This document shows, piece after piece, positions 1 to 64,000 of a stretch of 64,000 bases of DNA. How positions within the stretch are numbered: position 1 is the first letter of the stretch; each line of letters opens with the position of its first letter. Location: NCBI GenBank assembly GCA_946615905.1, contig CAMOIE010000009.1, positions 1-64,000 of the forward strand, written 5' to 3'. The stretch comes from an uncultured Treponema sp. (GTDB lineage: Bacteria; Spirochaetota; Spirochaetia; Treponematales; Treponemataceae). Made by a program: the position numbers and the translations under genes. The notes under the pieces are model-generated. The model made no database searches. It was not told the origin of the DNA and worked only from the letters and a program-made list of their open reading frames with translations.

Positions 1-267
1 TCCATGTATTTTCCTCGCTTCTCCCACCTGTATTATATATAGGTGGTGAAAATCAAAAATCGGCAGCAAAAGCTGAAAAAAGGGAGATTTTTTTACTTAT
101 ATCTTAAATGTCTGAAAAGTGCAAAATATGTTATTATTTGTATTTTACAAACTATAAAAATAGTAATTTGGATTATTCAAATGTCAGAAAAATGCAAATA
201 GTCCTCTGCAAAATGCCCCCCCCGTATATTAGTATGAAGTCATTGAAAGTTCTAAAGGGGGAACGTT

Positions 268-891
268 ATGAAAAAAGTGACTAAATTAATTATTGTTGGA
301 ATGGCTCTCTGCGCATCAGCCTTCTTCATGTCTTGCGCCAACTCTGCCGGTGGCTACGCCGTTGGTAGTGACGAATACAACGCAATAGCAGCAGCAGCGG
401 CCGCAGCTGCTTCCGCTGCTGCACCTAGCGGAAGCACAACGCCAGCTGTTGCAGAGACATACACGTTGAATATAGCCAACTGTCCCACGACAGCAGAAAC
501 TACAAAGGTTGTTGATTCCACAATCTCTGTCGTTGCTGCTGCGTCTGGAAAGAAAATTGAGAACAAATCAACATATCTCCAGATGACAGGTGGAAAAGCC
601 TCTGCTACAGCCGGAGTTGAGTATGGTCTTAAAGTCACACTGACAAAAACAGCGTCAACAATAACAATTAAGGCTTCGTCAAAAGAAAGCAAAGCTGCTA
701 ATCAGTGGATTATGAAAGGAGCTAGTGGTGCAAGTGATGTTACAAGTACAGGAACTCCTGCTACCGCACCTGAAAAAGGTAATGTTTCAAATGTTGCAAC
801 ATTGACATTCTCTTCAGTTCCCGCCGGAACATATTATCTCGGGGCAAGTGCAGATGGTGGCTACCTTACTAGCCTTGTAATTACATACTAA
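268..891 (+). CDS. Putative lipoprotein, Ala-rich N-terminus, unknown function
   Basis: Signal peptide with lipobox (MKKVTKLIIVGMALCASAFFMSC); Ala run after the Cys; AGGGGG Shine-Dalgarno just upstream of ATG 268. Confidence 0.75.
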   Translation: MKKVTKLIIVGMALCASAFFMSCANSAGGYAVGSDEYNAIAAAAAAAASAAAPSGSTTPAVAETYTLNIANCPTTAETTKVVDSTISVVAAASGKKIENKSTYLQMTGGKASATAGVEYGLKVTLTKTASTITIKASSKESKAANQWIMKGASGASDVTSTGTPATAPEKGNVSNVATLTFSSVPAGTYYLGASADGGYLTSLVITY

Positions 892-1000
892 TTCATTTGG
901 CGTATAAAATTATTAACCAGTCGCTCTTGCGGCTGGTTAATCTGTATCCTGCTTGGGGAAGCGGATTAGTCCCAACCTAGTTGTTTAATTAAATAAGTAT

Positions 1001-1738
1001 ATGAACGAACTTGACAAGTCTAAAGTTCTAGAAGCCATAAAAGAATGTGTTTCATTCGTATTCGGCAAAATCGAAAAAGAGCCTTTTGACAAAGAAAAAA
1101 TCATCGAAGCGTATAATGAACATCAGTTTGATGGCTTTGATGACGACTTGAAATTGGATAGTAGCAAATTTATTGACAGAAAAAAGATCCCGAAAATTAA
1201 ATTTACTATTACGTCTAAAGATATAGAAGAGCTGAAAAGCGATGGTCTTTTGGTCGAAAAGGACGGCGGGACATTTTTTTCACCGTTCATCGCAAATGCG
1301 GAATTTCCTGTAGGAAAAAAGGTGGATCCGCTTATCCGGTTAATGTATGCTGTCTTGTGGAAAAACGGAGACTTGCTTAAAGTTTCCAGAATCATCAGCG
1401 GAATAACGAAGACACCCGCAGACTTGAATCCGCAGGGCTTTGTCTTCCAGCAGTTCGGAAAGTTTTTAGCTGACCCTGGGGAGCCTATAATAGACCAGCA
1501 TGTGATGAGGGTCTTTAAAATATATAAGACATGGCAGACCAATCATGATGTTGATTTGGAGCCGTTTTTCAAGAAAGGAATGACAAATTCTGACGCAAAT
1601 GCTTACATAGCTTGGGTAAAGGACATCGTGCATAATAAAAATGCGTCACGAGATGACATTGACGAGATTTTATTTGCACTGGGAAAAGCCGCAAAGAAGC
1701 TTTGGCAAAAGACAAAGCCGAAAAACAAAGTAGGCTGA
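1001..1738 (+). CDS. Hypothetical protein
   Basis: 245-aa ORF with coherent protein-like composition; no family recognised with confidence. Confidence 0.65.
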   Translation: MNELDKSKVLEAIKECVSFVFGKIEKEPFDKEKIIEAYNEHQFDGFDDDLKLDSSKFIDRKKIPKIKFTITSKDIEELKSDGLLVEKDGGTFFSPFIANAEFPVGKKVDPLIRLMYAVLWKNGDLLKVSRIISGITKTPADLNPQGFVFQQFGKFLADPGEPIIDQHVMRVFKIYKTWQTNHDVDLEPFFKKGMTNSDANAYIAWVKDIVHNKNASRDDIDEILFALGKAAKKLWQKTKPKNKVG

Positions 1739-1916
1739 CTTCTGGCTTCTATGTCGGCATAACATGAGGTTTCGACAGGCGGTTCCTGAGCCTGTCGAAG
1801 GACAATCATTGGTTCTGCCTGTTGTAATAAGTGTCCGTTTGTTGGCTTTCTACCACACGGAAAATAAAACTTAAACGCCCACCCTTAGCTTCCGGGTTCC
1901 CGGATTCGGGTGTTTG

Positions 1917-1942
1917 CTCCTGCGAAAGCAGGAGATTTTTTT
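1917..1942 (+). terminator. Rho-independent terminator-like hairpin
   Basis: ctcctgcgaaagcaggag followed by a T8 tract. Confidence 0.6.
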
Positions 1943-1964
1943 TGGCGCAATAGCATGTAAAAAG

Positions 1965-2089
1965 AAAGGGGCTGTCTCAAAAGTATAAAACACGGTGGTT
2001 GAGCTTGTCGAAACCACCATATATAGTGCGAGAGGTCATTTCGACAGGCTCAATGACCACACACCCTGAACTTGTTGGACGCCCCTTTT
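1965..2089. mobile_element. MITE-like element, copy 1
   Basis: Near-identical to 8375..8498; begins aaaggggctgtctcaaaagt and ends ttggacgcccctttt (right inverted repeat has lost one base relative to copy 2); no ORF; two internal hairpins. Confidence 0.7.
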
Positions 2090-2111
2090 CTTTTACGGTC
2101 TTACTGATTTA

Positions 2112-3695
2112 CTAAATTCGGAGCAAATCTGAGTAGGCTTTTAAAGCCCCGTCCGTGTCGTGGGCCAGGACTTTTTTTGCCAGTTTTTTACCCAGCTGAA
2201 CGCCTTCCTGGTCAAAGGAGTTGATGTTCCACAAAAATCCCTGGAACATGACCTTGTTCTCAAAGTGGGCCAGAAGGGCACCCAGACTCTGCGGTGTGAG
2301 CTGCTTTCCGTAGATTATAGATGACGGGCGACCGCCGGCGAATGACTTGTTTGGATCACCGTCGTCTTTGCCGCATGCGAATGCCATAATCTGGGCGGCC
2401 ACGTTGGCACAGAGTTTTTTCTGGCTTGTAGACCCTTCAATCACAACGTCAACGCCAGCCTGATTCTCCTGAAAGCCGATGAACTGGAGGGGCACGATAT
2501 TCGTTCCCTGGTGGAGGAGCTGGTAGAATGAGTGCTGGCCGTTCGTTCCCGGCTCTCCGAAAATCACGGGACCTGTCACGTAGTCAACAGGCTTTCCGAA
2601 GCGGTTGACAGACTTTCCGTTTGACTCCATGTCGAGCTGCTGCAGGTGGGCGGGGAACCTTGAGAGGGCCTGCGAATAGGGGAGAACCGCTGTTGACGGG
2701 TAGCCCTGTACGTTGCGCTCATACAAGCCGATTAAGGCATCCAGCATGGCCGGATTCTTTTTGATGTCGCTGGAAGACTCGATTTTGTCCTCGGCCGCGG
2801 CTCCGTCAAGGAAGTCCGCGAAGACTTTGGGGCCGAAGGCCAGGCTCAAGACCGCTCCACCGACCGCAGATGTTGATGAGTAGCGGCCGCCGATGTAGTC
2901 GTCCATGTAGAAGGCTGCAAGATAGTCCGGGTTGTGGGCCAGGGGGCTTGTCTCGGAAGTGACCGCAATCATGTGCTTTGCCGGGTTGAGGCCTGCCTTT
3001 TTAAGTGCGTCTTTTACGAATGACTCGTTTGTGAGGGTCTCAAGGGTTGTGCCTGACTTTGACACCAAAATGAAAATTGAATGGGCCAAATCCACGCGGC
3101 TTAAAACTCCCGCAGCATCGTCCGGGTCTACGTTTGAAATGAACTCGGCTTCCATCAGTTTTGTATTGTTGGCCTTTGCCCATTCGCTCAAGGCAAGGTA
3201 CATGGCGCGGGGGCCAAGGTCGGAGCCGCCGATTCCAATCTGGACGACTGTGGTGAATTTCTCTCCGTCAGCGTTTGTGATTTTTCCTGAGTGGACGTTA
3301 TCAGCGAATTCCGCGATTCTTTTTTGCTGTTCGATGTAAAAATCCCGCTTGTCAACATTGTCAGCTTTTACGGCTTTGCCGAGCTGTCCGCGTGTCAGGT
3401 GGTGGAGGACAAGACGCTTCTCTCCAGTGTTTACGACAGCCCCGTTGTATGTCTCCTCGAATTTCTCGGCCAGCTGGGCTTCTTTTGCCAAATCCGCCAT
3501 GACAGAGAGGACTTTGGAGTCGACTTCCTTTGCGGCGTAATTGTAGGTCAGTCCGGCCGCCATCGGAATCTGGTAGTCCGCCACACGGTCAGCGGCCTTT
3601 GCTCCTCCGAGTTCCGCCTTGATATCTACAGCTCCTTTCAGAGCCTGCAATTTTTTGAATGAAGACAAAGTGTCAAGATTTTCCCAAGAAATCAT
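2112..3695 (-). CDS. pgi: Glucose-6-phosphate isomerase
   Basis: 527 aa; motifs VQIGIGGSDLGPRAMYLAL, ILVSKSGTTLETLTN, GQHSFYQLLHQGT. Confidence 0.95.
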   Translation of the reverse strand: MISWENLDTLSSFKKLQALKGAVDIKAELGGAKAADRVADYQIPMAAGLTYNYAAKEVDSKVLSVMADLAKEAQLAEKFEETYNGAVVNTGEKRLVLHHLTRGQLGKAVKADNVDKRDFYIEQQKRIAEFADNVHSGKITNADGEKFTTVVQIGIGGSDLGPRAMYLALSEWAKANNTKLMEAEFISNVDPDDAAGVLSRVDLAHSIFILVSKSGTTLETLTNESFVKDALKKAGLNPAKHMIAVTSETSPLAHNPDYLAAFYMDDYIGGRYSSTSAVGGAVLSLAFGPKVFADFLDGAAAEDKIESSSDIKKNPAMLDALIGLYERNVQGYPSTAVLPYSQALSRFPAHLQQLDMESNGKSVNRFGKPVDYVTGPVIFGEPGTNGQHSFYQLLHQGTNIVPLQFIGFQENQAGVDVVIEGSTSQKKLCANVAAQIMAFACGKDDGDPNKSFAGGRPSSIIYGKQLTPQSLGALLAHFENKVMFQGFLWNINSFDQEGVQLGKKLAKKVLAHDTDGALKAYSDLLRI

Positions 3696-3907
3696 AAGAG
3701 CCTCGTTTAGTAAGATTTAAATTGCATTAATTATAACACATCTTTTTGATTTTATATAGATTTTTTTAAATTGGAGATTTTGGAAGAAAAAAGGGTCCAG
3801 GGAAAAAAGAAACCTTGAAAAGGTTGCGTTTTGCCTTGGATGACAGAATTTTATGTTCAGTGATTTTTTTTACGGCCGAAAATTTATCTAGAATGGGAGA
3901 AAATTTT

Positions 3908-4594
3908 ATGAAAAAGACATTCATGCTTTTAACAGCCCTTTTGATGGTCTGGGGGGCTTCCGCCTCGATTTACAAGAGCGGCGTTACGGCTTCATATTAC
4001 GCTGACAAATTCCACGGTCGGACGACTGCCAACGGCGAAATCTTCAACATGTACGGCTACACTTGCGCCCACAAGACTTTGCCTTTCAACACGATGCTCC
4101 GCGTGACAAACCTTGCAAATGGAAAGTCTGTGATTGTCCGCGTGAACGACAGGGGGCCATTTGTTGCCGGACGCGAGATTGACCTTTCAAAGGCTGCCGC
4201 TGTGAAAATCGGAATGACAGGAACGGGAACTGCTAAAGTCAAGATTGAGACTGTCAGCCTTGTAGAAAAAAAGCCTGCGAGTTCAGCAGCCTCTAGCGAG
4301 GAAGAGCTTGTGACTGCGGAAAGCCTGCCAAAAATCCAGCTGGAGAACGCCAATATCCGCCTGCTTCCCGGAACGGAGTGGGACATTCAGGTCGGTGCTT
4401 TCAAGGAAAAACGCTATGCCGAGGATTGCGCCCGCCGCCTTCTTGACGCAGGATTTATCAACGTCGTCTACCAGAAGACCGAGGGAATCACCCGCGTGGT
4501 AGTCCGCAAGGTCGCCGCCGAGGACGTTGAGTCAACCCAGCAGAAACTTGCAAACGAGGGCTTTAACGAGCAGCTTATCCGCAAGAGAAGTTAA
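3908..4594 (+). CDS. Septal ring lytic transglycosylase RlpA-like protein with SPOR domain
   Basis: [41 protein letters not shown]...[10 protein letters not shown]-terminal SPOR-like [21 protein letters not shown]. Start placed at ATG 3908 (signal peptide [14 protein letters not shown]) rather than 3815. Confidence 0.88.
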
Positions 4595-4614
4595 AAATAA
4601 TAAACGTTGGTATA

Positions 4615-5295
4615 TTATTTACCTTCTCTTATAAACATTAAAAATAAAGATATAAAAATCGGGAGAAGGGCGAAGAGCAGGGTATGAAGACCTAGGGCTT
4701 TTGTCAAAAGACAGCCGGCTGCCGCTCCCAAGATAAAGACTAAAATAATTATGTAATAAACGAGGCCTCTTATAAAAAGGGGCCTTTCTTTTTTTCTAGT
4801 CCCTGAAAAAATCAACTCGCTTCCTGTCCTCAGGTTGCCGGTGCACATGGTCGTTGCGAATGGGTGCCCGTGCCATTTTCTAAACGCATCGACTTGAAAG
4901 GAGCAGACAAAGGAAATCATGATGTTGGCGATGGAATTCATATTTTCGGGGACAAAGGCCGCAAGGGCGAGAATTCCGCACTCAATCAGCAAAATCACCT
5001 GGCGCCAGTGGATTTTCTTTGACTCCTTGAATCTCGATTTTACCGCCTCCGTCAAAAAAACTCCGCAGGCAAAGGCCAAAATCGGCAGAAAGCAGAAAAA
5101 GGCCTGAGTCCAGTTTCCCCGGGCTGCGTTCATTCCGACTAGGACAATGTTTCCTGTCTGGGCGTTGGCAAAAACTCCGCCACGGCCGATATAAGTGTAG
5201 GCATCCAAAAATCCGCCTGAGAGGGCTAAAAGCAGGGCGACCGGCGTGGAGTCCGAGATTTGGCGGGAATCGTGGTGAAAGTTAATCACAGGCAT
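4615..5295 (-). CDS. YoaK/DUF1275 family membrane protein
   Basis: LALSGGFLDAYTYIGRGGVFANAQTGNIVLVG and ATTMCTGNLRTGSE motifs; multiple hydrophobic segments. Confidence 0.85.
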   Translation of the reverse strand: MPVINFHHDSRQISDSTPVALLLALSGGFLDAYTYIGRGGVFANAQTGNIVLVGMNAARGNWTQAFFCFLPILAFACGVFLTEAVKSRFKESKKIHWRQVILLIECGILALAAFVPENMNSIANIMISFVCSFQVDAFRKWHGHPFATTMCTGNLRTGSELIFSGTRKKERPLFIRGLVYYIIILVFILGAAAGCLLTKALGLHTLLFALLPIFISLFLMFIREGK

Positions 5296-5761
5296 GAGGA
5301 TTTCCGGCGGCAGCCTTTTGGATTCCGTCTGTTTTTGCGGGACTTTCCAGCATTTCTTTCATTGTGCGCCAGCCAAGGACAGCACATTTTACGCGGGAAG
5401 GCATGTGGGAGACATCCTGCAAAAGTCCCGCCTCGTCAAGCTCCTCGATTTCTTCTTCTGTCGCCTTTCCCTGAATCATGTTCATGAAAATTGTCCCAAG
5501 GCGAAGAGCCTCGTCTTTTTCCTTTCCGATAATCAGGTCTAGCATCATGTCGACCGAGGCCTGTGAGACCGCGCATCCGGAGCCTTCAAAAGACCCGTCC
5601 GTGATTTTTGCCCCGTCGGTTTTGAGGTATAGAGTTATGTTGTCGCCACAGGAAGGGTTTACCCCGTGCAAAGTGAGGCTTGGGTTTTCAAGATTTTTTT
5701 TGTGGGCGGGATTTATGTTGTGTTCGTTCAAAATCTCGCGGTAAAGTGATTTTAATTCCAT
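5282..5761 (-). CDS. SufU-like Fe-S cluster assembly scaffold
   Basis: NPSCGDNITLYLKTDG, GSGCAVSQASVDMM, RVKCAVLGWRTMKE: three conserved Cys contexts of SUF scaffold proteins. Confidence 0.9.
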   Translation of the reverse strand: MELKSLYREILNEHNINPAHKKNLENPSLTLHGVNPSCGDNITLYLKTDGAKITDGSFEGSGCAVSQASVDMMLDLIIGKEKDEALRLGTIFMNMIQGKATEEEIEELDEAGLLQDVSHMPSRVKCAVLGWRTMKEMLESPAKTDGIQKAAAGNPHACD

Positions 5762-5980
5762 TTTTTAAGCCCTCGAATCTTCTATAAGATAATGAAATTC
5801 TCCCATCTGGGCAATTAATTATGAGTTATTCGTGCGAGCCGCTTTCAGCGTCGGGCTATGTCAGGCTTCCGCCTCCCGGCTCCATTGGGGCCGTTCCCTA
5901 CCTCTCGCGTTTTGACATCTTGAAAATCATTGCCAAATAGAAGAAAATGGCTGTGAGAATTTTAATTTATGGAGCCAATC

Positions 5981-6685
5981 ATGACAAAAAAAGAACTTGC
6001 AAAATATATCGACCACACTCAGCTTGCCGCCTGCGCGACAAAAGCTGACATCGAAAAACTCTGCGCCGAAGCCCGCGAATACGACTTTGCCTCTGTCTGC
6101 GTGAACCCGGTCTTCATTCCGCTCGCCGCAGAACTGCTCAAAGGCTCTGACGTGAAAGTCTGCACTGTAATCGACTTCCCGCTTGGCGCGTCCGGCCGTG
6201 AGAGCAAAAATATGCAGGCCTCGGCCGCAATCCGTGACGGTGCCGACGAGCTTGACTTTGTTATTTCCTTAAGCCTCGTGAAAGCCCACAAATGGGAAGA
6301 GCTTGCCGACGAGTTGAAAGCTCTTGAGGATGCGGCCAAAAAGGAAAAGCCCTCAATCCTCACAAAGTTGATTTTGGAGACCTGCTATCTCACTGACGAG
6401 GAAATCGTGGAGTCCTGCAAGGCTGCCAAGAAGGGCGGTTTTGACTTTGTAAAGACTTCGACAGGATTTGCCACTCCCAAGGACTCAAGCGGAAAATCCC
6501 TGCCGAACGGAGCTACTGTCCACGCTGTTGAATTGATGAGAAAAACAGTCGGAGACTCAATGGGAGTGAAGGCTTCCGGCGGAATCCACAATTTTGAGGA
6601 GTGCATGGCGATGATTGAAGCTGGAGCTTCGAGAATCGGTGCTTCTGCCGGTGTCAAAATTCTTGCCGGAGCCAATCTCGCATAG
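5981..6685 (+). CDS. deoC: Deoxyribose-phosphate aldolase
   Basis: DHTQLAACATKADIEKLC, VCTVIDFPLGASG, FVKTSTGFATPKDSSGKSLPNGATVHAVELM, KASGGIH; ggag precedes ATG 5981. Confidence 0.95.
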   Translation: MTKKELAKYIDHTQLAACATKADIEKLCAEAREYDFASVCVNPVFIPLAAELLKGSDVKVCTVIDFPLGASGRESKNMQASAAIRDGADELDFVISLSLVKAHKWEELADELKALEDAAKKEKPSILTKLILETCYLTDEEIVESCKAAKKGGFDFVKTSTGFATPKDSSGKSLPNGATVHAVELMRKTVGDSMGVKASGGIHNFEECMAMIEAGASRIGASAGVKILAGANLA

Positions 6686-6692
6686 GTTGACC

Positions 6693-6827
6693 GCACCAGG
6701 CAATGGAAGGGTTGTTGGGTGAGAGTCGGCATCCTTGCCGCCTCTCACCCGACAGAAATCGCAAGACGATTTCTGTCCTTGCATTTTGCCGCCATCCGTG
6801 GCGGCAGAAGACTTGTTGCCTTGGTGC
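6693..6827. repeat. Cloverleaf-like intergenic inverted-repeat element
   Basis: Outer stem gcaccaggcaa / ttgccttggtgc (one bulge) encloses three hairpins: gggtgagag-t-cggca..tgccg-c-ctctcaccc; acagaaatcg..cgatttctgt; tgccgcca..tggcggca. Confidence 0.7.
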
Positions 6828-6956
6828 CCAAAGTCCAGTGAATATCTGGCTGACTTTTAATTTCATTGAAACAATTGCATAAATATGCTAGATTCTTTAG
6901 GCAAAATGCATAAATATAGGCTGGCTAAAATTCCGGCCGGATTTCAGGAGCATTAA

Positions 6957-8180
6957 ATGAAGGTCGTTGTTATCGGCGCCCAGTGGGGTGATGAGGGAAA
7001 AGGCAAAATCGTTGACTATCTTGCAGAGGACGCGAAATACGTTGTCCGCTATGCGGGAGGTCCTAACGCAGGCCACACAATCGTTGTAGACGGCAAGCAG
7101 TTTGCCCTTCATCAGGTTCCGTCAGGAATCCTCTACCCGGAAAAATCTGTTTTCTTGGGTGCTGGAATGGTAATCGACCCGGAGGCCCTTTTCAACGAGC
7201 TTCAGATGCTCAAGGACAACGGAATCAACTGGGAAGGTCGCGTCTTTATCTCTGACCGCGCCCACATCATTCTTCCAGGCTACCGGCAGATGGACAAGGA
7301 CCGCGATGCACAGCGCAAACGCCCAATCGGCACGACCGGACGTGGAATCGGAATCGCCTATTCTGAAAAGGCCCACCGCGACGGACTTCGACTTGCAGAC
7401 CTTGACTGGGATGTTAAAATGGCCGAATTTGACGGCGAGGACAAGGCCTATCTCGACAAGTACAAGGAAAGACTCCTTGAGATGCGCGTCGACCTGACTG
7501 CGAAAATGTTTGAGTTCAGAAAAGAGAACATTCTTTTTGAGGGTGCCCAGGGAGCCATGCTTGACATCGACTCTGGAACTTACCCCTACGTATCTTCCGG
7601 GGCATCTTGCTCAGCCGGAGCCGCCACAGGCTGCGGAATCGGTCCCCACGACTTGGATAAAATCCTCGGAGTATTCAAGGCTTACGAGACTCGCGTTGGA
7701 AACGGCCCCATGCCAACAGAATTCAACAACGAGAGCGAGGGAGAGCTTTGCGAGTATGTGCGCAAGACAGGCCGCGAGTACGGAGTCACCACAGGACGCG
7801 CCCGCCGCTGCGGCTACCTTGATTTGGTCGCCCTCCGCTATGCCTGCCGCGTAAACTCTCTCGACTCGCTTGTTTTGACCCATCTTGACATCTACGACAC
7901 ATTTGATGAAATCGAGGCCTGCGTCGCCTACGACATCGATGGAAAAATCGTTACTGACTTCCCTGCAAATGTCGGACAGATGGAAAGGGCAAAGCCGATT
8001 CTTGAGAAATTCAAAGGCTGGAAGACAAGCCTCAAAGAATGCCGCTCTTATGAAAATCTCCCCAAAGAAGCCCGCGGCTACGTGGAGTTCATCGAGGACT
8101 ACTGCAAGGTTCCCGTTGGAATAATCTCAGTCGGCTATGAGCGCAACGAAACCTTCATCCGAAGCAACCCTTGGAAATAA
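6957..8180 (+). CDS. purA: Adenylosuccinate synthetase
   Basis: VVIGAQWGDEGKGKIVDYLA, GGPNAGHTIV, GTTGRGIGIAYSEK, FEGAQGAMLDIDSGTYPYVSSG, GVTTGRARRCGYLDL. Confidence 0.97.
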   Translation: MKVVVIGAQWGDEGKGKIVDYLAEDAKYVVRYAGGPNAGHTIVVDGKQFALHQVPSGILYPEKSVFLGAGMVIDPEALFNELQMLKDNGINWEGRVFISDRAHIILPGYRQMDKDRDAQRKRPIGTTGRGIGIAYSEKAHRDGLRLADLDWDVKMAEFDGEDKAYLDKYKERLLEMRVDLTAKMFEFRKENILFEGAQGAMLDIDSGTYPYVSSGASCSAGAATGCGIGPHDLDKILGVFKAYETRVGNGPMPTEFNNESEGELCEYVRKTGREYGVTTGRARRCGYLDLVALRYACRVNSLDSLVLTHLDIYDTFDEIEACVAYDIDGKIVTDFPANVGQMERAKPILEKFKGWKTSLKECRSYENLPKEARGYVEFIEDYCKVPVGIISVGYERNETFIRSNPWK

Positions 8181-8227
8181 TTTTCATTTGGGCGTAAGGC
8201 AAAGACAGAGATAATTCTGTGAATTCA

Positions 8228-8262
8228 AAAAAAAATCCCGGCCTGTGTGGCTGGGATTTTTT
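8228..8262 (+). terminator. Rho-independent terminator downstream of purA
   Basis: atcccggcctgtgtggctgggat flanked by an A-tract and a T8 tract. Confidence 0.8.
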
Positions 8263-8285
8263 TTATCTTTGAGAGCTTTCTCCCA

Positions 8286-8377
8286 TAAAGTCATGACGCG
8301 GCGTCCATGCCGCTAGCTAACGTGCCGGTTCAAATCCGGGAACTAGCATAGCGGGAAATTCATTTAAAATAAAAAAA
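8286..8377. repeat. tRNA-flank duplicated repeat, copy 1
   Basis: taaagtcatgacgcggcgtccatgccgcta(g/t)ctaacgtgccggttcaaatccgggaactagcatagcgggaaat...ttaaaataaaaaaa, nearly identical to 8589..8679. Confidence 0.85.
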
Positions 8378-8498
8378 GGGGCTGTCTCAAAAGTATAAAA
8401 CGCGGTGGTTGAGCTTGTCGAAACCACCATATATAGTGCGAGAGGTCATTTCGACAGGCTCAATGACCACACACCCTGAACTTATTGGACAGCCCCTT
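8375..8498. mobile_element. MITE-like element, copy 2
   Basis: Terminal inverted repeat aaggggctgtc / gacagcccctt (11 bp, perfect); near-identical to 1965..2089; no ORF. Confidence 0.75.
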
Positions 8499-8588
8499 AA
8501 TACTTAGTCGGGCAACCGCCGTAAAAATTGCCTCCTGCAATTTTTACTACAGGCAAGTTTCTTCGCAACTTGCCTCGGTCTATCCGCG

Positions 8589-8679
8589 TAAAGTCATGAC
8601 GCGGCGTCCATGCCGCTATCTAACGTGCCGGTTCAAATCCGGGAACTAGCATAGCGGGAAATAGTTTAAAATAAAAAAA
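8589..8679. repeat. tRNA-flank duplicated repeat, copy 2
   Basis: Direct repeat of 8286..8377; contains the T-arm-like ccggttcaaatccggg. Confidence 0.85.
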
Positions 8680-8710
8680 AGAGTCTGCATATTTGCAAAC
8701 TCTTTTCTAG

Positions 8711-8783
8711 TCGGGCAACCCGGATTTGAACCGGGGACCTCTACGTCCCGAACGTAGCGCGCTACCAGCTGCGCTATTGCCCG
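8711..8783 (-). tRNA. tRNA-Pro (CGG)
   Basis: Reverse complement folds as cgggcaa acceptor / ttgcccg, anticodon arm ctacg-ttCGGga-cgtag, T-arm ccccggttcaaatccgggg-like. Confidence 0.93.
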
Positions 8784-8861
8784 AAAAAAATCACTTCGGG
8801 TGATTTTTTTCTCACAAAAAACGGTCAGGCCGTTTTTTGTCATGGTTTCACCCGAAAAAAT

Positions 8862-8887
8862 AAAGCCCGCTCAAATGAGCGGGCTTT
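8862..8887 (-). terminator. Hairpin downstream of tRNA-Asp
   Basis: aagcccgctcaaatgagcgggctt palindrome. Confidence 0.6.
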
Positions 8888-8892
8888 GGAAG

Positions 8893-8967
8893 CGGGAGCG
8901 ACGGGGCTCGAACCCGTGATCTCCGGCGTGACAGGCCAGCGCGATAAACCAGCTTCGCTACGCCCCC
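8893..8967 (-). tRNA. tRNA-Asp (GTC)
   Basis: Reverse complement: acceptor gggggcg / cgctccc, anticodon arm ctggc-ctGTCac-gccgg, T-arm with ggttcgagcc. Confidence 0.93.
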
Positions 8968-9064
8968 GTGATGTGATATGAATATAACAAATCGGCTGAT
9001 TTGTGTCAACACTCAAAATCGAAAAATTTGAATTTTTTTTATTTTTTTTTATAATTTTTTTTGT

Positions 9065-9508
9065 ATGAAAAAGATTTTGTTTGTTTGCCACGGAAACATC
9101 TGCCGGTCCCCGATGGCGGAAATGATTATGAAGGAACTTGCCAGAAAGGCCGGAAGGGCAGGAGATTTTTTTATTGAGTCTGCGGCCACCAGCCGTGAGG
9201 AAATCGGGAATGATATTTACCCTCCGGCAAAGGCCAAGTTGCGCCAGGAAGGAATTCCGTTTGAAAGGCGGGCTGCCAGACAGATCCGCTTTGATGATTA
9301 CGAGAAATACGACCTGTTGGTTGGAATGGACGGAGAGAACATCCGCAACATGGAGCGGCTCTGGCCCGACACCGATGGAAAAATCAAAAAGCTTCTTTCC
9401 TTCGTTGGCTCATCCCGCGATGTTGCCGACCCATGGTATACCGGTGACTTTGACGCGACTTTTGACGACCTCATTACTGGTTGTGCGGCCTTACTAAAAT
9501 CTTTGTGA
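9065..9508 (+). CDS. Low-molecular-weight protein-tyrosine phosphatase
   Basis: P-loop VCHGNICRSPMAE near the N-terminus; C-terminal DPWYTGDFDATFDDL. Confidence 0.93.
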   Translation: MKKILFVCHGNICRSPMAEMIMKELARKAGRAGDFFIESAATSREEIGNDIYPPAKAKLRQEGIPFERRAARQIRFDDYEKYDLLVGMDGENIRNMERLWPDTDGKIKKLLSFVGSSRDVADPWYTGDFDATFDDLITGCAALLKSL

Positions 9509-9614
9509 AAAAAATCACATAAAACTCCATATTTGTCTATTTTTTGCTCATGTTTCTATTTACAGTATTAATGAAAATTAATAAAATTGCCTTGATTTTT
9601 TTTGGAGGTAAAAA

Positions 9615-11246
9615 ATGAAAAAACTTGCAGCTACTGTTGCCTTTTTAACTGGCGCAGCGCTTTTTTTTCTTGCTGGATGCTCTGGTTCATCCGCGTCAAA
9701 AAATGTTCTAAACGTGATGATTGAGGTTGAGGTAGCTTCTCTTGACCCACAGCAGGCAACTGACGGCACTTCATTCGAGGTAATCGCTGATTTTACAGAT
9801 GGCCTTAAACAGATGAATCCTGACGGCTCTACGGCAAATGCCCTTTGTGAAAGTGAGACTGTCAGCCCGGATGGACTTACATATACATTTAAAATTCGCA
9901 AGGATGCAAAATGGTCAAACGGTGACCCTGTAACTGCTGACGACTTCGTTTACGGTTGGCAGCGGGCTGTTGACCCGAAAATCGCTTCTGAGTATTCATA
10001 TATGCTCAGCGACATCGGCCAGGTAAAAAATGCGGCTGAGATTATCGCTGGAAAACTTCCTGTCGAAGAACTCGGTGCAAAGGCTGTAGACGCAAGCACA
10101 TTTGAAGTTCAGCTTGAAGTTCCAGTCTCTTTCTTTGACAAGATTCTTTATTTCCCGACTTTCTACCCCGTAAACCGCAACTTTGTTGAAAAATGTGGTG
10201 ACACATACGCAACAAGTGCTGAGACTGTTCTTTCAAACGGCGCATTCATTCTTAGTGATTATCAGCCGGCGGCCGTTTCCTTCTCCCTTAAGAAGAATCC
10301 TGAGTATTACAACGCCGACAAAATTCAGATTGACGGCCTTAACTATCAGGTTCTTAAGGACAGTCAGCAGACCCTTCTTTCTTACAGGAACGGAGATTTG
10401 GACGTAATTAAACTTTCTGGTGACCAGGTTGACCAGGTAAAAGACGATGGTGAATTCATGACTGTAGGAGCCGGTTATCTTTGGTATATCAGCCCGATGA
10501 TGGACAAGGTTCCCGAACTTAAGAATCTGAATCTCCGCATGGCCCTTACCCATGCCCTTGACCGCGAGGCGATTGTAAAAGACGTTGTAAAGGACGGCTC
10601 ACTTGCGACATACACAGCGGTTCCTTCTCAGTATGCCTTCAACGAAAAAGGCGAGGACTTCACTTTGGTTCAGAAGGAATACCCGGAATTGTGTGATGAC
10701 AATGCTGCCAAGGCTCTTGAATTCTACAACAAGGCAAAGGCCCAGCTGGGAAAGACTTCTTTTGAATTTGAAATGATTGTTGACGACACTGTTATTCAGC
10801 AGAATGTTGCGGCGGTTATCAAAGAGCAGCTTGAGTCAAGATTGCCAGGCCTTACAATCAACCTCCGCGTTGAACCGAAAAAGCAGCGCGTCCTTGATAT
10901 GCAGGAAGGAAACTTCCAGTTGGCTTTGACCCGTTGGGGACCGGACTATGCAGACCCGATGACATACCTTGGAATGTGGGTGACAGACAACCCCAACAAC
11001 TACGGCTTCTGGTCAAATCCGGCTTACGATGCTTTGATTAAGACCTGTGTTACCGGTGAATATGCCTCAAAACCGGCCGAACGCTGGGCAACTCTCAAGG
11101 CTGCGGAAAAATACGTCTTGCAGGACGCTGTAATCTTCCCTGTTTACCAGCAGTCTGATGCCTGCATGGTCAAGTCAAACGTAAAGGACGTTGCCTTCCA
11201 TGCCGTAGCTTTGAACCGCGTATTCAAGGATGCTTCAAAGAATTAA
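9615..11246 (+). CDS. oppA: Oligopeptide ABC transporter substrate-binding lipoprotein (SBP family 5)
   Basis: Lipobox LAGC; VEVASLDPQQATDGTSFEVIADFTDGL; YTFKIRKDAKWSNGDPVTADDFVYGWQR. Confidence 0.92.
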   Translation: MKKLAATVAFLTGAALFFLAGCSGSSASKNVLNVMIEVEVASLDPQQATDGTSFEVIADFTDGLKQMNPDGSTANALCESETVSPDGLTYTFKIRKDAKWSNGDPVTADDFVYGWQRAVDPKIASEYSYMLSDIGQVKNAAEIIAGKLPVEELGAKAVDASTFEVQLEVPVSFFDKILYFPTFYPVNRNFVEKCGDTYATSAETVLSNGAFILSDYQPAAVSFSLKKNPEYYNADKIQIDGLNYQVLKDSQQTLLSYRNGDLDVIKLSGDQVDQVKDDGEFMTVGAGYLWYISPMMDKVPELKNLNLRMALTHALDREAIVKDVVKDGSLATYTAVPSQYAFNEKGEDFTLVQKEYPELCDDNAAKALEFYNKAKAQLGKTSFEFEMIVDDTVIQQNVAAVIKEQLESRLPGLTINLRVEPKKQRVLDMQEGNFQLALTRWGPDYADPMTYLGMWVTDNPNNYGFWSNPAYDALIKTCVTGEYASKPAERWATLKAAEKYVLQDAVIFPVYQQSDACMVKSNVKDVAFHAVALNRVFKDASKN

Positions 11247-11288
11247 AAAAATTATTTAATTTAATTTTTTATAGTTTATAAAATTAAA

Positions 11289-11317
11289 AGGCACGCTCTT
11301 TTTTGGGGCGTGCTTTT
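11289..11317 (+). terminator. Intra-operon terminator/attenuator-like hairpin between oppA and oppB
   Basis: gcacgctcttttttggggcgtgc followed by tttt. Confidence 0.5.
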
Positions 11318-11355
11318 GCCTGTAAAAATCCTTTTTAGGGTAAAGGGTTATTATT

Positions 11356-12294
11356 TTGAAAAAGTATATCTTAAAGCGAATCCTTATCTCTTTTTTCACG
11401 CTTTTGGCCATCACGCTGCTTCTTTTTGTTCTCTTGCAGCTTATGCCCGGTTCTCCTTTTAACGATGAAAAACTTACCGATGACCAGAGAACCGCCTTAT
11501 ATGCAAAGTACGGACTTGATAAACCTGTCGTTGTCCAGTTCTTCAAATATGTGACAAATATGTTCCGCGGGGACTTTGGAGTCAGCTACAATATCAGCAA
11601 AAACACTCCGATTTCTACTTTGATTGCCCAGCGTCTGCCGGTCTCGATTTACATCGGTTTTCAGGCTGTTTGGATTGGAGCAATCTTGGGCCTGATTTTG
11701 GGGATAATCGCGGCTTTGAAGCACGGAACTTTCTGGGACACAATCACTACTGTAATTTCCGTAATCGGTGTTTCTATTCCAAGCTATGTTTTTGCCCTAG
11801 TCTTGAGCTACCAGTTCGGCTTTAAGCTCCGTCTTTTCCCCATGCTATATTCAAAAATGCATCCCTTAGCTTCTTCTGTTCTTCCGTCAATTTCCCTGTG
11901 CATGTTCACTTTGGCTTCAATCGCCCGCTTCACTAGAACAGAAATGCTTGAGGTTCTCGGCTCTGACTATATACAACTGGCGGAAAGCAAGGGAATCCAC
12001 GGAGTCCCCCTTATCACCCGCCATGTTTTGCGCAACGCCTTGATTCCTATTATTACGGTTCTTGCTCCTCTTATCGTTGATCTGATGACAGGTTCCCTTG
12101 TCATAGAGAAAATTTTTGCGATTCCCGGAGTAGGCTCCCTCTTGGTGACTGCAATTCAGTCCAATGACTACAACGTCGTAATTTCTCTGGCTTTTATCTA
12201 TTCGGCTATGTATATAGCGATTATGCTTGCGGTTGATATTCTCTACGGAATAATCGATCCGAGAATCAGACTTTCGGGGGCTGTAAATGACTGA
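11356..12294 (+). CDS. oppB: Oligopeptide ABC transporter permease
   Basis: MKKYILKRILISFFTLLAITLLLFVLLQLMPGSPF; EMLEVLGSDYIQLAESKG; operon position. TTG start. Confidence 0.92.
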   Translation: MKKYILKRILISFFTLLAITLLLFVLLQLMPGSPFNDEKLTDDQRTALYAKYGLDKPVVVQFFKYVTNMFRGDFGVSYNISKNTPISTLIAQRLPVSIYIGFQAVWIGAILGLILGIIAALKHGTFWDTITTVISVIGVSIPSYVFALVLSYQFGFKLRLFPMLYSKMHPLASSVLPSISLCMFTLASIARFTRTEMLEVLGSDYIQLAESKGIHGVPLITRHVLRNALIPIITVLAPLIVDLMTGSLVIEKIFAIPGVGSLLVTAIQSNDYNVVISLAFIYSAMYIAIMLAVDILYGIIDPRIRLSGAVND

Positions 12295-13348
12295 CGGAAA
12301 AATCTTGCAAAATCAGGCTTCTGAAATCGAATTCTCAAGCGATGACTTTAAATTCCGTGGTGACGAGTCCGACGTTCTGATTGACTCGAACTTTGCCTCA
12401 CAAAGCTACTGGAGGGAAGTCCGCGCCCGCTTTTTTGCCAACAAGGGGGCTGTGGTTTCTCTAATCATGATTTGCGTGATTATGTTCTTTGCTTTTGCCG
12501 GTCCGTCGATGAACAAATACTCATATTCCGAGCAGAACCTTGAGCAGAAAAATTTTGCTCCGAGAATCCCCGTCATTGAAAAACTTGGAATTTTTAATGG
12601 CGATGAGTCAATGTCCACGACTTCTGGAAATAAAAAAATCAACTTGTACAAGGAAAAAAATACAAGTGACGTTTACTATCTGGCGGGTAGCGATGTTCTC
12701 GGCCGAGATATTTGGACCCGCACTTGGATGGGAACCAGGGTTTCTCTTTATATTTCGATTGTCGCGGTTTTAATCGACATGATTATCGGACTCAGCTACG
12801 GACTTATTTCCGGCTATTTTGGCGGTTTTGTTGATTCTGCCATGCAGCGTTTTGCGGAAATCGTAAACGGAATTCCCCGCCTTGTAATTGTCACCCTCCT
12901 TATGCTGGTTTTAAAGCCTGGAATAGCCACCATTATTTTTGCCCTGATGATTACTGAGTGGATAGGAATGTCTAGAATCGCCCGTGCAGAGATGCTCAAT
13001 TTGAAGGAGCGGGAATTCGTTCTTGCCAGCCGGACTTTGGGTGCCAGCCACCTGAGCATAATTTTCCACGAGATTTTGCCAAATATTAACGGTCAGATTA
13101 TCACGCAGACTATGTTTTCAATTCCGACTGCGATTTTTACGGAAGCCTTTTTGTCATTTGTCGGACTTGGTATTCCAGTTCCCCAGTGTTCCCTGGGCTC
13201 CCTGATTTCTGACGCCTTTAACTCTTTTACGACCCACTCATATCAGATTATCCTGCCGATTTTGGTTTTAGCCCTGCTGATGCTGAGCTTCAATATTCTT
13301 GCTGATGGGCTTCGAGAAGCCCTCGACCCCAAATTCAAGGACCGCTAG
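12287..13348 (+). CDS. oppC: Oligopeptide ABC transporter permease
   Basis: GSDVLGRDIWTRTWMGTRVSLYI; RAEMLNLKEREFVLASRTLGAS; overlaps oppB by 8 nt. Confidence 0.92.
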   Translation: MTDGKILQNQASEIEFSSDDFKFRGDESDVLIDSNFASQSYWREVRARFFANKGAVVSLIMICVIMFFAFAGPSMNKYSYSEQNLEQKNFAPRIPVIEKLGIFNGDESMSTTSGNKKINLYKEKNTSDVYYLAGSDVLGRDIWTRTWMGTRVSLYISIVAVLIDMIIGLSYGLISGYFGGFVDSAMQRFAEIVNGIPRLVIVTLLMLVLKPGIATIIFALMITEWIGMSRIARAEMLNLKEREFVLASRTLGASHLSIIFHEILPNINGQIITQTMFSIPTAIFTEAFLSFVGLGIPVPQCSLGSLISDAFNSFTTHSYQIILPILVLALLMLSFNILADGLREALDPKFKDR

Positions 13349-13350
13349 AT

Positions 13351-14433
13351 ATGGAAAAAGATATTATTTTAAGCGTAAAAGACCTTTCTATTTCTTTTAA
13401 GACAACGGCCGGACTTGTGAATGCAATCCGCGGGGTGAATTTTGATGTTGAGAGAGGCCAGACTGTCGCAATCGTCGGTGAGTCTGGCTCCGGTAAGTCT
13501 GTTACGACAAAGGCCGCCATGGGAATTCTTGCTAAAAATGCAATCGTTAATTCCGGCTCGATTACATATTATGCCCGTCTGGACAAAAATGACTCTGTTC
13601 CATACGAAATTCTTTCGATGAAGACTGCTGATGTTAGAAAGTCCATAAACGGCCGCCACATAGCCATGGTTTTTCAGGACCCGATGACTTCTCTTGACCC
13701 TACGATGTCAATCGGCAAGCAGATTACGGAAGCCATCCTGTGTCACTATAAGATTTCAAAGGACGAGGCCATGAACAAGGCCCTCTACCTTCTTGAGGAA
13801 GTCGGAATCAACGATGCCAAAAAAAGGCTTAAGAATTATCCCCACCAGCTTTCCGGCGGAATGCGGCAGAGGGTTGTAATTGCAATTGCCCTGGCCTGTG
13901 ACCCTGAACTTTTGATTTGCGATGAGCCGACGACGGCCCTTGACGTCACTATTCAAGCTAAGATTTTGGACTTGATTAAAAAATTGCAGAGGGAGAGAAA
14001 TCTTTCCGTAATTTTTATCACCCACAACATGGGAGTTGTCGCAAAGGTCGCTGACTATATCAACGTAATGTATGCCGGAAAAATCGTGGAGCGGGGAACC
14101 GCTGACGAGATTTTCTTTGACCCCCGTCACCCATATACCTGGGGGCTTCTTTCCGCCATGCCGGACTTGCAGACTTCCGGTGACAGGCTTTATACGATTC
14201 CCGGTTCTCCGCCTAACCTTCTCCATAAGGTTGATGGGGACCCCTTTGCCCCCCGCAACAAATTTGCGCTGAATATCGATTCAAAGGTAGAGCCACCAAT
14301 GTTTAAAGTTTCTGAAAGTCACGAAGCTGCGACCTGGCTTTTGGATTCCAGATCACCAAAGGTTGAAATGCCTGAATCCCTAAAAATCCGCATTGAAAAT
14401 ATGAAAAAGGAGGCGGAAAAATATGGAAAATAA
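13351..14433 (+). CDS. oppD: Oligopeptide ABC transporter ATP-binding protein
   Basis: Walker A GESGSGKS, signature LSGGMRQR, Walker [21 protein letters not shown]-terminal motif. Confidence 0.94.
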
Positions 14434-15355
14434 AAGCCCCCTCTTAAAAGTTGAGAATTTAAAGCAATATTTTAGAGTTTCAAACGGTTTTACGGTAAAG
14501 GCCGTGGATGGTGTTTCCTTTGAGATTTTTCCTGGAGAGACTTATGGTTTGGTCGGGGAATCTGGCAGCGGAAAGTCAACTATCGGCCGGTCTGTAATCC
14601 GTCTCTACCAGCCGACTGAAGGAAAAGTCACTTTCAACGGCGAGGACATTTCTCAAAAAATGTCCCGGTCTGCAAAGTCTATGCTCAGAATGAACATGCA
14701 GATGGTCTTTCAGGACCCAATGGCCTGTCTGAACCCACGCAAGAAGGTCGGGGAGATTATCGGTGAGGGGCTAGACATACACCACCTGTACAAAAGTCGG
14801 GCCGACCGGGAGGAGAAAATCCGCCGGATTCTTGCAAAAGTCGGACTTGCGCCAGAGCATATCGACCGCTACCCCCACCAGTTTTCAGGCGGCCAGAGGC
14901 AGAGGGTCGGAATTGCCCGCGCCTTGATTATGAATCCAAAGTTGATTATCGCCGATGAATGTATTTCTGCCCTTGACGTTTCGATTCAGGCCCAGGTTGT
15001 GAATCTGATGAAAGAGGTTCAAGAAGAAACCGGCTGTGCCTACCTCTTCATTGCCCACGACCTTTCCATGGTAAAATATATTTCCGACAGAATCGGTGTT
15101 TTGCACTTGGGACACTTGCTGGAGACCGGCACGACTGAAGAGATTTTTTCAAATCCTGTTCATCCATATACAAAGAGCCTGCTTTCTGCAATTCCACGCC
15201 CTAATCCGGCTGTAGAAAAAGTCCGTTCAATCGAGACTTTTGACTACAAGACTTCAGGAATTGACTACTCGAAGGGAAGTATGCGGCAGCTTGAGGGCAG
15301 TCACCTTGTTTTGGCCACTGATGAGGAATTAAAAGCCTGGTGCGGAGAGCTATAA
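14423..15355 (+). CDS. oppF: Oligopeptide ABC transporter ATP-binding protein
   Basis: [38 protein letters not shown]; overlaps oppD by 11 nt. Confidence 0.93.
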   Translation: MENKSPLLKVENLKQYFRVSNGFTVKAVDGVSFEIFPGETYGLVGESGSGKSTIGRSVIRLYQPTEGKVTFNGEDISQKMSRSAKSMLRMNMQMVFQDPMACLNPRKKVGEIIGEGLDIHHLYKSRADREEKIRRILAKVGLAPEHIDRYPHQFSGGQRQRVGIARALIMNPKLIIADECISALDVSIQAQVVNLMKEVQEETGCAYLFIAHDLSMVKYISDRIGVLHLGHLLETGTTEEIFSNPVHPYTKSLLSAIPRPNPAVEKVRSIETFDYKTSGIDYSKGSMRQLEGSHLVLATDEELKAWCGEL

Positions 15356-15367
15356 CCATGCGCTGGC

Positions 15368-15445
15368 GGTCTTGCAGGGGCAAGACCGAGACTCACTAAA
15401 ATCGCTGCGTCACTCGCGATTTTGCCGCCTTGCGGTCGTTCCCTA
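15368..15445 (+). repeat. Structured intergenic repeat, copy A (three hairpins)
   Basis: H1 ggtcttgc-aggg-gcaagacc; H2 aaaatcgc-tgcgtcactc-gcgatttt; H3 ccgc-ctt-gcgg; tail tcgttcccta. Related copies at 38.36, 41.07 and 55.92 kb. Confidence 0.8.
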
Positions 15446-15620
15446 GCTTAGGGATAGTAAGGGGCGCGAAAGCGCGTGCGCGGCAGAATGCAAGCACCGA
15501 AGCCGAAAGGCGTAGCCCTGAATAGCCCGGCGGCGGAGCCGAAAGCCCCAAAAAAGAAGATTGTTTCAAATTGAAAAAAGTGCTAGTGTTCTACCATATT
15601 TTTATTTAGAGGCTTATTCT

Positions 15621-16658
15621 ATGAAAAAGAATCTTTGCTTTGTCGCCGCCTTTTTGATGACGGCACTCTCATTCGCTGGCGGAAAAAAGGACTCCGTTGA
15701 AATGGAAGCCACTCCGGTAGCCGTTTCTGTTCCCGAACAGGCTGAAAAAACTCCTGATTCCGTGGAAAAAATCCGCCTTGGAATTTTGAACGGACCTACA
15801 GGAATCGCTGCGGCCTACCTTATGGAAAATCCTTCCGAGGTCAAGGGGGCGGAGCTTTCTGTCGAAAAATTCGCTTCTGTTCCGGCTGAACTTCCCAAAC
15901 TGCTCAAGGGGGAGATTGACATTGGATTTTTACCGGCAAATGTCGCGGCAAAAGTCTACAATTCAAACAAGGGTGCTGTTGTAGCCCTTGGAATCTGCGG
16001 CAACGGAAACCTTTCTGTAATTTCAACTGACCCGTCATTGAATTCTTTTGAAGGCCTCAAGGGAAAGACTTTGTATGCGGCAGGCCAGGCCTCAACTCCA
16101 GAATACATGGCCCTCTATCTTTTGGGCAAAAAAAACATCCCGGCCAACACAAAGGACGGCGTGACTTTGGACTTCTCGATTCCGACTGCCGACATCGCGG
16201 CCGCCCTTATTTCCGGGAAAATCTCCTGCGCCCTTGTGCCGGAGCCTTTTGCCACAGTCGCCACGATTAAATCTGACAAGGTGAAACGGTCAATCGACAT
16301 TCAAAAAGAATATGCGGCCCTTGAAAACGGCGAAAGCTACCCGCTGACCTTACTCGTCGTCAACGCAAAATACGCGGCAGAACATGCGGACCAGGTCGCC
16401 TCATTTATCGAAGCCTACAAAAAGGCTGTCGAGTGGACTAACGCCAACGCAAATCAGGCCGGTGTCCTTGTTCAAAAGCACACGCTTGGTCTTATGGCTC
16501 CAATCGCGGCAAAGGCCATCCCTAACGCGGCTTTTGTCTGGACTCCAGCAGTTGAAGGAAAGGCTGAGATTGAAAAACTCCTCTCAATTTTCCTTGCGAC
16601 AGCCCCTGAGTCTGTAGGCGGAAGCCTCCCCAACGAGGGATTCTTCTACGCAAAATAA
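15621..16658 (+). CDS. ABC transporter substrate-binding protein (NMT1/SsuA-like)
   Basis: IRLGILNGPTGIAAAYLMEN...GEIDIGFLPANVAAKVYN...PEPFATVA. Start placed at ATG 15621 (signal-like MKKNLCFVAAFLMTALSF). Confidence 0.8.
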   Translation: MKKNLCFVAAFLMTALSFAGGKKDSVEMEATPVAVSVPEQAEKTPDSVEKIRLGILNGPTGIAAAYLMENPSEVKGAELSVEKFASVPAELPKLLKGEIDIGFLPANVAAKVYNSNKGAVVALGICGNGNLSVISTDPSLNSFEGLKGKTLYAAGQASTPEYMALYLLGKKNIPANTKDGVTLDFSIPTADIAAALISGKISCALVPEPFATVATIKSDKVKRSIDIQKEYAALENGESYPLTLLVVNAKYAAEHADQVASFIEAYKKAVEWTNANANQAGVLVQKHTLGLMAPIAAKAIPNAAFVWTPAVEGKAEIEKLLSIFLATAPESVGGSLPNEGFFYAK

Positions 16659-16695
16659 AAAGATAAAGTCTTTTGCAGCGGTCGCTTCCTCAATT

Positions 16696-18234
16696 TTGCT
16701 CGTCGCCCTTTTATGGGAGACTGGGGCAAGAATTTTGGACGCTCCGCTGATTCTTCCGTCTCTTTTAGACGTTTTTTCTTCCATCGTAGATTTCTTTGCA
16801 GACTCTAATACTGCTTTTTTCTTTTGGCGGTCTTTTTTCGCGACTTTTGCCCGCGTCTTGTCTTCATTTTTTATCTCTCTGATTTTAGGCTCTGCAATCG
16901 GAATCCTTTCCGCCGTAAGCCCTTCATTTAAGTCCTTTATAGCATTTCCTCTTTCACTGATCCGCTCGACTCCCGTGGTCGCCCTGATTTTGATCGCCCT
17001 CTTTTGGTTCGGCTCTTCCTCGGTTCCTGTTTTTGCCGGAGTGCTGATGGCTCTGCCTGTCGTATCCTCCTCATTTGCCGGAGGATTAAGCAAAATCGAC
17101 CGCAGGCTTTTGAGAATGGCAAAAATCTACGGACTTTCAAAAAGTCAGATTTTCGGGAAAATCCTCATTCCGTCTGCGATTGACTCATGGGCTTTTGGCT
17201 CTTCCGCCGCGTTCGGGCTTTCATGGAAGGTTGTGGCCGCAGGTGAAGTCCTAAGTCTTCCGAAATTCGCCCTCGGCTCCCTGATGCAGACGAGTCAGGT
17301 TCATTTGGAGACTGCCGACGTGATGGCCCTTGCCCTGATTCTAGTTTTTGCAGCCTTTGCTGTTTCAAGCCTTGCCTCGCTCGCATTCAAATTGATTAGA
17401 AAATCCCTTAAAAATAAAAGGCGGAATCTTGCCGCCTCGATTTTATTGGATTCTTTTGACTCTTTTGATTCTGCCGGGAGCGCCGGACTTACAGACTCTG
17501 ACGCAGAAAATCAATTTGGCGGCGAGAGAATCAGTCTTTCAAAGGTGAATTTCTCTTATGCTGACGAGGATTCAGGGGAAAAAAACACGATCTTCACTGA
17601 TTTTTCGCTGGATGTGGAGGCCGGCTGCCGACTTGCGATTTTGGGACGGAGCGGGGAGGGAAAAACGACCTTGCTCAATCTGATTGCCGGCCAATACTCA
17701 AAATCCGGGATTTCCTACGCTTTCCAGACCGCTTCTCTGATTCCGAATCTGACTCTTTTGGAGAACGTCGCCCTGCCGCTTAAAAATATTTACCCGGAAA
17801 AAAAAGCATTTAAAATCGCCCTTGAGACATTGAAAAACTGCGGCCTTTACGAAAAGAGGTCTTCTTTCCCGGATGAGATTTCCGGTGGGGAAAAAGTCCG
17901 CGCCTCTGTCGCCCGTGCGATTGCCTTTCCCGGAAAAATCATGCTTTTTGACGAGAGCCTTCGTTCTTTGGACTTGCCGCTGAAATTGCAGCTTTTGGAT
18001 TTTCTTTCGGTGGAAATTGAAAAATCCGGGAGGACAGCTCTTTTTGTGACCCATGACATCCGCGAGGCTCTGGCTTTTTCTGACAGGGTTCTAGTCCTTT
18101 CCGGTCGTCCTGCAAAAATCACTGGGGATTTTGCCCTTGAGCAAGATTCCCGCCCCGCCTCGGAAAAATACAGCCGCCCGTCAGCCGAAGCCTCCAATAT
18201 AGAAGGAAAAATCTTTACTCTGCTCAAGGCTTAA
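16696..18234 (+). CDS. Fused ABC transporter permease and ATP-binding protein (nitrate/sulfonate/taurine-like)
   Basis: N-terminal permease (LIRSTPVVALILIALFWFG, RMAKIYGLSKSQIFGKILIPSA); C-terminal ATPase (GRSGEGKTTLL, ISGGEKVRASVARAIAF, KIMLFDESLRSLD) in one continuous ORF. Confidence 0.85.
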   Translation: MLVALLWETGARILDAPLILPSLLDVFSSIVDFFADSNTAFFFWRSFFATFARVLSSFFISLILGSAIGILSAVSPSFKSFIAFPLSLIRSTPVVALILIALFWFGSSSVPVFAGVLMALPVVSSSFAGGLSKIDRRLLRMAKIYGLSKSQIFGKILIPSAIDSWAFGSSAAFGLSWKVVAAGEVLSLPKFALGSLMQTSQVHLETADVMALALILVFAAFAVSSLASLAFKLIRKSLKNKRRNLAASILLDSFDSFDSAGSAGLTDSDAENQFGGERISLSKVNFSYADEDSGEKNTIFTDFSLDVEAGCRLAILGRSGEGKTTLLNLIAGQYSKSGISYAFQTASLIPNLTLLENVALPLKNIYPEKKAFKIALETLKNCGLYEKRSSFPDEISGGEKVRASVARAIAFPGKIMLFDESLRSLDLPLKLQLLDFLSVEIEKSGRTALFVTHDIREALAFSDRVLVLSGRPAKITGDFALEQDSRPASEKYSRPSAEASNIEGKIFTLLKA

Positions 18235-18461
18235 TATAAATGAATCTTGAAAATCTTGTTATCGTGGGTTAAGATTTAGGCATCACGGTGAAAGATTAAC
18301 GCGAAAATTTATAAAAGTTCTCCCGCAGACTGAAGGAGGGATTGCAATCGGAGCTTACACATTTTCGGACGACCTGGAGATTACAGTTACGGCGGATTAA
18401 GGTTTTGGAAGAGGAATTTATGTTGATGAATTGTATATATAGCAATAGAACGGAGAATAAT

Positions 18462-18767
18462 ATGGATAAAAAGCTCTGTTCGGTAGCAAGTAAAGTACGG
18501 GGGGGGGTATATATACTTTTCCTGATTCTTTTTCTCTCCTCATGTCAGGGAATTTTCGAGCGCCTTGAGGAAGGCGGGAGCGAAGAGGCTTCAGAATCTT
18601 TTGCCGTTGACTCACGAGAACCTGGAATCTACCTTTCGCTCACCGACGCGAGCGGGAACAAACTTTTTTCAGAAAATTCCGCATCTTCGAGCCGAGCGGC
18701 ATGCCCCGTAATTTCAGTGACGGGAGACTCAGCTTGGAGCTTCTGGGGTTCTCTCTCAAGGAAATAG
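18462..18767 (+). pseudogene. 5' part of a lipoprotein gene (signal peptide); frame lost before the main body
   Basis: ATG 18462 preceded by ggag; MDKKLCSVASKVRGGVYILFLILFLSSCQG lipobox; G9 tract at 18499-18507; frame ends at 18767 while coding continues in the -1 frame. Confidence 0.6.
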
Positions 18768-21700
18768 AGTATAAAAGCGCGACGGGAGAGTTCTTCTTCC
18801 CGCTCACGAAGGCGGAGGTCCTGCAATCAGGGAGCAAGGAGCTTCGCATCTACGGCTACCCGACTTCTCAGGACAGCCCGGCCGCAGAAAAGGCCGCGAT
18901 CAGGGCGACAAAGACAATCTCCTTCGACGGCGAAACACTTGCCTACACAACAAGCGCCTCTTTTTCGGCGAACCCAGAGGCAACGGGGAAAGGCTCCGTT
19001 GACCTAAAGATAAAAGTTCCCGCAAAATGCACATCGGTAACATATTCAATCACTGACAAAGACGGAGCTGATGTTTCATCAAAAATAACGACAGAACTTT
19101 CTAGCGGAACTCTTACAATCAGTTCTAGCGGCGACGGGCTTGATTCCGGAACATACAGCATTTGGATAAGTTTTTACGACAACGCCACGGACAAGAATCT
19201 TCTCGCGATTTACACGGAGCAAATCGACGTGTGGCCTGGCTGCGAGACGAATCGCTGGTACGGAGGCTCCGGAACAGGCGAGGAGTCACTTGACCTGCGG
19301 AGCCTCGGCTACACGACTTTTTTTGTGCTTGGTGAAAGCCCGGCCATGTACGGCTCCCAGATTACAGGGTACAAGGCGGCTAGCGACGACAATACGGGCG
19401 GCATTTCCAACCCGCTTGCGAAAGTTTCCACGGCGGTAAAACGCATTGTGGCTGCCAACGACGGAAGCACGGAATACACGATTTATGTTGACGGAACGGT
19501 GGAGGACAAAATCAAGGTGGATTCGAGCGTCAGCTTGAAGCTCAAGATACAATCGCTTTCGGGAAACGCGGCGATCAAGGCAAAATCGACGGACTCGACA
19601 GGCACGGTGCTTGAGTGGAAGTCAAGCGGAACGCTCACATTGAAGAACATAACAATTGACGGCAATAAAAAGCTGCGGTGTCTCTACGTTGAGAGCGGCA
19701 CCGTGTCCGGAGAAGGCGTTGCGATTACGAACGGCTTTGCAAGCGATTACGGCGGAGGGGTAAAAGTCATGGGTAGCCGCGGAAACATTACCCTGGACTC
19801 CTCCTCAAGCGTGACGAAGTGCGAGGTCTCCGCTACAGGAAACCCATACGGCGGCGGCATTTATGGTAACGCGGCAACTATCACCCTGAACGGAACAACG
19901 CTGAGCGGAAACAAAGGAAAAATTGGCGCCGGCATTTGCTTTGCTTACGGCGAGCTTAACGTGAATGACTGTTCAATCAGCGGAAACGAATCAACTAAAG
20001 GCGGCGGAATATTCGTTATGGGAGGAAGCGCCAAAATCTCAGGCGGAACTATTTCGTCAAACACTGCAAAAGAAGATGGCGGCGGTGTCTATGTTCAAGC
20101 TGATAGTCTTACAATAAAAGACGATGCCATAATCAGTGGAAACACTGCTACAAATAGAGGCGGCGGAATCTATGTCAAGGCGTCAGGAATTGTCAATGTT
20201 GAAGGCGGAAAGATTCTGGGCAACACTGCCACAAGCGGAGGCGGAGCCGTCTACATTGACTCGACCGGCGGAACTCTCAACATAAAAGGCTCTCCCGACT
20301 TCGGAAGCGGAGAGGGCGTGAACGAAATCTGCCTTGCGAGCGGAAGGTATGTCTCCGTCTCGGGCAAACTTACCTGCGAGGACGGAAGCATCCCCATCAC
20401 ATCATCAAACTACAAGTCTGGAACACAACTGATTCAAGCGGCGGACGGCTACAGCCTTACCGAGTCTGACTGCCAAAAATTCCGCATCGTAACGAACGCG
20501 GGAGAGAACACACCATACACAATCGTTCAGGACACAAGCGACTCAGACAAAGGAATTTCAACACTCAAACTATACGTCTCTTCTGCAACTGCGACACCCG
20601 CCGGAAGCGCGACTGGAACTGGAACAAAGGCAAATCCATTCCTCTACATTGACCATGCTATTAACGCGATTACAAGCACTTATTCCGCAGAAAGTGAAGT
20701 TACGATTATAGTCTCTGGCGAAGTTAGCTCAAAGGCAGCCGGCACGAACACGTCCACAGTATACCTTGGCGGAATTTCAAAGACGCTGAACTTCCAAGGG
20801 GCAACAGGCTCGGCCACGGACAAGATAAAGGCACTTACAAACTGCCGCGTCATGTGGGTGGACTCGGGAACCGTGAACCTTTCCAACATCACGCTGACAG
20901 GCGGGCGCGATGTTCAAAACGGAGCCGGAATCTACATGGCTGGCGGGACCGTGAACCTGAAGAGCGGCGCGGTGATTTCGGACAACGAAGCGTCAAACAA
21001 CGGCGGCGGAGTCTGCGTCAACGAGACTGGGGCAAAGCTTACGATGGAGGGCGGATCTTCGATAGAAAAGAACAGTGCCACCAATGGCGGCGGCGTGCTG
21101 TTGAACACGGGAAGCGGAAACAAGAGTCTGATTATGGAAGGCGGAACGATAAGCGGAAACACCTGCGGCGGCAACGGAAGCGGTGTCTGGGTGGGCAACA
21201 GCAATGCGACATTCTCCATGTCGAACTCCGCAAAGATAGTCTCGGGCAACGACGTGTACCTCAACTCAGGCGCAACTATAAAAATCGACGGTGCCCTGAG
21301 CAATTCTACCGTTGCGACAATCACGCCAAGCTCCTACACTCCAGCCACAACGGTCCTTTCCGGAAGCTACGTTTCGTCAAACTACTCAAAGTTCACGCTT
21401 GCCAATTCGGACTGGAATATAACGAGTGAGGGAAAACTGACAAAATCCCTCTCCTCCATCAGCGTAGATGAAATCCAGGCAAAGGATAGTTTCATGATAG
21501 CTGGCCCTATTGCAAACTATACGACGCTTCTGGGAAAGACGATTTTCTTCAAGACCTCCAATGACTCTTATGGCGCAATGCAGTTCACAGATGTATCAAA
21601 CAATTATAGCATATCATTTAAGTATAAGATAGGAAGCGGCGACGTGAAGACTAAAATCAACTTCAGAATAGGCTGGGGGTTCGACTTGGACGGTGCCACA

Positions 21701-21796
21701 ACGGACGACTACAACAAGGACTTCGGTCTGGACTTAGCTGGTTCTGCATATAACTTCGTGGCATACAACGGCGCGAAGTTCTGTATTGCGGAGTAA
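18701..21796 (+). CDS. Pectin-lyase-like repetitive surface protein (main body, 5' end in another frame)
   Basis: Repeated beta-helix-type motifs (GGGIYVKASGIVNVEGGKILGNTATSGGGAVYI, SGAVISDNEASNNGGGVCVNE). Confidence 0.75.
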   Translation: MPRNFSDGRLSLELLGFSLKEIEYKSATGEFFFPLTKAEVLQSGSKELRIYGYPTSQDSPAAEKAAIRATKTISFDGETLAYTTSASFSANPEATGKGSVDLKIKVPAKCTSVTYSITDKDGADVSSKITTELSSGTLTISSSGDGLDSGTYSIWISFYDNATDKNLLAIYTEQIDVWPGCETNRWYGGSGTGEESLDLRSLGYTTFFVLGESPAMYGSQITGYKAASDDNTGGISNPLAKVSTAVKRIVAANDGSTEYTIYVDGTVEDKIKVDSSVSLKLKIQSLSGNAAIKAKSTDSTGTVLEWKSSGTLTLKNITIDGNKKLRCLYVESGTVSGEGVAITNGFASDYGGGVKVMGSRGNITLDSSSSVTKCEVSATGNPYGGGIYGNAATITLNGTTLSGNKGKIGAGICFAYGELNVNDCSISGNESTKGGGIFVMGGSAKISGGTISSNTAKEDGGGVYVQADSLTIKDDAIISGNTATNRGGGIYVKASGIVNVEGGKILGNTATSGGGAVYIDSTGGTLNIKGSPDFGSGEGVNEICLASGRYVSVSGKLTCEDGSIPITSSNYKSGTQLIQAADGYSLTESDCQKFRIVTNAGENTPYTIVQDTSDSDKGISTLKLYVSSATATPAGSATGTGTKANPFLYIDHAINAITSTYSAESEVTIIVSGEVSSKAAGTNTSTVYLGGISKTLNFQGATGSATDKIKALTNCRVMWVDSGTVNLSNITLTGGRDVQNGAGIYMAGGTVNLKSGAVISDNEASNNGGGVCVNETGAKLTMEGGSSIEKNSATNGGGVLLNTGSGNKSLIMEGGTISGNTCGGNGSGVWVGNSNATFSMSNSAKIVSGNDVYLNSGATIKIDGALSNSTVATITPSSYTPATTVLSGSYVSSNYSKFTLANSDWNITSEGKLTKSLSSISVDEIQAKDSFMIAGPIANYTTLLGKTIFFKTSNDSYGAMQFTDVSNNYSISFKYKIGSGDVKTKINFRIGWGFDLDGATTDDYNKDFGLDLAGSAYNFVAYNGAKFCIAE

Positions 21797-21956
21797 AGAG
21801 GGGGGACACTTAGCACGTCATGTTGAGGCAAAGCCGAATCGGGCAAAGTCACCGCCCACGACGAGGAAGAAATGCAGAAATCGTTCAATCAAAATGTCGA
21901 AAACGTGTTAAAAAGCATAAACTGATCTTTACGGCGCTCACAAACGGCGCGCAAAA

Positions 21957-21992
21957 AAATCGCCCGAAAACTCGGGCGATTTTTTTTCTCAA
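21957..21992. terminator. Bidirectional terminator-like hairpin
   Basis: aaaaaaatcgcccgaaaactcgggcgatttttttt. Confidence 0.75.
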
Positions 21993-22007
21993 AGGAATCT
22001 CACTCGA

Positions 22008-22262
22008 TTACTTTCCGCTCTTTATGACAGCCTGCGCTCCGGCCAGTCTGGCGAGAGGAACGCGGAACGGAGAGCAAGAGACGTAGTTCAAGCCGATTTT
22101 GTAGCAGAGCGCGATTGAGGCAGGGTCTCCTCCGTGCTCTCCGCAGATTCCCAAGTGAAGCTCCGGCTTCGCGCCTCTTCCCTTCTCTTCGGCGATCTCC
22201 ATGAGCGCGCCAGGACCGTCCGGGTCGAGAGTCGCGAACGGGTCGTCCTCAATCAGCTCTAT
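22008..22262 (-). pseudogene. ppdK: 3' fragment of pyruvate, phosphate dikinase
   Basis: Minus strand reads ELIEDDPFATLDPDGPGALMEIAEEKGRGAKPELHLGICGEHGGDPASIALCYKIGLNYVSCSPFRVPLARLAGAQAVIKSGK*, the PPDK C-terminus; homology stops abruptly near 22262. Confidence 0.85.
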
Positions 22263-22845
22263 CTACCTGCCGTCAAGCAATAAAATCACCGTAGCGGGTG
22301 CGCTCACTTATTCAGGACAAATAGACCTCTCTTACGGCGGAAACATTTCAACCGACTCTTACTATACTTTCACATCAGGCTTTGCGAGCTACAACAGCGT
22401 TTCTGTCTCAAGCAAATTCAGCTACACAGGAAGAAGGATTTTGGACTGGCAAAACCACGAGGGAATCTTGGTGAACTCAAGCCAAGTTCCGACGCTGAAG
22501 GCAAGATACAAAACAGACCTAACAGGAAGCGAGTGGTCGTCATGGTCAACAGACACAATCGACTTGTACACCGTAGAAGTTCTAAACGCACAAATAGAAC
22601 TTTCCGCATGGGTGGGCGACTTGGATGTTACGAGCGTTGCAAAATGGAGCGAAATAGTAATCAGTAACGCCTCCAGTACGGTAAACAGTGGATTCAGCCT
22701 CAGCGGAAAGACCATAACGATTAATGGTAGTTCCCTCAACCCGACTAATAGTGGCGCCGCCAGAGAGTACACCGTGAGAGCATCTCTGGGCTTTGACTCG
22801 GCAAGCACGGAAAAGACAGTTCGGTTTAGTATAATCAAACCGTAA
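22262..22845 (+). pseudogene. 3' fragment of a surface protein gene, joined to the ppdK fragment
   Basis: IYLPSSNKITVAGALTYSGQIDLSYGG resembles the in-window module NDVYLNSGATIKIDGALSN; ORF 22201..22845 begins inside antisense ppdK sequence. Confidence 0.6.
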
Positions 22846-22902
22846 ATTCTGAAGTGCCTTGAGCCGTAGGGGGGGAGGAAAAGGCTTGCAAAAAGCTTGG
22901 CT

Positions 22903-24072
22903 TCACTCTGAAATTAAATTTCCCGCTTTCTTAAAGTTCAAGAATTCTATTCCGTTGCTTTTAAAAGAATCCTCGCCTGAATAAATGACAGTCGGGCTGA
23001 CTGCTTCCGGCGAGAATTCCATGAACTTATGAATATTATTTGCAAAATCCGCATGATAAGTTTGGGATGCCTTAATTTCTACCGGAATGATTTTCCGTCC
23101 TTCTGTTGGAATAATTAAATCAATCTCAAAGCCCTTGCTGTCTCTAAAATAGTAAAGTTCCTTTTGCCCGCCTGAATTCAGCTGTGCCTTTAGGATTTCA
23201 AGGATCACCATGTTCTCAAAAAGGTTTCCCATCAATGGGTCGCGGGCGGCCTGCTCTGCGTTTTTTATTCCGAGAAGATATGTTGCGAGTCCTGTTTCCG
23301 TAAAATAAATTTTCGGTGACTTTACAAGCCTCTTTGTGTAATTGTTGTAAAACGGCTCGACCTTAAAAACCAAAAAGGAAGCTTCCAATACCGAAAGCCA
23401 TTCCTTTATTGTCACGGCGGAAACCCCGGTGTCACTTGAAAGAGATTCTGCGTTTACAACCTGTCCGATTCTTCCAGCGAGCAGCTTCAAAAATTTTTCA
23501 AACAAGGAAAGATTTTTCACCTGCAAAATCTGCAGCAAATCGCGCTCGACATAAGTTGAAAAATAGTTGCGGTAAAGAAGATTTTCTGGCTGACCTTCGC
23601 CGTAAAGTCTGGGCATAAAGCCTTTGAACAAAAATTCATCGCGAGTCAAGTCAATTTTATTTTCATTAAGCTCCTGAATTGAAAAGGGAAGCAGATTTAT
23701 TAACGCCGTGCGTCCTGCAAGACTTTCTGAGACCGCCGCCTTCAAACCTGTCTGAAAAGAGCCTGTCAAAATATACTGACCGTTTTTCTTTTCTTTGTCC
23801 ACGAGGACTTGAGTTTTTTTCAGCAAGTCAGGAATACGCTGGACTTCATCAATTATAAGCGGGGCTTTATAGCGGTCAAAAAAACCGGACATGTCATTTT
23901 TTGCAAAATCAAAAATTTCAGGGTCCTCAAGATTCACATAGTTGTATTCTGGAAATGTCTGCTTTGCAAGGGTTGTTTTTCCTGCCTGACGAGGACCGGT
24001 GACTGTCACAACGGGAAAATATTTTGCTCCTTCCAGAAGAGCTTTTTTTGCCTGACGCTTTATTTCTTCCAT
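22903..24072 (-). CDS. AAA+ ATPase with DUF4143-type C-terminus
   Basis: VTVTGPRQAGKTTLAKQTFPEYNYVNLEDPE, APLIIDEVQRIPDLL, YILTGSFQTGL, YYFRDSKGFEIDLII. Confidence 0.92.
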   Translation of the reverse strand: MEEIKRQAKKALLEGAKYFPVVTVTGPRQAGKTTLAKQTFPEYNYVNLEDPEIFDFAKNDMSGFFDRYKAPLIIDEVQRIPDLLKKTQVLVDKEKKNGQYILTGSFQTGLKAAVSESLAGRTALINLLPFSIQELNENKIDLTRDEFLFKGFMPRLYGEGQPENLLYRNYFSTYVERDLLQILQVKNLSLFEKFLKLLAGRIGQVVNAESLSSDTGVSAVTIKEWLSVLEASFLVFKVEPFYNNYTKRLVKSPKIYFTETGLATYLLGIKNAEQAARDPLMGNLFENMVILEILKAQLNSGGQKELYYFRDSKGFEIDLIIPTEGRKIIPVEIKASQTYHADFANNIHKFMEFSPEAVSPTVIYSGEDSFKSNGIEFLNFKKAGNLISE

Positions 24073-24176
24073 GACTGCATTTTAGTATATATTGGAACAA
24101 AAGTAAAGTTGAACTTTAGATTTGTTCCAAAAATTGATGGCGCCGTTGTTGCTCCCTGTTAAATCCAAGAAACAAA

Positions 24177-24437
24177 TAGGACACTCCATCAGATAAATAC
24201 CGAGGTAGAATGAAATAAGGACAAGCCCTGCGTGGAGCGCATGATCGGGACGCTTCAGAGGGAGTGCCTGGACTATCTCACGGGTCCGATGACCGTCACG
24301 GAGCTTCAGGCAGAGATCGACAGATGGCTGAAAAAATACCATTCCTACCGTCCACACGAATCGCTCGGATTCTTGACACCGGACGCTTTCGCCGATAAGT
24401 TAAAATCATCTTCTACTTCGACTATCGGAGTGTCCTA
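24177..24437 (+). mobile_element. Internally deleted insertion-sequence remnant (integrase-core family)
   Basis: 11-bp perfect inverted repeats taggacactcc / ggagtgtccta bound a truncated integrase C-terminus (VERMIGTLQRECLDYLTGPMTVTELQAEIDRWLKKYHSYRPHESLGFLTPDAF). Confidence 0.75.
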
Positions 24438-24514
24438 AATGTATTTGGAACGGACATTAATATTGAAAATTCCTTCCTCCTCGTATAAAATTAACAGATA
24501 ATAGAGGTTTTACA

Positions 24515-25114
24515 ATGAAGGAATTTCTTCCATACACTAAAGTCAGAAATGACGCTTTAAAGCTTGCAAAAAAAATTCTCGATGACGGCTTTGTTCCCGA
24601 CATCATTTATACTTCCCTGCGCGGCGGGGCCTACATGGCTAACGTCATAAGCGAATATTTTAAGCTGGCGCTGAAGGACAAAAAGCCTGTTCTCTACGCC
24701 GCAGTTGTCGCCCGCTCATACTCAGATGTCCACCAGCGCGACTCAATCCGCATCGACGGCTGGACATATTCTCCAGAATACCTCCGCCCCGGCGACAAAA
24801 TCCTTTTGGTCGACGACATCTATGACTCAGGCCGCACATTGAATTATCTGGTGCAGGTGCTTTTGGAAAAAGGTGTTCCCCGGTCTGACATCAAGGTTGT
24901 GGTCCACGACTTCAAGAATTTCACATGCAAAGAGACTCTTCCGATTAAGCCCGACTACTACTGCCGCAAATTCGACATCGCAAAGCCTGAGGATGACCGC
25001 TGGATTCACTACATGAGCCATGAGCTTGTGGGTCTCACAAAGGAAGAGCTTGATGAATTCTACTATAAGGAAGACCCTGAGCTTAAAAACGTTCTCGGTC
25101 CTGTGATTTCCTAA
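24515..25114 (+). CDS. Purine-type phosphoribosyltransferase
   Basis: PRPP-binding motif ILLVDDIYDSGRTLNYL; N-terminal PDIIYTSLRGGAYMAN. Confidence 0.88.
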   Translation: MKEFLPYTKVRNDALKLAKKILDDGFVPDIIYTSLRGGAYMANVISEYFKLALKDKKPVLYAAVVARSYSDVHQRDSIRIDGWTYSPEYLRPGDKILLVDDIYDSGRTLNYLVQVLLEKGVPRSDIKVVVHDFKNFTCKETLPIKPDYYCRKFDIAKPEDDRWIHYMSHELVGLTKEELDEFYYKEDPELKNVLGPVIS

Positions 25115-25133
25115 AAAATAAAAGAGGCTGCTT

Positions 25134-27299
25134 GTGAATACGAGTAAAAAAAGTTTTTTTCTGCTGATTTCTGTATTTTTTGCCTTGTCACAGGTGGCTT
25201 TCTCCCAGGTTTTGGACAGGGTGATTTCACCGGCCCCCGGAATCTGGGCCAACAAGCAGTCCCTTGTAATCGACACCAGTGACGGTTCAGAGTGTTTTTA
25301 TTCCTATTCAGGCTCCGACCCGCTGACTTCCGGCTTGGCCTATGACGGTCCTGTCTTAATCGACGCTGAGGGAAGCGTAGATTTAAAGATTGCGGTTCTC
25401 CATGACGGCGGCCGCGAGGAATATAAAGTCTCATATTCAGTTGTCTCAGCAAAGCCCTCAAAATCCGCTCCGGCTACAGCTGCGACATCTGCTTCCGCAC
25501 AGACTTTGGAAGATGATTTTTACAAAAAGATTTCTTCTCAAGCTGTCTGGAATTATAAGGACGGGGAGAGAATCTCGATTCCTTCCTCACTTTTCTATAA
25601 AATCGGCGACGGCGAAAAGCCCTACCTGCGCGGAACTGACCTTTCACTCGACATAACGAACTGCCTTTCACGTTACGTGCCTTGTTCTGTCACAGACGGA
25701 AGTGCTGACTACCGCTTCGTGATTTTTGTTCCGGTCAAGGGGGCGGGACAGCTTGCGACTTTTGACGTTCCTTTTAAAATCACTGACTGGAACACATTCA
25801 CTTTCACCGGCAAAAAATTGATTTGGTGCATCGATGACTCCGACTGGTCTGCCTCAACCGAGCCGATAAAAATTGACCGCAGCATTCCCCACACGGTCAG
25901 ATGGCAGTCTGTCGTCTACCAGAAGGGAAACCCGATTGAATGCTTTACGCTTGCGCCCAAGCCACAGATTTCAGTCTCGATGCCGGAAAAACGCAACGCC
26001 TCTGCCTTTTTCAAGATCGAGGGTGACAGCCACTACATGATGTCTCTTTTGGACGCGAACGCATCCGGCGAGCAGCATGGAAAGTCCGGCCTTTTCCGCG
26101 AGATGACTTTTGACACATTCTATGGTGATGAGATTCGCGGTCAGGCAAAATTCGCCCTTTATTCTGACGGCGTTTATCAGGGAGAGATTGACGTTCCATA
26201 CGAAATCGACAAGCAGCCGCCGCTTCCTCCTGCATTTGCTCCTAGCGAAGAAGGTTATTACGCCCGCTCTTCTGTTTCCCTTGCAATCGAGTCCACTGGA
26301 AGCGTATTTTATTCTGTGAGCAAAGCTGTTCCATTGCGGGACACTGAGGTTTTCAGCGAGGACTCCAAATTTGATTCCGTTGAGACTGGAGACTTCCGCC
26401 CATATTTTGGCGCCGTTGACTTGATTGCTGGAACTGACAAAGCTGTTTTCTACAAGGTCAAGGCTTATTCCCAGGACAAGGCTGGAAACCGGTCCGCAAT
26501 CTCCGAGTACCGCGTAATAATCGATGAGTACAATTACTATATTTCAGAGTCTGCTCCAGAGCTTGGTGCGGACGGAACTTTTGCCCATCCATTTACTTCA
26601 TTTGACCAAATCCGTTCCGTGCTAAACAACGGAAAATTCGCCCACTTTTTTGTGGAAGGTACGCTTCATATGCCGGCCGGAATCACGTCAATCGGGACGA
26701 ACTGCGCCTTTACATCGGCGAAAAGGGGCAAAGAAGGTAGAATCCTGCTACCGGCTTCAGCCTCGATTGTCGTCCGCTCAGCCTCCTTTGCAGCGGAAAA
26801 TATCATAATTGAAAAGGAAAAATCTGACGAACTTCTTGCCCTGCCGCAGTTTTTCACGCTGGAGCACGGGGCTGTCTCCTTTGAGAACGTTGAGATAATC
26901 GGCGTTTTTGAGGACTCCGGGACCGCATTCACCGCAAAAGACTCAGTTCTTCGCTTTTCAAACACTGGGCTGACAATTCATGCTGCAAACTACGCCTGCG
27001 GAATTTCCGCCTCGAATTGCAAGATTTCAGTCTCAAACGGTCGCTTCGCTTCTGTCGCCCCGACTGCCGTGAATTTCAGTATTTTCGGTGGAACATTTGA
27101 CTTGGCGAAGTCTGACTGCAAGGTCGTCTCCCATTTGGGCCGGATCGCTGAGTTGACCGGAACAAAGGCGAGGTTGAATTCCAACGTCTACACAGGGGAA
27201 TTTGACTCAAAGAATTCTGCCGTAGAGGCTGTCTGGAAGGACGAAAAATCCGTGCTTTTGGCCGACATGAACAATAAAGAAAAAGGATTTGCCAAGTGA
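25134..27299 (+). CDS. Secreted protein with chitobiase/beta-hexosaminidase C-terminal-like segments
   Basis: Signal peptide; ISPAPGIWANKQSLVIDTSDGSECFYSYSGSDP; Ser/Ala linker. Confidence 0.65.
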   Translation: MNTSKKSFFLLISVFFALSQVAFSQVLDRVISPAPGIWANKQSLVIDTSDGSECFYSYSGSDPLTSGLAYDGPVLIDAEGSVDLKIAVLHDGGREEYKVSYSVVSAKPSKSAPATAATSASAQTLEDDFYKKISSQAVWNYKDGERISIPSSLFYKIGDGEKPYLRGTDLSLDITNCLSRYVPCSVTDGSADYRFVIFVPVKGAGQLATFDVPFKITDWNTFTFTGKKLIWCIDDSDWSASTEPIKIDRSIPHTVRWQSVVYQKGNPIECFTLAPKPQISVSMPEKRNASAFFKIEGDSHYMMSLLDANASGEQHGKSGLFREMTFDTFYGDEIRGQAKFALYSDGVYQGEIDVPYEIDKQPPLPPAFAPSEEGYYARSSVSLAIESTGSVFYSVSKAVPLRDTEVFSEDSKFDSVETGDFRPYFGAVDLIAGTDKAVFYKVKAYSQDKAGNRSAISEYRVIIDEYNYYISESAPELGADGTFAHPFTSFDQIRSVLNNGKFAHFFVEGTLHMPAGITSIGTNCAFTSAKRGKEGRILLPASASIVVRSASFAAENIIIEKEKSDELLALPQFFTLEHGAVSFENVEIIGVFEDSGTAFTAKDSVLRFSNTGLTIHAANYACGISASNCKISVSNGRFASVAPTAVNFSIFGGTFDLAKSDCKVVSHLGRIAELTGTKARLNSNVYTGEFDSKNSAVEAVWKDEKSVLLADMNNKEKGFAK

Positions 27300-27922
27300 C
27301 TTTTGCCGTGACAAGCATTGACGGCTTTGCCTTCACCTGCGGACTTGACGAGGCGGGCAGGGGACCTTTGGCGGGGCCTGTCTCTGCCGCCTGCGTGATT
27401 TTGCCATCGGACTTTCCATTCGAGATTTTGAATGACTCCAAAAAACTCTCCGAAAAAAAACGGGAGGAAGCCGAGAAAATCATCTGCCAAAAAGCCCTTT
27501 GGGGGCACGCCTTTGTCGACCATAAAAAAATCGATGAAATCAATATTTTGCAGGCCTCTCTTTTGGCCATGAGAAACGCCTATTCTGACATGATTGGAAA
27601 GTTCTCCGCCTGGGCAAGAAGTCAGGGCTTTTCTGATGACCAAATCACGGAAAAAGAGATTTACGCCCTTATTGACGGAAACAAAAAGCCGGGGCTTCCA
27701 TGCATGGAGGAGGCCGTTGTAAAAGGGGATGCAAAATTCCCGGAAGTCATGGCGGCCAGCATAATCGCAAAAGTCCGCCGCGATAAAATCATGCTGGAAT
27801 ATGACCGCCTTTACCCGGAATATGGCTACGCCGGCCACAAGGGCTACCCGACTCCAGCTCACAAGGAAATCTGCCGCAAGCTAGGCCCAAGCCCCATTCA
27901 GCGGCTGTCTTTCAAGTATTAA
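27296..27922 (+). CDS. rnhB: Ribonuclease HII
   Basis: CGLDEAGRGPLAGPVSAACVIL; ILNDSKKLSEKKREEAEKII; AASIIAKVRRDKIM; GHKGYPTPAH. Confidence 0.95.
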   Translation: MTFAVTSIDGFAFTCGLDEAGRGPLAGPVSAACVILPSDFPFEILNDSKKLSEKKREEAEKIICQKALWGHAFVDHKKIDEINILQASLLAMRNAYSDMIGKFSAWARSQGFSDDQITEKEIYALIDGNKKPGLPCMEEAVVKGDAKFPEVMAASIIAKVRRDKIMLEYDRLYPEYGYAGHKGYPTPAHKEICRKLGPSPIQRLSFKY

Positions 27923-28059
27923 AAACTGGTGAATTAAATCGCAGAATGCGGTCATTGAGCCTGTCGAAATGACATTTCCCGCTATATGTGGAGGCTGCGG
28001 GCGTTGCCCCGACAAGCTCAACCTCCGTTTTGCTACTTTTGGGCGGCTGACACTTTCTT

Positions 28060-28479
28060 TTATTCTTCTGTTTTTTCTTCGGCGGGAGTGTCCGCATTCT
28101 GGCGTTTGCTTGTAACGTGGATTACCTTGCCGGTGCGTTTTATTCCGTCGTTCTTTCTGCTTGACTCTTCGTCATGGCGGCGGTAGATTTTTTTGCCGTA
28201 TTTGGCTTCTTTTTCAGCCTTCTTCTCGGCGCGAGCCTTGATTTTTGCTTTCTGTGCTTTGTCTACGAATTTGAGGGCTTCGTCCAATCCTGCAAAGACC
28301 TGCTGCATGTCCTCGGCGAAAATGGCAATCTGGTGGCGGTCAAAGTCCAGCCCGTCGCCTTTTTTGCTTTCTACGATTTGCAGGAATACATCGCCAGCGC
28401 GGTTTTCCTTAACGTTAAAAAAATAAGAGCGGTTGTCGAGTTTGACTTCCGTCGTATACAATTCGCCGCGAATGCCCAT
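28060..28479 (-). CDS. PUR-alpha-like nucleic-acid-binding protein (BpuR/DUF3276 type)
   Basis: RGELYTTEVKLDNRSYFFNVKENRAGDVFLQIVESKKGDGLDFDRHQIAIFAEDMQQV. Confidence 0.85.
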   Translation of the reverse strand: MGIRGELYTTEVKLDNRSYFFNVKENRAGDVFLQIVESKKGDGLDFDRHQIAIFAEDMQQVFAGLDEALKFVDKAQKAKIKARAEKKAEKEAKYGKKIYRRHDEESSRKNDGIKRTGKVIHVTSKRQNADTPAEEKTEE

Positions 28480-28574
28480 AATTTTCCTTCCCAAAAATAA
28501 AAATGTTTTTAGATATTAGCCTTTTTACTTGCTAAAATCAAGGGGCGTGTTTTTATAGAATAAAAAGTTATGAA

Positions 28575-30560
28575 TCATAATTCACTTGAGTCATAAACGC
28601 CGTCGGTGATTTTCTGGAAGAATTCTTCCTTTGGCATGGGCTTTCCGAAAAAGTAGCCCTGAAGCCGTTGGCAACCGATTTCCTTGAGAAAGTCCCGCAT
28701 TTCGGCGGTCTCGACACCTTCTGTAAGAGTCTGCATTCCGATTTTGTCAGCCAGGGAGATTATGCTCTTTAGGATCGGCTGGGTCTTTTTGTTCTCTGAG
28801 AACTGGCGCAAGAATCCCATGTCGATTTTCATCATGTCAAAGTTGAAGTCCTTGAGTACGTTCAGTCCTGAATATCCGGAGCCGAAGTCGTCAAGCCAGA
28901 GGGCGTAGCCCTCGTTCCTGAAGTCGTTCATAGCCGTGGTCAGCTTTTCGTTTTTGTCAGTGAGTGCGCTCTCCGTAATCTCGACGTGGATTATGCTTTT
29001 TGGAATTCCGAATTGATTTATGCAGCGGTCAAGTTCTCCCACGGGATTTGCAAGCTCGAAATCCAGTCTTGAGAAGTTGATTGAGAGCGGAACCATCGGA
29101 AGACCTTTTTCTGAGGCTTCGTGCAAATCTCGGCAGGCGCTTTCCATAATGCACATATCTAGCTTGTGAATCAGGTGGTATTCTTCGAGAATCGGAACGA
29201 ATGCTCCCGGCGACAGAAGTCCGTATTCAGGGTCTGCCCAACGGGCAAGAACTTCTGCCCCGCATAGTTTTCCGTTTTTTGCCCATACGACCGGCTGATA
29301 GAATGGTTTTATGTAGCCGTTCTTGATCGCCTTGTCGATGTTGTTGATTATGTACTGCCTCTGGTGGAAGTCTCTCTCAAGCTTGTCATCGTATTCTGCG
29401 ATGTGGCGGCCGAATTTTCTCTTTAGTGTGTGGCAGGCGTAACGGGCGTAATCACACGCGTTGCTTGGCTCGATGTCATTGTTTTTAGGCGCGTAGATTC
29501 CGGCTTTTAGACTGAGCCGCACAGCCTCTTCCTGCGCTATGAAGTCAATAAGGCTGTTGATTCTCTGCTCAAGTCCGTCAGCCTTGCAGAGGGCGACAAA
29601 ATGGTCGTCTGAAAAATAGGCGAAAAGGTCTCCGTCGAATTCCCTCGCAATGACCTGTGCGAATTTTGTAAGGAAGACGTTTCCCTGCTCAAATCCGTAT
29701 TTTTCATTGTAGTTTGTAAAATTCTCGATGTTTATGAAGAGAAATCTCAGATTTGAGATGTCAGTTTTTTCATCGGAGAGGATTTCTTTTGCACGGTTTC
29801 TGAAATAATACATATTTGGAATTTTTGTAAGGTCGCTTGTAATCGACTTTTTTTGCAGGTCGGCGTTTGCTTTTTCTAGTTCCTCTGAATTCTGGGCCTC
29901 GATTCGTTTTTGGTGGTGGTTATTGAAAATCACGATAAGTAGGACTATCCAGGAAGTGAAGGAATTGAACTGGACGCTGTAGGTCACTGGGCTGAGAAGG
30001 CTTTGCAAAAAGAGATAGCTTCCGTAGGAGGCTGTGAGAATGATTCCCCCGACAAAGGGCTGCCAAGTGAAAAGACAGACTGAGCACAGGAGCATTGAGA
30101 AAAATGCAAATACTTTTCCTGACGGGTCGGAACTCAAGTATGAAATATAAAGACCGAATCCGATGGAAATCAGCATGAAGGAAAATTTTATGCAGGTTCC
30201 GGCGATTATGTTCGCAGTCTTTCGCTTTAGAAAGAAAAACGAATGGACAAGGACAAAGAGGGCTGTTCCCAAAAGGATGAAGTATGAAATCGTATGCTGG
30301 ATGAACCATGTGAAGCTGTATTCCGTGCTGCCGGTGAAAATCATGTAGAGTGTTCTCACAATCATCCAGATTTCCAGGACGGCGATAACGATTCCGATGA
30401 GAATTCCAGACCGGGCGTTTGAAAGCCTGATGTAGTTCCTTACGTAGGGACTTTGGGAAAATGCGGATTTCATCAAATTTCTTAAACGTGAGAATATCTG
30501 ACTCATGACTTTTAAGATATTATAAAGCCATTTCGCCAAAAGAGAAGAGGAAAAAATCAA
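28575..30560 (-). CDS. GGDEF/EAL domain membrane protein; degenerate GGDEF, apparently intact EAL
   Basis: GGDEF site reads FSDDHF; EAL motifs GAEVLARW, SINFSR, HVEITES, LDDFGSGYSGL, KIDMGFL and TEGVE present; several N-terminal TM segments. Confidence 0.9.
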   Translation of the reverse strand: MIFSSSLLAKWLYNILKVMSQIFSRLRNLMKSAFSQSPYVRNYIRLSNARSGILIGIVIAVLEIWMIVRTLYMIFTGSTEYSFTWFIQHTISYFILLGTALFVLVHSFFFLKRKTANIIAGTCIKFSFMLISIGFGLYISYLSSDPSGKVFAFFSMLLCSVCLFTWQPFVGGIILTASYGSYLFLQSLLSPVTYSVQFNSFTSWIVLLIVIFNNHHQKRIEAQNSEELEKANADLQKKSITSDLTKIPNMYYFRNRAKEILSDEKTDISNLRFLFINIENFTNYNEKYGFEQGNVFLTKFAQVIAREFDGDLFAYFSDDHFVALCKADGLEQRINSLIDFIAQEEAVRLSLKAGIYAPKNNDIEPSNACDYARYACHTLKRKFGRHIAEYDDKLERDFHQRQYIINNIDKAIKNGYIKPFYQPVVWAKNGKLCGAEVLARWADPEYGLLSPGAFVPILEEYHLIHKLDMCIMESACRDLHEASEKGLPMVPLSINFSRLDFELANPVGELDRCINQFGIPKSIIHVEITESALTDKNEKLTTAMNDFRNEGYALWLDDFGSGYSGLNVLKDFNFDMMKIDMGFLRQFSENKKTQPILKSIISLADKIGMQTLTEGVETAEMRDFLKEIGCQRLQGYFFGKPMPKEEFFQKITDGVYDSSEL

Positions 30561-30738
30561 AAATTGTGGAAAATTTTCTATGTCGCTTTACGTCTTTCGT
30601 GTTTACGTGCCAGGCAATTGAGCCACCGCAAAGCGGGCCGCTGGACTGAACGGAGGTTGAGCTAGTCGAAACCTCCGGGAAGGAAGGGGCTGAGGGCTAC
30701 CGAATCTGCCGACCGGCGCGGAAGCGTCGGGGGCACCC

Positions 30739-31209
30739 TTATCCCTTGATAACAGTTACTGCTCCAAAAGAGACCGCCATCATGATGATTCCTGCAAGAA
30801 GGACTCCTGCAAGAACAGCAAGGACGGTTTCTTTGAAATTCATGTCTAAAAGGCTTGCCGCCAAAGTTCCGGTCCATGCGCCTGTTCCCGGAAGAGGAAT
30901 ACCGACAAACAAAAAGAGGGCGACAAAAAGTCCGTGGCCTGCCTTTTCCTGCATTTTTTTACCGGCCTTACCACCTTTTACGAGAAAAAAAGAACAGATT
31001 TTGCCGATGAATTTTTTGTCCTGCCCCCATTCGAGAAATTTGCGGGCGAACAAATAAATGAATGGAACGGGAATCATGTTCCCCAAAATGCAGATTATGT
31101 AGGAAGGAAGAAGAGGCAAACCCAACGCCTGGGAGACAGGAATCGCTCCGCGCAACTCAATCAGCGGAACCATAGAAATCAAAAAAATCCACAGAAATTT
31201 AAAAATCAT
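30739..31209 (-). CDS. Small multidrug export family membrane protein (COG2426-like)
   Basis: ISMVPLIELRGAIPVSQALGLP, LFVGIPLPGTGAWTGTLAASLLDM. Confidence 0.85.
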   Translation of the reverse strand: MIFKFLWIFLISMVPLIELRGAIPVSQALGLPLLPSYIICILGNMIPVPFIYLFARKFLEWGQDKKFIGKICSFFLVKGGKAGKKMQEKAGHGLFVALFLFVGIPLPGTGAWTGTLAASLLDMNFKETVLAVLAGVLLAGIIMMAVSFGAVTVIKG

Positions 31210-31303
31210 GGGTCTAATATATAGAAAATAAACTTTTGTGTATACAAGAGCAGGAAGTCCTTTGCCGGATTGGAATTCTTGCCGATAGTAAAATGAGACT
31301 TTT

Positions 31304-31879
31304 ATGAAAAAACTTCCTTTGCTGATTATTCTGCTTTTTTACCCCCTCGCTCTTTCTATTGCCCTTGATTTTAAGCCTGGGTATGAATTTGGTCTTGGCA
31401 GTGGCTATGTTTTTTACGGTGACGAAGAGGCCAAAGATTTGATTGACGCGATTGACAACGACCACCGTTCGATTGTTTGTGCGAATGCGGCCTTTCTTCT
31501 TGGCGTGAACGAATATGTAAAATTTGCCCTTGGTGGCGATTCTCTGCTAGATTCATATTGGAAGGGTGGCGAGTATGTCCATCTTTTTGATTACTGCGGC
31601 ACTTTGGGATTCAGAATTTTTCCAGCCCTAGCAGGCCTTAATATCGGTGTTGACTATTGCCTTGGCCGGAGGACTGATTTTTATGACTTCAAGGGGGTAA
31701 AGGCTGACCACAGGAGTTCTTCTTGGGGAAACGGCTTTAAATTCTCGCTTGGCTATGATTTTGGCTGGGATAATTTCGGTTTTGCACCTCACATAGGAGC
31801 CTTTGTCCGCAGAATGCCCAGGGGAAATCATGATGCGGACACTGTTCTTGGTGTGACGGTTAAAATTTCGCGTAAATAA
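31304..31879 (+). CDS. Predicted exported / outer-membrane protein
   Basis: Signal peptide; alternating beta-strand-like composition (FKPGYEFGLGSGYVFYGDE, FSLGYDFGWDNFGFAPHIGAFVRR). Confidence 0.55.
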   Translation: MKKLPLLIILLFYPLALSIALDFKPGYEFGLGSGYVFYGDEEAKDLIDAIDNDHRSIVCANAAFLLGVNEYVKFALGGDSLLDSYWKGGEYVHLFDYCGTLGFRIFPALAGLNIGVDYCLGRRTDFYDFKGVKADHRSSSWGNGFKFSLGYDFGWDNFGFAPHIGAFVRRMPRGNHDADTVLGVTVKISRK

Positions 31880-31941
31880 TTGGGGTTTGCCTTATGTCCC
31901 TCGGGCAGATATAATATAACACAAAAATTAGCGAGGAATTT

Positions 31942-33378
31942 ATGCAGATTGAAACAGGCGGCATCCTGCCGGACATTCCAGAGATTCAGGCTGAAGAAAA
32001 TGTCTCTCCTGCAGAAGTTGGAATTTCTGTTGATGTCGGAACCACGACCCTCGTTGTAAAAGTGTGGAATATTTCTGACCGCCGCTGTCTTGCCACGGTA
32101 GCCGAAAAAAACAAGCAGATTCGATACGGAACTGATGTCGTCAGGAGGATTTCTTACGCCTCCAGAAATGCCTCGATAGGGTCTAATCAAAACGCAGAGC
32201 CAGGCTCCGTTGTCCTTCATTATGCGATTATTACCCAGCTTGAGGAGCTTTTTAAAAAAGCCCTGTCTGTTGCGGCTAACGGCCTGCCCAGGGGAATAAG
32301 ACCCTCGGTTTCGATGATTGTAATTACTGGCAACACTGTGATGCTTTCCTTTGTCTGCGCAGTTTCTGTTGACGGTCTTGCCTCTGCCCCCTTCGTTCCT
32401 GAGTCCCTTTTTGATTTTACTATTCCTTGGGATGATGTCCGTGCGGGTAGGTGCGGTGCCCGTGGAAAGAGCCTTGGAACCCCTTCCGCTGAATATCTTG
32501 AGGTTTTCCGCTCATCTGTAATTCCTCCTGTGACTCCTGTATATTTTCCCCCATGCATCGGTCCTTTCATCGGAGCGGATACCGTTTGTGCCATGATTGC
32601 GGCCGGTTTTCCCATTCCTGGTGAGCCTGCCGATTTGAAGCCTTGGGAAGCACCGATAAAGGCTCCAAGACTTTTGGCTGATATTGGAACGAATTCGGAA
32701 CTTGCCCTTTATATTCCAGACGAGGAGGGAAAGCCTGGAAAGATTTTGTGTACATCCGGAGCTGCGGGTCCTGCCTTTGAGGCAGCCAATATAAGCTGCG
32801 GAATGAGTGCCGTAAAAGGAGCCATCGAGGACGTTTCTTGTGTAAATGACAAAATCAGCTGCAAGATTATCGGCGGAACTGAGGCCCGTGGAATTTGTGG
32901 TTCTGGTCTTGTCAGCGCAGTAGCGGCATTTTTGCGCTGCGGTTGGATTGACAGTCAGGGAGTGATAAGAAAGGGGAGCTCTGAGCTTGGAGACGGGATG
33001 CCTTGCATTCAGCTGACCCCGGCTGTATATATATCTCAGCAGGATGTCCGAAATTTGCAGCTGGCAAAGTCAGCGGTAAGAACAGGTCTTTTGTACATGA
33101 TGGAAAAGTCTCCGACCCTGCCAGTATTTTGCCTTGCCGGAGGATTTGGTAGCCGCCTTAATATTGGCAATGCGGAAAGAATAGGCCTGATTCCAAAAGA
33201 ATTGCACAACCGGTGCGTTCAGCTTGGAAACGGGGCCTTGGCTGGGGCTTCTGCCCTTTTGTTCTCTGCGACCTTAAGAAAAAAAGCAACTGCCCTAGCC
33301 AGCCATTCCTATCAGATGAACATGGCGGCAATCCCAGGCTTCCAAAGTCGCTTTTTAAGTTCGATTGACTTTTTGTAG
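31942..33378 (+). CDS. ASKHA-domain (DUF4445 / corrinoid-activation-like) protein without an N-terminal 2Fe-2S domain
   Basis: VGISVDVGTTTLVVKVWNIS..IRYGTDVVRRISYA; LLADIGTNSELALY; GSGLVSAVAAFLRCGWID; FCLAGGFGSRLNIGNAERIGLIP. Confidence 0.8.
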   Translation: MQIETGGILPDIPEIQAEENVSPAEVGISVDVGTTTLVVKVWNISDRRCLATVAEKNKQIRYGTDVVRRISYASRNASIGSNQNAEPGSVVLHYAIITQLEELFKKALSVAANGLPRGIRPSVSMIVITGNTVMLSFVCAVSVDGLASAPFVPESLFDFTIPWDDVRAGRCGARGKSLGTPSAEYLEVFRSSVIPPVTPVYFPPCIGPFIGADTVCAMIAAGFPIPGEPADLKPWEAPIKAPRLLADIGTNSELALYIPDEEGKPGKILCTSGAAGPAFEAANISCGMSAVKGAIEDVSCVNDKISCKIIGGTEARGICGSGLVSAVAAFLRCGWIDSQGVIRKGSSELGDGMPCIQLTPAVYISQQDVRNLQLAKSAVRTGLLYMMEKSPTLPVFCLAGGFGSRLNIGNAERIGLIPKELHNRCVQLGNGALAGASALLFSATLRKKATALASHSYQMNMAAIPGFQSRFLSSIDFL

Positions 33379-33451
33379 GCTTTCACACTAGTTGCTATTT
33401 TTTGTGTCTACGATGTCACTGGGCTTTTGACAAATAAGAAAAAGGAGTGTA

Positions 33452-33469
33452 ATATATATATATATATAT
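33452..33469. repeat. (AT)9 tract overlapping the dctP-like start codon
   Basis: aaaggagtgt-a-atatatatatatatatat-g; the tract fills the spacer between AGGAG and the ATG at 33468. Confidence 0.9.
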
Positions 33470-34466
33470 GAAGAAAGTTTTTGATTTTTTTACTTTATGT
33501 TCGATTTTCCTTTCTTTTTTTATAGTTTCTTGTCGCAGACAAAATGCTTCCGTTGATAATTTTACAAAATTGACTCTGGGTTCGATTCACCCGGATTACT
33601 ATCCGACTGTGGCTGGTTGCCGAGAGTTTGCCCGTTTGGTTCAACAGCGGTCTGGTGGCCAAATAATCATAGATGTAAAGACCAGCGGTGAATATGGAAG
33701 TGAAGTTTCCTGCTTGGAGCAGGTTCAGGATGGGGCTCTTGATTTTACGATGATTTCAGGGGCCGTAATGTCAACCGTAAACCCTTCTTTTAAAGCCCTG
33801 CTTGTTCCTTATGAATTCAGAAATTCAACCCATTTTTGGAGGGTTTTGAACGGGCCGATTGGAAATGACCTTTTGGAAGAGCTTCCGAAAGCTAGAATGT
33901 ACGGCCTTTGCTATTACGAGAGCGGAACGAGAAGTTTTTATACGAACAAAGAGATTCACTCAATTGATGATTTTAAAGGCCTGAGAATCCGGGTACAACA
34001 ATCTGAGTTGATGATGCAGTTTATGAACGAGCTTGGAATGATTCCCCTGCCGATAAATTATGAGTCTATCTCCGTTTCCTTTGCCACAAACGAAATCGAT
34101 GGGGCTGAGAACAGTCTTCCTTCTTATGAATCTGGCGGACACTACAAGTATGCCCCTTATTTTCTTTCCACGGAGCACATAAGGACTCCTGATATTTTGG
34201 TAGCGTCAAAAATTTCTCTTTCTAAACTTTCAAAGCATGACCGCTATTTGATTCGTATCTCGGCTTTAGACTCTGTTGAGCGGGAAAGACAGGAATGGGA
34301 GATTTATGAAAAAGCGTCAAAAAAAATCCTAGATACGAACGGAGTCGTTCCCCTTCAAAAGGATTTGAAACTTGCTTTGGAGATTAAAAGCAAGATTTTG
34401 GCTTCTGTTCCGAAACTTTTGTCCGATGAAGAGCTTGAAATATACAGGCGAATCGTGGAAGAGTAA
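33468..34466 (+). CDS. TRAP transporter solute-binding protein (DctP family)
   Basis: LTLGSIHPDYYPTVAGCREFARLVQQRSGGQIIIDV; DDFKGLRIRVQQSELMMQFMNELGMIPLP. Confidence 0.88.
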   Translation: MKKVFDFFTLCSIFLSFFIVSCRRQNASVDNFTKLTLGSIHPDYYPTVAGCREFARLVQQRSGGQIIIDVKTSGEYGSEVSCLEQVQDGALDFTMISGAVMSTVNPSFKALLVPYEFRNSTHFWRVLNGPIGNDLLEELPKARMYGLCYYESGTRSFYTNKEIHSIDDFKGLRIRVQQSELMMQFMNELGMIPLPINYESISVSFATNEIDGAENSLPSYESGGHYKYAPYFLSTEHIRTPDILVASKISLSKLSKHDRYLIRISALDSVERERQEWEIYEKASKKILDTNGVVPLQKDLKLALEIKSKILASVPKLLSDEELEIYRRIVEE

Positions 34467-34468
34467 AA

Positions 34469-35404
34469 TTGATGAAAATGATTTTACTAGGCTCAGGCAC
34501 GAGCCACGGCGTTCCGGTAATCGGCTGTGACTGCCCTGTCTGCCACTCATCTGACCCCAGGGACAAGCGCAACCGTTGTTCAGCCTACGTTGAGGCGGCC
34601 GGAAATGAGGCAAAGGGGGAGGACGGAAAGAACTTTTCCACGACGAATATTTTGATTGATGCGGGACCGGAATTCAGGCTTCAAGCTCTAAGATTTGGAA
34701 TCAGGCGGCTGGACGGTGTTTTGGTGACCCACAGCCATGCCGACCATATTCACGGTCTGGATGATTTGAGAATTTTCAGCCATAAAAATCCCCTGAACTC
34801 CCGGACAAAAACTACCGCAGGAACCGGTCTTCCAATTTATTCAAACAAAAATACAATCAGGGACATAAAATTCCGCTTTGACTATGCCTTTAAGGAAGTG
34901 ACCAAAGGCGGCGGAGTCCCGAAATTCAATCTCGTTGAGGCGGAAAAATACGGGGCAAAAAATCCTGTTAAAATCGGTTCGGTTGAATGTATTCCAATTC
35001 CCATGATGCACGGAAGTATTGAGACCTGTGGCTGGATGCTTTCTTGCCCGGGGGCAGACGGAAAAAAACACTCGATTGCATATCTGACCGACTTGAATTA
35101 TATAAGCAAGAACTCTCTTGCCCTTGTTACGGAAAACTGCGGCTGCCTCGACCATCTCGTGATTGACGGGCTGAGGGTGGAAAAGCACTCGACGCATTTT
35201 TCCTTTGACGAGGCCCTTGCCTGCGCTGACAGAATCGGGGCGGCTCACAGTTGGCTCACCCACATGACCCATTTGATGAGCCATGCTGACTTAGAAAAAT
35301 ACATTTCGGGAAAAATTGAGGATTACCCGAATTTGGCGAGAATCTGCGGGGAGGGCGGCTCTGTCGGCCCTGCCTACGACGGACTTGTCTTGGAGACGTG
35401 CTAG
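34469..35404 (+). CDS. MBL-fold metallohydrolase (PhnP-like)
   Basis: LGSGTSHGVPVIGCDCPVC, VTHSHADHIHGLDDLR, THMTHLMSH. Confidence 0.9.
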   Translation: MMKMILLGSGTSHGVPVIGCDCPVCHSSDPRDKRNRCSAYVEAAGNEAKGEDGKNFSTTNILIDAGPEFRLQALRFGIRRLDGVLVTHSHADHIHGLDDLRIFSHKNPLNSRTKTTAGTGLPIYSNKNTIRDIKFRFDYAFKEVTKGGGVPKFNLVEAEKYGAKNPVKIGSVECIPIPMMHGSIETCGWMLSCPGADGKKHSIAYLTDLNYISKNSLALVTENCGCLDHLVIDGLRVEKHSTHFSFDEALACADRIGAAHSWLTHMTHLMSHADLEKYISGKIEDYPNLARICGEGGSVGPAYDGLVLETC

Positions 35405-35597
35405 GGATTGGAGGGGCGCCGTTGCAGGTCGCGTGCGGCCTGCAATGAAGCGATAGCGGAACCCCGGAAAGCCCGGCGGCGGAGCCGCAGCACCCAAATT
35501 AAATTCTTGATTTTCTTTTCGGCATATTGACACAAAGGCGGGAATTCTATATCCTTTTGTAACTCACGCGTAAAAATTATTAAGGTAGGTATATATT

Positions 35598-35834
35598 ATG
35601 TCCAGAGTTTGTGATGTTTGCGGAAAAGGCGTAATGAAAGGCAATAAGGTCAGCAAATCTTACAACCACACACGCCGCGAATGGCGCCCCAACCTTCTTA
35701 AAGTAAAGACAGAAGTCGGTGGAACTACAGCCACAATCAACGTTTGCACAAGCTGCTACAAGAGCGGATTTGTGACAAAGAAAATCAACGTTGTTCCTGC
35801 AAACGCAGGCGCACCCAAAGCAGCAGCCAACTAA
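35598..35834 (+). CDS. rpmB: 50S ribosomal protein L28
   Basis: MSRVCDVCGKGVMKGNKVSKSYNHTRREWRPNLLKVK. Confidence 0.96.
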   Translation: MSRVCDVCGKGVMKGNKVSKSYNHTRREWRPNLLKVKTEVGGTTATINVCTSCYKSGFVTKKINVVPANAGAPKAAAN

Positions 35835-35848
35835 TTTGTTGCTTGAAG

Positions 35849-35877
35849 AAAGACCGGCTCCTTGAGGCCGGTTTTTT
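35849..35877 (+). terminator. Rho-independent terminator of rpmB
   Basis: accggctccttgaggccggttttttt. Confidence 0.8.
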
Positions 35878-36005
35878 TATGCCCAAAAAGATAAAAATGA
35901 TTCTTGGGCTGTCGGACAAAATCTTGGGCAGACAGACTGCTCCCGCGGATTTTGAGAGCAGGTCAAGCGCATTTTAGAGAACTGTCAGAGATTTGAGAAT
36001 GGCTT

Positions 36006-38003
36006 TCACTTTCCGTAAGTCCGCTCGATTTCCTGAATCTGGTCTCGGAGGACGGCCGCCTGCTCGTAGTCAAGACGCTCGGCGCATTCTGTCATCTCCC
36101 GCTTTAACGCATCGATTACCTTCTTGCGCTGTTTTTTGTCAAAGAGGTTGGCGTTCTTTTTAATCACGTTCAATTCGACCGAGGCGTTTTCTTCCGCATC
36201 CTTCTGCTGGCGGACAAGGATATCCTCAACGGCCTTTGAGATTGTGTGCGGGGTGATTCCATGCTCCTCGTTGTACTTTTGCTGCAACTCGCGTCGTCGG
36301 CGGGTTTCAGTCACCGCGTTTTTCATGGCCGGGGTCATGGCGTCAGCGTACATCACGACCGTTCCGTTCTCATTGCGGGCGGCGCGTCCGATTATCTGAA
36401 TCAGGGAGGTCTCGCTTCTCAAAAATCCGATTTTGTCAGCGTCCAAAATCGCGATGAATGAGACTTCCGGCAGGTCGATTCCTTCCCTCAAAAGGTTGAT
36501 TCCAATCAGCACGTCGATTTCGCCAGTGCGCAGGGATTTTAAAATCTCGACACGCTCGAAAGTGTCAATCTCGGAGTGTATGTATTTTACCTTCAAATTG
36601 AGGTTCAAAAGGTAGTCGGTCAAATCCTCGGCCATTTTCTTTGTCAAAGTCAAAATCAGGCTGCGCTCACCCTTTTCGATTCTCGCCTGGACTTCGTGGT
36701 AGATGTCCTCCATCTGCCCCTCGCTCGGCCGGATTTCGATAATCGGGTCAAGAAGTCCTGTCGGACGGATAATCTGCTCGACGACCTGGCTTGACTGGGC
36801 GATTTCCTCCTTGCGGGGGGTCGCAGTGACGTAGATGACTTGGTTGAGCTTTTTCTCAAACTCGGCGAATTTTAGAGGCCGGTTGTCCAGGGCAGAAGGC
36901 AGGCGGAAGCCGAAGTCAATCAAATTCTGCTTCCTTGACCTGTCGCCCTCGAACATCGCCCCGATTTGGGGGACAGTCACGTGGGCTTCGTCAATCATGC
37001 AGAGAAAGTCGTCTGGAAAATAGTGGAGGAGGGTGGCCGGAGGTTCCCCGGACTTTCTGCCCGCGATGGGGCCTGAGTAGTTTTCGATTCCGGGACAGTA
37101 GCCCATCTCCTTCATCATCTCGATGTCGTACTCGGTGCGGGTTTTAAGCCTTTGGGCCTCGATTTCTTTTCCAGCAGAAAGCAGGTTCTCGACCCGCTCG
37201 TTAAGCTCGCTCTGGATTCTCTCCGTGGCGGAAATCAACTCCTCGTGGGGGACGACGAAGTGCTTGGCCGGGTAGAACTGGGCCTCGTCAAGCTCCTCAA
37301 TCACGTTGCGGTTCATAACGTCAAAGCGGGTGATTCTCGCCACCTCGTCAAAGTCAAGCTCTATCCTGTAGGCCTCGTCGGTCTCCATGTATGGCGGGAA
37401 AATCTCAATCACGTCTCCACGCACACGGAAATTTCCCCTTTCTAAAACCGCGTCGTTCCTCTGGTATTGGATTGAGGCCAGCTTCCCCTCAAAAGTCCGT
37501 GTGTCTAAAGTCTCCCCCTTTTCAATGTGGACCCGCATCCCCTTGTAGAGGTCTGGCATACCAAGTCCGTAGATGCAGGAGACAGTTGCCACGACAATAA
37601 CGTCACGCCTTTCCATCAGCGAGTATGTGGCCGCAAGCCGCAGCTGGTCAATCTCGTCGTTGATCGCAGCGTCTTTTTCTATATAAAGGTCGCGGGCGGG
37701 AACATAGGCCTCCGGCTGATAGTAGTCGTAGTAGGAGACAAAATACTCCACGGCGTTGTCCGGGAAAAATGACTTGAATTCCCGGTAGAGTTGGGCGCTC
37801 AAAGTCTTGTTGTGGCTTATAATCAGCGTGGGCCGCTGGACTTTCTCTATGATTTTGGCCATGGTGAAAGTCTTTCCCGACCCGGTGACACCCTTCAAAG
37901 TCTGGTAGCGGTCTCCGGCCAAGAATCCGGCTGAAAGTTTCTCAATTGCCTGCCCCTGGTCTCCCGAAGGCTCGTAAGGCGAAACGACGTGGAATTTGCG
38001 CAT
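36006..38003 (-). CDS. uvrB: Excinuclease ABC subunit B
   Basis: LKGVTGSGKTFTMAKII, YYDYYQPEAYVP, LLREGIDLPEVSFIAILDADKIGFLRSE, IIGRAARN. Confidence 0.97.
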   Translation of the reverse strand: MRKFHVVSPYEPSGDQGQAIEKLSAGFLAGDRYQTLKGVTGSGKTFTMAKIIEKVQRPTLIISHNKTLSAQLYREFKSFFPDNAVEYFVSYYDYYQPEAYVPARDLYIEKDAAINDEIDQLRLAATYSLMERRDVIVVATVSCIYGLGMPDLYKGMRVHIEKGETLDTRTFEGKLASIQYQRNDAVLERGNFRVRGDVIEIFPPYMETDEAYRIELDFDEVARITRFDVMNRNVIEELDEAQFYPAKHFVVPHEELISATERIQSELNERVENLLSAGKEIEAQRLKTRTEYDIEMMKEMGYCPGIENYSGPIAGRKSGEPPATLLHYFPDDFLCMIDEAHVTVPQIGAMFEGDRSRKQNLIDFGFRLPSALDNRPLKFAEFEKKLNQVIYVTATPRKEEIAQSSQVVEQIIRPTGLLDPIIEIRPSEGQMEDIYHEVQARIEKGERSLILTLTKKMAEDLTDYLLNLNLKVKYIHSEIDTFERVEILKSLRTGEIDVLIGINLLREGIDLPEVSFIAILDADKIGFLRSETSLIQIIGRAARNENGTVVMYADAMTPAMKNAVTETRRRRELQQKYNEEHGITPHTISKAVEDILVRQQKDAEENASVELNVIKKNANLFDKKQRKKVIDALKREMTECAERLDYEQAAVLRDQIQEIERTYGK

Positions 38004-38123
38004 GCTTCATTTTAACAGAAAAATTCTTCTTGGTCAGTAAATCGAAGCGCATGGAGGCGCATAATTAACAACTTCGGCGGAGCCAGGAGGGCGTAGACGA
38101 AGTGGCAGTGCATATTGTACAGA

Positions 38124-38390
38124 GTTTTTTGGGCGGCCCGGCCTTGCGTAAGCGTCCTTGCTTACGCAAGGCCACGAGTTTTGCTTTCCGCCGCAGTCCG
38201 CGTCGGATTTGCTACGCAAAACAGCAAAACTCGCGCATCTCATCTTCGCTGCCCATCCATGGGCAGTGGCCGTCGGCAGTTCCGGGGTTCGGTAACCCTC
38301 ATTCTTCGACGCTTTGCGTCTCGAACTACGCCCCTTCATTGCCTGCCGCTCCACGACGCGGTTTTGCGGGGGCAAAACCGAGACTCGCTA
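38124..38390. repeat. Modular intergenic repeat block, copy 1
   Basis: Shares agttttttgggcggcccg and gccgtcggcagttccggggttcggtaaccctcattcttc.acgctttgcgtctcgaact with 39244..39350; contains a 14-bp perfect stem ggccttgcgtaagc..gcttacgcaaggcc. Confidence 0.8.
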
Positions 38391-39185
38391 AAAGTTACGG
38401 GCCTCCAAATCTGAGACGATTTTCTCATAAAGTTCCAGAATGTCCTTGATTCCACTTCCTTCCTTTTTTGTGAACGGGCGGCGGCGGGCATCAACTTGGT
38501 CAGCGTGCGAGATTCCACGCTTGGAATTGCTTTCGATTGTCCCCTTGAAATCTCCCCAGACACAAGAGTCCGGTGAAAGTAGTCCGTCATTCCTCCCTTC
38601 AAAAGCCCAGACGACTAGTGCCGGTATGACCATGAAAATGTCGCTGAATGGACTTTTCATCGTGCAGGCGTAGCTTTGGTAGTAAACGTCGGACGAGTCC
38701 GGGTTTTCGCAGTTGAATTTTTGTGCGGCTTTCGTTGTCAGCGTGTAGCAGACTTTTGCCGACTGGGGATTTTTGTCTCCCCTGATTTTCATCGCAAGGT
38801 CAAAGAAAAATGCCCCGAATTCGATTATCTGGCGCGGAATTTTCAACAGGGAGTCGAGCGTTTTGGAGCCTAAATTCGGCGTGTTTATCATCGTGAGGGA
38901 GGCTATGGATTTTAGCCCCAGGGTTGAGATTGCGTAGCGCATGTCGAGTCCGCCTTTTGAGTGGGCGATTACGTTGATTTTTTCGCAATTGCAGGCGGTC
39001 AAGATTTCATCTACGCGATTTACTAAAAAGCGGCCGTTTTCCTCAGTGCTTGCGTTTGCGTCCTGACCGCTCAAAAAGACTTTGCAGCCGAGATTTCTCA
39101 GCCTTTCTGGAATCCGTCCCCAGTAGCCGATTTTCTCGTCGTCCCTAAAACCCATGCCGTGAACTAAAAGAATTGGGAATCGCAT
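38388..39185 (-). CDS. Triacylglycerol lipase-like alpha/beta hydrolase
   Basis: PILLVHGMGFRD; INVIAHSKGGLDMRYAIS nucleophile elbow; stop codon lies inside the flanking repeat. Confidence 0.85.
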   Translation of the reverse strand: MRFPILLVHGMGFRDDEKIGYWGRIPERLRNLGCKVFLSGQDANASTEENGRFLVNRVDEILTACNCEKINVIAHSKGGLDMRYAISTLGLKSIASLTMINTPNLGSKTLDSLLKIPRQIIEFGAFFFDLAMKIRGDKNPQSAKVCYTLTTKAAQKFNCENPDSSDVYYQSYACTMKSPFSDIFMVIPALVVWAFEGRNDGLLSPDSCVWGDFKGTIESNSKRGISHADQVDARRRPFTKKEGSGIKDILELYEKIVSDLEARNF

Positions 39186-39243
39186 GAGACAATTTACAAT
39201 TTACAATGCGCAATGTACAGTTTGGCCGTATTTTATAACGAAT

Positions 39244-39620
39244 AGTTTTTTGGGCGGCCCGTCGGCAAGCCGCCGTCGGCAGTTCCGGGGTTCGGTAACC
39301 CTCATTCTTCAACGCTTTGCGTCTCGAACTTGCCCCTTCATTGCCTACCGCATGCAACTGCCGGCAAACCGACCTTCCCGATTTTTCTACGAAAACTCGC
39401 ACGGAATGGAGCGCGGTTAGCGCGGAACTGCGTAACGCCCGCCCCGCCGTGTCTGCCAATGGATGGGCAGCGTAAGATAATTGCGCGAGTTTTGCTGGTT
39501 TGCGAAGCAAATCTGACGCGGTTTACGCAACAAGCACGAATGTGCGAAGTTTCAAGCGCTGTCGGCAGAAAGCAAAACTCGTTAAGCAAACCGAAGGTTT
39601 GCGACGGATGCGCCCGACTT
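39244..39620. repeat. Modular intergenic repeat block, copy 2 (one module inverted relative to copy 1)
   Basis: Core 39272..39350 repeats 38269..38349 directly; ctgccaatggatgggcagcg...gcgcgagttttgctg is the approximate reverse complement of cagcaaaactcgcgc...cgctgcccatccatgggcag in copy 1. Confidence 0.75.
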
Positions 39621-39697
39621 TTTTGTTTATAGGCAGATTTGAAATTCTGTTTAAATAAATATGAAATAAAAATATTTCGATTGTGATAAAAGAGAGT

Positions 39698-40027
39698 ATG
39701 GGATTTTGGCAAAATGTTGACGACGAGTGTGAGTATTTGGGGATAAGCCGAAAAGAACTCGCAGAGCGCGCAAATTTCTCAGTAAATACCATTTCAAATG
39801 GAATCCGCCGAAACGGAATGCCTTACGCTGACATGGCACTTAAAATATCAAAAGTCTTGAATGTTCCACTCGAAAAACTCTTTGATTTTAACGAAGCCAC
39901 TGATTCATGCGAAGAGACAAAAAATCAAAAACTTTTTCTTCAATATCTTCCGATTCTCAAAAAAATCGACAATTTGCAGTACGAGTCCAAGACCGCAATT
40001 CTCTCAGTTATAGAAAAATTGCAGTAA
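39698..40027 (+). CDS. XRE-family HTH transcriptional regulator
   Basis: LGISRKELAERANFSVNTISNGIRRNGMPYADMALKISKVLNVPLEKLF. Confidence 0.85.
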   Translation: MGFWQNVDDECEYLGISRKELAERANFSVNTISNGIRRNGMPYADMALKISKVLNVPLEKLFDFNEATDSCEETKNQKLFLQYLPILKKIDNLQYESKTAILSVIEKLQ

Positions 40028-40171
40028 AAAGTGAAAAAAAAGATGTTTACTCAACATGCGAATTTACTCGCCTTTACAGCAGGCGACAAATTGCGAACGG
40101 ACTTGCCTTTCAAAGGGGCTAATACTACCGAGCGTTTATTTTCGATAAAATTCTTCTGTGCTGATTGACGA

Positions 40172-40414
40172 TCAAGTTTTGTACATATCTTTGTAATTGT
40201 CTTTTATAAACTGGCGTATTTTTCGTATTTCACGGTCGTTTAAGATTCCTTGTTTTTGTACTACGGTGTCTCCGTCTTCTTTTACGAAAAATTTTGCAGA
40301 CGCTTCTTCGGTCAAGTTTGTGTCACTAGCATGAACATGGAAGGCTTCGACAATACATTTTGCCGTAAAGTACAAATAGTACCCGCAGATTTTGTATTCG
40401 TAGTATTTAGGCAT
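40172..40414 (-). CDS. Small DUF4160-like protein
   Basis: KICGYYLYFTAKCIVEAFHVHAS...SAKFFVKEDGDTVVQKQGILNDREIRKIRQFIKDNYKDMY. Confidence 0.55.
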   Translation of the reverse strand: MPKYYEYKICGYYLYFTAKCIVEAFHVHASDTNLTEEASAKFFVKEDGDTVVQKQGILNDREIRKIRQFIKDNYKDMYKT

Positions 40415-40634
40415 TTTCCGTCTCCATGTACGATTTTGCTTTATTCAAATAGTCCCTGACAATGGAAAGCTCAATATCGTCCATGCTTGTTTCTATTAAT
40501 TCATCGGACTCCGAAAAAACTGCCGCGTGTTCATCCTTATTCAAATTAATGACGGTGATATTGTCATCTTTCTGAAAAAACGCATATCCGCAAATAATCA
40601 CCTCTGCTTTTTCTGCAAGTTCTTCTCTACTCAT
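40407..40634 (-). CDS. Small hypothetical protein
   Basis: Overlaps neighbours by 8 nt on both sides, an operon-like arrangement. Confidence 0.55.
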   Translation of the reverse strand: MSREELAEKAEVIICGYAFFQKDDNITVINLNKDEHAAVFSESDELIETSMDDIELSIVRDYLNKAKSYMETENA

Positions 40635-40926
40635 AGCGAATTTTTACCTCTTTTATTGGTTCAAGGAATTTCTTTGTATCAAAATACAATTCATTCAAAA
40701 TGGAAGTCATGTCGATGTATTCTTCCGTCAGTCCGAGCGTTTGATAATCTGCCATGACCACAAGATAACCATTGTCCCACTTACGGACTTCTGTGTAACG
40801 GTTAAGTTTTGAGGACGTACGGAATCGGATTTCTTTGTTTCCGTACGCGAAAGATGAGTAATTTCCCTTGTTGCTTAAAAATGCGGTCTGTGAGTTTGCT
40901 GTATGAAACATAAAAAATGATAGCAT
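40627..40926 (-). CDS. Small hypothetical protein
   Basis: Third member of the overlapping minus-strand cluster; start codon uncertain. Confidence 0.5.
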   Translation of the reverse strand: MLSFFMFHTANSQTAFLSNKGNYSSFAYGNKEIRFRTSSKLNRYTEVRKWDNGYLVVMADYQTLGLTEEYIDMTSILNELYFDTKKFLEPIKEVKIRYE

Positions 40927-41068
40927 GATTTTTGAGCAAAAACAACAGTTTGCAGTCGTATGCCCCGCGCAAGGGATTGTAGGGGCGGCGTTGAACTGAA
41001 CCCTTTTTCTTGTACAAAATTATGCGGCAAGGAGGCCGACACGAACCCGTCCCGCTTTCAGCGGGTCG

Positions 41069-41158
41069 CTCTTTTGCGGTCTCGCAGGGGCTCGACCGAG
41101 ACTCGCTCAAACTGCTGCGTCACTCGCAGTTTGCCCCGCTTGCGCGGGTCGCTCCCTA
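41069..41158 (+). repeat. Structured intergenic repeat, copy B
   Basis: H2 caaactgc-tgcgtcactc-gcagtttg; H3 cccgc-ttgc-gcggg; tail tcgctcccta; loop identical to copy A. Confidence 0.8.
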
Positions 41159-41174
41159 TGCTATAATATTCTCA

Positions 41175-41585
41175 ATGCGAAAATTATTTTCTTCAATCTT
41201 TTTATTGCTTTTTGTCTCTGGCCTTTTTGCTGAGGCTCCTTCCCACGAATCCCGCGTGATGGCAATTCCTGTCGGCGGGGGAACCATTTACGCATCCCTC
41301 TATGTTTTCAACGAGCAGTCCGAGGGCGGGCAAATTGCAAAAGACGTGTACAATTTTCCTTATTTTGATAAGATTATGGAAGGTGCGAAATTCTCATATT
41401 TGATGCCCATCCCCCCCGGACAGGGAATCGCAGGCTGGAACTGGGCAATCTGGAAGGCGGACAATGAGTTCTGGATTTTCAAGAACGTTGACGATGCCAA
41501 CCTTTACGGCTGCGGCCGCTACATCCGCACTGACGGAACTAAAATCTACAGGCCGGGAAAAAATCAGCCCGGCAAGGGAGAATAA
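41175..41585 (+). CDS. Hypothetical exported protein
   Basis: Signal peptide MRKLFSSIFLLLFVSGLFAEA; the ORF-track start at 41010 runs through the repeat, so ATG 41175 is preferred. Confidence 0.65.
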   Translation: MRKLFSSIFLLLFVSGLFAEAPSHESRVMAIPVGGGTIYASLYVFNEQSEGGQIAKDVYNFPYFDKIMEGAKFSYLMPIPPGQGIAGWNWAIWKADNEFWIFKNVDDANLYGCGRYIRTDGTKIYRPGKNQPGKGE

Positions 41586-41588
41586 AAA

Positions 41589-42353
41589 ATGGAAGAAATG
41601 ATTTATAAGCAGTGGTTTGACGGAGACGGGGCTTTCAACGCTAAAAAACGTGTCTTTTTCAGCCAGTGCAATCCAAATAGAAATCTCTCGTTCTACGACC
41701 TTTTGAAATTCTCCTCAGACCTGGCCGTTGAGGACTACGCCCGCCGGGGAATGGACCGGGACACTTTGACTGAAAACGGCTACGCTGTTCTGGTCTCCCG
41801 CGTCTCATACAGAATCCACCGTATGCCCGTGGAGAACGAGGATTTTCTTTTCCGCACCTGGGAGGAAAAGTCCGAGCCTTTGCAGCTTGTCCGCGCATAC
41901 GAGTTCACGACTCCTGACGGGGAGAAATTGATTTCCGGCATCTCATCCTGGATTTTGGCGAATCCTGTCGGACACAGAATCATCCCGACAAAAAAATTCA
42001 CGATGAGGCCTCCTGTCACCCTTGAGACTGAGCATGACTGTCTTTCTTACGGGAAAATCCACGCAGAGGAAGCCCAGGACTTGCAGAAAATCGACAGCCG
42101 GGTAATCCGCTTCTCTGACCTTGACTGCAACGGCCACACGAACAACGCGAAATACGGGGCCTTCATTTTTGACGCGCTTCCCGCTGAATACCGCGAAAAG
42201 AAATTCACTGACTTCCGCCTGAACTACGCCCTTGAGGCCAAATTCGGCCAGACTCTTGACCTTTACGCATCCTTCGCCGAAAAAGGAAAAATCGTTATGC
42301 TCGGAAAGACTGAGGAAGGCGTTTCCTTTGAGTGTGAGCTTTATTACGAGTGA
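41589..42353 (+). CDS. Acyl-ACP thioesterase
   Basis: Hotdog-fold features: FYDLLKFSSDLAVEDYARRGMD, VSRVSYRIHRMPVENEDFLFRTWEE, FSDLDCNGHTNNAKYGAFIFDALP. Confidence 0.88.
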   Translation: MEEMIYKQWFDGDGAFNAKKRVFFSQCNPNRNLSFYDLLKFSSDLAVEDYARRGMDRDTLTENGYAVLVSRVSYRIHRMPVENEDFLFRTWEEKSEPLQLVRAYEFTTPDGEKLISGISSWILANPVGHRIIPTKKFTMRPPVTLETEHDCLSYGKIHAEEAQDLQKIDSRVIRFSDLDCNGHTNNAKYGAFIFDALPAEYREKKFTDFRLNYALEAKFGQTLDLYASFAEKGKIVMLGKTEEGVSFECELYYE

Positions 42354-42736
42354 TTGGCGTGAAGTTTGTCTCAAAAGTTTTCTTATTATTGCTGATTAAT
42401 TTTTTTCTCTTTTTGGGATTTTCTATGCTGACTTCCTGCCAGTCGATTCCGGTCGAAGAAAATTCTTCTGAGCTGGCACTTTTGGAATACGAAAGCCACG
42501 AGGCGATTGAAGAAAATTCCGCGACAATTTACGTCCGCGCCTCGACAAAAAAGGCATCGGTCTACTTGAACGGAAATTTTCAGGGTTTCACTCCGATTGA
42601 GATTTCTGGCCTAGTTGAAGGCGACTATTTTTTACGACTTGAGAAAACGGCTTTTGAAAGCTCCACATTCAGAATTGAGGCCGTCCGCAGAGAAAAAAGA
42701 AATTATCACGTTGAGATGATACAGTTGAAAAGATAA
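42350..42736 (+). CDS. PEGA-domain lipoprotein
   Basis: Lipobox LTSC; ATIYVRASTKKASVYLNGNFQGFTPIEISGLVEGDYFLRLEK. Confidence 0.8.
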   Translation: MIGVKFVSKVFLLLLINFFLFLGFSMLTSCQSIPVEENSSELALLEYESHEAIEENSATIYVRASTKKASVYLNGNFQGFTPIEISGLVEGDYFLRLEKTAFESSTFRIEAVRREKRNYHVEMIQLKR

Positions 42737-42820
42737 TTTTTCTTTAATCTTAATTATTAATTGAAAATATTTGAAAAATCCTTCTTCCCGTGTTATAATT
42801 TTTAAACAAAAGGAGACAAT

Positions 42821-43123
42821 ATGCAGATTGTTGAGCAAAGAAACGGGACTGAAGTTGATTTGACTGTTACCGGCAGGGTTGATGTTAACACCGTCAATCA
42901 GTTTGAAAGTCAGATTACGCAGGTATTGTCGCTGTTTGTCACAAAAAAACTTGTGATTGATTTTTCCGGAGTTGACTATATTTCCAGCGCAGGAATCCGC
43001 GTTCTGCTTTCAACGCAGAAGAAAATGAAAGAAGGTCGGCAGATGATTATCAAAAATCCAGGTCCTTTTTGCAAGCAGGTTTTTGAGGTGACTGGTGCCG
43101 ATATTTTTTTGAATATTGCCTAG
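42821..43123 (+). CDS. STAS-domain anti-sigma factor antagonist
   Basis: VTGRVDVNTVNQFESQITQVL, LVIDFSGVDYISSAGIRVLLSTQKKM. Confidence 0.92.
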   Translation: MQIVEQRNGTEVDLTVTGRVDVNTVNQFESQITQVLSLFVTKKLVIDFSGVDYISSAGIRVLLSTQKKMKEGRQMIIKNPGPFCKQVFEVTGADIFLNIA

Positions 43124-43142
43124 ATTGGCTAAATTTTTCTTT

Positions 43143-44480
43143 ATGAAGTCTAAAGAACATAATGAAGAGTATTTTTATCTTCACGGAAAAGACGTTTACT
43201 CGGTGCAGAGTCTTTTGGCGACTCTGGGTTTGCAGCAGCAAAATTCGATTTATAAAGACAGCTCAAATGATTTTATCCGCTGGCCATTCAGTGCGGCAGA
43301 CTTTTTTGAGGCCGTTACAAAGACTCCTGTGGCTGATGTCCAATTGTCTCCCGCTGACAGGGCTGAGATTGATTCCATCGACGCGGAGATTAACGGCTAC
43401 AAGGCTTCCGGCGACACCATTTCCCACCAGGACCGAATAAAAGAGTTGCGGGGCCGCAAAAAGCAGATTCTCTCTTCCGCCGCCGTGAAAGCAGGTGGAG
43501 ATGAGGCGGCCATTGTCTACAAAAAATTTGTCGAAATAAACGACAGCGTTACAGTCCAAAAGAAACTCCCTCAATTTTCCAAGGTAGTCTGGCCATACAA
43601 AGAGCAGATGCCCTATTTTTCAGCGGGGCTGGAGTCATTCGCTGAGGCTGTCGCAAAAGGGGAGCCGACAGCTATAACCGGAGGCCCCTGCTTTTTCGGG
43701 GAGCATGAAGTCGACATGATTTTCACCCTAAGTGACGGCAGCCAAAAAGTCTATGACTTTACGACCCGCCGAAGAACGGGAGGAGAGCGGCTTTCCGAGG
43801 AAGCGGAGTTTACCAAGTCTCATGCAGAGCAGTTTGTCGACGTGTCATTCGTAAGTCATAAGACCTTGCTGACTACAGAAGAATACGATTCAATCTTGTA
43901 TCTCTTTGAGCTTGCTGCGGCTACGAATTCATGCTTGACTCTTCCTATAGTTGACGCCTCTTACGAAAAATATCTTGACGCGATGCTAGAAAGTCTCGGT
44001 GAGGATATAAGAAAGAAAGCAATGACCCGATTCAGGAATGTCGCCCGTCCGATTATCGATATGTATTTGGATTTGTTTGAATTCTTCAAGAAAAAGTATC
44101 CAAAGGTTAAATGCCTCCTCATGCACGGGGATGACAAGGAAAAACTCGGCCTCTACTACGAAAAAAGAACTCCCTTTGTCGAAAAAAACTCGACCCGCAG
44201 AATCATATCTGGAATCAAAGAAAAGGTGGAGTCCGTGAAGGATTATATTACCCTGCCGGCCCTGCCTTATTATTTTTGGGGAATAAAGAACGTGCTTGAG
44301 GTTGACTACCTTGGTGAAACCGATTCTTTTTGGAAGTGCCGCAAAATGCACAAGGGCGAGATGAATCTTTCCGCCCTCTTGTACCCGATTAAAATCAGCT
44401 CGGACGGCTGGCGTACGATTTTCTCAACGGATCTTGAACACAAGGAATACATAAAGAGGGAAGACTATGGCAAACGTTAA
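43143..44480 (+). CDS. Hypothetical protein in STAS/MFS/SpoIIE operon
   Basis: ~445-aa ORF; no family recognised; overlaps the next gene by 14 nt. Confidence 0.7.
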   Translation: MKSKEHNEEYFYLHGKDVYSVQSLLATLGLQQQNSIYKDSSNDFIRWPFSAADFFEAVTKTPVADVQLSPADRAEIDSIDAEINGYKASGDTISHQDRIKELRGRKKQILSSAAVKAGGDEAAIVYKKFVEINDSVTVQKKLPQFSKVVWPYKEQMPYFSAGLESFAEAVAKGEPTAITGGPCFFGEHEVDMIFTLSDGSQKVYDFTTRRRTGGERLSEEAEFTKSHAEQFVDVSFVSHKTLLTTEEYDSILYLFELAAATNSCLTLPIVDASYEKYLDAMLESLGEDIRKKAMTRFRNVARPIIDMYLDLFEFFKKKYPKVKCLLMHGDDKEKLGLYYEKRTPFVEKNSTRRIISGIKEKVESVKDYITLPALPYYFWGIKNVLEVDYLGETDSFWKCRKMHKGEMNLSALLYPIKISSDGWRTIFSTDLEHKEYIKREDYGKR

Positions 44481-47385
44481 AATCCGCTCACTTATTGTTT
44501 TTTCTTTTTTGCTTTCGCTCGCCCTTGGGATTTTCACATTGGTGAACCGCCAGTCTCTTGCCATTCCTCCTTCATCCACGCTGGAGCTTGACTCCCCCTA
44601 CATTGTCCGTGACTACGGAGATTTGCGGTATATCCTTGACAGGCAGAGAACCCGCATCGTCATAATCGAAAAAGACACAGGCGCTCTTGTCCGCACGCTT
44701 CCCCGCGCCGGTGACAAAGAGACTTTTACCTATGCGGATGACTTTCTTGTGGACAGTCAGGGTTGTGTATATGTGAAGGAAGGCGGCTGGAAGGGAAACC
44801 GTATAGCCCGCGAGGCCGTTCTTCGCTACGATCCTGATGGAAAATTTACTGACTCCTATATAAGCACGGATTACGCCTGGCTGCCGAATGAGGACACGAG
44901 CCTTATAAACAAGCACAGGATTATGCTCCTTTCTGTTGAGGACAATATTCTCTGTTACGGAATTAAAAAGAAGGACACCGTTGAAATTCACTCTTTGAAT
45001 GTGAAGAATCTAAAAAAGAGCAAAAGCGATGGCGTTAAAATTTACTTTTTCAAAAACGCCTTCAATCTTGTTAATGACATGACCATCGGAAAAGACGGTG
45101 AAATTTACATGCTGGACAAGGCCGGCCGTCTTTACGTCCTCAAGGATTCTGTTTCTGGAATCCCGGAGCTGGTAGCCGAGGCGAAGGATGGGGAATATCC
45201 CAACTGGATAGAAGGAACTGACGGCGGACTTTTATACACGGACTTGTATTGTGACGGAGTGAAAAAACTGGATTTTGCAAGCGGAAGCTCCAGCCTGATT
45301 ATTCCTGAATGCGGCTCTGCCACGGTGACACCGCTTCCATTTTCTGACTTGAAAAATCCTGTTAAAAAGTCAGGCCGACTTTTGTGGGAGCGCATTCTTT
45401 TGGCAGTCGCGCTTCTTTCCCTACTTTCATTTGCCGCATTTTTATTCTTTTTGTTTTTGGCCTTTATGCGGAGCGAGATGCATGTCATTCGCCGGATTAC
45501 AGTCTACATAATCCTGATTGTTCTGGCCGTCTCTGCTACAATCACTTTTAAACTGACGGAAGAATTCTCAAAGACGATGAGAAGCCAGATTCTGATTCAG
45601 ATGGAAAACATGGCCTATTCCGTCGCGAACACAATCCCGGCTGCCAGCCTTGACGCAATCCACAGCGCGAAGGATTTTGACACGGACTCCTACCGGGCTT
45701 TGATTGCCAGCATGGAAAGCGTAATCGACACCAGACTGGACATAAACAGCAACGTCTACTGCGACTTGTTTAAAATCGATGAGGCACATGGAGCCTATGC
45801 CTGCGCCTACCTTGATCAGGCGATTGGCACCTACTACCCGCTGTCGGAATCTGAAATCAGCGAGATTGAGCAGATTTATAAAAGCAAAAAGCCTGTCAAC
45901 TCAAGCAAGAACGACACGTCCGCCTCCTATACTTATGCCTCAGTGCCTGTGATAAACGACGCTGGCAGGGTTTGCGGGGTTGTATCCGTCATGACCGAGA
46001 ATTTCATGCTGGACGACAAAATTTCTGCCATGAAAAAAAGCGTCCTGCTCGGAATCGTCGTCACAATGATTTTCATCTGGCTTTTAATGAGCGAGATTCT
46101 TTCCTACGTGCTGTCAAAATCACGCGCGCAGATGGAAAAATCGGAACTTCTGGCGAGGGGGCTTGAGGCTCCAAAAGCATTCCCGGACTATTCTGTCCGT
46201 CTTATTGTTTTTGCCCTTTTTGCTTCCTATAACATGTCGACGACCTTCCTTCCGATGATAATCGCAAACGGAGCCTTTGAGTCTCTTGGAGGAGGAAGCC
46301 ATACGCTGGCGGCTGCCCTTCCAATTTCAGTCAACCTGCTCATTATCGGGCTTATGGCCTTGTTCTGCGAGGGAACAATCAGGCGGATCGGCATGAGAAA
46401 AACCGTAGTTATCGGTGCTTCCCTCTCAGCTTTCAGCAACCTCTTGATTTTCGCTTTCCCAGACTTGTATGCCCTTCTTTTCGTCTCATTGATACTTGAC
46501 GGAATCGGTGTCGGACTTACGACGAATGCCCTTTACCTGCTGGTCTCCCAAATTCCTGATGCGAGCGGGCGAACGGCAGGTTACGCAGCCTACAATGCCG
46601 CACAAATCTCAGGAATTAATTTCGGAATGCTTTCCGGAGCCGCCCTTGCGTCGAACATCGGCCGTCTGCCGGTCTTCCCTATTGTCACGCTCATGTGGCT
46701 TGTGACGGCCCTTCTTTTCTGCTCAATCTGGAAGTCCCTCGGCCTTTCATCAGGGAAAAAAGCGGAGGAAAAAAGCTCTTCGTCAAATCCTGCCCGCATA
46801 ATCTCTTTTTTGAGGCGGAGAAAGGTCTGGTCTTCTATCCTGCTTCTGCAGTGCCCCTTTGCGCTTATGGGAAGCTTTATCTACTATTATCTGCCGCTGT
46901 ATGCGGATTCGAATTCTTTAAGCGAAGTTACGGTCGCTGTCCTGATGATGATTTATGCCGCTTTCGCGATTTATGCCGGCGGCTGGCTTACCCGGCAGGT
47001 TGTGACATATACCGGCCGCCTCTGTCCTTATGTCGCTGTCACGGTCTGCGCATCAGCCCTTGGCCTTTATGCCTTCATCGGAAATATCACCGGGCTTTTG
47101 CTCGCGATTTTTTTGATGGGGCTTGCGAACGGCTTCGGACGGTCAGTTTTGCAGTCTCATTTTTCAATCCTTAAGGAATGCGAGGAATTTGGAATTCCTG
47201 ATTCGATGGGAGTCTTTAATTTTACGGATTTTATAGGCCAGTCATTCGGACCTGCGGTTATGGGGGCGGTTCTGCTTTCAAAGAACAGTCATAAAGCGAC
47301 TCTTCTTTTTGTGATTGTCCTTGCCGTCCTCACGTTGACACACATAGTCGCCAATCTTCCGAAGAAAAAAGCCAAGGGGGAATAA
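44467..47385 (+). CDS. Multi-domain membrane protein: propeller-like region, sensor-like region and MFS-type transporter
   Basis: 972 aa. N-terminal repeats (YADDFLVDSQGCVYVKEGG, DMTIGKDGEIYMLDKAGRLYVL), TM segments around a Cache-like region, then ~12 hydrophobic segments with MFS-like LILDGIGVGLTTNALYLLVSQIPDASGRTAGYAAYN. Confidence 0.75.
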   Translation: MANVKIRSLIVFSFLLSLALGIFTLVNRQSLAIPPSSTLELDSPYIVRDYGDLRYILDRQRTRIVIIEKDTGALVRTLPRAGDKETFTYADDFLVDSQGCVYVKEGGWKGNRIAREAVLRYDPDGKFTDSYISTDYAWLPNEDTSLINKHRIMLLSVEDNILCYGIKKKDTVEIHSLNVKNLKKSKSDGVKIYFFKNAFNLVNDMTIGKDGEIYMLDKAGRLYVLKDSVSGIPELVAEAKDGEYPNWIEGTDGGLLYTDLYCDGVKKLDFASGSSSLIIPECGSATVTPLPFSDLKNPVKKSGRLLWERILLAVALLSLLSFAAFLFFLFLAFMRSEMHVIRRITVYIILIVLAVSATITFKLTEEFSKTMRSQILIQMENMAYSVANTIPAASLDAIHSAKDFDTDSYRALIASMESVIDTRLDINSNVYCDLFKIDEAHGAYACAYLDQAIGTYYPLSESEISEIEQIYKSKKPVNSSKNDTSASYTYASVPVINDAGRVCGVVSVMTENFMLDDKISAMKKSVLLGIVVTMIFIWLLMSEILSYVLSKSRAQMEKSELLARGLEAPKAFPDYSVRLIVFALFASYNMSTTFLPMIIANGAFESLGGGSHTLAAALPISVNLLIIGLMALFCEGTIRRIGMRKTVVIGASLSAFSNLLIFAFPDLYALLFVSLILDGIGVGLTTNALYLLVSQIPDASGRTAGYAAYNAAQISGINFGMLSGAALASNIGRLPVFPIVTLMWLVTALLFCSIWKSLGLSSGKKAEEKSSSSNPARIISFLRRRKVWSSILLLQCPFALMGSFIYYYLPLYADSNSLSEVTVAVLMMIYAAFAIYAGGWLTRQVVTYTGRLCPYVAVTVCASALGLYAFIGNITGLLLAIFLMGLANGFGRSVLQSHFSILKECEEFGIPDSMGVFNFTDFIGQSFGPAVMGAVLLSKNSHKATLLFVIVLAVLTLTHIVANLPKKKAKGE

Positions 47386-47387
47386 AT

Positions 47388-49055
47388 ATGGAAAAGAGTA
47401 AGAAAAAGCTTGGCAGCAGCATGAGAATTTCTGTGATAATTTTCACAGTCCTTCTGGCCTTATGTCTGGGAACCATCGGCTACATGACCTTTTACCGGGG
47501 CATGATTCAAAGTTACCGGGATTATGAGGGGGCTGTGCTGAATCTTGCCATTTCTGATTTGGACTGGGATTCCATCGATGAGAGCATTATGGCGAACGAT
47601 GAGGACGAGGCGTTCATGACCCTCCAGAGGCGGCTCAATTATATAAAGAGCAGCACGAAAATATCATGGATTTATATGCTCAAGCCCCTGAACACAAATG
47701 ATTCAGACAACATGCGCTACATTTCAACCGGAATCACGGAGCAAGAATACGCAAGCTACAAAGAACGCGGCCTGGAGCCTGTCCATCTTGGAAAAATGAC
47801 CGGCACTGAATATCCGCCGTCTGTGGCTGAACAATACCTTGATTTTTACAATAACAGCAGTCAGGGAGAATACTGGTACTATCCGAACAAGACCGAATGG
47901 GGATATGTGTATACGACTTCCCTTGTCGTACGCAATTCCAAGGGAAAAAAGCTCGGTGTCCTAAGCGTGGACATAAACATGTCGGAAATCGAGGCCGCAA
48001 TCCGTGTCTATCCACTTGTGATTCTTGCGGCGAGCGTGATAATTGCGGCGATATTTATTTTCCTCCTGACAGCCTGGATACACCGCCGTGTAATAGATCC
48101 TCTGGGCCGACTGCAGCAGTCCGCAGTTGATTTTGTGAGCAAGGCTAACGGTAATGATGTTGAGAGCCTTTCATTTGAAAACCCTGAGATTCACACGCAG
48201 GATGAGATTGAGACCCTTTCAGGCGCGCTTATTTCTATGGCCGCCGGCACTAAGGATTACATGAAAAAGCTTCTGGTGGAGACTTCCGAAAGGGAGCGAA
48301 TTTCGGCTGATTTGAACGTTGCCGCCCAGATTCAGGACGACATGCTGCCGCACATATTCCCAGGATTCCCGGAGCGCAAGGATTTTACGCTTTTTGCCTC
48401 GATGAACCCGGCAAAGGAAGTCGGCGGTGACTTTTACGACTTTTTCTTCCTTGATGAAAGCCATATTGCCCTTGTAATCGCGGATGTTTCTGGAAAAGGA
48501 GTTCCTGCCGCGCTCTTTATGGTTATCTCAAAGACCATAATTAAAAACCGCGCCCTTTCCGGTTCAATTCCCTCTCCGGCTCAGGTTCTATACGATGCGA
48601 ACAATCAGCTTTGTGAGGGAAACAAGGCGGAGCTTTTTGTGACAGTCTGGTTAGGTATTCTTGATTTGAAGACAGGAATTCTTACAGCAGCGAATGCCGG
48701 ACATGAGTATCCTGCGATTCGTCAGCCCGGAAAAGCCTTTGAGCTTTTGAAAGACAAGCACGGCATCGCCCTGGCAGTATTTGAGGGGGCAAAGTATTCT
48801 GATTATACAGTGCAGCTGGAGCCTGGTTCTACGCTTTTTGTTTACACCGATGGGGTTCCTGAGGCCACGGATGCCAAAAATGAGCTTTTCGAGCTTGACC
48901 GGCTGACAAAGGCATTGAATCTGAATCCTGATGCGGATCCACCGGACTTGCTGCCCTTGGTCCGCAAGGAAGTTGACTCTTTTGTAGGCGAGGCACCGCA
49001 GTTTGACGATATTACGATGCTCTCCTTGAAATACTGGGGAAACAAGGCTGACTAA
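47388..49055 (+). CDS. PP2C/SpoIIE-family serine phosphatase with extracytoplasmic sensor and HAMP-like linker
   Basis: AAQIQDDMLPHIFPGFPERKDFTLFASMNPAKEVGGDFYDFFFLDESHIALVIADVSGKGVPAALFM; FVYTDGVPEATDAKNELF; TM segments in the N-terminal half. Confidence 0.92.
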   Translation: MEKSKKKLGSSMRISVIIFTVLLALCLGTIGYMTFYRGMIQSYRDYEGAVLNLAISDLDWDSIDESIMANDEDEAFMTLQRRLNYIKSSTKISWIYMLKPLNTNDSDNMRYISTGITEQEYASYKERGLEPVHLGKMTGTEYPPSVAEQYLDFYNNSSQGEYWYYPNKTEWGYVYTTSLVVRNSKGKKLGVLSVDINMSEIEAAIRVYPLVILAASVIIAAIFIFLLTAWIHRRVIDPLGRLQQSAVDFVSKANGNDVESLSFENPEIHTQDEIETLSGALISMAAGTKDYMKKLLVETSERERISADLNVAAQIQDDMLPHIFPGFPERKDFTLFASMNPAKEVGGDFYDFFFLDESHIALVIADVSGKGVPAALFMVISKTIIKNRALSGSIPSPAQVLYDANNQLCEGNKAELFVTVWLGILDLKTGILTAANAGHEYPAIRQPGKAFELLKDKHGIALAVFEGAKYSDYTVQLEPGSTLFVYTDGVPEATDAKNELFELDRLTKALNLNPDADPPDLLPLVRKEVDSFVGEAPQFDDITMLSLKYWGNKAD

Positions 49056-49058
49056 AAT

Positions 49059-50147
49059 TTATTTGACTGTTCTTGCGATTCTAAAGCCCATGTAGTCGTA
49101 GTTTTCGTTGGGGTCGAATGAGTAGCGGTCGCCGGCGTAGGCGAAGGGCGTGTATTTTGAGCAGGAGCCGCCCCTGCTAATTCTTTGAGAGCCGAATTCG
49201 GGGCCTGTTGAGCGACTGCCTGCAGGAAGCTCTATATAGGAGGCCATCCAGTCCCAGCAGAACTCAAGCACGTTGCCCGACATGTCGAAAAGGCCTGAGC
49301 CGTTCGGGTTTCCGCTTCCGGGGGCGGGCGGGGCATCCGGCGTGAATGGGGTTCCGGCAGTTCCCACCAAGTGGGTCCTGTCCGTGTTGGAGGCGGTCCA
49401 AGCTAGCTCGTCCTCCGGAAAGGACGGGTCTTTGCGGCCTGTAATGTCAACTTGGCCTGAGAACAAGGCTCCAGACTGGAAGCCCGCTTTTGTCTTGCGG
49501 GCGGCGAATTCCCACTCGGCCTCAGTCGGAAGGCGGTAGCCTTCTCCTTCAAAATCGCAGACGCACTGGTCAAGGGAGAGAGAGTCGGTAGAGTCGCGGA
49601 GGACTTTCCCGTTGAAAGTGTATGCGGGCTGGAGTCCTGAGATTTCGCTCAGGGCGTTGCACCAGACAACAGCATCGTACCAGGAGATTTTTGTCACCGG
49701 CTGGAATTTTCCGCTCTCAGTCGGGGCGGCCCCGTATTTTCCCTCGGAGCCTTCCTGCCCCTTGCTCGCGAAGACGTAGCCTCTTTTTTCCGCCTGAACG
49801 CGGATTTTCTGCCAGAACTCGTAGGTTGTCTCCGTTCTGTTAAGCTCGAACGGGGTAATCCAGATTGTGGCAGTGTAGGACTGGTTCCCTTCTCCGATTG
49901 TGTAGACTGAGTATTGCTCGCCGTGGGCAGTGTCAGGACCTAGGCGAACCATGTCGAATGATGAGAAAACATAGCCTTCGCTGAGGGCGGCCTTGGGGGC
50001 GGATTTTTCAGAATTTGCGGGATTTATTGCGGGCGAGCCTGACTTGTAGGCGGGGTTTCTTGCTGCCCCTGTGTCCTTGCGCCAGTTCTGGGCGCTCATT
50101 TGAAAGATAAAAGTTGAGGCGAGAATAAAAGGCAGAATTTTCTTCAT
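49059..50147 (-). CDS. Formylglycine-generating-enzyme/SUMF1-like lipoprotein or exported protein
   Basis: YRLPTEAEWEFAAR, GLFDMSGNVLEFCWDWMA, RISRGGSCSKYTPFAYAGDRYSFDPNENYDYMGFRIAR. Start placed at 50147 (MKKILPFILASTFIFQMSA). Confidence 0.9.
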   Translation of the reverse strand: MKKILPFILASTFIFQMSAQNWRKDTGAARNPAYKSGSPAINPANSEKSAPKAALSEGYVFSSFDMVRLGPDTAHGEQYSVYTIGEGNQSYTATIWITPFELNRTETTYEFWQKIRVQAEKRGYVFASKGQEGSEGKYGAAPTESGKFQPVTKISWYDAVVWCNALSEISGLQPAYTFNGKVLRDSTDSLSLDQCVCDFEGEGYRLPTEAEWEFAARKTKAGFQSGALFSGQVDITGRKDPSFPEDELAWTASNTDRTHLVGTAGTPFTPDAPPAPGSGNPNGSGLFDMSGNVLEFCWDWMASYIELPAGSRSTGPEFGSQRISRGGSCSKYTPFAYAGDRYSFDPNENYDYMGFRIARTVK

Positions 50148-50252
50148 TATAACCTCCTGACGGGGCGTTGCGGGGTGTCCCCGCAGAAGGGGGTAGGTGA
50201 GCAACGCAGTGCGAACTAGGGGGAAGGCTTTCCCCCGAAAAATTTTTCACTT

Positions 50253-51224
50253 TTACTTTTTCATTAACTTCACTTTGTCCTGCCTGCGGTTGACAATCAG
50301 GAAGGAGATTGTCGAGGCCAGGGCGCAGATTCCCGAAATGACGAAAAATCCTGTCCAGGAGTCGGCCTTTGACCATGGCAGGCGGATGTTCATGCCCCAG
50401 AATGAGGTGATGAATGTCGCCACTGTTAAAACAATCGTGATGCCGGTAAGTTTCTTCATGACCATGTTCATGTTGTTTGAAATTACAGATGCAAAGGCTT
50501 CCATGGTGCCGGATGTAATCGCTGAGTATGTGTCCGCCATCTCCATGGCCTGCTTGTTGTCAATCTCAACGTCGTCCAGCCAGTCCTGGTCGTCCTCGTC
50601 CAGTTTTAAGAGGCGGGTCCGGCGGATTTTCTGGAGTAGCAGGTGGTTGCTTTTGAGCGATGTGGTGAAAAATGTCAGGGACTTTTGCATGTTCAAAAGC
50701 TGAATCAGCTCTGAGTTGGAGACCGATTCCTGCAATTCCGCCTGGATTGAGTTTGTGCGGCGGTTTATTTCCTTTAGATAGCGCAGGTACATGAAGTCCG
50801 CGCGGGACAAAATCCTCATTATGAAGGCCGGAAAGTCCGTGAGCTTGAGGTCTCTTATGCGGTTCTCGGAGAGGTCGCGGAGAACCTCGCAGTCGGTCCA
50901 GCAGATTGTGATGATTGTGTTTTTGAAAATCAATGCTCCGACCGGGGCCGCAAAATATGATACGTCGGCGGATGGCTGGAAGACCGGAAGACGGACAATG
51001 GCAAGAACGTAGTCGGTCTCGTCCTCCTTTTCGATGCGGGAAAGCTCGTCAGGGTCGAGAATATCCAAAAGCTGCTCGTGGTCGATTTTGTATTCTGTCT
51101 CAAGCTCCGTGATGTCAGAGCCTGTTACTGAACGGGCGTCAATCCAAAGGCTGGAATTTGAGTCAATCTGCTCTTTTTCTTTTTTGACGAGAACGCCGTT
51201 TTCCTGCTGCCAGTAACTAATCAT
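50253..51224 (-). CDS. CorA-family divalent cation transporter
   Basis: C-terminal FWGMNI (GMN) motif plus two TM segments. Confidence 0.9.
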   Translation of the reverse strand: MISYWQQENGVLVKKEKEQIDSNSSLWIDARSVTGSDITELETEYKIDHEQLLDILDPDELSRIEKEDETDYVLAIVRLPVFQPSADVSYFAAPVGALIFKNTIITICWTDCEVLRDLSENRIRDLKLTDFPAFIMRILSRADFMYLRYLKEINRRTNSIQAELQESVSNSELIQLLNMQKSLTFFTTSLKSNHLLLQKIRRTRLLKLDEDDQDWLDDVEIDNKQAMEMADTYSAITSGTMEAFASVISNNMNMVMKKLTGITIVLTVATFITSFWGMNIRLPWSKADSWTGFFVISGICALASTISFLIVNRRQDKVKLMKK

Positions 51225-51360
51225 CTTTTTTAACCAACCGGAAAGATTATAGCAAGATTCCAGTGAAAAATGAATAATGAAAAATGAAAAGTTTGAGATA
51301 ACAGGAATTTATATTTTTTTTAATCTAGAGGGGCTGGATACTGCCCCCTTTTTTCAAATC

Positions 51361-52032
51361 TTAAAGCATTCCGCTTTCCAAAAAACTGAAATAGCCGTTT
51401 TTCGCAATTATTATATGGTCTAGGAGTGCGATTCCTAAAATGTCAGCAGACTTGTGCAGATTTTCCGTGCTTTTGATGTCACAGGAAGATGGGGTAGGGT
51501 CTCCTCCCGGATGATTGTGGCAGATAATAACCGCGGCCGCACGTTCCTTCACTGCCTCGCAAAAAACTTCCCTCGGCCGGATTACCGCCTTGTTTCCGCC
51601 GCCTACGGAAATCACCCGTATCGCAAGAATTTCCTGAGACCCGTTCATCGTTATGCACAAAAAATGCTCGACCGGCTGAACCGCGTACATCTGGACATAA
51701 GGAATTATGTCGCAGGGGCTTGTGATTTTTGCCTGGGGATTTCTGTTCAGCCTCTTGCCGAGTTCAAGGGCGGCCGCGAGGCTGATTGCCTTTGCCTGCC
51801 CGATTCCGCTGATTTTTTGAAGCCTTTCCAAAACATCGTTCTCGTTTGAGGAGAGGATAGCTTCCGTTACTTTTCGGGAGACTTTTTCAATCGGGTTGTT
51901 TTTTGTCCCGCTGCCTAAAATCAGCATGACCAGTTCCTCATCGGAAGGGTATGAGAGTCCGTTTGACAGGGCAAGCTCCCTTATGTCCGGCTTTTTCTGG
52001 CATTCCGCCTGATAAAAAAAATCACTTTTCAT
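51361..52032 (-). CDS. radC: RadC/JAB-domain protein
   Basis: ELVMLILGSGTKNNPIEKVSRKV; HNHPGGDPTPSSCDIKST; ALLDHIIIAKNGYFSF. Confidence 0.93.
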   Translation of the reverse strand: MKSDFFYQAECQKKPDIRELALSNGLSYPSDEELVMLILGSGTKNNPIEKVSRKVTEAILSSNENDVLERLQKISGIGQAKAISLAAALELGKRLNRNPQAKITSPCDIIPYVQMYAVQPVEHFLCITMNGSQEILAIRVISVGGGNKAVIRPREVFCEAVKERAAAVIICHNHPGGDPTPSSCDIKSTENLHKSADILGIALLDHIIIAKNGYFSFLESGML

Positions 52033-52103
52033 TGCACTTTATATATGTGCCTTGAAAAGTGATTTTCGGTAAAATTCAAAGTGAATAGAAAATTTATAAC
52101 AAT

Positions 52104-52793
52104 TTATTTAATTGTTGTTCCGACGTAATCTTTACCCTCAAGGATTGCAAGAAGATTCTCGATGTTTCTTCCGCCGGCGCAGATTACGCGCAAGCCCATT
52201 TCCTGAGCTTTTTTTGAGGCGATCGGGTCGAAGGGGCAGTTTTTGCCTGGAACCCACTCGTCCCCGACGATTTTGCGGAAGTCGACCCATGAGATTTCGT
52301 CAATCGGCTTTGCGTCAGGATTTTTGCGGGGGTCATCAGTGTAGACTTTCTCGATGTTGCTTAAATTGACAACTGTGTCTGCGTTGAATCTTTCCGCAAG
52401 GAGAACAGCGTCGTTGTCCGTTGAGAATCCTGGCTTCCATCCGGCCGCGACGAGGATTTTTCCTGTGAAGTCAGTGGCTTTTGTCGGGTCTGTCACAACT
52501 GGATTCTGGCAGAGGCTTCCGAAGCAGGCTTTTAAAAGCTGGGCGTTCAGTCTGGTCGCCATGACACCAATCCAGTCAGCCTCGTTTGTGTCGTATGCGT
52601 TCGGGCAGACGGCCTTGTAGGCGTTCTGGTAGTTGCGGGCAGGTCCGCCACCGCCGGAAACCAAAATCAGGCGGTCATCGGGATTTTTCTTGAGGTATTC
52701 AGTGATGGCGGCAGAGAATTTCTTTAAGAATTCGCTGTCAGGGGCATCGGGGGCGACTATAGAGCCTCCGACTGATAGGACTTTTGTGTTCAT
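52104..52793 (-). CDS. pyrH: UMP kinase, archaeal-type
   Basis: LSVGGSIVAPD..LILVSGGGGPARNYQNAY; WKPGFSTDNDAVLLAERFNADTVVNLSNIEKVYTDDPRKNPDA. Confidence 0.85.
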   Translation of the reverse strand: MNTKVLSVGGSIVAPDAPDSEFLKKFSAAITEYLKKNPDDRLILVSGGGGPARNYQNAYKAVCPNAYDTNEADWIGVMATRLNAQLLKACFGSLCQNPVVTDPTKATDFTGKILVAAGWKPGFSTDNDAVLLAERFNADTVVNLSNIEKVYTDDPRKNPDAKPIDEISWVDFRKIVGDEWVPGKNCPFDPIASKKAQEMGLRVICAGGRNIENLLAILEGKDYVGTTIK

Positions 52794-52808
52794 TCTATTT
52801 CCTCCGGT

Positions 52809-54527
52809 TTAGTAAACTCCGACAACAATCGGCGTGTTCCAAAGGGAGCTGTATTTTTTCACGCCTTCGGAACTTTCTTCCCACACAGATTGTAACGCAT
52901 AAGAGCGGTCGCGGTAAACTGTCTTGCTGTTCATCAGGGTCGGCTTGAGTGAATTCCAGCCGCGTGAGAAAATTATGTGCTGGCTGTCTAGATTTCCGAA
53001 ATACCATTCGGAAGGATTTTCGACCGGTCGGAAGGGCTTGTATTCCATTCCTGCCCCAAGGGCGGGGTCTACAGGAACCCAGCCGAAATTCTCGATGTAA
53101 AAGGCGCACCACCAGTGGTCGATGGCTTTCATGTCAGCGTTCGCGAGAATTCCTGAATAAATCTGGGCAGGTACACCGCATGCCCTCAAAAGCGATGTAT
53201 ACAGAATGGCAAAATCGTAGGCGCTTCCCTTCTTTTTGTAGAGAAAGGCCTCCGGGTCAAATGGCTTGTTGCTTTCCTTTGCTGAATACTTGAAATTCGC
53301 AGTGAGCCAGTCGTAGACAATTTTTGCCTTGCTGAAGGGGTTTGTATAGCCTTTTGTAATTTCTGCGGCAGTCCTTACGACTTTATCGTTGCGGCTTTGG
53401 ATTAAATCGTCAGCGGCGGTAAAGGTCTGGAATAAGGCCCGCTTTTTTTCGCTAAAGTTTTTGACGTTTTTCGGATTAATATCCGTTTCGACTGTGTATG
53501 TCGCAACTACGAAAGATTGTTTCGTGGTGACTTTTTTAGGTCCCTGAGTTGACAGGTCAAACTGGTGGATTGTAGTTCCCTTGTATTCGTTGATTACGGG
53601 GTCTGGTGTGCATTCTGAAAGTTCCGCTACAGGTTGGCGGGATGTCACTGGCGGAAATGGAATCCTTAAGGTCAAGGATGCCTGCTTGGTGATTTTTATT
53701 GAATCGACTTCTGCTGATGACTGAATAAGATAAGTCCTGCGGGAGGAATACGTCTTTTTGCCGACCGGAATGTCTATGTCCTCGTGGTAGTAGTTGCTGC
53801 CGCCTTTTTCAGTCTGAATATAGACTAGACCGTCTGCAGCCCCGTCAGGAACACGGACTCGGACCTCATTGCCTGACCAGTATTCGTAGTCAAAGTCTCC
53901 CTCGTCCGCAGGAATGAATTTGGGATCGAATTTATTTGCCTCAAGGCCGAAATTTTTTGCTGAAACGGAAGATGCAGAGTCATCTCTGTTTGCGGTGAAA
54001 TAAACTTTTGAGGTCCCTCGGATTTCGCCGAAGTTTGACCCTGTGATTGTGAGCAAGGTTCCGGGGGCGGCTTTTTCCGGCTGAATGGAGACGATTATCG
54101 GCATGGTCGTTTTTGTGTTTGGCGGAACTGCTACTGGAATTCCTGCTGCGTTCGCAAAAAATACTGGCTTTGATTTTCCGTTTTTGCTTGAGACGTAAAC
54201 GAGTCCGTCCTGGATATTTGCAGGTAGAACAAAGCGGATTGCAGTATCGGTCCATTCGATAAAGCCGCCCTCTGTGATTTTTGATCCACCGATTTCAACG
54301 TATGAAAGATATTCGCGAGCTGGACCGAAATTCTCACCGTTGATTATCATTATGTCGCCGGGTGAACCTACAGGCGGATTTATGGAAGTTATTGTCGGTG
54401 TTTTTTTTGCCCCGGCAGAACACAATGAAAAAACGCCGACGGCGATTGCGACGGCGCAAACCAGAGAAAGGATTCTAAAAAGGGGTGAACCCCGTAAAAG
54501 TTTGCTGACTATTTCTTTGAGGCTCAC
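52809..54527 (-). CDS. IPT/TIG-repeat and transglutaminase-domain protein
   Basis: TITSINPPVGSPGDIMIINGENFG and second TIG repeat; ACGVPAQIYSGIL...AIDHWWCAFYIENFGWVPVDPALG. Confidence 0.88.
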   Translation of the reverse strand: MSLKEIVSKLLRGSPLFRILSLVCAVAIAVGVFSLCSAGAKKTPTITSINPPVGSPGDIMIINGENFGPAREYLSYVEIGGSKITEGGFIEWTDTAIRFVLPANIQDGLVYVSSKNGKSKPVFFANAAGIPVAVPPNTKTTMPIIVSIQPEKAAPGTLLTITGSNFGEIRGTSKVYFTANRDDSASSVSAKNFGLEANKFDPKFIPADEGDFDYEYWSGNEVRVRVPDGAADGLVYIQTEKGGSNYYHEDIDIPVGKKTYSSRRTYLIQSSAEVDSIKITKQASLTLRIPFPPVTSRQPVAELSECTPDPVINEYKGTTIHQFDLSTQGPKKVTTKQSFVVATYTVETDINPKNVKNFSEKKRALFQTFTAADDLIQSRNDKVVRTAAEITKGYTNPFSKAKIVYDWLTANFKYSAKESNKPFDPEAFLYKKKGSAYDFAILYTSLLRACGVPAQIYSGILANADMKAIDHWWCAFYIENFGWVPVDPALGAGMEYKPFRPVENPSEWYFGNLDSQHIIFSRGWNSLKPTLMNSKTVYRDRSYALQSVWEESSEGVKKYSSLWNTPIVVGVY

Positions 54528-55273
54528 CGGTCTAATCCACTGTCAACGCGGGAAGGGCGGACGTTGTAAGGAATTTGCGGAACAAGGGACTGATGCTCTG
54601 TCTCGCCGATTGACCTGATTCCAGGAACCCTTATTTTTATCGGGAGCCTTGAAGTTTCCCTTGAAAATTCTGGGCGGAATACGTCAACATCGCCTGGAAT
54701 GAAGTCTCGTGCGTTGAATGCCGAGTTGTTTGAGGCTAAGGTTGCCCCTCTGATGACGGAATTGTTGTTTGAGACTGTGGAGACATTATCCTCTGTCAAG
54801 GCTTGAGAAATCACTCCGCGAGGAATATTCCCATCGATTACGATGCCTTTTTCCGCAATCGGCTGAATCGAAGTGTTCCTTGTAATCGCATTAATTGCTG
54901 TTCCGGCTCCATCCTTAATTGAGGAAAGCCTTCCAGGAAGAAGAAAAACTGCGAGTACAGCCGCAGCGGCTGCCAACGGAGTGACGACTTTGCCGAGGCT
55001 AAATTTATAGACGTTTCCTTTTGAAATCTCTGTATTCTTTGCGTAGCGCATTTTTGTCTGCAAACGCTCAAATGAAGCATCGAGAAAGGCCTGGTCAAAA
55101 CTCAAGTCTTTTGAGTCTGAGCGGAGGATTTCGCTTATCTGCTTCATCCTGCCAAGCTCTTCCGAGCATTTTTTACAGGATCCAAGGTGAGACTCGTATT
55201 CCTTGATAAATTCTTGCGGCATTTCACCGTCAATGTAGACTGAGTGCAAATCTTTTTCAGGACAAGTAGACAT
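54524..55273 (-). CDS. Putative anti-sigma factor (zinc-finger type)
   Basis: MSTCPEKDLHSVYIDGEMPQEFIKEYESHLGSCKKCSEELG; single TM segment; adjacent to the ECF sigma gene. Confidence 0.85.
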   Translation of the reverse strand: MSTCPEKDLHSVYIDGEMPQEFIKEYESHLGSCKKCSEELGRMKQISEILRSDSKDLSFDQAFLDASFERLQTKMRYAKNTEISKGNVYKFSLGKVVTPLAAAAAVLAVFLLPGRLSSIKDGAGTAINAITRNTSIQPIAEKGIVIDGNIPRGVISQALTEDNVSTVSNNNSVIRGATLASNNSAFNARDFIPGDVDVFRPEFSRETSRLPIKIRVPGIRSIGETEHQSLVPQIPYNVRPSRVDSGLDR

Positions 55274-55817
55274 TTTCTTCCCCCACAAGTTTTTCAAGCT
55301 GTTCTCTGGCTCGGAACATGCGGACTTTTACGTTGCCTTCCGTTATTCCGAGAACTTTGCCAATCTCTTTATAGTTCAAATCCCCGTATTCGCGGAGAAT
55401 CAAAACTTCCTTTAAATTCTTCGGCAGCTTTTCAAGTGCCTTGATCATCTGCTGACGGTTTTCTTCCTGAAGAAGCTCTTTCTCTCCAGTAGGATTTTCC
55501 CGTTTGTCTTCATATAATGCCCGCTGGTAAGCCTTACGTTCGCGGGTCTTGCGCTTGGCGTAGTTGAGCGAGGCATTTTTGACGACCCTGATGAGCCAGA
55601 ATTTCGCATCATCAATTGATGGAAAGACCAGCTTTTTTTCGTTCGCCTTGATGTACGAATCGTGAACTAAATCTTCTGCGGCCTCCGGGTCGTTCACAAC
55701 CCTCCACGAGATTTTGTAGAGGAGGGTCATGGTCTGCATATATAGTTCTTTAAAATCAGCCGGATCTGCGCAGTTTATCGGCTTTTTCGACTGACTGCTT
55801 TCCATATCACTAAACAT
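55257..55817 (-). CDS. ECF-type RNA polymerase sigma factor
   Basis: DPEAAEDLVHDSYIKA (region 2) and LREYGDLNYKEIGKVLGITEGNVKVRMFRAREQL (region 4). Confidence 0.92.
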   Translation of the reverse strand: MFSDMESSQSKKPINCADPADFKELYMQTMTLLYKISWRVVNDPEAAEDLVHDSYIKANEKKLVFPSIDDAKFWLIRVVKNASLNYAKRKTRERKAYQRALYEDKRENPTGEKELLQEENRQQMIKALEKLPKNLKEVLILREYGDLNYKEIGKVLGITEGNVKVRMFRAREQLEKLVGEENVYLS

Positions 55818-55921
55818 AACAATATTATTTCAACCAAGTTACAATAAAAAATTTACTTTTCTTGTAAGACAGAATAGCGTGATGGGTGATTTTTTTCAAT
55901 ATTAGTATGGTATGCGGCAGG

Positions 55922-56000
55922 TAGGGAGCGACGGCCTAGCCGGAAAATCGCGATTGAATGAGCGATTTTAGCGAGTCTTCCCTGCCCCCCTGCGGCAGGG
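55922..56000 (-). repeat. Structured intergenic repeat, copy C
   Basis: Minus strand: H1 ccctgcc..ggcaggg; gactcgct; H2 aaaatcgc-tcattcaatc-gcgatttt; H3 cggc-tag-gccg; tail tcgctcccta. Confidence 0.8.
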
Positions 56001-56168
56001 AGGGAGCGACGGCCTAGCCGCGGCTAGTCGGCGAAGTGCGAATAGCCCGACGGCGACTTGTCGCCGGGCCGCCCGAAAGTTTCATTATTTTCTGATTCTA
56101 GCCAACAATTTTAAAGTTGACTAGAATAAAATCGCATATTATAATTTACTGTGAAAAGGGGGCGTTGT

Positions 56169-56444
56169 ATGTGCAGGGCATCGATTTATGAGGCGAGAAA
56201 CAATTTCTCAGCCTTGGTGAAGTCCGCCGAGGAGGGCGAGGTCGTGGAGCTTGTCCGCTATGACAAGCCTGTCGCGGTGATCATCGGTTACAGTGAGTAT
56301 GAGGCGTTGGAGAAAAAAAGACCTTCTCTTTTTTCAAAACTGGATGAATTGAAGGAGAAGTATGCGGATGTCGTTGATGATTTGGGATTTGACGTTACGC
56401 CGTCGCGCGAATGTCCGAATTATTCAAAAGACCCGTGGGCGTAG
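56169..56444 (+). CDS. Phd/YefM-type antitoxin
   Basis: SIYEARNNFSALVKSAEEGEVVELVRYDKPVAVIIGYSEYEAL; directly upstream of a PIN toxin. Confidence 0.88.
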   Translation: MCRASIYEARNNFSALVKSAEEGEVVELVRYDKPVAVIIGYSEYEALEKKRPSLFSKLDELKEKYADVVDDLGFDVTPSRECPNYSKDPWA

Positions 56445-56453
56445 GAGTTTTGC

Positions 56454-56879
56454 ATGAAAAAGCTGTATTTGCTTGATACTAATATTGTGTCAGAATTCTC
56501 GAAGGAAAGACCGAATGAAAACGTAAAGTCTTTCTATAATGTTCGGAAAGACTTGTGTGCTATTTCTGCCGTAACATGGCAGGAGCTTACGCGTGGTGTT
56601 GAAAGGATGCCAGATTGCAAAAAGAAGAATTATCTTATGGACTGCATGGATGTTTTTCAAGAGACGCTGGCCATCCTACCTTATGATGAATTTTCCGCCA
56701 AAATCTGCGGTGAAATGCAGGCTGCCGCAGAAAAAGCTGGACGGCCTCTTCCCTTTTATGACAGCCAGATTGCGGCTACTGCCATGGCGAACGGAATGAT
56801 TTTAGTCACCCATAACACGGAAGACTTCTCCTTTGCCACAGAAAAAGCCTTCCTTCGTATGGAGGACTGGTTCAAGTGA
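56454..56879 (+). CDS. PIN-domain (VapC-like) toxin
   Basis: YLLDTNIVSEFSKERPN; ISAVTWQELTRGVERMP; LPFYDSQIAATAMANGMILVTHNTEDF. Confidence 0.92.
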   Translation: MKKLYLLDTNIVSEFSKERPNENVKSFYNVRKDLCAISAVTWQELTRGVERMPDCKKKNYLMDCMDVFQETLAILPYDEFSAKICGEMQAAAEKAGRPLPFYDSQIAATAMANGMILVTHNTEDFSFATEKAFLRMEDWFK

Positions 56880-56911
56880 GCGCGATGACCGCCATGCGGA
56901 CGGGGAGAAAT

Positions 56912-58459
56912 TTATCCTCTCTTCCAAGTGGGGCCGGTCGGCGTGTCGATTATTGTGATTCCGCGCGCTGAAAGCTCGTCACGAATTTTGTCAGCGGTGG
57001 CGAAATCTTTGTTCTTTTTGGCTTCGGTACGTTTTGCGACCAAAGCGTCGATTTCTTCCGACTCGTGGTCTCCCGCGTGGCCGTCTGCCTGTGAGTTTGC
57101 GGCATTCTGCTTTTCAAGGAGAGCGAAAGCGTTCTCAATCACGGAGAGACTTAGGATTTTGTCCATCTCGAAAATTGCGGCGAGGGCTTCAACTGCCTTG
57201 CGGCCTTTTCCGGCGGATTCCTTTTGCAGGGCGGAGAGGGCAATCGGGGTGGCGAGGTCGTTCTCGAGGCCTTCCTTGAAGCGGTCGAGGTTGTCTGTCA
57301 CAGATGGCTTTATTTTGGTCAGGACAGCCGGGAAATTGTCAATTGTCAGCTGCGCGTTTTCTTCCACATTCGCCTTTGCAATCAGTTTTGCGACACGTTC
57401 GTTGAGGGCGGCTCTTCCGTTTTTGGCAGTGTCCATTCCGTTGATTGAGAAAACGAGAGGCTTTCTGTAATGTCCGCCTAGCAGGAAGAACCTGTAGTCA
57501 AGCGGCTCGTAGCCCTTGTCCTTGAGGGAGTAGCCTTTTTCCGGCGGCAGGGGGGTCTGCAATGTGATGAAGTTCCCAGAGGATTTTGACATCTTTCCGC
57601 CCTCAAGAATCAGGAATTCGTTGTGGAGCCAGTATTTGACCCAGGGGCCTTCCTTGCGCTCTTCGTCCGTGAAGCTTCCCTCACTCTGGGCGATTTCGTT
57701 TGTGTGGTGGACTGGAACGTGGTCGATTCCGCCCGTGTGGATGTCGATGTGCTTTCCAAGGTACTTCATGCTCATGGCCGAGCATTCTATGTGCCAGCCC
57801 GGATAGCCGCGTCCCCATGGAGAGTCCCAGGTCATCGCCTGGTCCTCGAATTTTGACTTTGTGAACCAAAGCACGAAGTCTCCGGGGTTACGCTTGTTCT
57901 CGTCAACGACGACGACCTTTCTCTTTCCCGCGCCGGCGACCAACTTGTCCAAATCGAGGTTTGCCAGCTTTCCGTAGTCGGGGTAAGTCGAGATGTCGTA
58001 GTAGAGGTTTCCGCCCGCCATGTATGTGTGGCCGTTAGCCTCAAGTTTTTTGATAAGCTCTATCATTTCGGGGATGTGGTCTGTCGCCTTGCAAACAACG
58101 TCCGGGTGGCGGATGTTCAGTGCGTCCATGTCCTTGAAAAATGCGTCCGTGTAGAATTTCGCGACTTCCAGAACCGACTGGTGGCGCTCTGCGGCGGACT
58201 TTTTCATCTTGTCCTCGCCCTCGTCGTTGTCGCCGGTCAGATGGCCTACGTCTGTGATGTTCATCACGTGCTTTATGTCGTAGCCTAGGTAGCTTAGAGT
58301 TTTGTCGAGAATGTCAAGGAAAACGTATGCGCGCAGGTTTCCGATGTGGGCGTAGTTGTAAACCGTCGGTCCGCATCCGTAAAATCCAACGTGTCCGGCT
58401 GTGACCGGCTCGAAATCCTGCATCTGGCGGCCCATTGTATTGAAAAGACGTAAAGACAT
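56912..58459 (-). CDS. cysS: Cysteinyl-tRNA synthetase
   Basis: YGCGPTVYNYAHIGNLRAYVFLDIL; GGIDHVPVHHTNEIAQSE; GGKMSKSSGNFITL. Confidence 0.97.
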   Translation of the reverse strand: MSLRLFNTMGRQMQDFEPVTAGHVGFYGCGPTVYNYAHIGNLRAYVFLDILDKTLSYLGYDIKHVMNITDVGHLTGDNDEGEDKMKKSAAERHQSVLEVAKFYTDAFFKDMDALNIRHPDVVCKATDHIPEMIELIKKLEANGHTYMAGGNLYYDISTYPDYGKLANLDLDKLVAGAGKRKVVVVDENKRNPGDFVLWFTKSKFEDQAMTWDSPWGRGYPGWHIECSAMSMKYLGKHIDIHTGGIDHVPVHHTNEIAQSEGSFTDEERKEGPWVKYWLHNEFLILEGGKMSKSSGNFITLQTPLPPEKGYSLKDKGYEPLDYRFFLLGGHYRKPLVFSINGMDTAKNGRAALNERVAKLIAKANVEENAQLTIDNFPAVLTKIKPSVTDNLDRFKEGLENDLATPIALSALQKESAGKGRKAVEALAAIFEMDKILSLSVIENAFALLEKQNAANSQADGHAGDHESEEIDALVAKRTEAKKNKDFATADKIRDELSARGITIIDTPTGPTWKRG

Positions 58460-58541
58460 ATAAAAACCTCTTTTTCTTCCAAATAATATAAAATTTTTAC
58501 CTTCTCGACAATAATTTCACGGTGGAATATACTTAAATGAA

Positions 58542-59585
58542 ATGTATAACTTGCGCCAAATCACAGAAAAATTCAAAGCCGACCGAGCCTACCGAGGCTC
58601 CGTAAAAGTTGACGAAATCATGGCTCCCTACACGACCATGAGAATCGGTGGGGCGGCCCCCTTGTATCTAGAGCCAAAGGACGAGGCCTCCCTGGAGCGT
58701 GCGATAAAAGTTCTCAAAGAGGAAGACGTTCCCTGCACGATTTTCGGCGGCGGCTCCAACGTCATCATATCTGACGAAGGCTTTGACGGCGCGGTGATTT
58801 CATTGCGGGCGATTTCTTCAATTTCGGCGAGAATCGATAAGTCGGCGGTTAAAGTCCATTCCTCAACACCCCCGTCAGACTTTTTCACTGTCAGCAAAAA
58901 GCCGGTTCCCGTTGTTGTCTCTGTTGCGGCCGGAACTAACTGGGGGAGTGTAATCTCCTTCTGCCGTGAACACGCGATTTTGGGCTTCGAGGCTTTTTCC
59001 GGTCTGCCGGGGTCTGCCGGCGGGGCGATTTTCATGAACGCCTCCTGCTTCGGGCACGCGGCCTGCGACAATCTGCTTTCCGCCCGTATCTACAAAAACG
59101 GCAGGATTATCAACTACCGATATTCTGATGACGGCTGGGGCTACAAAAAATCCCCCTTCCAAAATGACACCGGAATCATTCTCTCAGCTGAATTCTTGTG
59201 CTTCTGCGCCCACAAGGACTTTCTCTCCAAGCCGGAGTATGTTAACACCAGGATCAAGGGCTGGGCCAGGAACATTTTTGCGAACACGGTGGAAAGCCGT
59301 CAGTCAAAGGGGCATTATAAAAGTCCTTCCGCAGGCTCTATCTTCAAGAATAACCCGGATTTCGGGGCATCCACCGGCAAAATCATCGATGAGTGCGGCC
59401 TTAAGGGCTATATTTCCGGCGGGGCGCAGATTGCCCCCTGGCACGGGAATATAATAATCAATAACGGCGGGGCAAAGGCCAGTGACATCAAGGCAATCGT
59501 GAATCATGTCAAGGCGGTTGTAAAAGAGAAAAAAGGTTTTGACTTGGACTGCGAAATCGTATTTTTAGGTAAGTGGGACTCTTGA
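58542..59585 (+). CDS. murB: UDP-N-acetylenolpyruvoylglucosamine reductase
   Basis: [69 protein letters not shown]. Confidence 0.94.
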
Positions 59586-59652
59586 ACAAAATCTGATTTT
59601 CTGTCATATTATCTGCACGTTTTGGAATTTCCGGCGGCAGGAGGTGAATACC

Positions 59653-59865
59653 ATGGCAACAATTTATGTCGACGACAGCGAAAATCTCGAAAAAGCAATT
59701 AAACGCTTCAAGAGAATGGTCGAAAAAGAAGGCATTATCCGCGAGTACAAAAAGCGCGAATTCTACGAGAAGCCCTCTACAATCCTGAACCGCAAAAATA
59801 AAGCTTTGGCCCGCAAACTTATGAAGAAAAATCGTAAGTCACACGATGGCCGCTCAGCTTACTAA
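59653..59865 (+). CDS. rpsU: 30S ribosomal protein S21
   Basis: [42 protein letters not shown]. Confidence 0.95.
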
Positions 59866-59884
59866 TTTTTGACTATTCAGAAAG

Positions 59885-59910
59885 CCTCCGTATACGCGGA
59901 GGTTTTTTGT
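59885..59910 (+). terminator. Rho-independent terminator of rpsU
   Basis: cctccgtatacgcggaggttttttgtttttt. Confidence 0.8.
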
Positions 59911-59979
59911 TTTTTAAATTTATATTATAATATTTTGCGTTTCGTTGACGACAGGCAGTTAATAAGGTATTATTAAGAT

Positions 59980-60951
59980 ATGGGGATAGCAACAACACAA
60001 CAACTTACGCGTTATTATGATCAGTACCGTGATACCGAAATCGCTTTTACCAAAGATATAATAAAAGCGTTGAGCCTGGATCCCAGGCAGGTCTACATCA
60101 AGTGTGCTGGCGGCCAGTGGCCTTGTATCATCAACTCCACGTCATTTCAGATGGCTCGCATTATCGTTGGTACAAAGGGCGGAGCTTATCAGGCTCTGTC
60201 CGCGAAGGAGCCGCCCGCCGCAAATATCCGCTTCTGCTTCTACGACAGCGACAAGGAAATGATGTCTTTCCTCGTTGCCGGAAGGGTTGAGAAAGTTGCC
60301 CCATATATGAATTCCGGTGATTTGGCCATCGTGACGATAAAATTCACCACGCGTCCGCCGGATGATTTGATAGAGCTTGTCGGAAAGCTGCTCGACGCAA
60401 ACGCAAATGCGATTCGCCGCCGTGAGGAGCGCATTGTAATCAACGAGGATAGCAAGCGCAAACTCTCAATCGCCAAAGACGAGACTCTTATTGTAATCCA
60501 GAATGTTCCCCGCCACTGTATTTTGCGTGACGTTTCTTTTTCCGGGGCAAAGATTATCATTCTCGGTCTAATGCAGTTCCTCAAGGACAAGGATGCCGTT
60601 CTTGTGATTAATTTCACAGAGCCGGCGGAAACTGTTCAAATTAAGGGGAAGCTTGTCGGCGTGGAGCCGATTCAGGACCGCAAGGATATTTGTGCCGTCA
60701 GCATGAAATTTGATGAGAAACTTGTTCCTCTCGCATACAAACTTCATGTTAACGATTATCTGACATCTGTCCGCAAAGTCCAGCTTTCTGTTCAGGATCA
60801 GATTGCGGCTCAAAAAGCGGCTCAGGCCGAGGCTCTGAAAAAGCAGCAGGAAGCAGATAAGCAGGGTCAGGAGGGACTTCCTTCTGAGATTTCTGAGAAT
60901 CTGACTGCTGATGCGAATCCTCCTGCTGAGGAAGCATCCCCGCAGCTTTAA
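59980..60951 (+). CDS. PilZ-domain protein
   Basis: PRHCILRDVSFSGAKIIILG (D-x-S-x-x-G motif); YcgR-like N-terminal layout. Confidence 0.8.
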   Translation: MGIATTQQLTRYYDQYRDTEIAFTKDIIKALSLDPRQVYIKCAGGQWPCIINSTSFQMARIIVGTKGGAYQALSAKEPPAANIRFCFYDSDKEMMSFLVAGRVEKVAPYMNSGDLAIVTIKFTTRPPDDLIELVGKLLDANANAIRRREERIVINEDSKRKLSIAKDETLIVIQNVPRHCILRDVSFSGAKIIILGLMQFLKDKDAVLVINFTEPAETVQIKGKLVGVEPIQDRKDICAVSMKFDEKLVPLAYKLHVNDYLTSVRKVQLSVQDQIAAQKAAQAEALKKQQEADKQGQEGLPSEISENLTADANPPAEEASPQL

Positions 60952-61043
60952 GGCAGCATAGTTTTTCACATTTTTACTTTCGTCTATTGCCCTTTGTTTC
61001 CGTAAAAGATACAGCGGGCAAAATCTTTTTTAAAGGAATATCT

Positions 61044-62180
61044 ATGAATCCCTCTAATCCTCTTGACTCGATTTATTATATCACTTTGCCTGAGAATTCT
61101 GTTTTTTCCTCAAAGGCAACCCATATCGACCCGACGATTCCCCTTCCTGTGCAGAAAAAAACTCAGGAAGCAGAGAACCGTTTTGACCCGACAGAAATCA
61201 CCGAGGAGCAGCTGCTTGCCGGAATGCTGACTGTTTTGGCTTATGAGCCGAAAAATGAACATATCCAGTATTATCGGTCTCTTTTAAAGGAAGCCCGCCC
61301 GAATCTCCAAAAGGAGCTTACGGAAGCCGCAATTCTCAAGGCGAAGAACGAGGATTTTGGCCTTGCGGAAGAGATTTTTGATGCCCTCCGTGGTTTTGAC
61401 CCGGACGATCAGGCTACGATTTTAAATACAGCCCTTTTTTATGACCAGCGGGCGGATGCGGACAGACGGGCCGGACTCAATGATGAGGCTGACGCTTATG
61501 ACGATATGGCTCTCCGCTACTATAAGGACGCGATGGATGCCGAGGAACCTGCTCCTGACGCATTTTTCAACGCTGGATTCTATTTTTTGAAGAAAAATGA
61601 CTATGCCGAGGCGAAAGGCTGCTTTGAGACCTACCTAGCCTTGACCTGCGACATAAGCGACGAGGAAATGGGTGAAAACGGAATCTACAAAAAGAACCGC
61701 GCCCAGGAGATAATCAACGACATCTCAAACCGCAACATTGACGATGACCATTACAAAAACGCCTACAAGCTGATTTCTTCCGGCCAGGAGGAAAAGGGGC
61801 TTGAGGAGTTGCGCCTATTTTTGGAAAGCCATCCTGATGTTTGGAACGCCTGGTTCATGCTCGGCTGGGGACTGCGCCTGCTGGGCCGTTATGATGACGC
61901 GAAGGCCGCCTTTAATAAGACTCTTTCCTTTGATGACGGGAAAAATGCTGATACTTACAACGAGCTTGCGATTTGTTGCATGGAAAGCGGTGACTTAAAA
62001 GAAGCGAAAAAGAATCTGGAGGCCGCCTTGACCCTCAGCCCTGAGAATACAAAAGTGATTTCAAATCTCGGTGTGGTCGCACAAAAAGAGGGTAAGACTG
62101 AAGAGGCGGAAAAGTACTTTAAGCTTGTCCTAGAGCTTGACCCCAAGGACAAAATCGCCCGCCAGATGGTGGAGGGCTGA
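61044..62180 (+). CDS. TPR-repeat protein
   Basis: WNAWFMLGWGLRLLGRYDDAKAAFNKTLSFDDGKNADTYNELAICCMESGDLKEAKKNLEAALTLSPENTKVISNLGVVAQKEGKTEEAEKYFKLVLELDP. Confidence 0.9.
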   Translation: MNPSNPLDSIYYITLPENSVFSSKATHIDPTIPLPVQKKTQEAENRFDPTEITEEQLLAGMLTVLAYEPKNEHIQYYRSLLKEARPNLQKELTEAAILKAKNEDFGLAEEIFDALRGFDPDDQATILNTALFYDQRADADRRAGLNDEADAYDDMALRYYKDAMDAEEPAPDAFFNAGFYFLKKNDYAEAKGCFETYLALTCDISDEEMGENGIYKKNRAQEIINDISNRNIDDDHYKNAYKLISSGQEEKGLEELRLFLESHPDVWNAWFMLGWGLRLLGRYDDAKAAFNKTLSFDDGKNADTYNELAICCMESGDLKEAKKNLEAALTLSPENTKVISNLGVVAQKEGKTEEAEKYFKLVLELDPKDKIARQMVEG

Positions 62181-62182
62181 TT

Positions 62183-62626
62183 CTAGTCCAGCAAAAGGCT
62201 GTCGCCTTCGGAGATTCCGGCTTTTTTGAACCAGCCTTGCGGAACTTCGAGGGCGTAGCGCACTCTGACCGTTGAGTTCACGTCAGCCAGTGAATATGGA
62301 GTCATGTCCAGAATGTCACGGATTTTTCCCCTGGAATCGATATAGGCGATTGAGAGGGGGTGGGGCGTGTTTTTCATCCAAAAGTGAAGGAACTGGTCGC
62401 TCTCAAAAACAAAGAGCATTCCGGTTCCGTCTGGAATTGATTTTCGCTCCATAAAGCCTTTTGCGCGGGTGTCTGCTTTGTCCGCGATTTCCGCTTTCAC
62501 TGTGATTTCCCTGCCATCGGCGGTTTTTATCGTCAAATCTTTTACAGGAAGTTTGCTTTTTGCACAGGCGGGAAAGAAAAGCGAAGCCAAAAAAATCAGG
62601 CAGAGTATAAGTTTTTCGATTTTCAT
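62183..62626 (-). CDS. DUF192 family exported protein
   Basis: ADTRAKGFMERKSIPDGTGMLFVFESDQFLHFWMKNTPHPLSIAYIDSRGKI. Confidence 0.9.
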   Translation of the reverse strand: MKIEKLILCLIFLASLFFPACAKSKLPVKDLTIKTADGREITVKAEIADKADTRAKGFMERKSIPDGTGMLFVFESDQFLHFWMKNTPHPLSIAYIDSRGKIRDILDMTPYSLADVNSTVRVRYALEVPQGWFKKAGISEGDSLLLD

Positions 62627-62644
62627 TTTAAATTTCCAGTGGGC

Positions 62645-63187
62645 TTACAGTCCTTCCAAGAATTCGTCACGCAACTGCTCGCTGTAAGTCTTGTTCACGT
62701 GGGATGCTTTTTGCTTGTCTTCAAAGACTTTCGCGTCCATGTACTTTAATGTCAGGGGGCGCTCAAGCGAGAAAATCACAGAGTCGTCTGACCACTGGGA
62801 TTTAGCCGGCGAAATGGAGGCGGGATTTCCATATTTTTCACATAGTTTTGAGAATACTGAATAATGGTCGATTCGTTCCGGGTTCAGGCTGATTGAGATT
62901 GTGGCAAGCTTGTCGTCCACAAACTGGAAGGTGCAGCGTCCGAAGAATGAATACGGATTGTTCGCGCCGTCGGTTTCAATCAAAATATCTTTTGTAATCG
63001 GTGTGAGCGAGACATCCCTGTCGCCCCTGTAGCCGAAATTCTGATTTTTTTTGAGGGCTTCTTTTACGGAATCGACATCCATGCCGAGTTTAACAGGACC
63101 GTAACCATCAGGCAGGGCGAAAAGAGACACTGTTGAAAGCGAAAATGCAAGAGAAAGAATAAAGCTTTTAAAAAATCCAATCTTCAT
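62645..63187 (-). CDS. Hypothetical exported protein
   Basis: Signal peptide MKIGFFKSFILSLAFSLSTVSLFA; adjacent to the regulator gene. Confidence 0.65.
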   Translation of the reverse strand: MKIGFFKSFILSLAFSLSTVSLFALPDGYGPVKLGMDVDSVKEALKKNQNFGYRGDRDVSLTPITKDILIETDGANNPYSFFGRCTFQFVDDKLATISISLNPERIDHYSVFSKLCEKYGNPASISPAKSQWSDDSVIFSLERPLTLKYMDAKVFEDKQKASHVNKTYSEQLRDEFLEGL

Positions 63188-64000
63188 TACTTTATTATCG
63201 GCTTTTGTTTACGATTAAATGCAGCTTGTTTTAAAAGCTCAAAGGAATCAGGAACTACGATTTTGTTGCCTTCGATGAGCTTGATGTGGGGATCTGTAGT
63301 GAAGCGGTAAAGGTACATGCCCTGCTCCTCTCGGCTGAGTCCGCACATGTGGGCGATGTCCTCAGGAGTTAGGTCTGTCTTGACTGGCACCCTTGCCCCG
63401 ATTCTCTGGTGACTCTTCTCAATCTGAAGAGAGAGCATATCTATCATTCTCGGTACGACTTCCGGAATTTCAGTGTTCATCATCTGACGGTGGAGAACCC
63501 AAAGTCGGTCAGCGAGCATTGTTGTCAGGCTTGCAATCAGCTGGGGTTGCGTCGTTACCATCTGATTGAAGTTCTGCCTGTTTACGACCATAAGTTTGCA
63601 GTCTGAATTGGCGATTGCGGATGCTGACCGGGGCTTGTTTTCGAGCAGGGCCATTTCGCCGAACATGTCGCCTTTTTGCAGGACGGCCAGAGTGACTTCC
63701 GTTCCGTTGACGATTTTTGAGATTTTTACGGAGCCAGTTTTGATTATGAACATCTCCGCACCGGACTGGCATTCTGACATAATCATGTTGCCAGTTGGGT
63801 AGACGCGAATTAGGTCGGAAGTCGGCTCGAAGTATGCTACATCGGTCTTCTTCTTGAGCCTGATGAACATCTTTTTAGCCTGCTCAAAATTCGGGCTGTG
63901 TGGACAGGCTTTTAAAAACTGGTAATAGGCATAGCAGGCTATGTTGAACTGGCGTTCCTTTGAGTAATACTCCGCCACATGGAAAATATGCTCAGGAGTC
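63187..64000 (-). CDS. Cyclic-nucleotide-binding-domain (Crp/Fnr-like) protein, N-terminus beyond window
   Basis: IIKTGSVKISKIVNGTEVTLAVLQKGDMFGEMALLENKPRSASAIANSDCKLMVV; the frame continues open to the window edge (TPEHIFHVAEYYSKERQ). Confidence 0.88.
   Translation of the reverse strand, partial: TPEHIFHVAEYYSKERQFNIACYAYYQFLKACPHSPNFEQAKKMFIRLKKKTDVAYFEPTSDLIRVYPTGNMIMSECQSGAEMFIIKTGSVKISKIVNGTEVTLAVLQKGDMFGEMALLENKPRSASAIANSDCKLMVVNRQNFNQMVTTQPQLIASLTTMLADRLWVLHRQMMNTEIPEVVPRMIDMLSLQIEKSHQRIGARVPVKTDLTPEDIAHMCGLSREEQGMYLYRFTTDPHIKLIEGNKIVVPDSFELLKQAAFNRKQKPIIK

Follow-up and report, generated by a model that had tools for sequence, protein, structure and literature searches.

Copies of the element in the window

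The window, by which the whole analysed stretch of 64,000 nucleotides from an uncultured Treponema sp. is meant, carries three full copies (A, B and C) and one truncated copy of an intergenic element of about 80 bp. Direct reading of the sequence and a covariance-model search of the own genome (G000, contig C9) placed them at 15367-15445 (+), 41077-41158 (+), 55922-56001 (-) and 38359-38439 (+, E 0.09), respectively, which agrees to within one base with the positions and the order of parts given in a preliminary description.

From 5′ to 3′, copy A consists of helix H1 (15367-15388, CGGTCTTGC / GCAAGACCG), the linker AGACTC, the 5′ strand of a short helix P4 (AC, 15395-15396), helix H2 (15398-15423, AAAATCGC / GCGATTTT with the loop TGCGTCACTC), helix H3 (15425-15435, CCGC / GCGG), the 3′ strand of P4 (GT, 15438-15439) and the conserved tail TCCCTA (15440-15445), the final CTA of which reads TAG on the opposite strand. 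In copy B, H1 (41077-41098) contains an internal TC/TC mismatch (CGGTC TC GC AGGG GC TC GACCG), P4 is formed by GC at 41105-41106 and GC at 41151-41152, H2 (41108-41133) has the arms CAAACTGC / GCAGTTTG around a loop identical to that of copy A, and H3 (41135-41148) is CCCGC / GCGGG. Copy C, on the minus strand, differs in H1 (CCCTGCC / GGCAGGG), in H3 (CGGC/GCCG) and in the H2 loop, which is TCATTCAATC. The truncated copy (38359-38393, +) retains only H1 (CGGTTTTGC / GCAAAACCG), GAGACTCGCT and AAAA, its H2-H3 part being lost at the junction with the 3′ end of a minus-strand gene. Thus the two-sided changes in H2 between copies A and B, the changes in H3 and the linkers are as first described, but the H2 loop is not invariant as had been claimed: TGCGTCACTC is common to A and B only, and elsewhere CCATAGTC-type or short CTC loops occur.

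Two further features were observed next to the copies. In the region 41163-41174, copy B is followed after a few bases by a TATAAT and, about 16 bases past its end, by the start codon ATG of a gene that begins like a signal peptide, and copy B may be part of that promoter. Moreover, a second palindrome family, with larger units, frequently encloses the element or adjoins it. Its units start with GGGCG-hairpin-(T)CGGGCTAT or GTTCGCTAACGCTCATT, and their end lies near CCATTGCC or ATCCCTACC plus GCGC; members are located at 56074-56045 (-) by copy C, at 15446-15552 (- sense) by copy A and at many other loci (L002-L019). At L022 and L023 (G000:C14 and C8) a larger unit with the inverted ends CAATTTTGACG..CGTCAAAATTG carries an identical element copy at both places.

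Host range, pairing and covariation

With copy A as query, blastn retrieved about 20 copies from the own genome (2.96 Mb, 47 contigs), and the covariance-model scan proposed in the preliminary description, performed with a model built from 19 copies, returned 45 copies there at E≤1, with values below 0.001 for about 37. The same model detected copies in 33 of 59 same-genus genomes (own included), with 1 to 72 copies each, and none in many others; the highest numbers in this genus search were 72 (G073), 40 (G000), 30 (G020), 26 (G060 and G023 each) and 21 (G081). When 85,462 species genomes were scanned for an exact pattern, at least 116 stretches matched; among the matches listed, 80 of 80 came from records of Treponema or Spirochaetaceae, with T. 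bryantii B25, T. ruminis RU1 and many MAGs from the ruminant gut among them. As far as seen, the element is confined to gut and rumen Treponema. Searches with copy A against 50,697 phage and 72,556 plasmid records gave no match, and carriage by phages or plasmids was rejected on this ground. In the literature nothing was found that describes this Treponema repeat family, the closest descriptions being those of REP, ERIC/RUP/YPAL and CGTC/GTAG repeats (PMC8266576, PMC2229807, PMC3733652).

Pairing is retained to a degree far beyond all controls. In the 19 copies 96.1% of the cells were paired and 17 of 20 pairs had changed on both sides, with 88 cells carrying two-sided changes versus a single cell with a one-sided change. 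For 33 more divergent copies the values were 97.7% paired cells and 142 two-sided changes, compared with 69.7% and 38 in shuffles and with 42-44% pairing when the partner was slid by one column. With the loop size equally free, all eight H2 pairs formed in 89% of the real hairpins, in 0.07% of shuffles and in 11% of two-copy chimaeras, and due to these far lower control values the choice of loop size is not the source of the pairing. The 137 distinct copies contained 60 different 5′ arms of H1, 38 of H2 and 29 of H3, with Watson-Crick fractions of 0.82, 0.97 and 0.96, respectively; these counts and the padded alignments rest on our own segmentation into hairpins, against which the slid partner, the shuffles and the chimaeras served as controls. 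The deficit of H1 is in part due to a recurrent internal mismatch of TC opposite TC (CGGT-TC-AGGC-ACA-GCCT-TC-ACCG), as in copy B. The terminal CTA was present in 123 of 137 copies. Single-sequence fold energies were modestly better than those of shuffles (z -0.7 to -2.0). A constraint on the pairing of this dispersed element, as suggested in the preliminary description, is therefore strongly supported by the excess of two-sided changes over the controls: what is conserved is the shape, together with the short P4 and the unpaired linkers (AGACTC, TCCCTA), and the arm sequences are free. The types of H1, H2 and H3 assort almost independently (mutual information H1-H2 2.26 vs 1.98 in shuffles), and their joint inheritance was rejected on this ground.

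The two linkers also pair with each other, so that the element has four helices, one of which had been missed in the preliminary description. In P4, bases following GACTC in the first linker pair with bases preceding TCCCTA in the second, closing a junction that bears H2 and H3. The types found were GC/GC (73 copies), GCC/GGC (26), AC/GT (12), GAC/GTC (3), GT/AC (2) and GGC/GCC (1), and the helix differs even within the window (AC/GT in copy A, GC/GC in copy B). Pairs 1 and 2 were each Watson-Crick in 119 of 124 copies, with shuffle maxima of 107 and 113, and a third pair was present in 31 copies (shuffle maximum 15).

P4 bears directly on the possibility of an old, immobile family in which hairpin-templated repair, i.e. 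template switching during replication, keeps the arms perfect palindromes. Such a process would account well for changes that consist of whole Watson-Crick blocks with almost no intermediates, and for modules that assort nearly independently. However, the strands of P4 are separated by about 40 nt that include two hairpins, so local palindrome repair cannot maintain this helix, and empty sites and nested copies (see below) indicate movement; we regard this explanation as very improbable. Given the distance between the P4 strands, the whole folded strand would have to be seen by something. If recognition is based on the shape, that is on the junction of P4, H2 and H3 plus H1, the sequence can drift almost without limit.

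The kind of mismatch was used to distinguish constraint on DNA from constraint on RNA. Among the 2708 cells of the 137 copies 31 G-U and 36 A-C mismatches were counted. G-U thus amounts to about 1% of the element pairs versus 9% in the tRNAs of the same loci (96/1053 pairs), a control that was scored for G-U only because ARAGORN marks allowed pairs only and A-C is unreadable. A selected RNA strand would give more G-U than A-C; since G-U was not the commoner of the two, a constraint at the DNA level is favoured. Structure kept in DNA is accordingly preferred over an RNA element, although the changes seem to occur block-wise, so that few intermediates of either kind are to be expected.

Insertion loci, neighbouring genes and movement

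Among 154 distinct insertion loci, the right-hand neighbour, next to the CTA end, was a convergent gene 76 times and a co-directional one 37 times (p 0.0003), and the orientation of the left-side gene showed no significant bias (66:50). In T. ruminis, the genome of which is complete, 22 of 27 copies (19 of 24 if tandem pairs are counted once) run against the strand that carries most of the local coding sequence. The replichore boundaries were set here by coding direction, because the GC skew at 20 sampled stretches was too weak for a firm placement of the origin. This strand bias fits insertion into the lagging-strand template, but it follows equally from the bias towards convergent genes.

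A 3′-end RNA element had been named as a possibility in the preliminary description, and a positional bias towards gene 3′ ends (76:37) is indeed real. A regulatory RNA in 3′ untranslated regions could be selected for its fold, with a role in protein binding, in termination or in the stability of the mRNA, and the orientation bias would then reflect use by the upstream gene. The position downstream of genes in fixed orientation, the covarying junction helix and an element 80/80 identical between two species (L145 and L151 of G020/G060), in a locus with flanks about 92% identical, would all suit such a function. Yet selection on RNA is left unsupported, since the copies are antisense to the genes at whose 3′ ends they lie and G-U is no commoner than A-C and far below the tRNA level. 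Presence and absence at orthologous genes are also without pattern, copy A has no terminator-like site (GC-rich hairpin followed by a T run), the fold energies are only modestly better than those of shuffles, and an Rfam search of the window at gathering scores returned two tRNAs only and no match to the element. Overall, a regulatory RNA is considered unlikely.

At 21 loci the CTA terminus coincides exactly with the TAG stop codon of the convergent gene, and 15 of these 21 genes end in Met or Trp versus 4 of 308 control ORFs (1%). The loci are in part non-independent, as an lptB-like gene contributes four, a potA-like gene two and an lptG-like permease two, all named by sequence resemblance judged by eye and without family search. 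Of the lptB-like genes compared in 30 species, nearly all have ..F(H/S)M as their last residues and, at the same position, the stop codon TAG or TAA. In G000, G022, G060, G073 and G023 a copy begins at this TAG, with arms differing between genomes, and nearly all other orthologues shown have the same end, with TAG or TAA, and no copy. Similarly, the potA-like gene ends in KKW-TAG plus a copy in G020 and G073 and, where it has no copy, in KKW-TAA in most genomes shown (e.g. G060, G022, G028, G018, G061). As orthologues without a copy share the gene end, the Met or Trp codon preceded insertion, which points to a site preference for TG-TA or GG-TA. Insertions into stop codons may survive because the element supplies a new stop. 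The copies at the lptB-like stop could alternatively be old and inherited, their arms having been replaced later.

Empty sites were identified by flank alignment at seven pairs of loci (L148/L152, L168/L212, L123/L146, L120/L147, L136/L275, L143/L298 and L146/L154), with zero to few bases lost and no constant duplication. In addition, several copies lie within the apical loop of another palindrome (GCGGGG-ACA-CCCCGC) in both orientations, and tandem copies occur in the own genome at C27, C19, C8 and C1. Together with differing copies at one orthologous stop codon and copy numbers of 0 to 72 per genome, these sites, although few empty ones could be aligned by their flanks, make mobility well supported, and the gain of sites has occurred repeatedly. 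Some loci show further peculiarities. At L139 (G073) and L309 (G020) the element-free orthologous site retains the last 10 bases, CCACTCGCTA, resembling a remnant of excision or deletion. At L035, L130 and L137 (G023, G073) the element occupies the junctions of tandem duplications that comprise tRNA 3′ ends and the terminators downstream of them. At L029 and L086 (G004, G028) two species share a site at which the element falls within an open reading frame of about 300 codons, and it may be translated in frame there.

The insertion boundaries allow two other routes of movement to be weighed. A MITE, or an element of the ERIC/RUP kind, that an ordinary DDE transposase moves into TA dinucleotides would be expected to be bordered by TA, and TA is indeed found at the 3′ end of nearly all copies, some copies are flanked by it on both sides (TACG..CCCTA), and both TAA and TAG stops contain it. 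However, the element has no terminal inverted repeats, TA at the 5′ end is not general (TACG in 8 of 137 copies) and at least one empty site (L120/L147) has no TA at the insertion point, which renders this route distinctly unlikely. A constant TA duplication was rejected because TA is nearly always present 3′ and 5′ only in a minority, and a simple target-site duplication was rejected because direct repeats occur at few loci only (17 bp at L005, 8 bp at L138 and L004; none at other loci). The same repeats, being variable, would be compatible with spread via RNA and reverse transcriptase, as would the precise CTA 3′ end combined with a variable 5′ (H1) boundary; but a G-U signature is seen on neither strand, and this is the least probable of the readings considered here.

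Candidate enzymes and relation to known elements

A REP-like unit mobilised by a REP-associated tyrosine transposase (RAYT) had been suggested at the outset. The mode of dispersal agrees with this suggestion (empty sites, nesting, variable copy number), and the enzyme does not: no Y1_Tnp (PF01797) match was found in G000, G020, G073, G081 and G023, i.e. in five of the six genomes with at least 20 copies, in assemblies that for all carriers but T. ruminis are incomplete (61-96%; G000 96%, G073 85%, G023 61%). The sixth, G060, contains a Y1 match of IS200 size (134 aa) and T. ruminis contains two IS200-type matches; proteins of RAYT length (about 250 aa) occur in genomes with 0 to 5 copies. None of the Y1-bearing loci checked matched the covariance model of the element, and the IS200 flanks in T. 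ruminis, G060 and G018 are unlike it. RAYT or IS200 as general mobiliser was rejected due to the lack of Y1 in most high-copy genomes and the dissimilar IS200 flanks, and IS110 (PF02371) was rejected since it is absent from the six carriers checked (G000, G020, G073, G081, G023 and G022). In T. ruminis (CP031518, 2820317-2821453; L424/L425) two identical IS200-type transposase genes lie about 780 bp apart.

REP, BIME and REPIN elements with their TnpA-REP (RAYT) are small dispersed palindromes with a GTAG-type end tag (PMC8266576, PMC3733652). The Treponema element resembles them in the internal mismatch of one hairpin and in being non-autonomous and often clustered. A possible counterpart of the tag is GTAG or ATAG at one end of its reverse strand; the base preceding TAG on this strand is G in 54%, A in 26%, C in 15% and T in 5%, with stop-codon cases mostly GTAG. 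It differs in its length (about 80 nt, folded into three hairpins plus the closing helix, compared with a REP hairpin of 20-40 nt) and in its almost unconstrained arms. By hairpin length and by the missing Y1 gene in most high-copy genomes it is not a member of the REP/RAYT group. With the ends of IS200/IS605 and their non-autonomous derivatives it shares hairpins near the ends, a preference for target sequence and insertion into palindrome loops, and the strand bias of T. ruminis may indirectly reflect a preference for the lagging-strand template; both kinds of element have no terminal inverted repeats, the termini here being CGG.. and ..CCCTA with H1 and P4/H3 in subterminal position. In contrast to IS200/IS605, a recognisably linked TnpA with matching ends does not accompany it. 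ERIC, RUP, Correia/NEMIS and YPAL/RU-2 are non-coding elements of less than 200 bp, with TA termini (ERIC, RUP) or dyad-symmetric targets and variable duplications (YPAL) (PMC2229807), but they have a fairly constant sequence and mostly terminal inverted repeats, whereas the arms of the Treponema element are free and such repeats are missing. CGTC-tagged palindromic repeats are known from Spirochaetes and other phyla without a dedicated transposase (PMC3733652); they differ in size and architecture, and CGTC is found in only some Treponema copies and is no fixed tag there.

The explanation to which we incline, if with some reserve, is that of a non-autonomous mobile element of about 80 bp which is recognised as a folded single strand by an enzyme. 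It is probably mobile DNA that works like REP or IS200/IS605 ends. One strand would fold into hairpin H1, followed by P4 closing the junction with H2 and H3, and an enzyme would recognise this folded single strand together with the fixed linkers and insert the element, by analogy with the TnpA enzymes that use the hairpin ends of IS200/IS605 and REP. Landing would take place mostly downstream of genes and in many cases precisely at a stop codon that follows ATG or TGG (TG or GG, then TA), where the terminal TAG of the element would become the new stop and leave the insertion harmless. A new class of small mobile elements, recognised by the three-dimensional shape of a folded DNA strand plus two short linkers, inserted preferentially at stop codons that follow a Met or Trp codon and moved by an enzyme that does not belong to the known Y1/RAYT group, is a tentative and rather doubtful extension of this model.

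To judge by the window search, Rfam 15 does not contain this covariance family, the behaviour of which indicates that strong covariation in an intergenic repeat need not point to RNA; the G-U/A-C mismatch ratio can be of help in separating RNA from DNA constraint. In this element shape is separated from sequence unusually cleanly, with dozens of natural arm variants present in a few genomes of cultivable rumen Treponema. With these variants, whether a mobile-element enzyme reads shape or sequence becomes directly testable, and the orthologous genes provide a natural set of stop-codon replacements.

Follow-up and report, generated by a model that had tools for sequence, protein, structure and literature searches.

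Why should a protein with the body of a transporter be encoded among genes that appear to spell out a partner switch? The question arises from a stretch of 64,000 nucleotides (hereafter, the window) from an uncultured Treponema sp. (contig CAMOIE010000009.1 of GCA_946615905.1), in which four tightly packed genes encode a STAS protein, a protein of 445 residues, a membrane protein of 972 residues with an MFS-like body, and a SpoIIE-type phosphatase. In an initial annotation, it was proposed that the MFS-like protein acts as a transceptor feeding a phosphorylation switch, with the 445-residue protein as effector or target.

Gene layout and domain composition

An ORF check of the window recovered all four plus-strand reading frames, the 14-nt overlap between the genes of the 445- and 972-residue proteins and the 2-nt gap in front of the phosphatase gene, just as first annotated. 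Together with a predicted promoter, the features of the locus are:

42771–42799, plus strand: predicted sigma70-type promoter, TTGAAA-17-TATAAT (by consensus match only, 11 of 12 positions)
42821–43123, plus strand: STAS-domain protein, 100 residues, RsbV/SpoIIAA-like anti-sigma-factor antagonist (Pfam, TIGR00377)
43143–44480, plus strand: protein of 445 residues, counted from its ATG, of no known family (ORF; Pfam and NCBIfam blank)
44467–47385, plus strand: membrane protein of 972 residues with propeller, Cache-like and MFS regions (Pfam, structure model, hydropathy)
47388–49055, plus strand: protein of 555 residues with a membrane sensor, a HAMP-like region and a SpoIIE/RsbU-type PP2C phosphatase (Pfam, motifs)

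The predicted promoter has an extended −10 element (TG before the second hexamer), and the STAS gene starts about 20 nt downstream of it. The 445-residue protein's gene follows after a further 19 nt, with no obvious Shine-Dalgarno sequence in front of it. At the other end of the block, the phosphatase gene stops 3 nt from a convergent FGE-sulfatase-like gene (49059–50204, minus strand). Elsewhere in the genus, STAS genes that belong to other SpoIIE/RsbW/STAS modules repeatedly have FGE-sulfatase-like genes beside them (L002, L160, L161 and L163); the latter are not adjacent to the last three genes of the block in its relatives. About 6 kb downstream, outside the operon, an ECF-type sigma factor gene and a likely anti-sigma factor gene were recognized by eye (54524–55817, minus strand).

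The structure model of the 972-residue protein comprises a transmembrane helix (residues 2–26), an all-beta region (46–280), two helices (302–335 and 340–387), a mixed alpha/beta region (392–511), a further helix (512–563) and a helical body (574–962). The predicted order is thus TM–beta-propeller–TM–TM–Cache-like–TM–MFS, with one of the transmembrane segments lying within residues 340–387; all three parts suspected initially, namely the propeller, the sensor-like region flanked by transmembrane segments and the MFS body, are present in the model. The MFS assignment is based on Pfam (MFS_1, 81.8 bits, residues 581–896) and on a structure comparison in which residues 551–967 match VMAT2, VAChT, YajR and NorA with Z of about 20; by structure as well as by sequence, the nearest relatives of this body are drug exporters. 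The propeller region has sequence matches to designed propellers and to one PQQ-propeller. The Cache call is derived from the model and from sub-threshold Pfam matches (PF22309 with E 0.028; sCache_3_3 with E 0.011 in a homologue). The structure models used in this study are of middling confidence (pLDDT 64–67).

The two proteins at the ends of the block are more readily classified. The STAS protein matches the Pfam STAS family with 58.5 bits and TIGR00377 with 59.7 bits (cut-off 53.45), and it contains the serine motif YISSAGIR, which includes Ser56, a candidate site of phosphorylation given the position of the motif in known families. The phosphatase matches SpoIIE with 156.6 bits, its HAMP match being sub-threshold. 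Its motifs GGDFYD (Asp348), ADVSGKG (Asp366), TDG (Asp488) and FDD (Asp540–541) are invariant in 10 sequences, and the metal-binding aspartates of SpoIIE/PP2C phosphatases are intact. Both Pfam matches are sound, and the RsbV/RsbU-like logic attributed to this pair from the outset is supported.

A conserved trio and its probable partner switch in Treponema

Relatives of the 445-residue protein were found at 11 loci, all in Treponema MAGs and several of them from ruminant stomachs. The protein occurs in 23 of the 274 genomes of the family and in three of 296 genomes drawn from the phylum, all three from the same genus. In every related locus with a sufficiently long contig, the trio of genes for the 445-residue protein, the MFS protein and the phosphatase is intact, an arrangement that is therefore not due to chance. 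The 14-nt overlap within it does not vary among the 10 relatives in which it was compared (L005–L007 and L009–L015). The STAS gene stands outside this core and is missing beside the trio in many relatives; as the MAG genomes are fragmented, the absence of a gene at a contig end is uninformative. Of the gene order for which conservation had been expected, the trio has stood and the STAS gene has not, so that the conserved unit comprises three genes rather than four, within one Treponema genus. Gut and rumen Treponema thus keep a gene set for a transporter-shaped sensor, an enzyme-like orphan protein and a phosphatase.

Several relatives possess a longer operon, in which the genes follow each other in the order STAS–GHL10 glycosidase–RsbW-type HATPase–445-residue protein–MFS protein–phosphatase–OppB-like ABC permease. 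The HATPase (85.9 bits; for example L005:7566-7970) ends just upstream of the gene for the 445-residue protein. Since this operon appears at two places on the tree of the 445-residue protein, it is plausible that other lineages, including that of the window, have lost the longer arrangement.

Given that the relatives' operons carry RsbW, the ‘missing’ kinase belongs to the system. The initial annotation reported no RsbW-like kinase nearby because the window has none, and we find no HATPase kinase elsewhere on its contig. The suggestion to look for the cognate HATPase in other parts of the genome proved fruitful: four HATPase_c_2 genes are present, all on other contigs, and a stand-alone RsbW on contig 11 (G000:C11:99928-100314) groups with the clade of in-operon RsbW proteins (support 97/96), albeit on a long branch.

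We also considered whether the window's STAS protein is the orthologue of the in-operon STAS proteins and rejected this, as it is a different paralogue outside their clade in the tree. Its nearest relative, 57% identical, belongs to another module (in G160), where it is encoded beside another STAS gene and a HlyD-like secretion gene. Hence, the window's STAS protein may have been recruited separately. Overall, partner switching fits these data, with the contig-11 RsbW as a candidate partner of the window's STAS protein.

As for targets, the genome encodes four Sigma70_r3 proteins, which by eye are RpoD-, FliA-, RpoH- and RpoS-like, and none of the four is linked to the locus. Genomes of this group encode 6–10 SpoIIE proteins each and many STAS proteins. 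At two other loci (L156, G000:C2:54000-64000, and L153), another SpoIIE-STAS pair is followed by a 200-residue protein, a HlyD-like protein and a bacteriocin-type peptidase-ABC exporter (named by eye).

Exchange of the output enzyme outside Treponema

A profile built from the first 560 residues of the 972-residue protein and searched against other Spirochaetota finds proteins of about 1000 residues with the same order of propeller, Cache and MFS regions, which align with the 972-residue protein over its full length, with about 21% of residues identical across about 950 alignment columns. Locus counts were made with profiles built from Pfam-verified members. At 10 of the 16 loci outside the genus, the sensor-MFS gene directly adjoins a gene for a propeller-Cache–class III nucleotidyl cyclase protein, often by 4-nt overlaps; at three further loci the cyclase is encoded within the locus, and at the last three the contig ends. 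The cyclase domain (PF00211) scores 63–83 bits in the neighbours scanned; at L181, the contig includes only the propeller part of this neighbour. In yet another spirochaete, propeller, Cache, HAMP and SpoIIE regions are fused in a single protein (L232:5338-8022).

The third-gene position, which is occupied by the 445-residue protein in Treponema, is variable, too. Outside the genus it holds a formyltransferase-like gene at six loci (L180, L182, L183, L223, L224 and L225) and an LPG_synthase_C gene at seven (L184, L221, L222, L227, L233, L235 and L237); some loci have two tandem LPG_synthase_C genes. The formyltransferase-like proteins are closest to methionyl-tRNA formyltransferase (fmt), and their N-x-H and D residues are present. 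LPG_synthase_C is a family of aminoacyl-tRNA:phosphatidylglycerol transferases. The best-known members of both families act on charged tRNA, and other members use no tRNA. Homology of the 445-residue protein to these formyltransferase-like or LPG-synthase-like proteins has no support in hhalign.

Compared with the Treponema locus, these pairs of a propeller-Cache-HAMP-class III cyclase and a propeller-Cache-MFS protein share a sensor-MFS protein that is homologous over its full length and a partner gene that overlaps or adjoins it; they differ in their cyclase output, which retains the same propeller input, and in their third gene. No other observation speaks as strongly for a place of the MFS protein in signalling, and against a chance neighbourhood, as the way in which outputs are swapped around a single sensor-MFS protein. 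This swapping supports the notion of a transporter-like sensor that feeds a signalling enzyme, the latter being exchangeable, and the genomic pairing with output enzymes fits a role of the 972-residue protein as sensor or transceptor. The gene set appears to be a signalling module of an interchangeable and as yet undescribed kind; the open-access papers that we searched contain no account of one.

From these observations, we infer the following course of signalling. The 972-residue protein would carry its own extracytoplasmic sensors, the propeller and the Cache-like domain, on a drug-exporter-type MFS body, and would be made together with the sensor-SpoIIE phosphatase, with which it most likely forms a complex or acts in the same pathway. 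This pair would detect a signal, which may be a ligand or the passage of a transported substrate through the MFS body. The phosphatase would then dephosphorylate the STAS antagonist at its conserved serine, and the dephosphorylated antagonist would sequester the RsbW-type kinase and thereby free the target on which the kinase acts. The genes for STAS and RsbW share an operon in several relatives; in the genome of the window, the STAS gene is in place and the kinase gene is elsewhere. The 445-residue protein would most likely be an enzyme or effector, its activity or product being tied to the MFS protein.

The core of this scheme, a membrane-input form of partner switching that runs from the sensor-MFS protein through the phosphatase to STAS and RsbW, appears fairly probable to us; this estimate does not cover the 445-residue protein. 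The core is supported by the preserved trio with its invariant overlap, by STAS and RsbW in the relatives' operon and the grouping of the genome's own RsbW with them, by the active-site residues of the phosphatase and the serine motif of STAS, and by the cyclase neighbours and the fusion of this input to SpoIIE in other spirochaetes. It is weakened by the window's lack of a kinase and the long branch of the genome's own RsbW, by the many relatives in which no STAS gene stands beside the trio, by the position of the window's STAS protein outside the in-operon clade, by the lack of a linked target sigma factor and by the middling confidence of the models.

The locus shares a SpoIIE-type PP2C phosphatase, a STAS protein with a conserved serine and, in its relatives' operon, an RsbW-type HATPase with the RsbU-RsbV-RsbW and SpoIIE-SpoIIAA-SpoIIAB systems of Bacillus subtilis. 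In contrast to these systems, the locus has a propeller-Cache-MFS protein as its separate input and an additional orphan protein, which a glycosidase joins in the relatives' operon; the kinase is encoded outside the window, and no sigmaB/sigmaF-type target was found here. Signalling by transporter-like proteins is known from UhpC-UhpB, which consists of an MFS-like receptor for glucose-6-phosphate and a histidine kinase, and from CbrA/CrbS, an SLC5 transporter fused to a histidine kinase, in which the physiological role of transport is debated (PMC8871633). In UhpC-UhpB, as proposed here, a transporter-like membrane protein feeds a separate signalling enzyme, but UhpC signals to a histidine kinase, whereas the locus described here has a PP2C phosphatase or a cyclase. 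CbrA/CrbS likewise joins a transporter body to signal transduction, but the transporter belongs to a different superfamily and the kinase is part of the same polypeptide. UhpC is not known to have a propeller or Cache domain.

If membrane-input partner switching is the correct reading, Spirochaetota would possess a phylum-wide common front end, namely a protein that is shaped like a transporter and equipped with two sensor domains outside the cytoplasm. It could be coupled to outputs that differ between lineages, with dephosphorylation of proteins in Treponema and probably cyclic nucleotides elsewhere. An MFS-based input would thereby be added to partner switching, and the family would constitute a natural experiment in the exchange of signalling outputs.

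The 445-residue protein and competing readings

The 445-residue protein belongs to no recognized family, as had been noted before: neither Pfam nor NCBIfam yields a match, and no distant relatives were detected in phage and viral collections, in the PDB or, outside the genus, in the genomes drawn from the phylum. Its model has a pLDDT of 64, with a core (residues 165–345) mostly above 70. The predicted alpha/beta fold of residues about 126–445 resembles class Ic aminoacyl-tRNA synthetases; the best 50 entries of the fold search are all TrpRS or TyrRS, with Z of 10.4–13.9 (the highest for TrpRS), compared with the usual best Z of 7–8 for unmatched models. Foldseek returned nothing below E 0.01, and its matches include one cyclodipeptide synthase (CDPS) family. 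Unlike these enzymes, none of the 21 sequences of the family contains the HIGH (H[ILVM]GH) or KMSKS-type motifs or the CDPS motifs (catalytic Ser; Y-x-x-x-E-x-P). The tRNA-synt_1b profile (PF00579) does not match, and hhalign against CDPS, TrpRS and TyrRS alignments gives probabilities below 1% (0.3% for CDPS), with a shallow alignment (Neff 1.8). We see about an even chance that the protein has a class-I-synthetase-like fold, and a much smaller one that it has any synthetase-type activity. Since the fold match comes without motif or profile support, we propose a synthetase-like fold without synthetase chemistry as a hypothesis. In any case, a well conserved orphan family is marked out, along with a testable fold prediction.

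One assignment was rejected and another is not claimed. A cyclodipeptide synthase was suggested by a likeness seen by eye (‘YITLPALPYYF...’ versus ‘YVIAELPFFI...’) and by the one Foldseek family, with no profile support and with the motifs absent; a search of the phylum with PF16715 gave no match, but control genomes likewise gave none, so that this result carries no weight. A PD-(D/E)XK nuclease was suggested by eye (‘HEVDMI...YDFTTRRR’ and the order of predicted elements); the fold search did not return it, and the lysine is replaced by threonine.

Different readings of the locus follow from how its parts are weighted. The MFS protein could be a plain exporter whose extracytoplasmic domains are mere decoration, and the phosphatase and STAS protein could be neighbours that serve other pathways. 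The STAS gene does vary between loci, and with 6–10 SpoIIE and many STAS proteins per genome, such neighbours may arise by chance; yet the trio is co-conserved with overlapping genes, and distant families independently pair the same MFS family with a different output enzyme, which makes this reading very improbable. The switch could also have the 445-residue protein itself as its effector or target, as first proposed; STAS or RsbW would then bind or release it. The gene of this protein has the switch genes on one side and the sensor gene on the other, and directly follows RsbW in relatives, but the protein also occurs at loci that lack a linked STAS or RsbW gene, and no fold of a partner-switch target was recognized in it; we consider this reading unlikely.

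Another possibility is a biosynthesis-export unit under the control of a partner switch, in which a small molecule made by the 445-residue protein, for instance from aminoacyl-tRNA as the predicted class-Ic-like fold would permit, leaves the cell through the MFS body, and the propeller and Cache domains regulate or report on export together with the phosphatase. The invariant overlap of the two genes, the drug-exporter affinity of the MFS body, the TrpRS/TyrRS fold matches with a cyclodipeptide synthase family among the Foldseek matches, and the charged-tRNA-associated families in the third-gene position elsewhere would all agree with it. However, the profile probabilities and absent motifs, the lack of a family match and the confidence of the model argue against it, as do the tRNA-independent members of the formyltransferase and LPG-synthase families, and we assign it a low probability. 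A bolder version, which we hold to be more doubtful, would make the 445-residue protein a new enzyme of class-I-synthetase fold that uses charged tRNA to produce or alter a small product, with the MFS protein moving that product and the propeller/Cache domains reporting on it with the phosphatase or cyclase. In such ‘make-export-sense’ modules, both the maker (445-residue, formyltransferase-like or LPG-synthase-like protein) and the output (PP2C or cyclase) would be exchanged around one sensor-transporter.

Lastly, one copy of the 445-residue protein (L062:8978-10252, in G237) lacks about 28 residues in frame, through either a real deletion or an assembly fault. The missing residues hold the otherwise invariant YITLPALP...VDYLGET stretch, which is present in the other 21 sequences.
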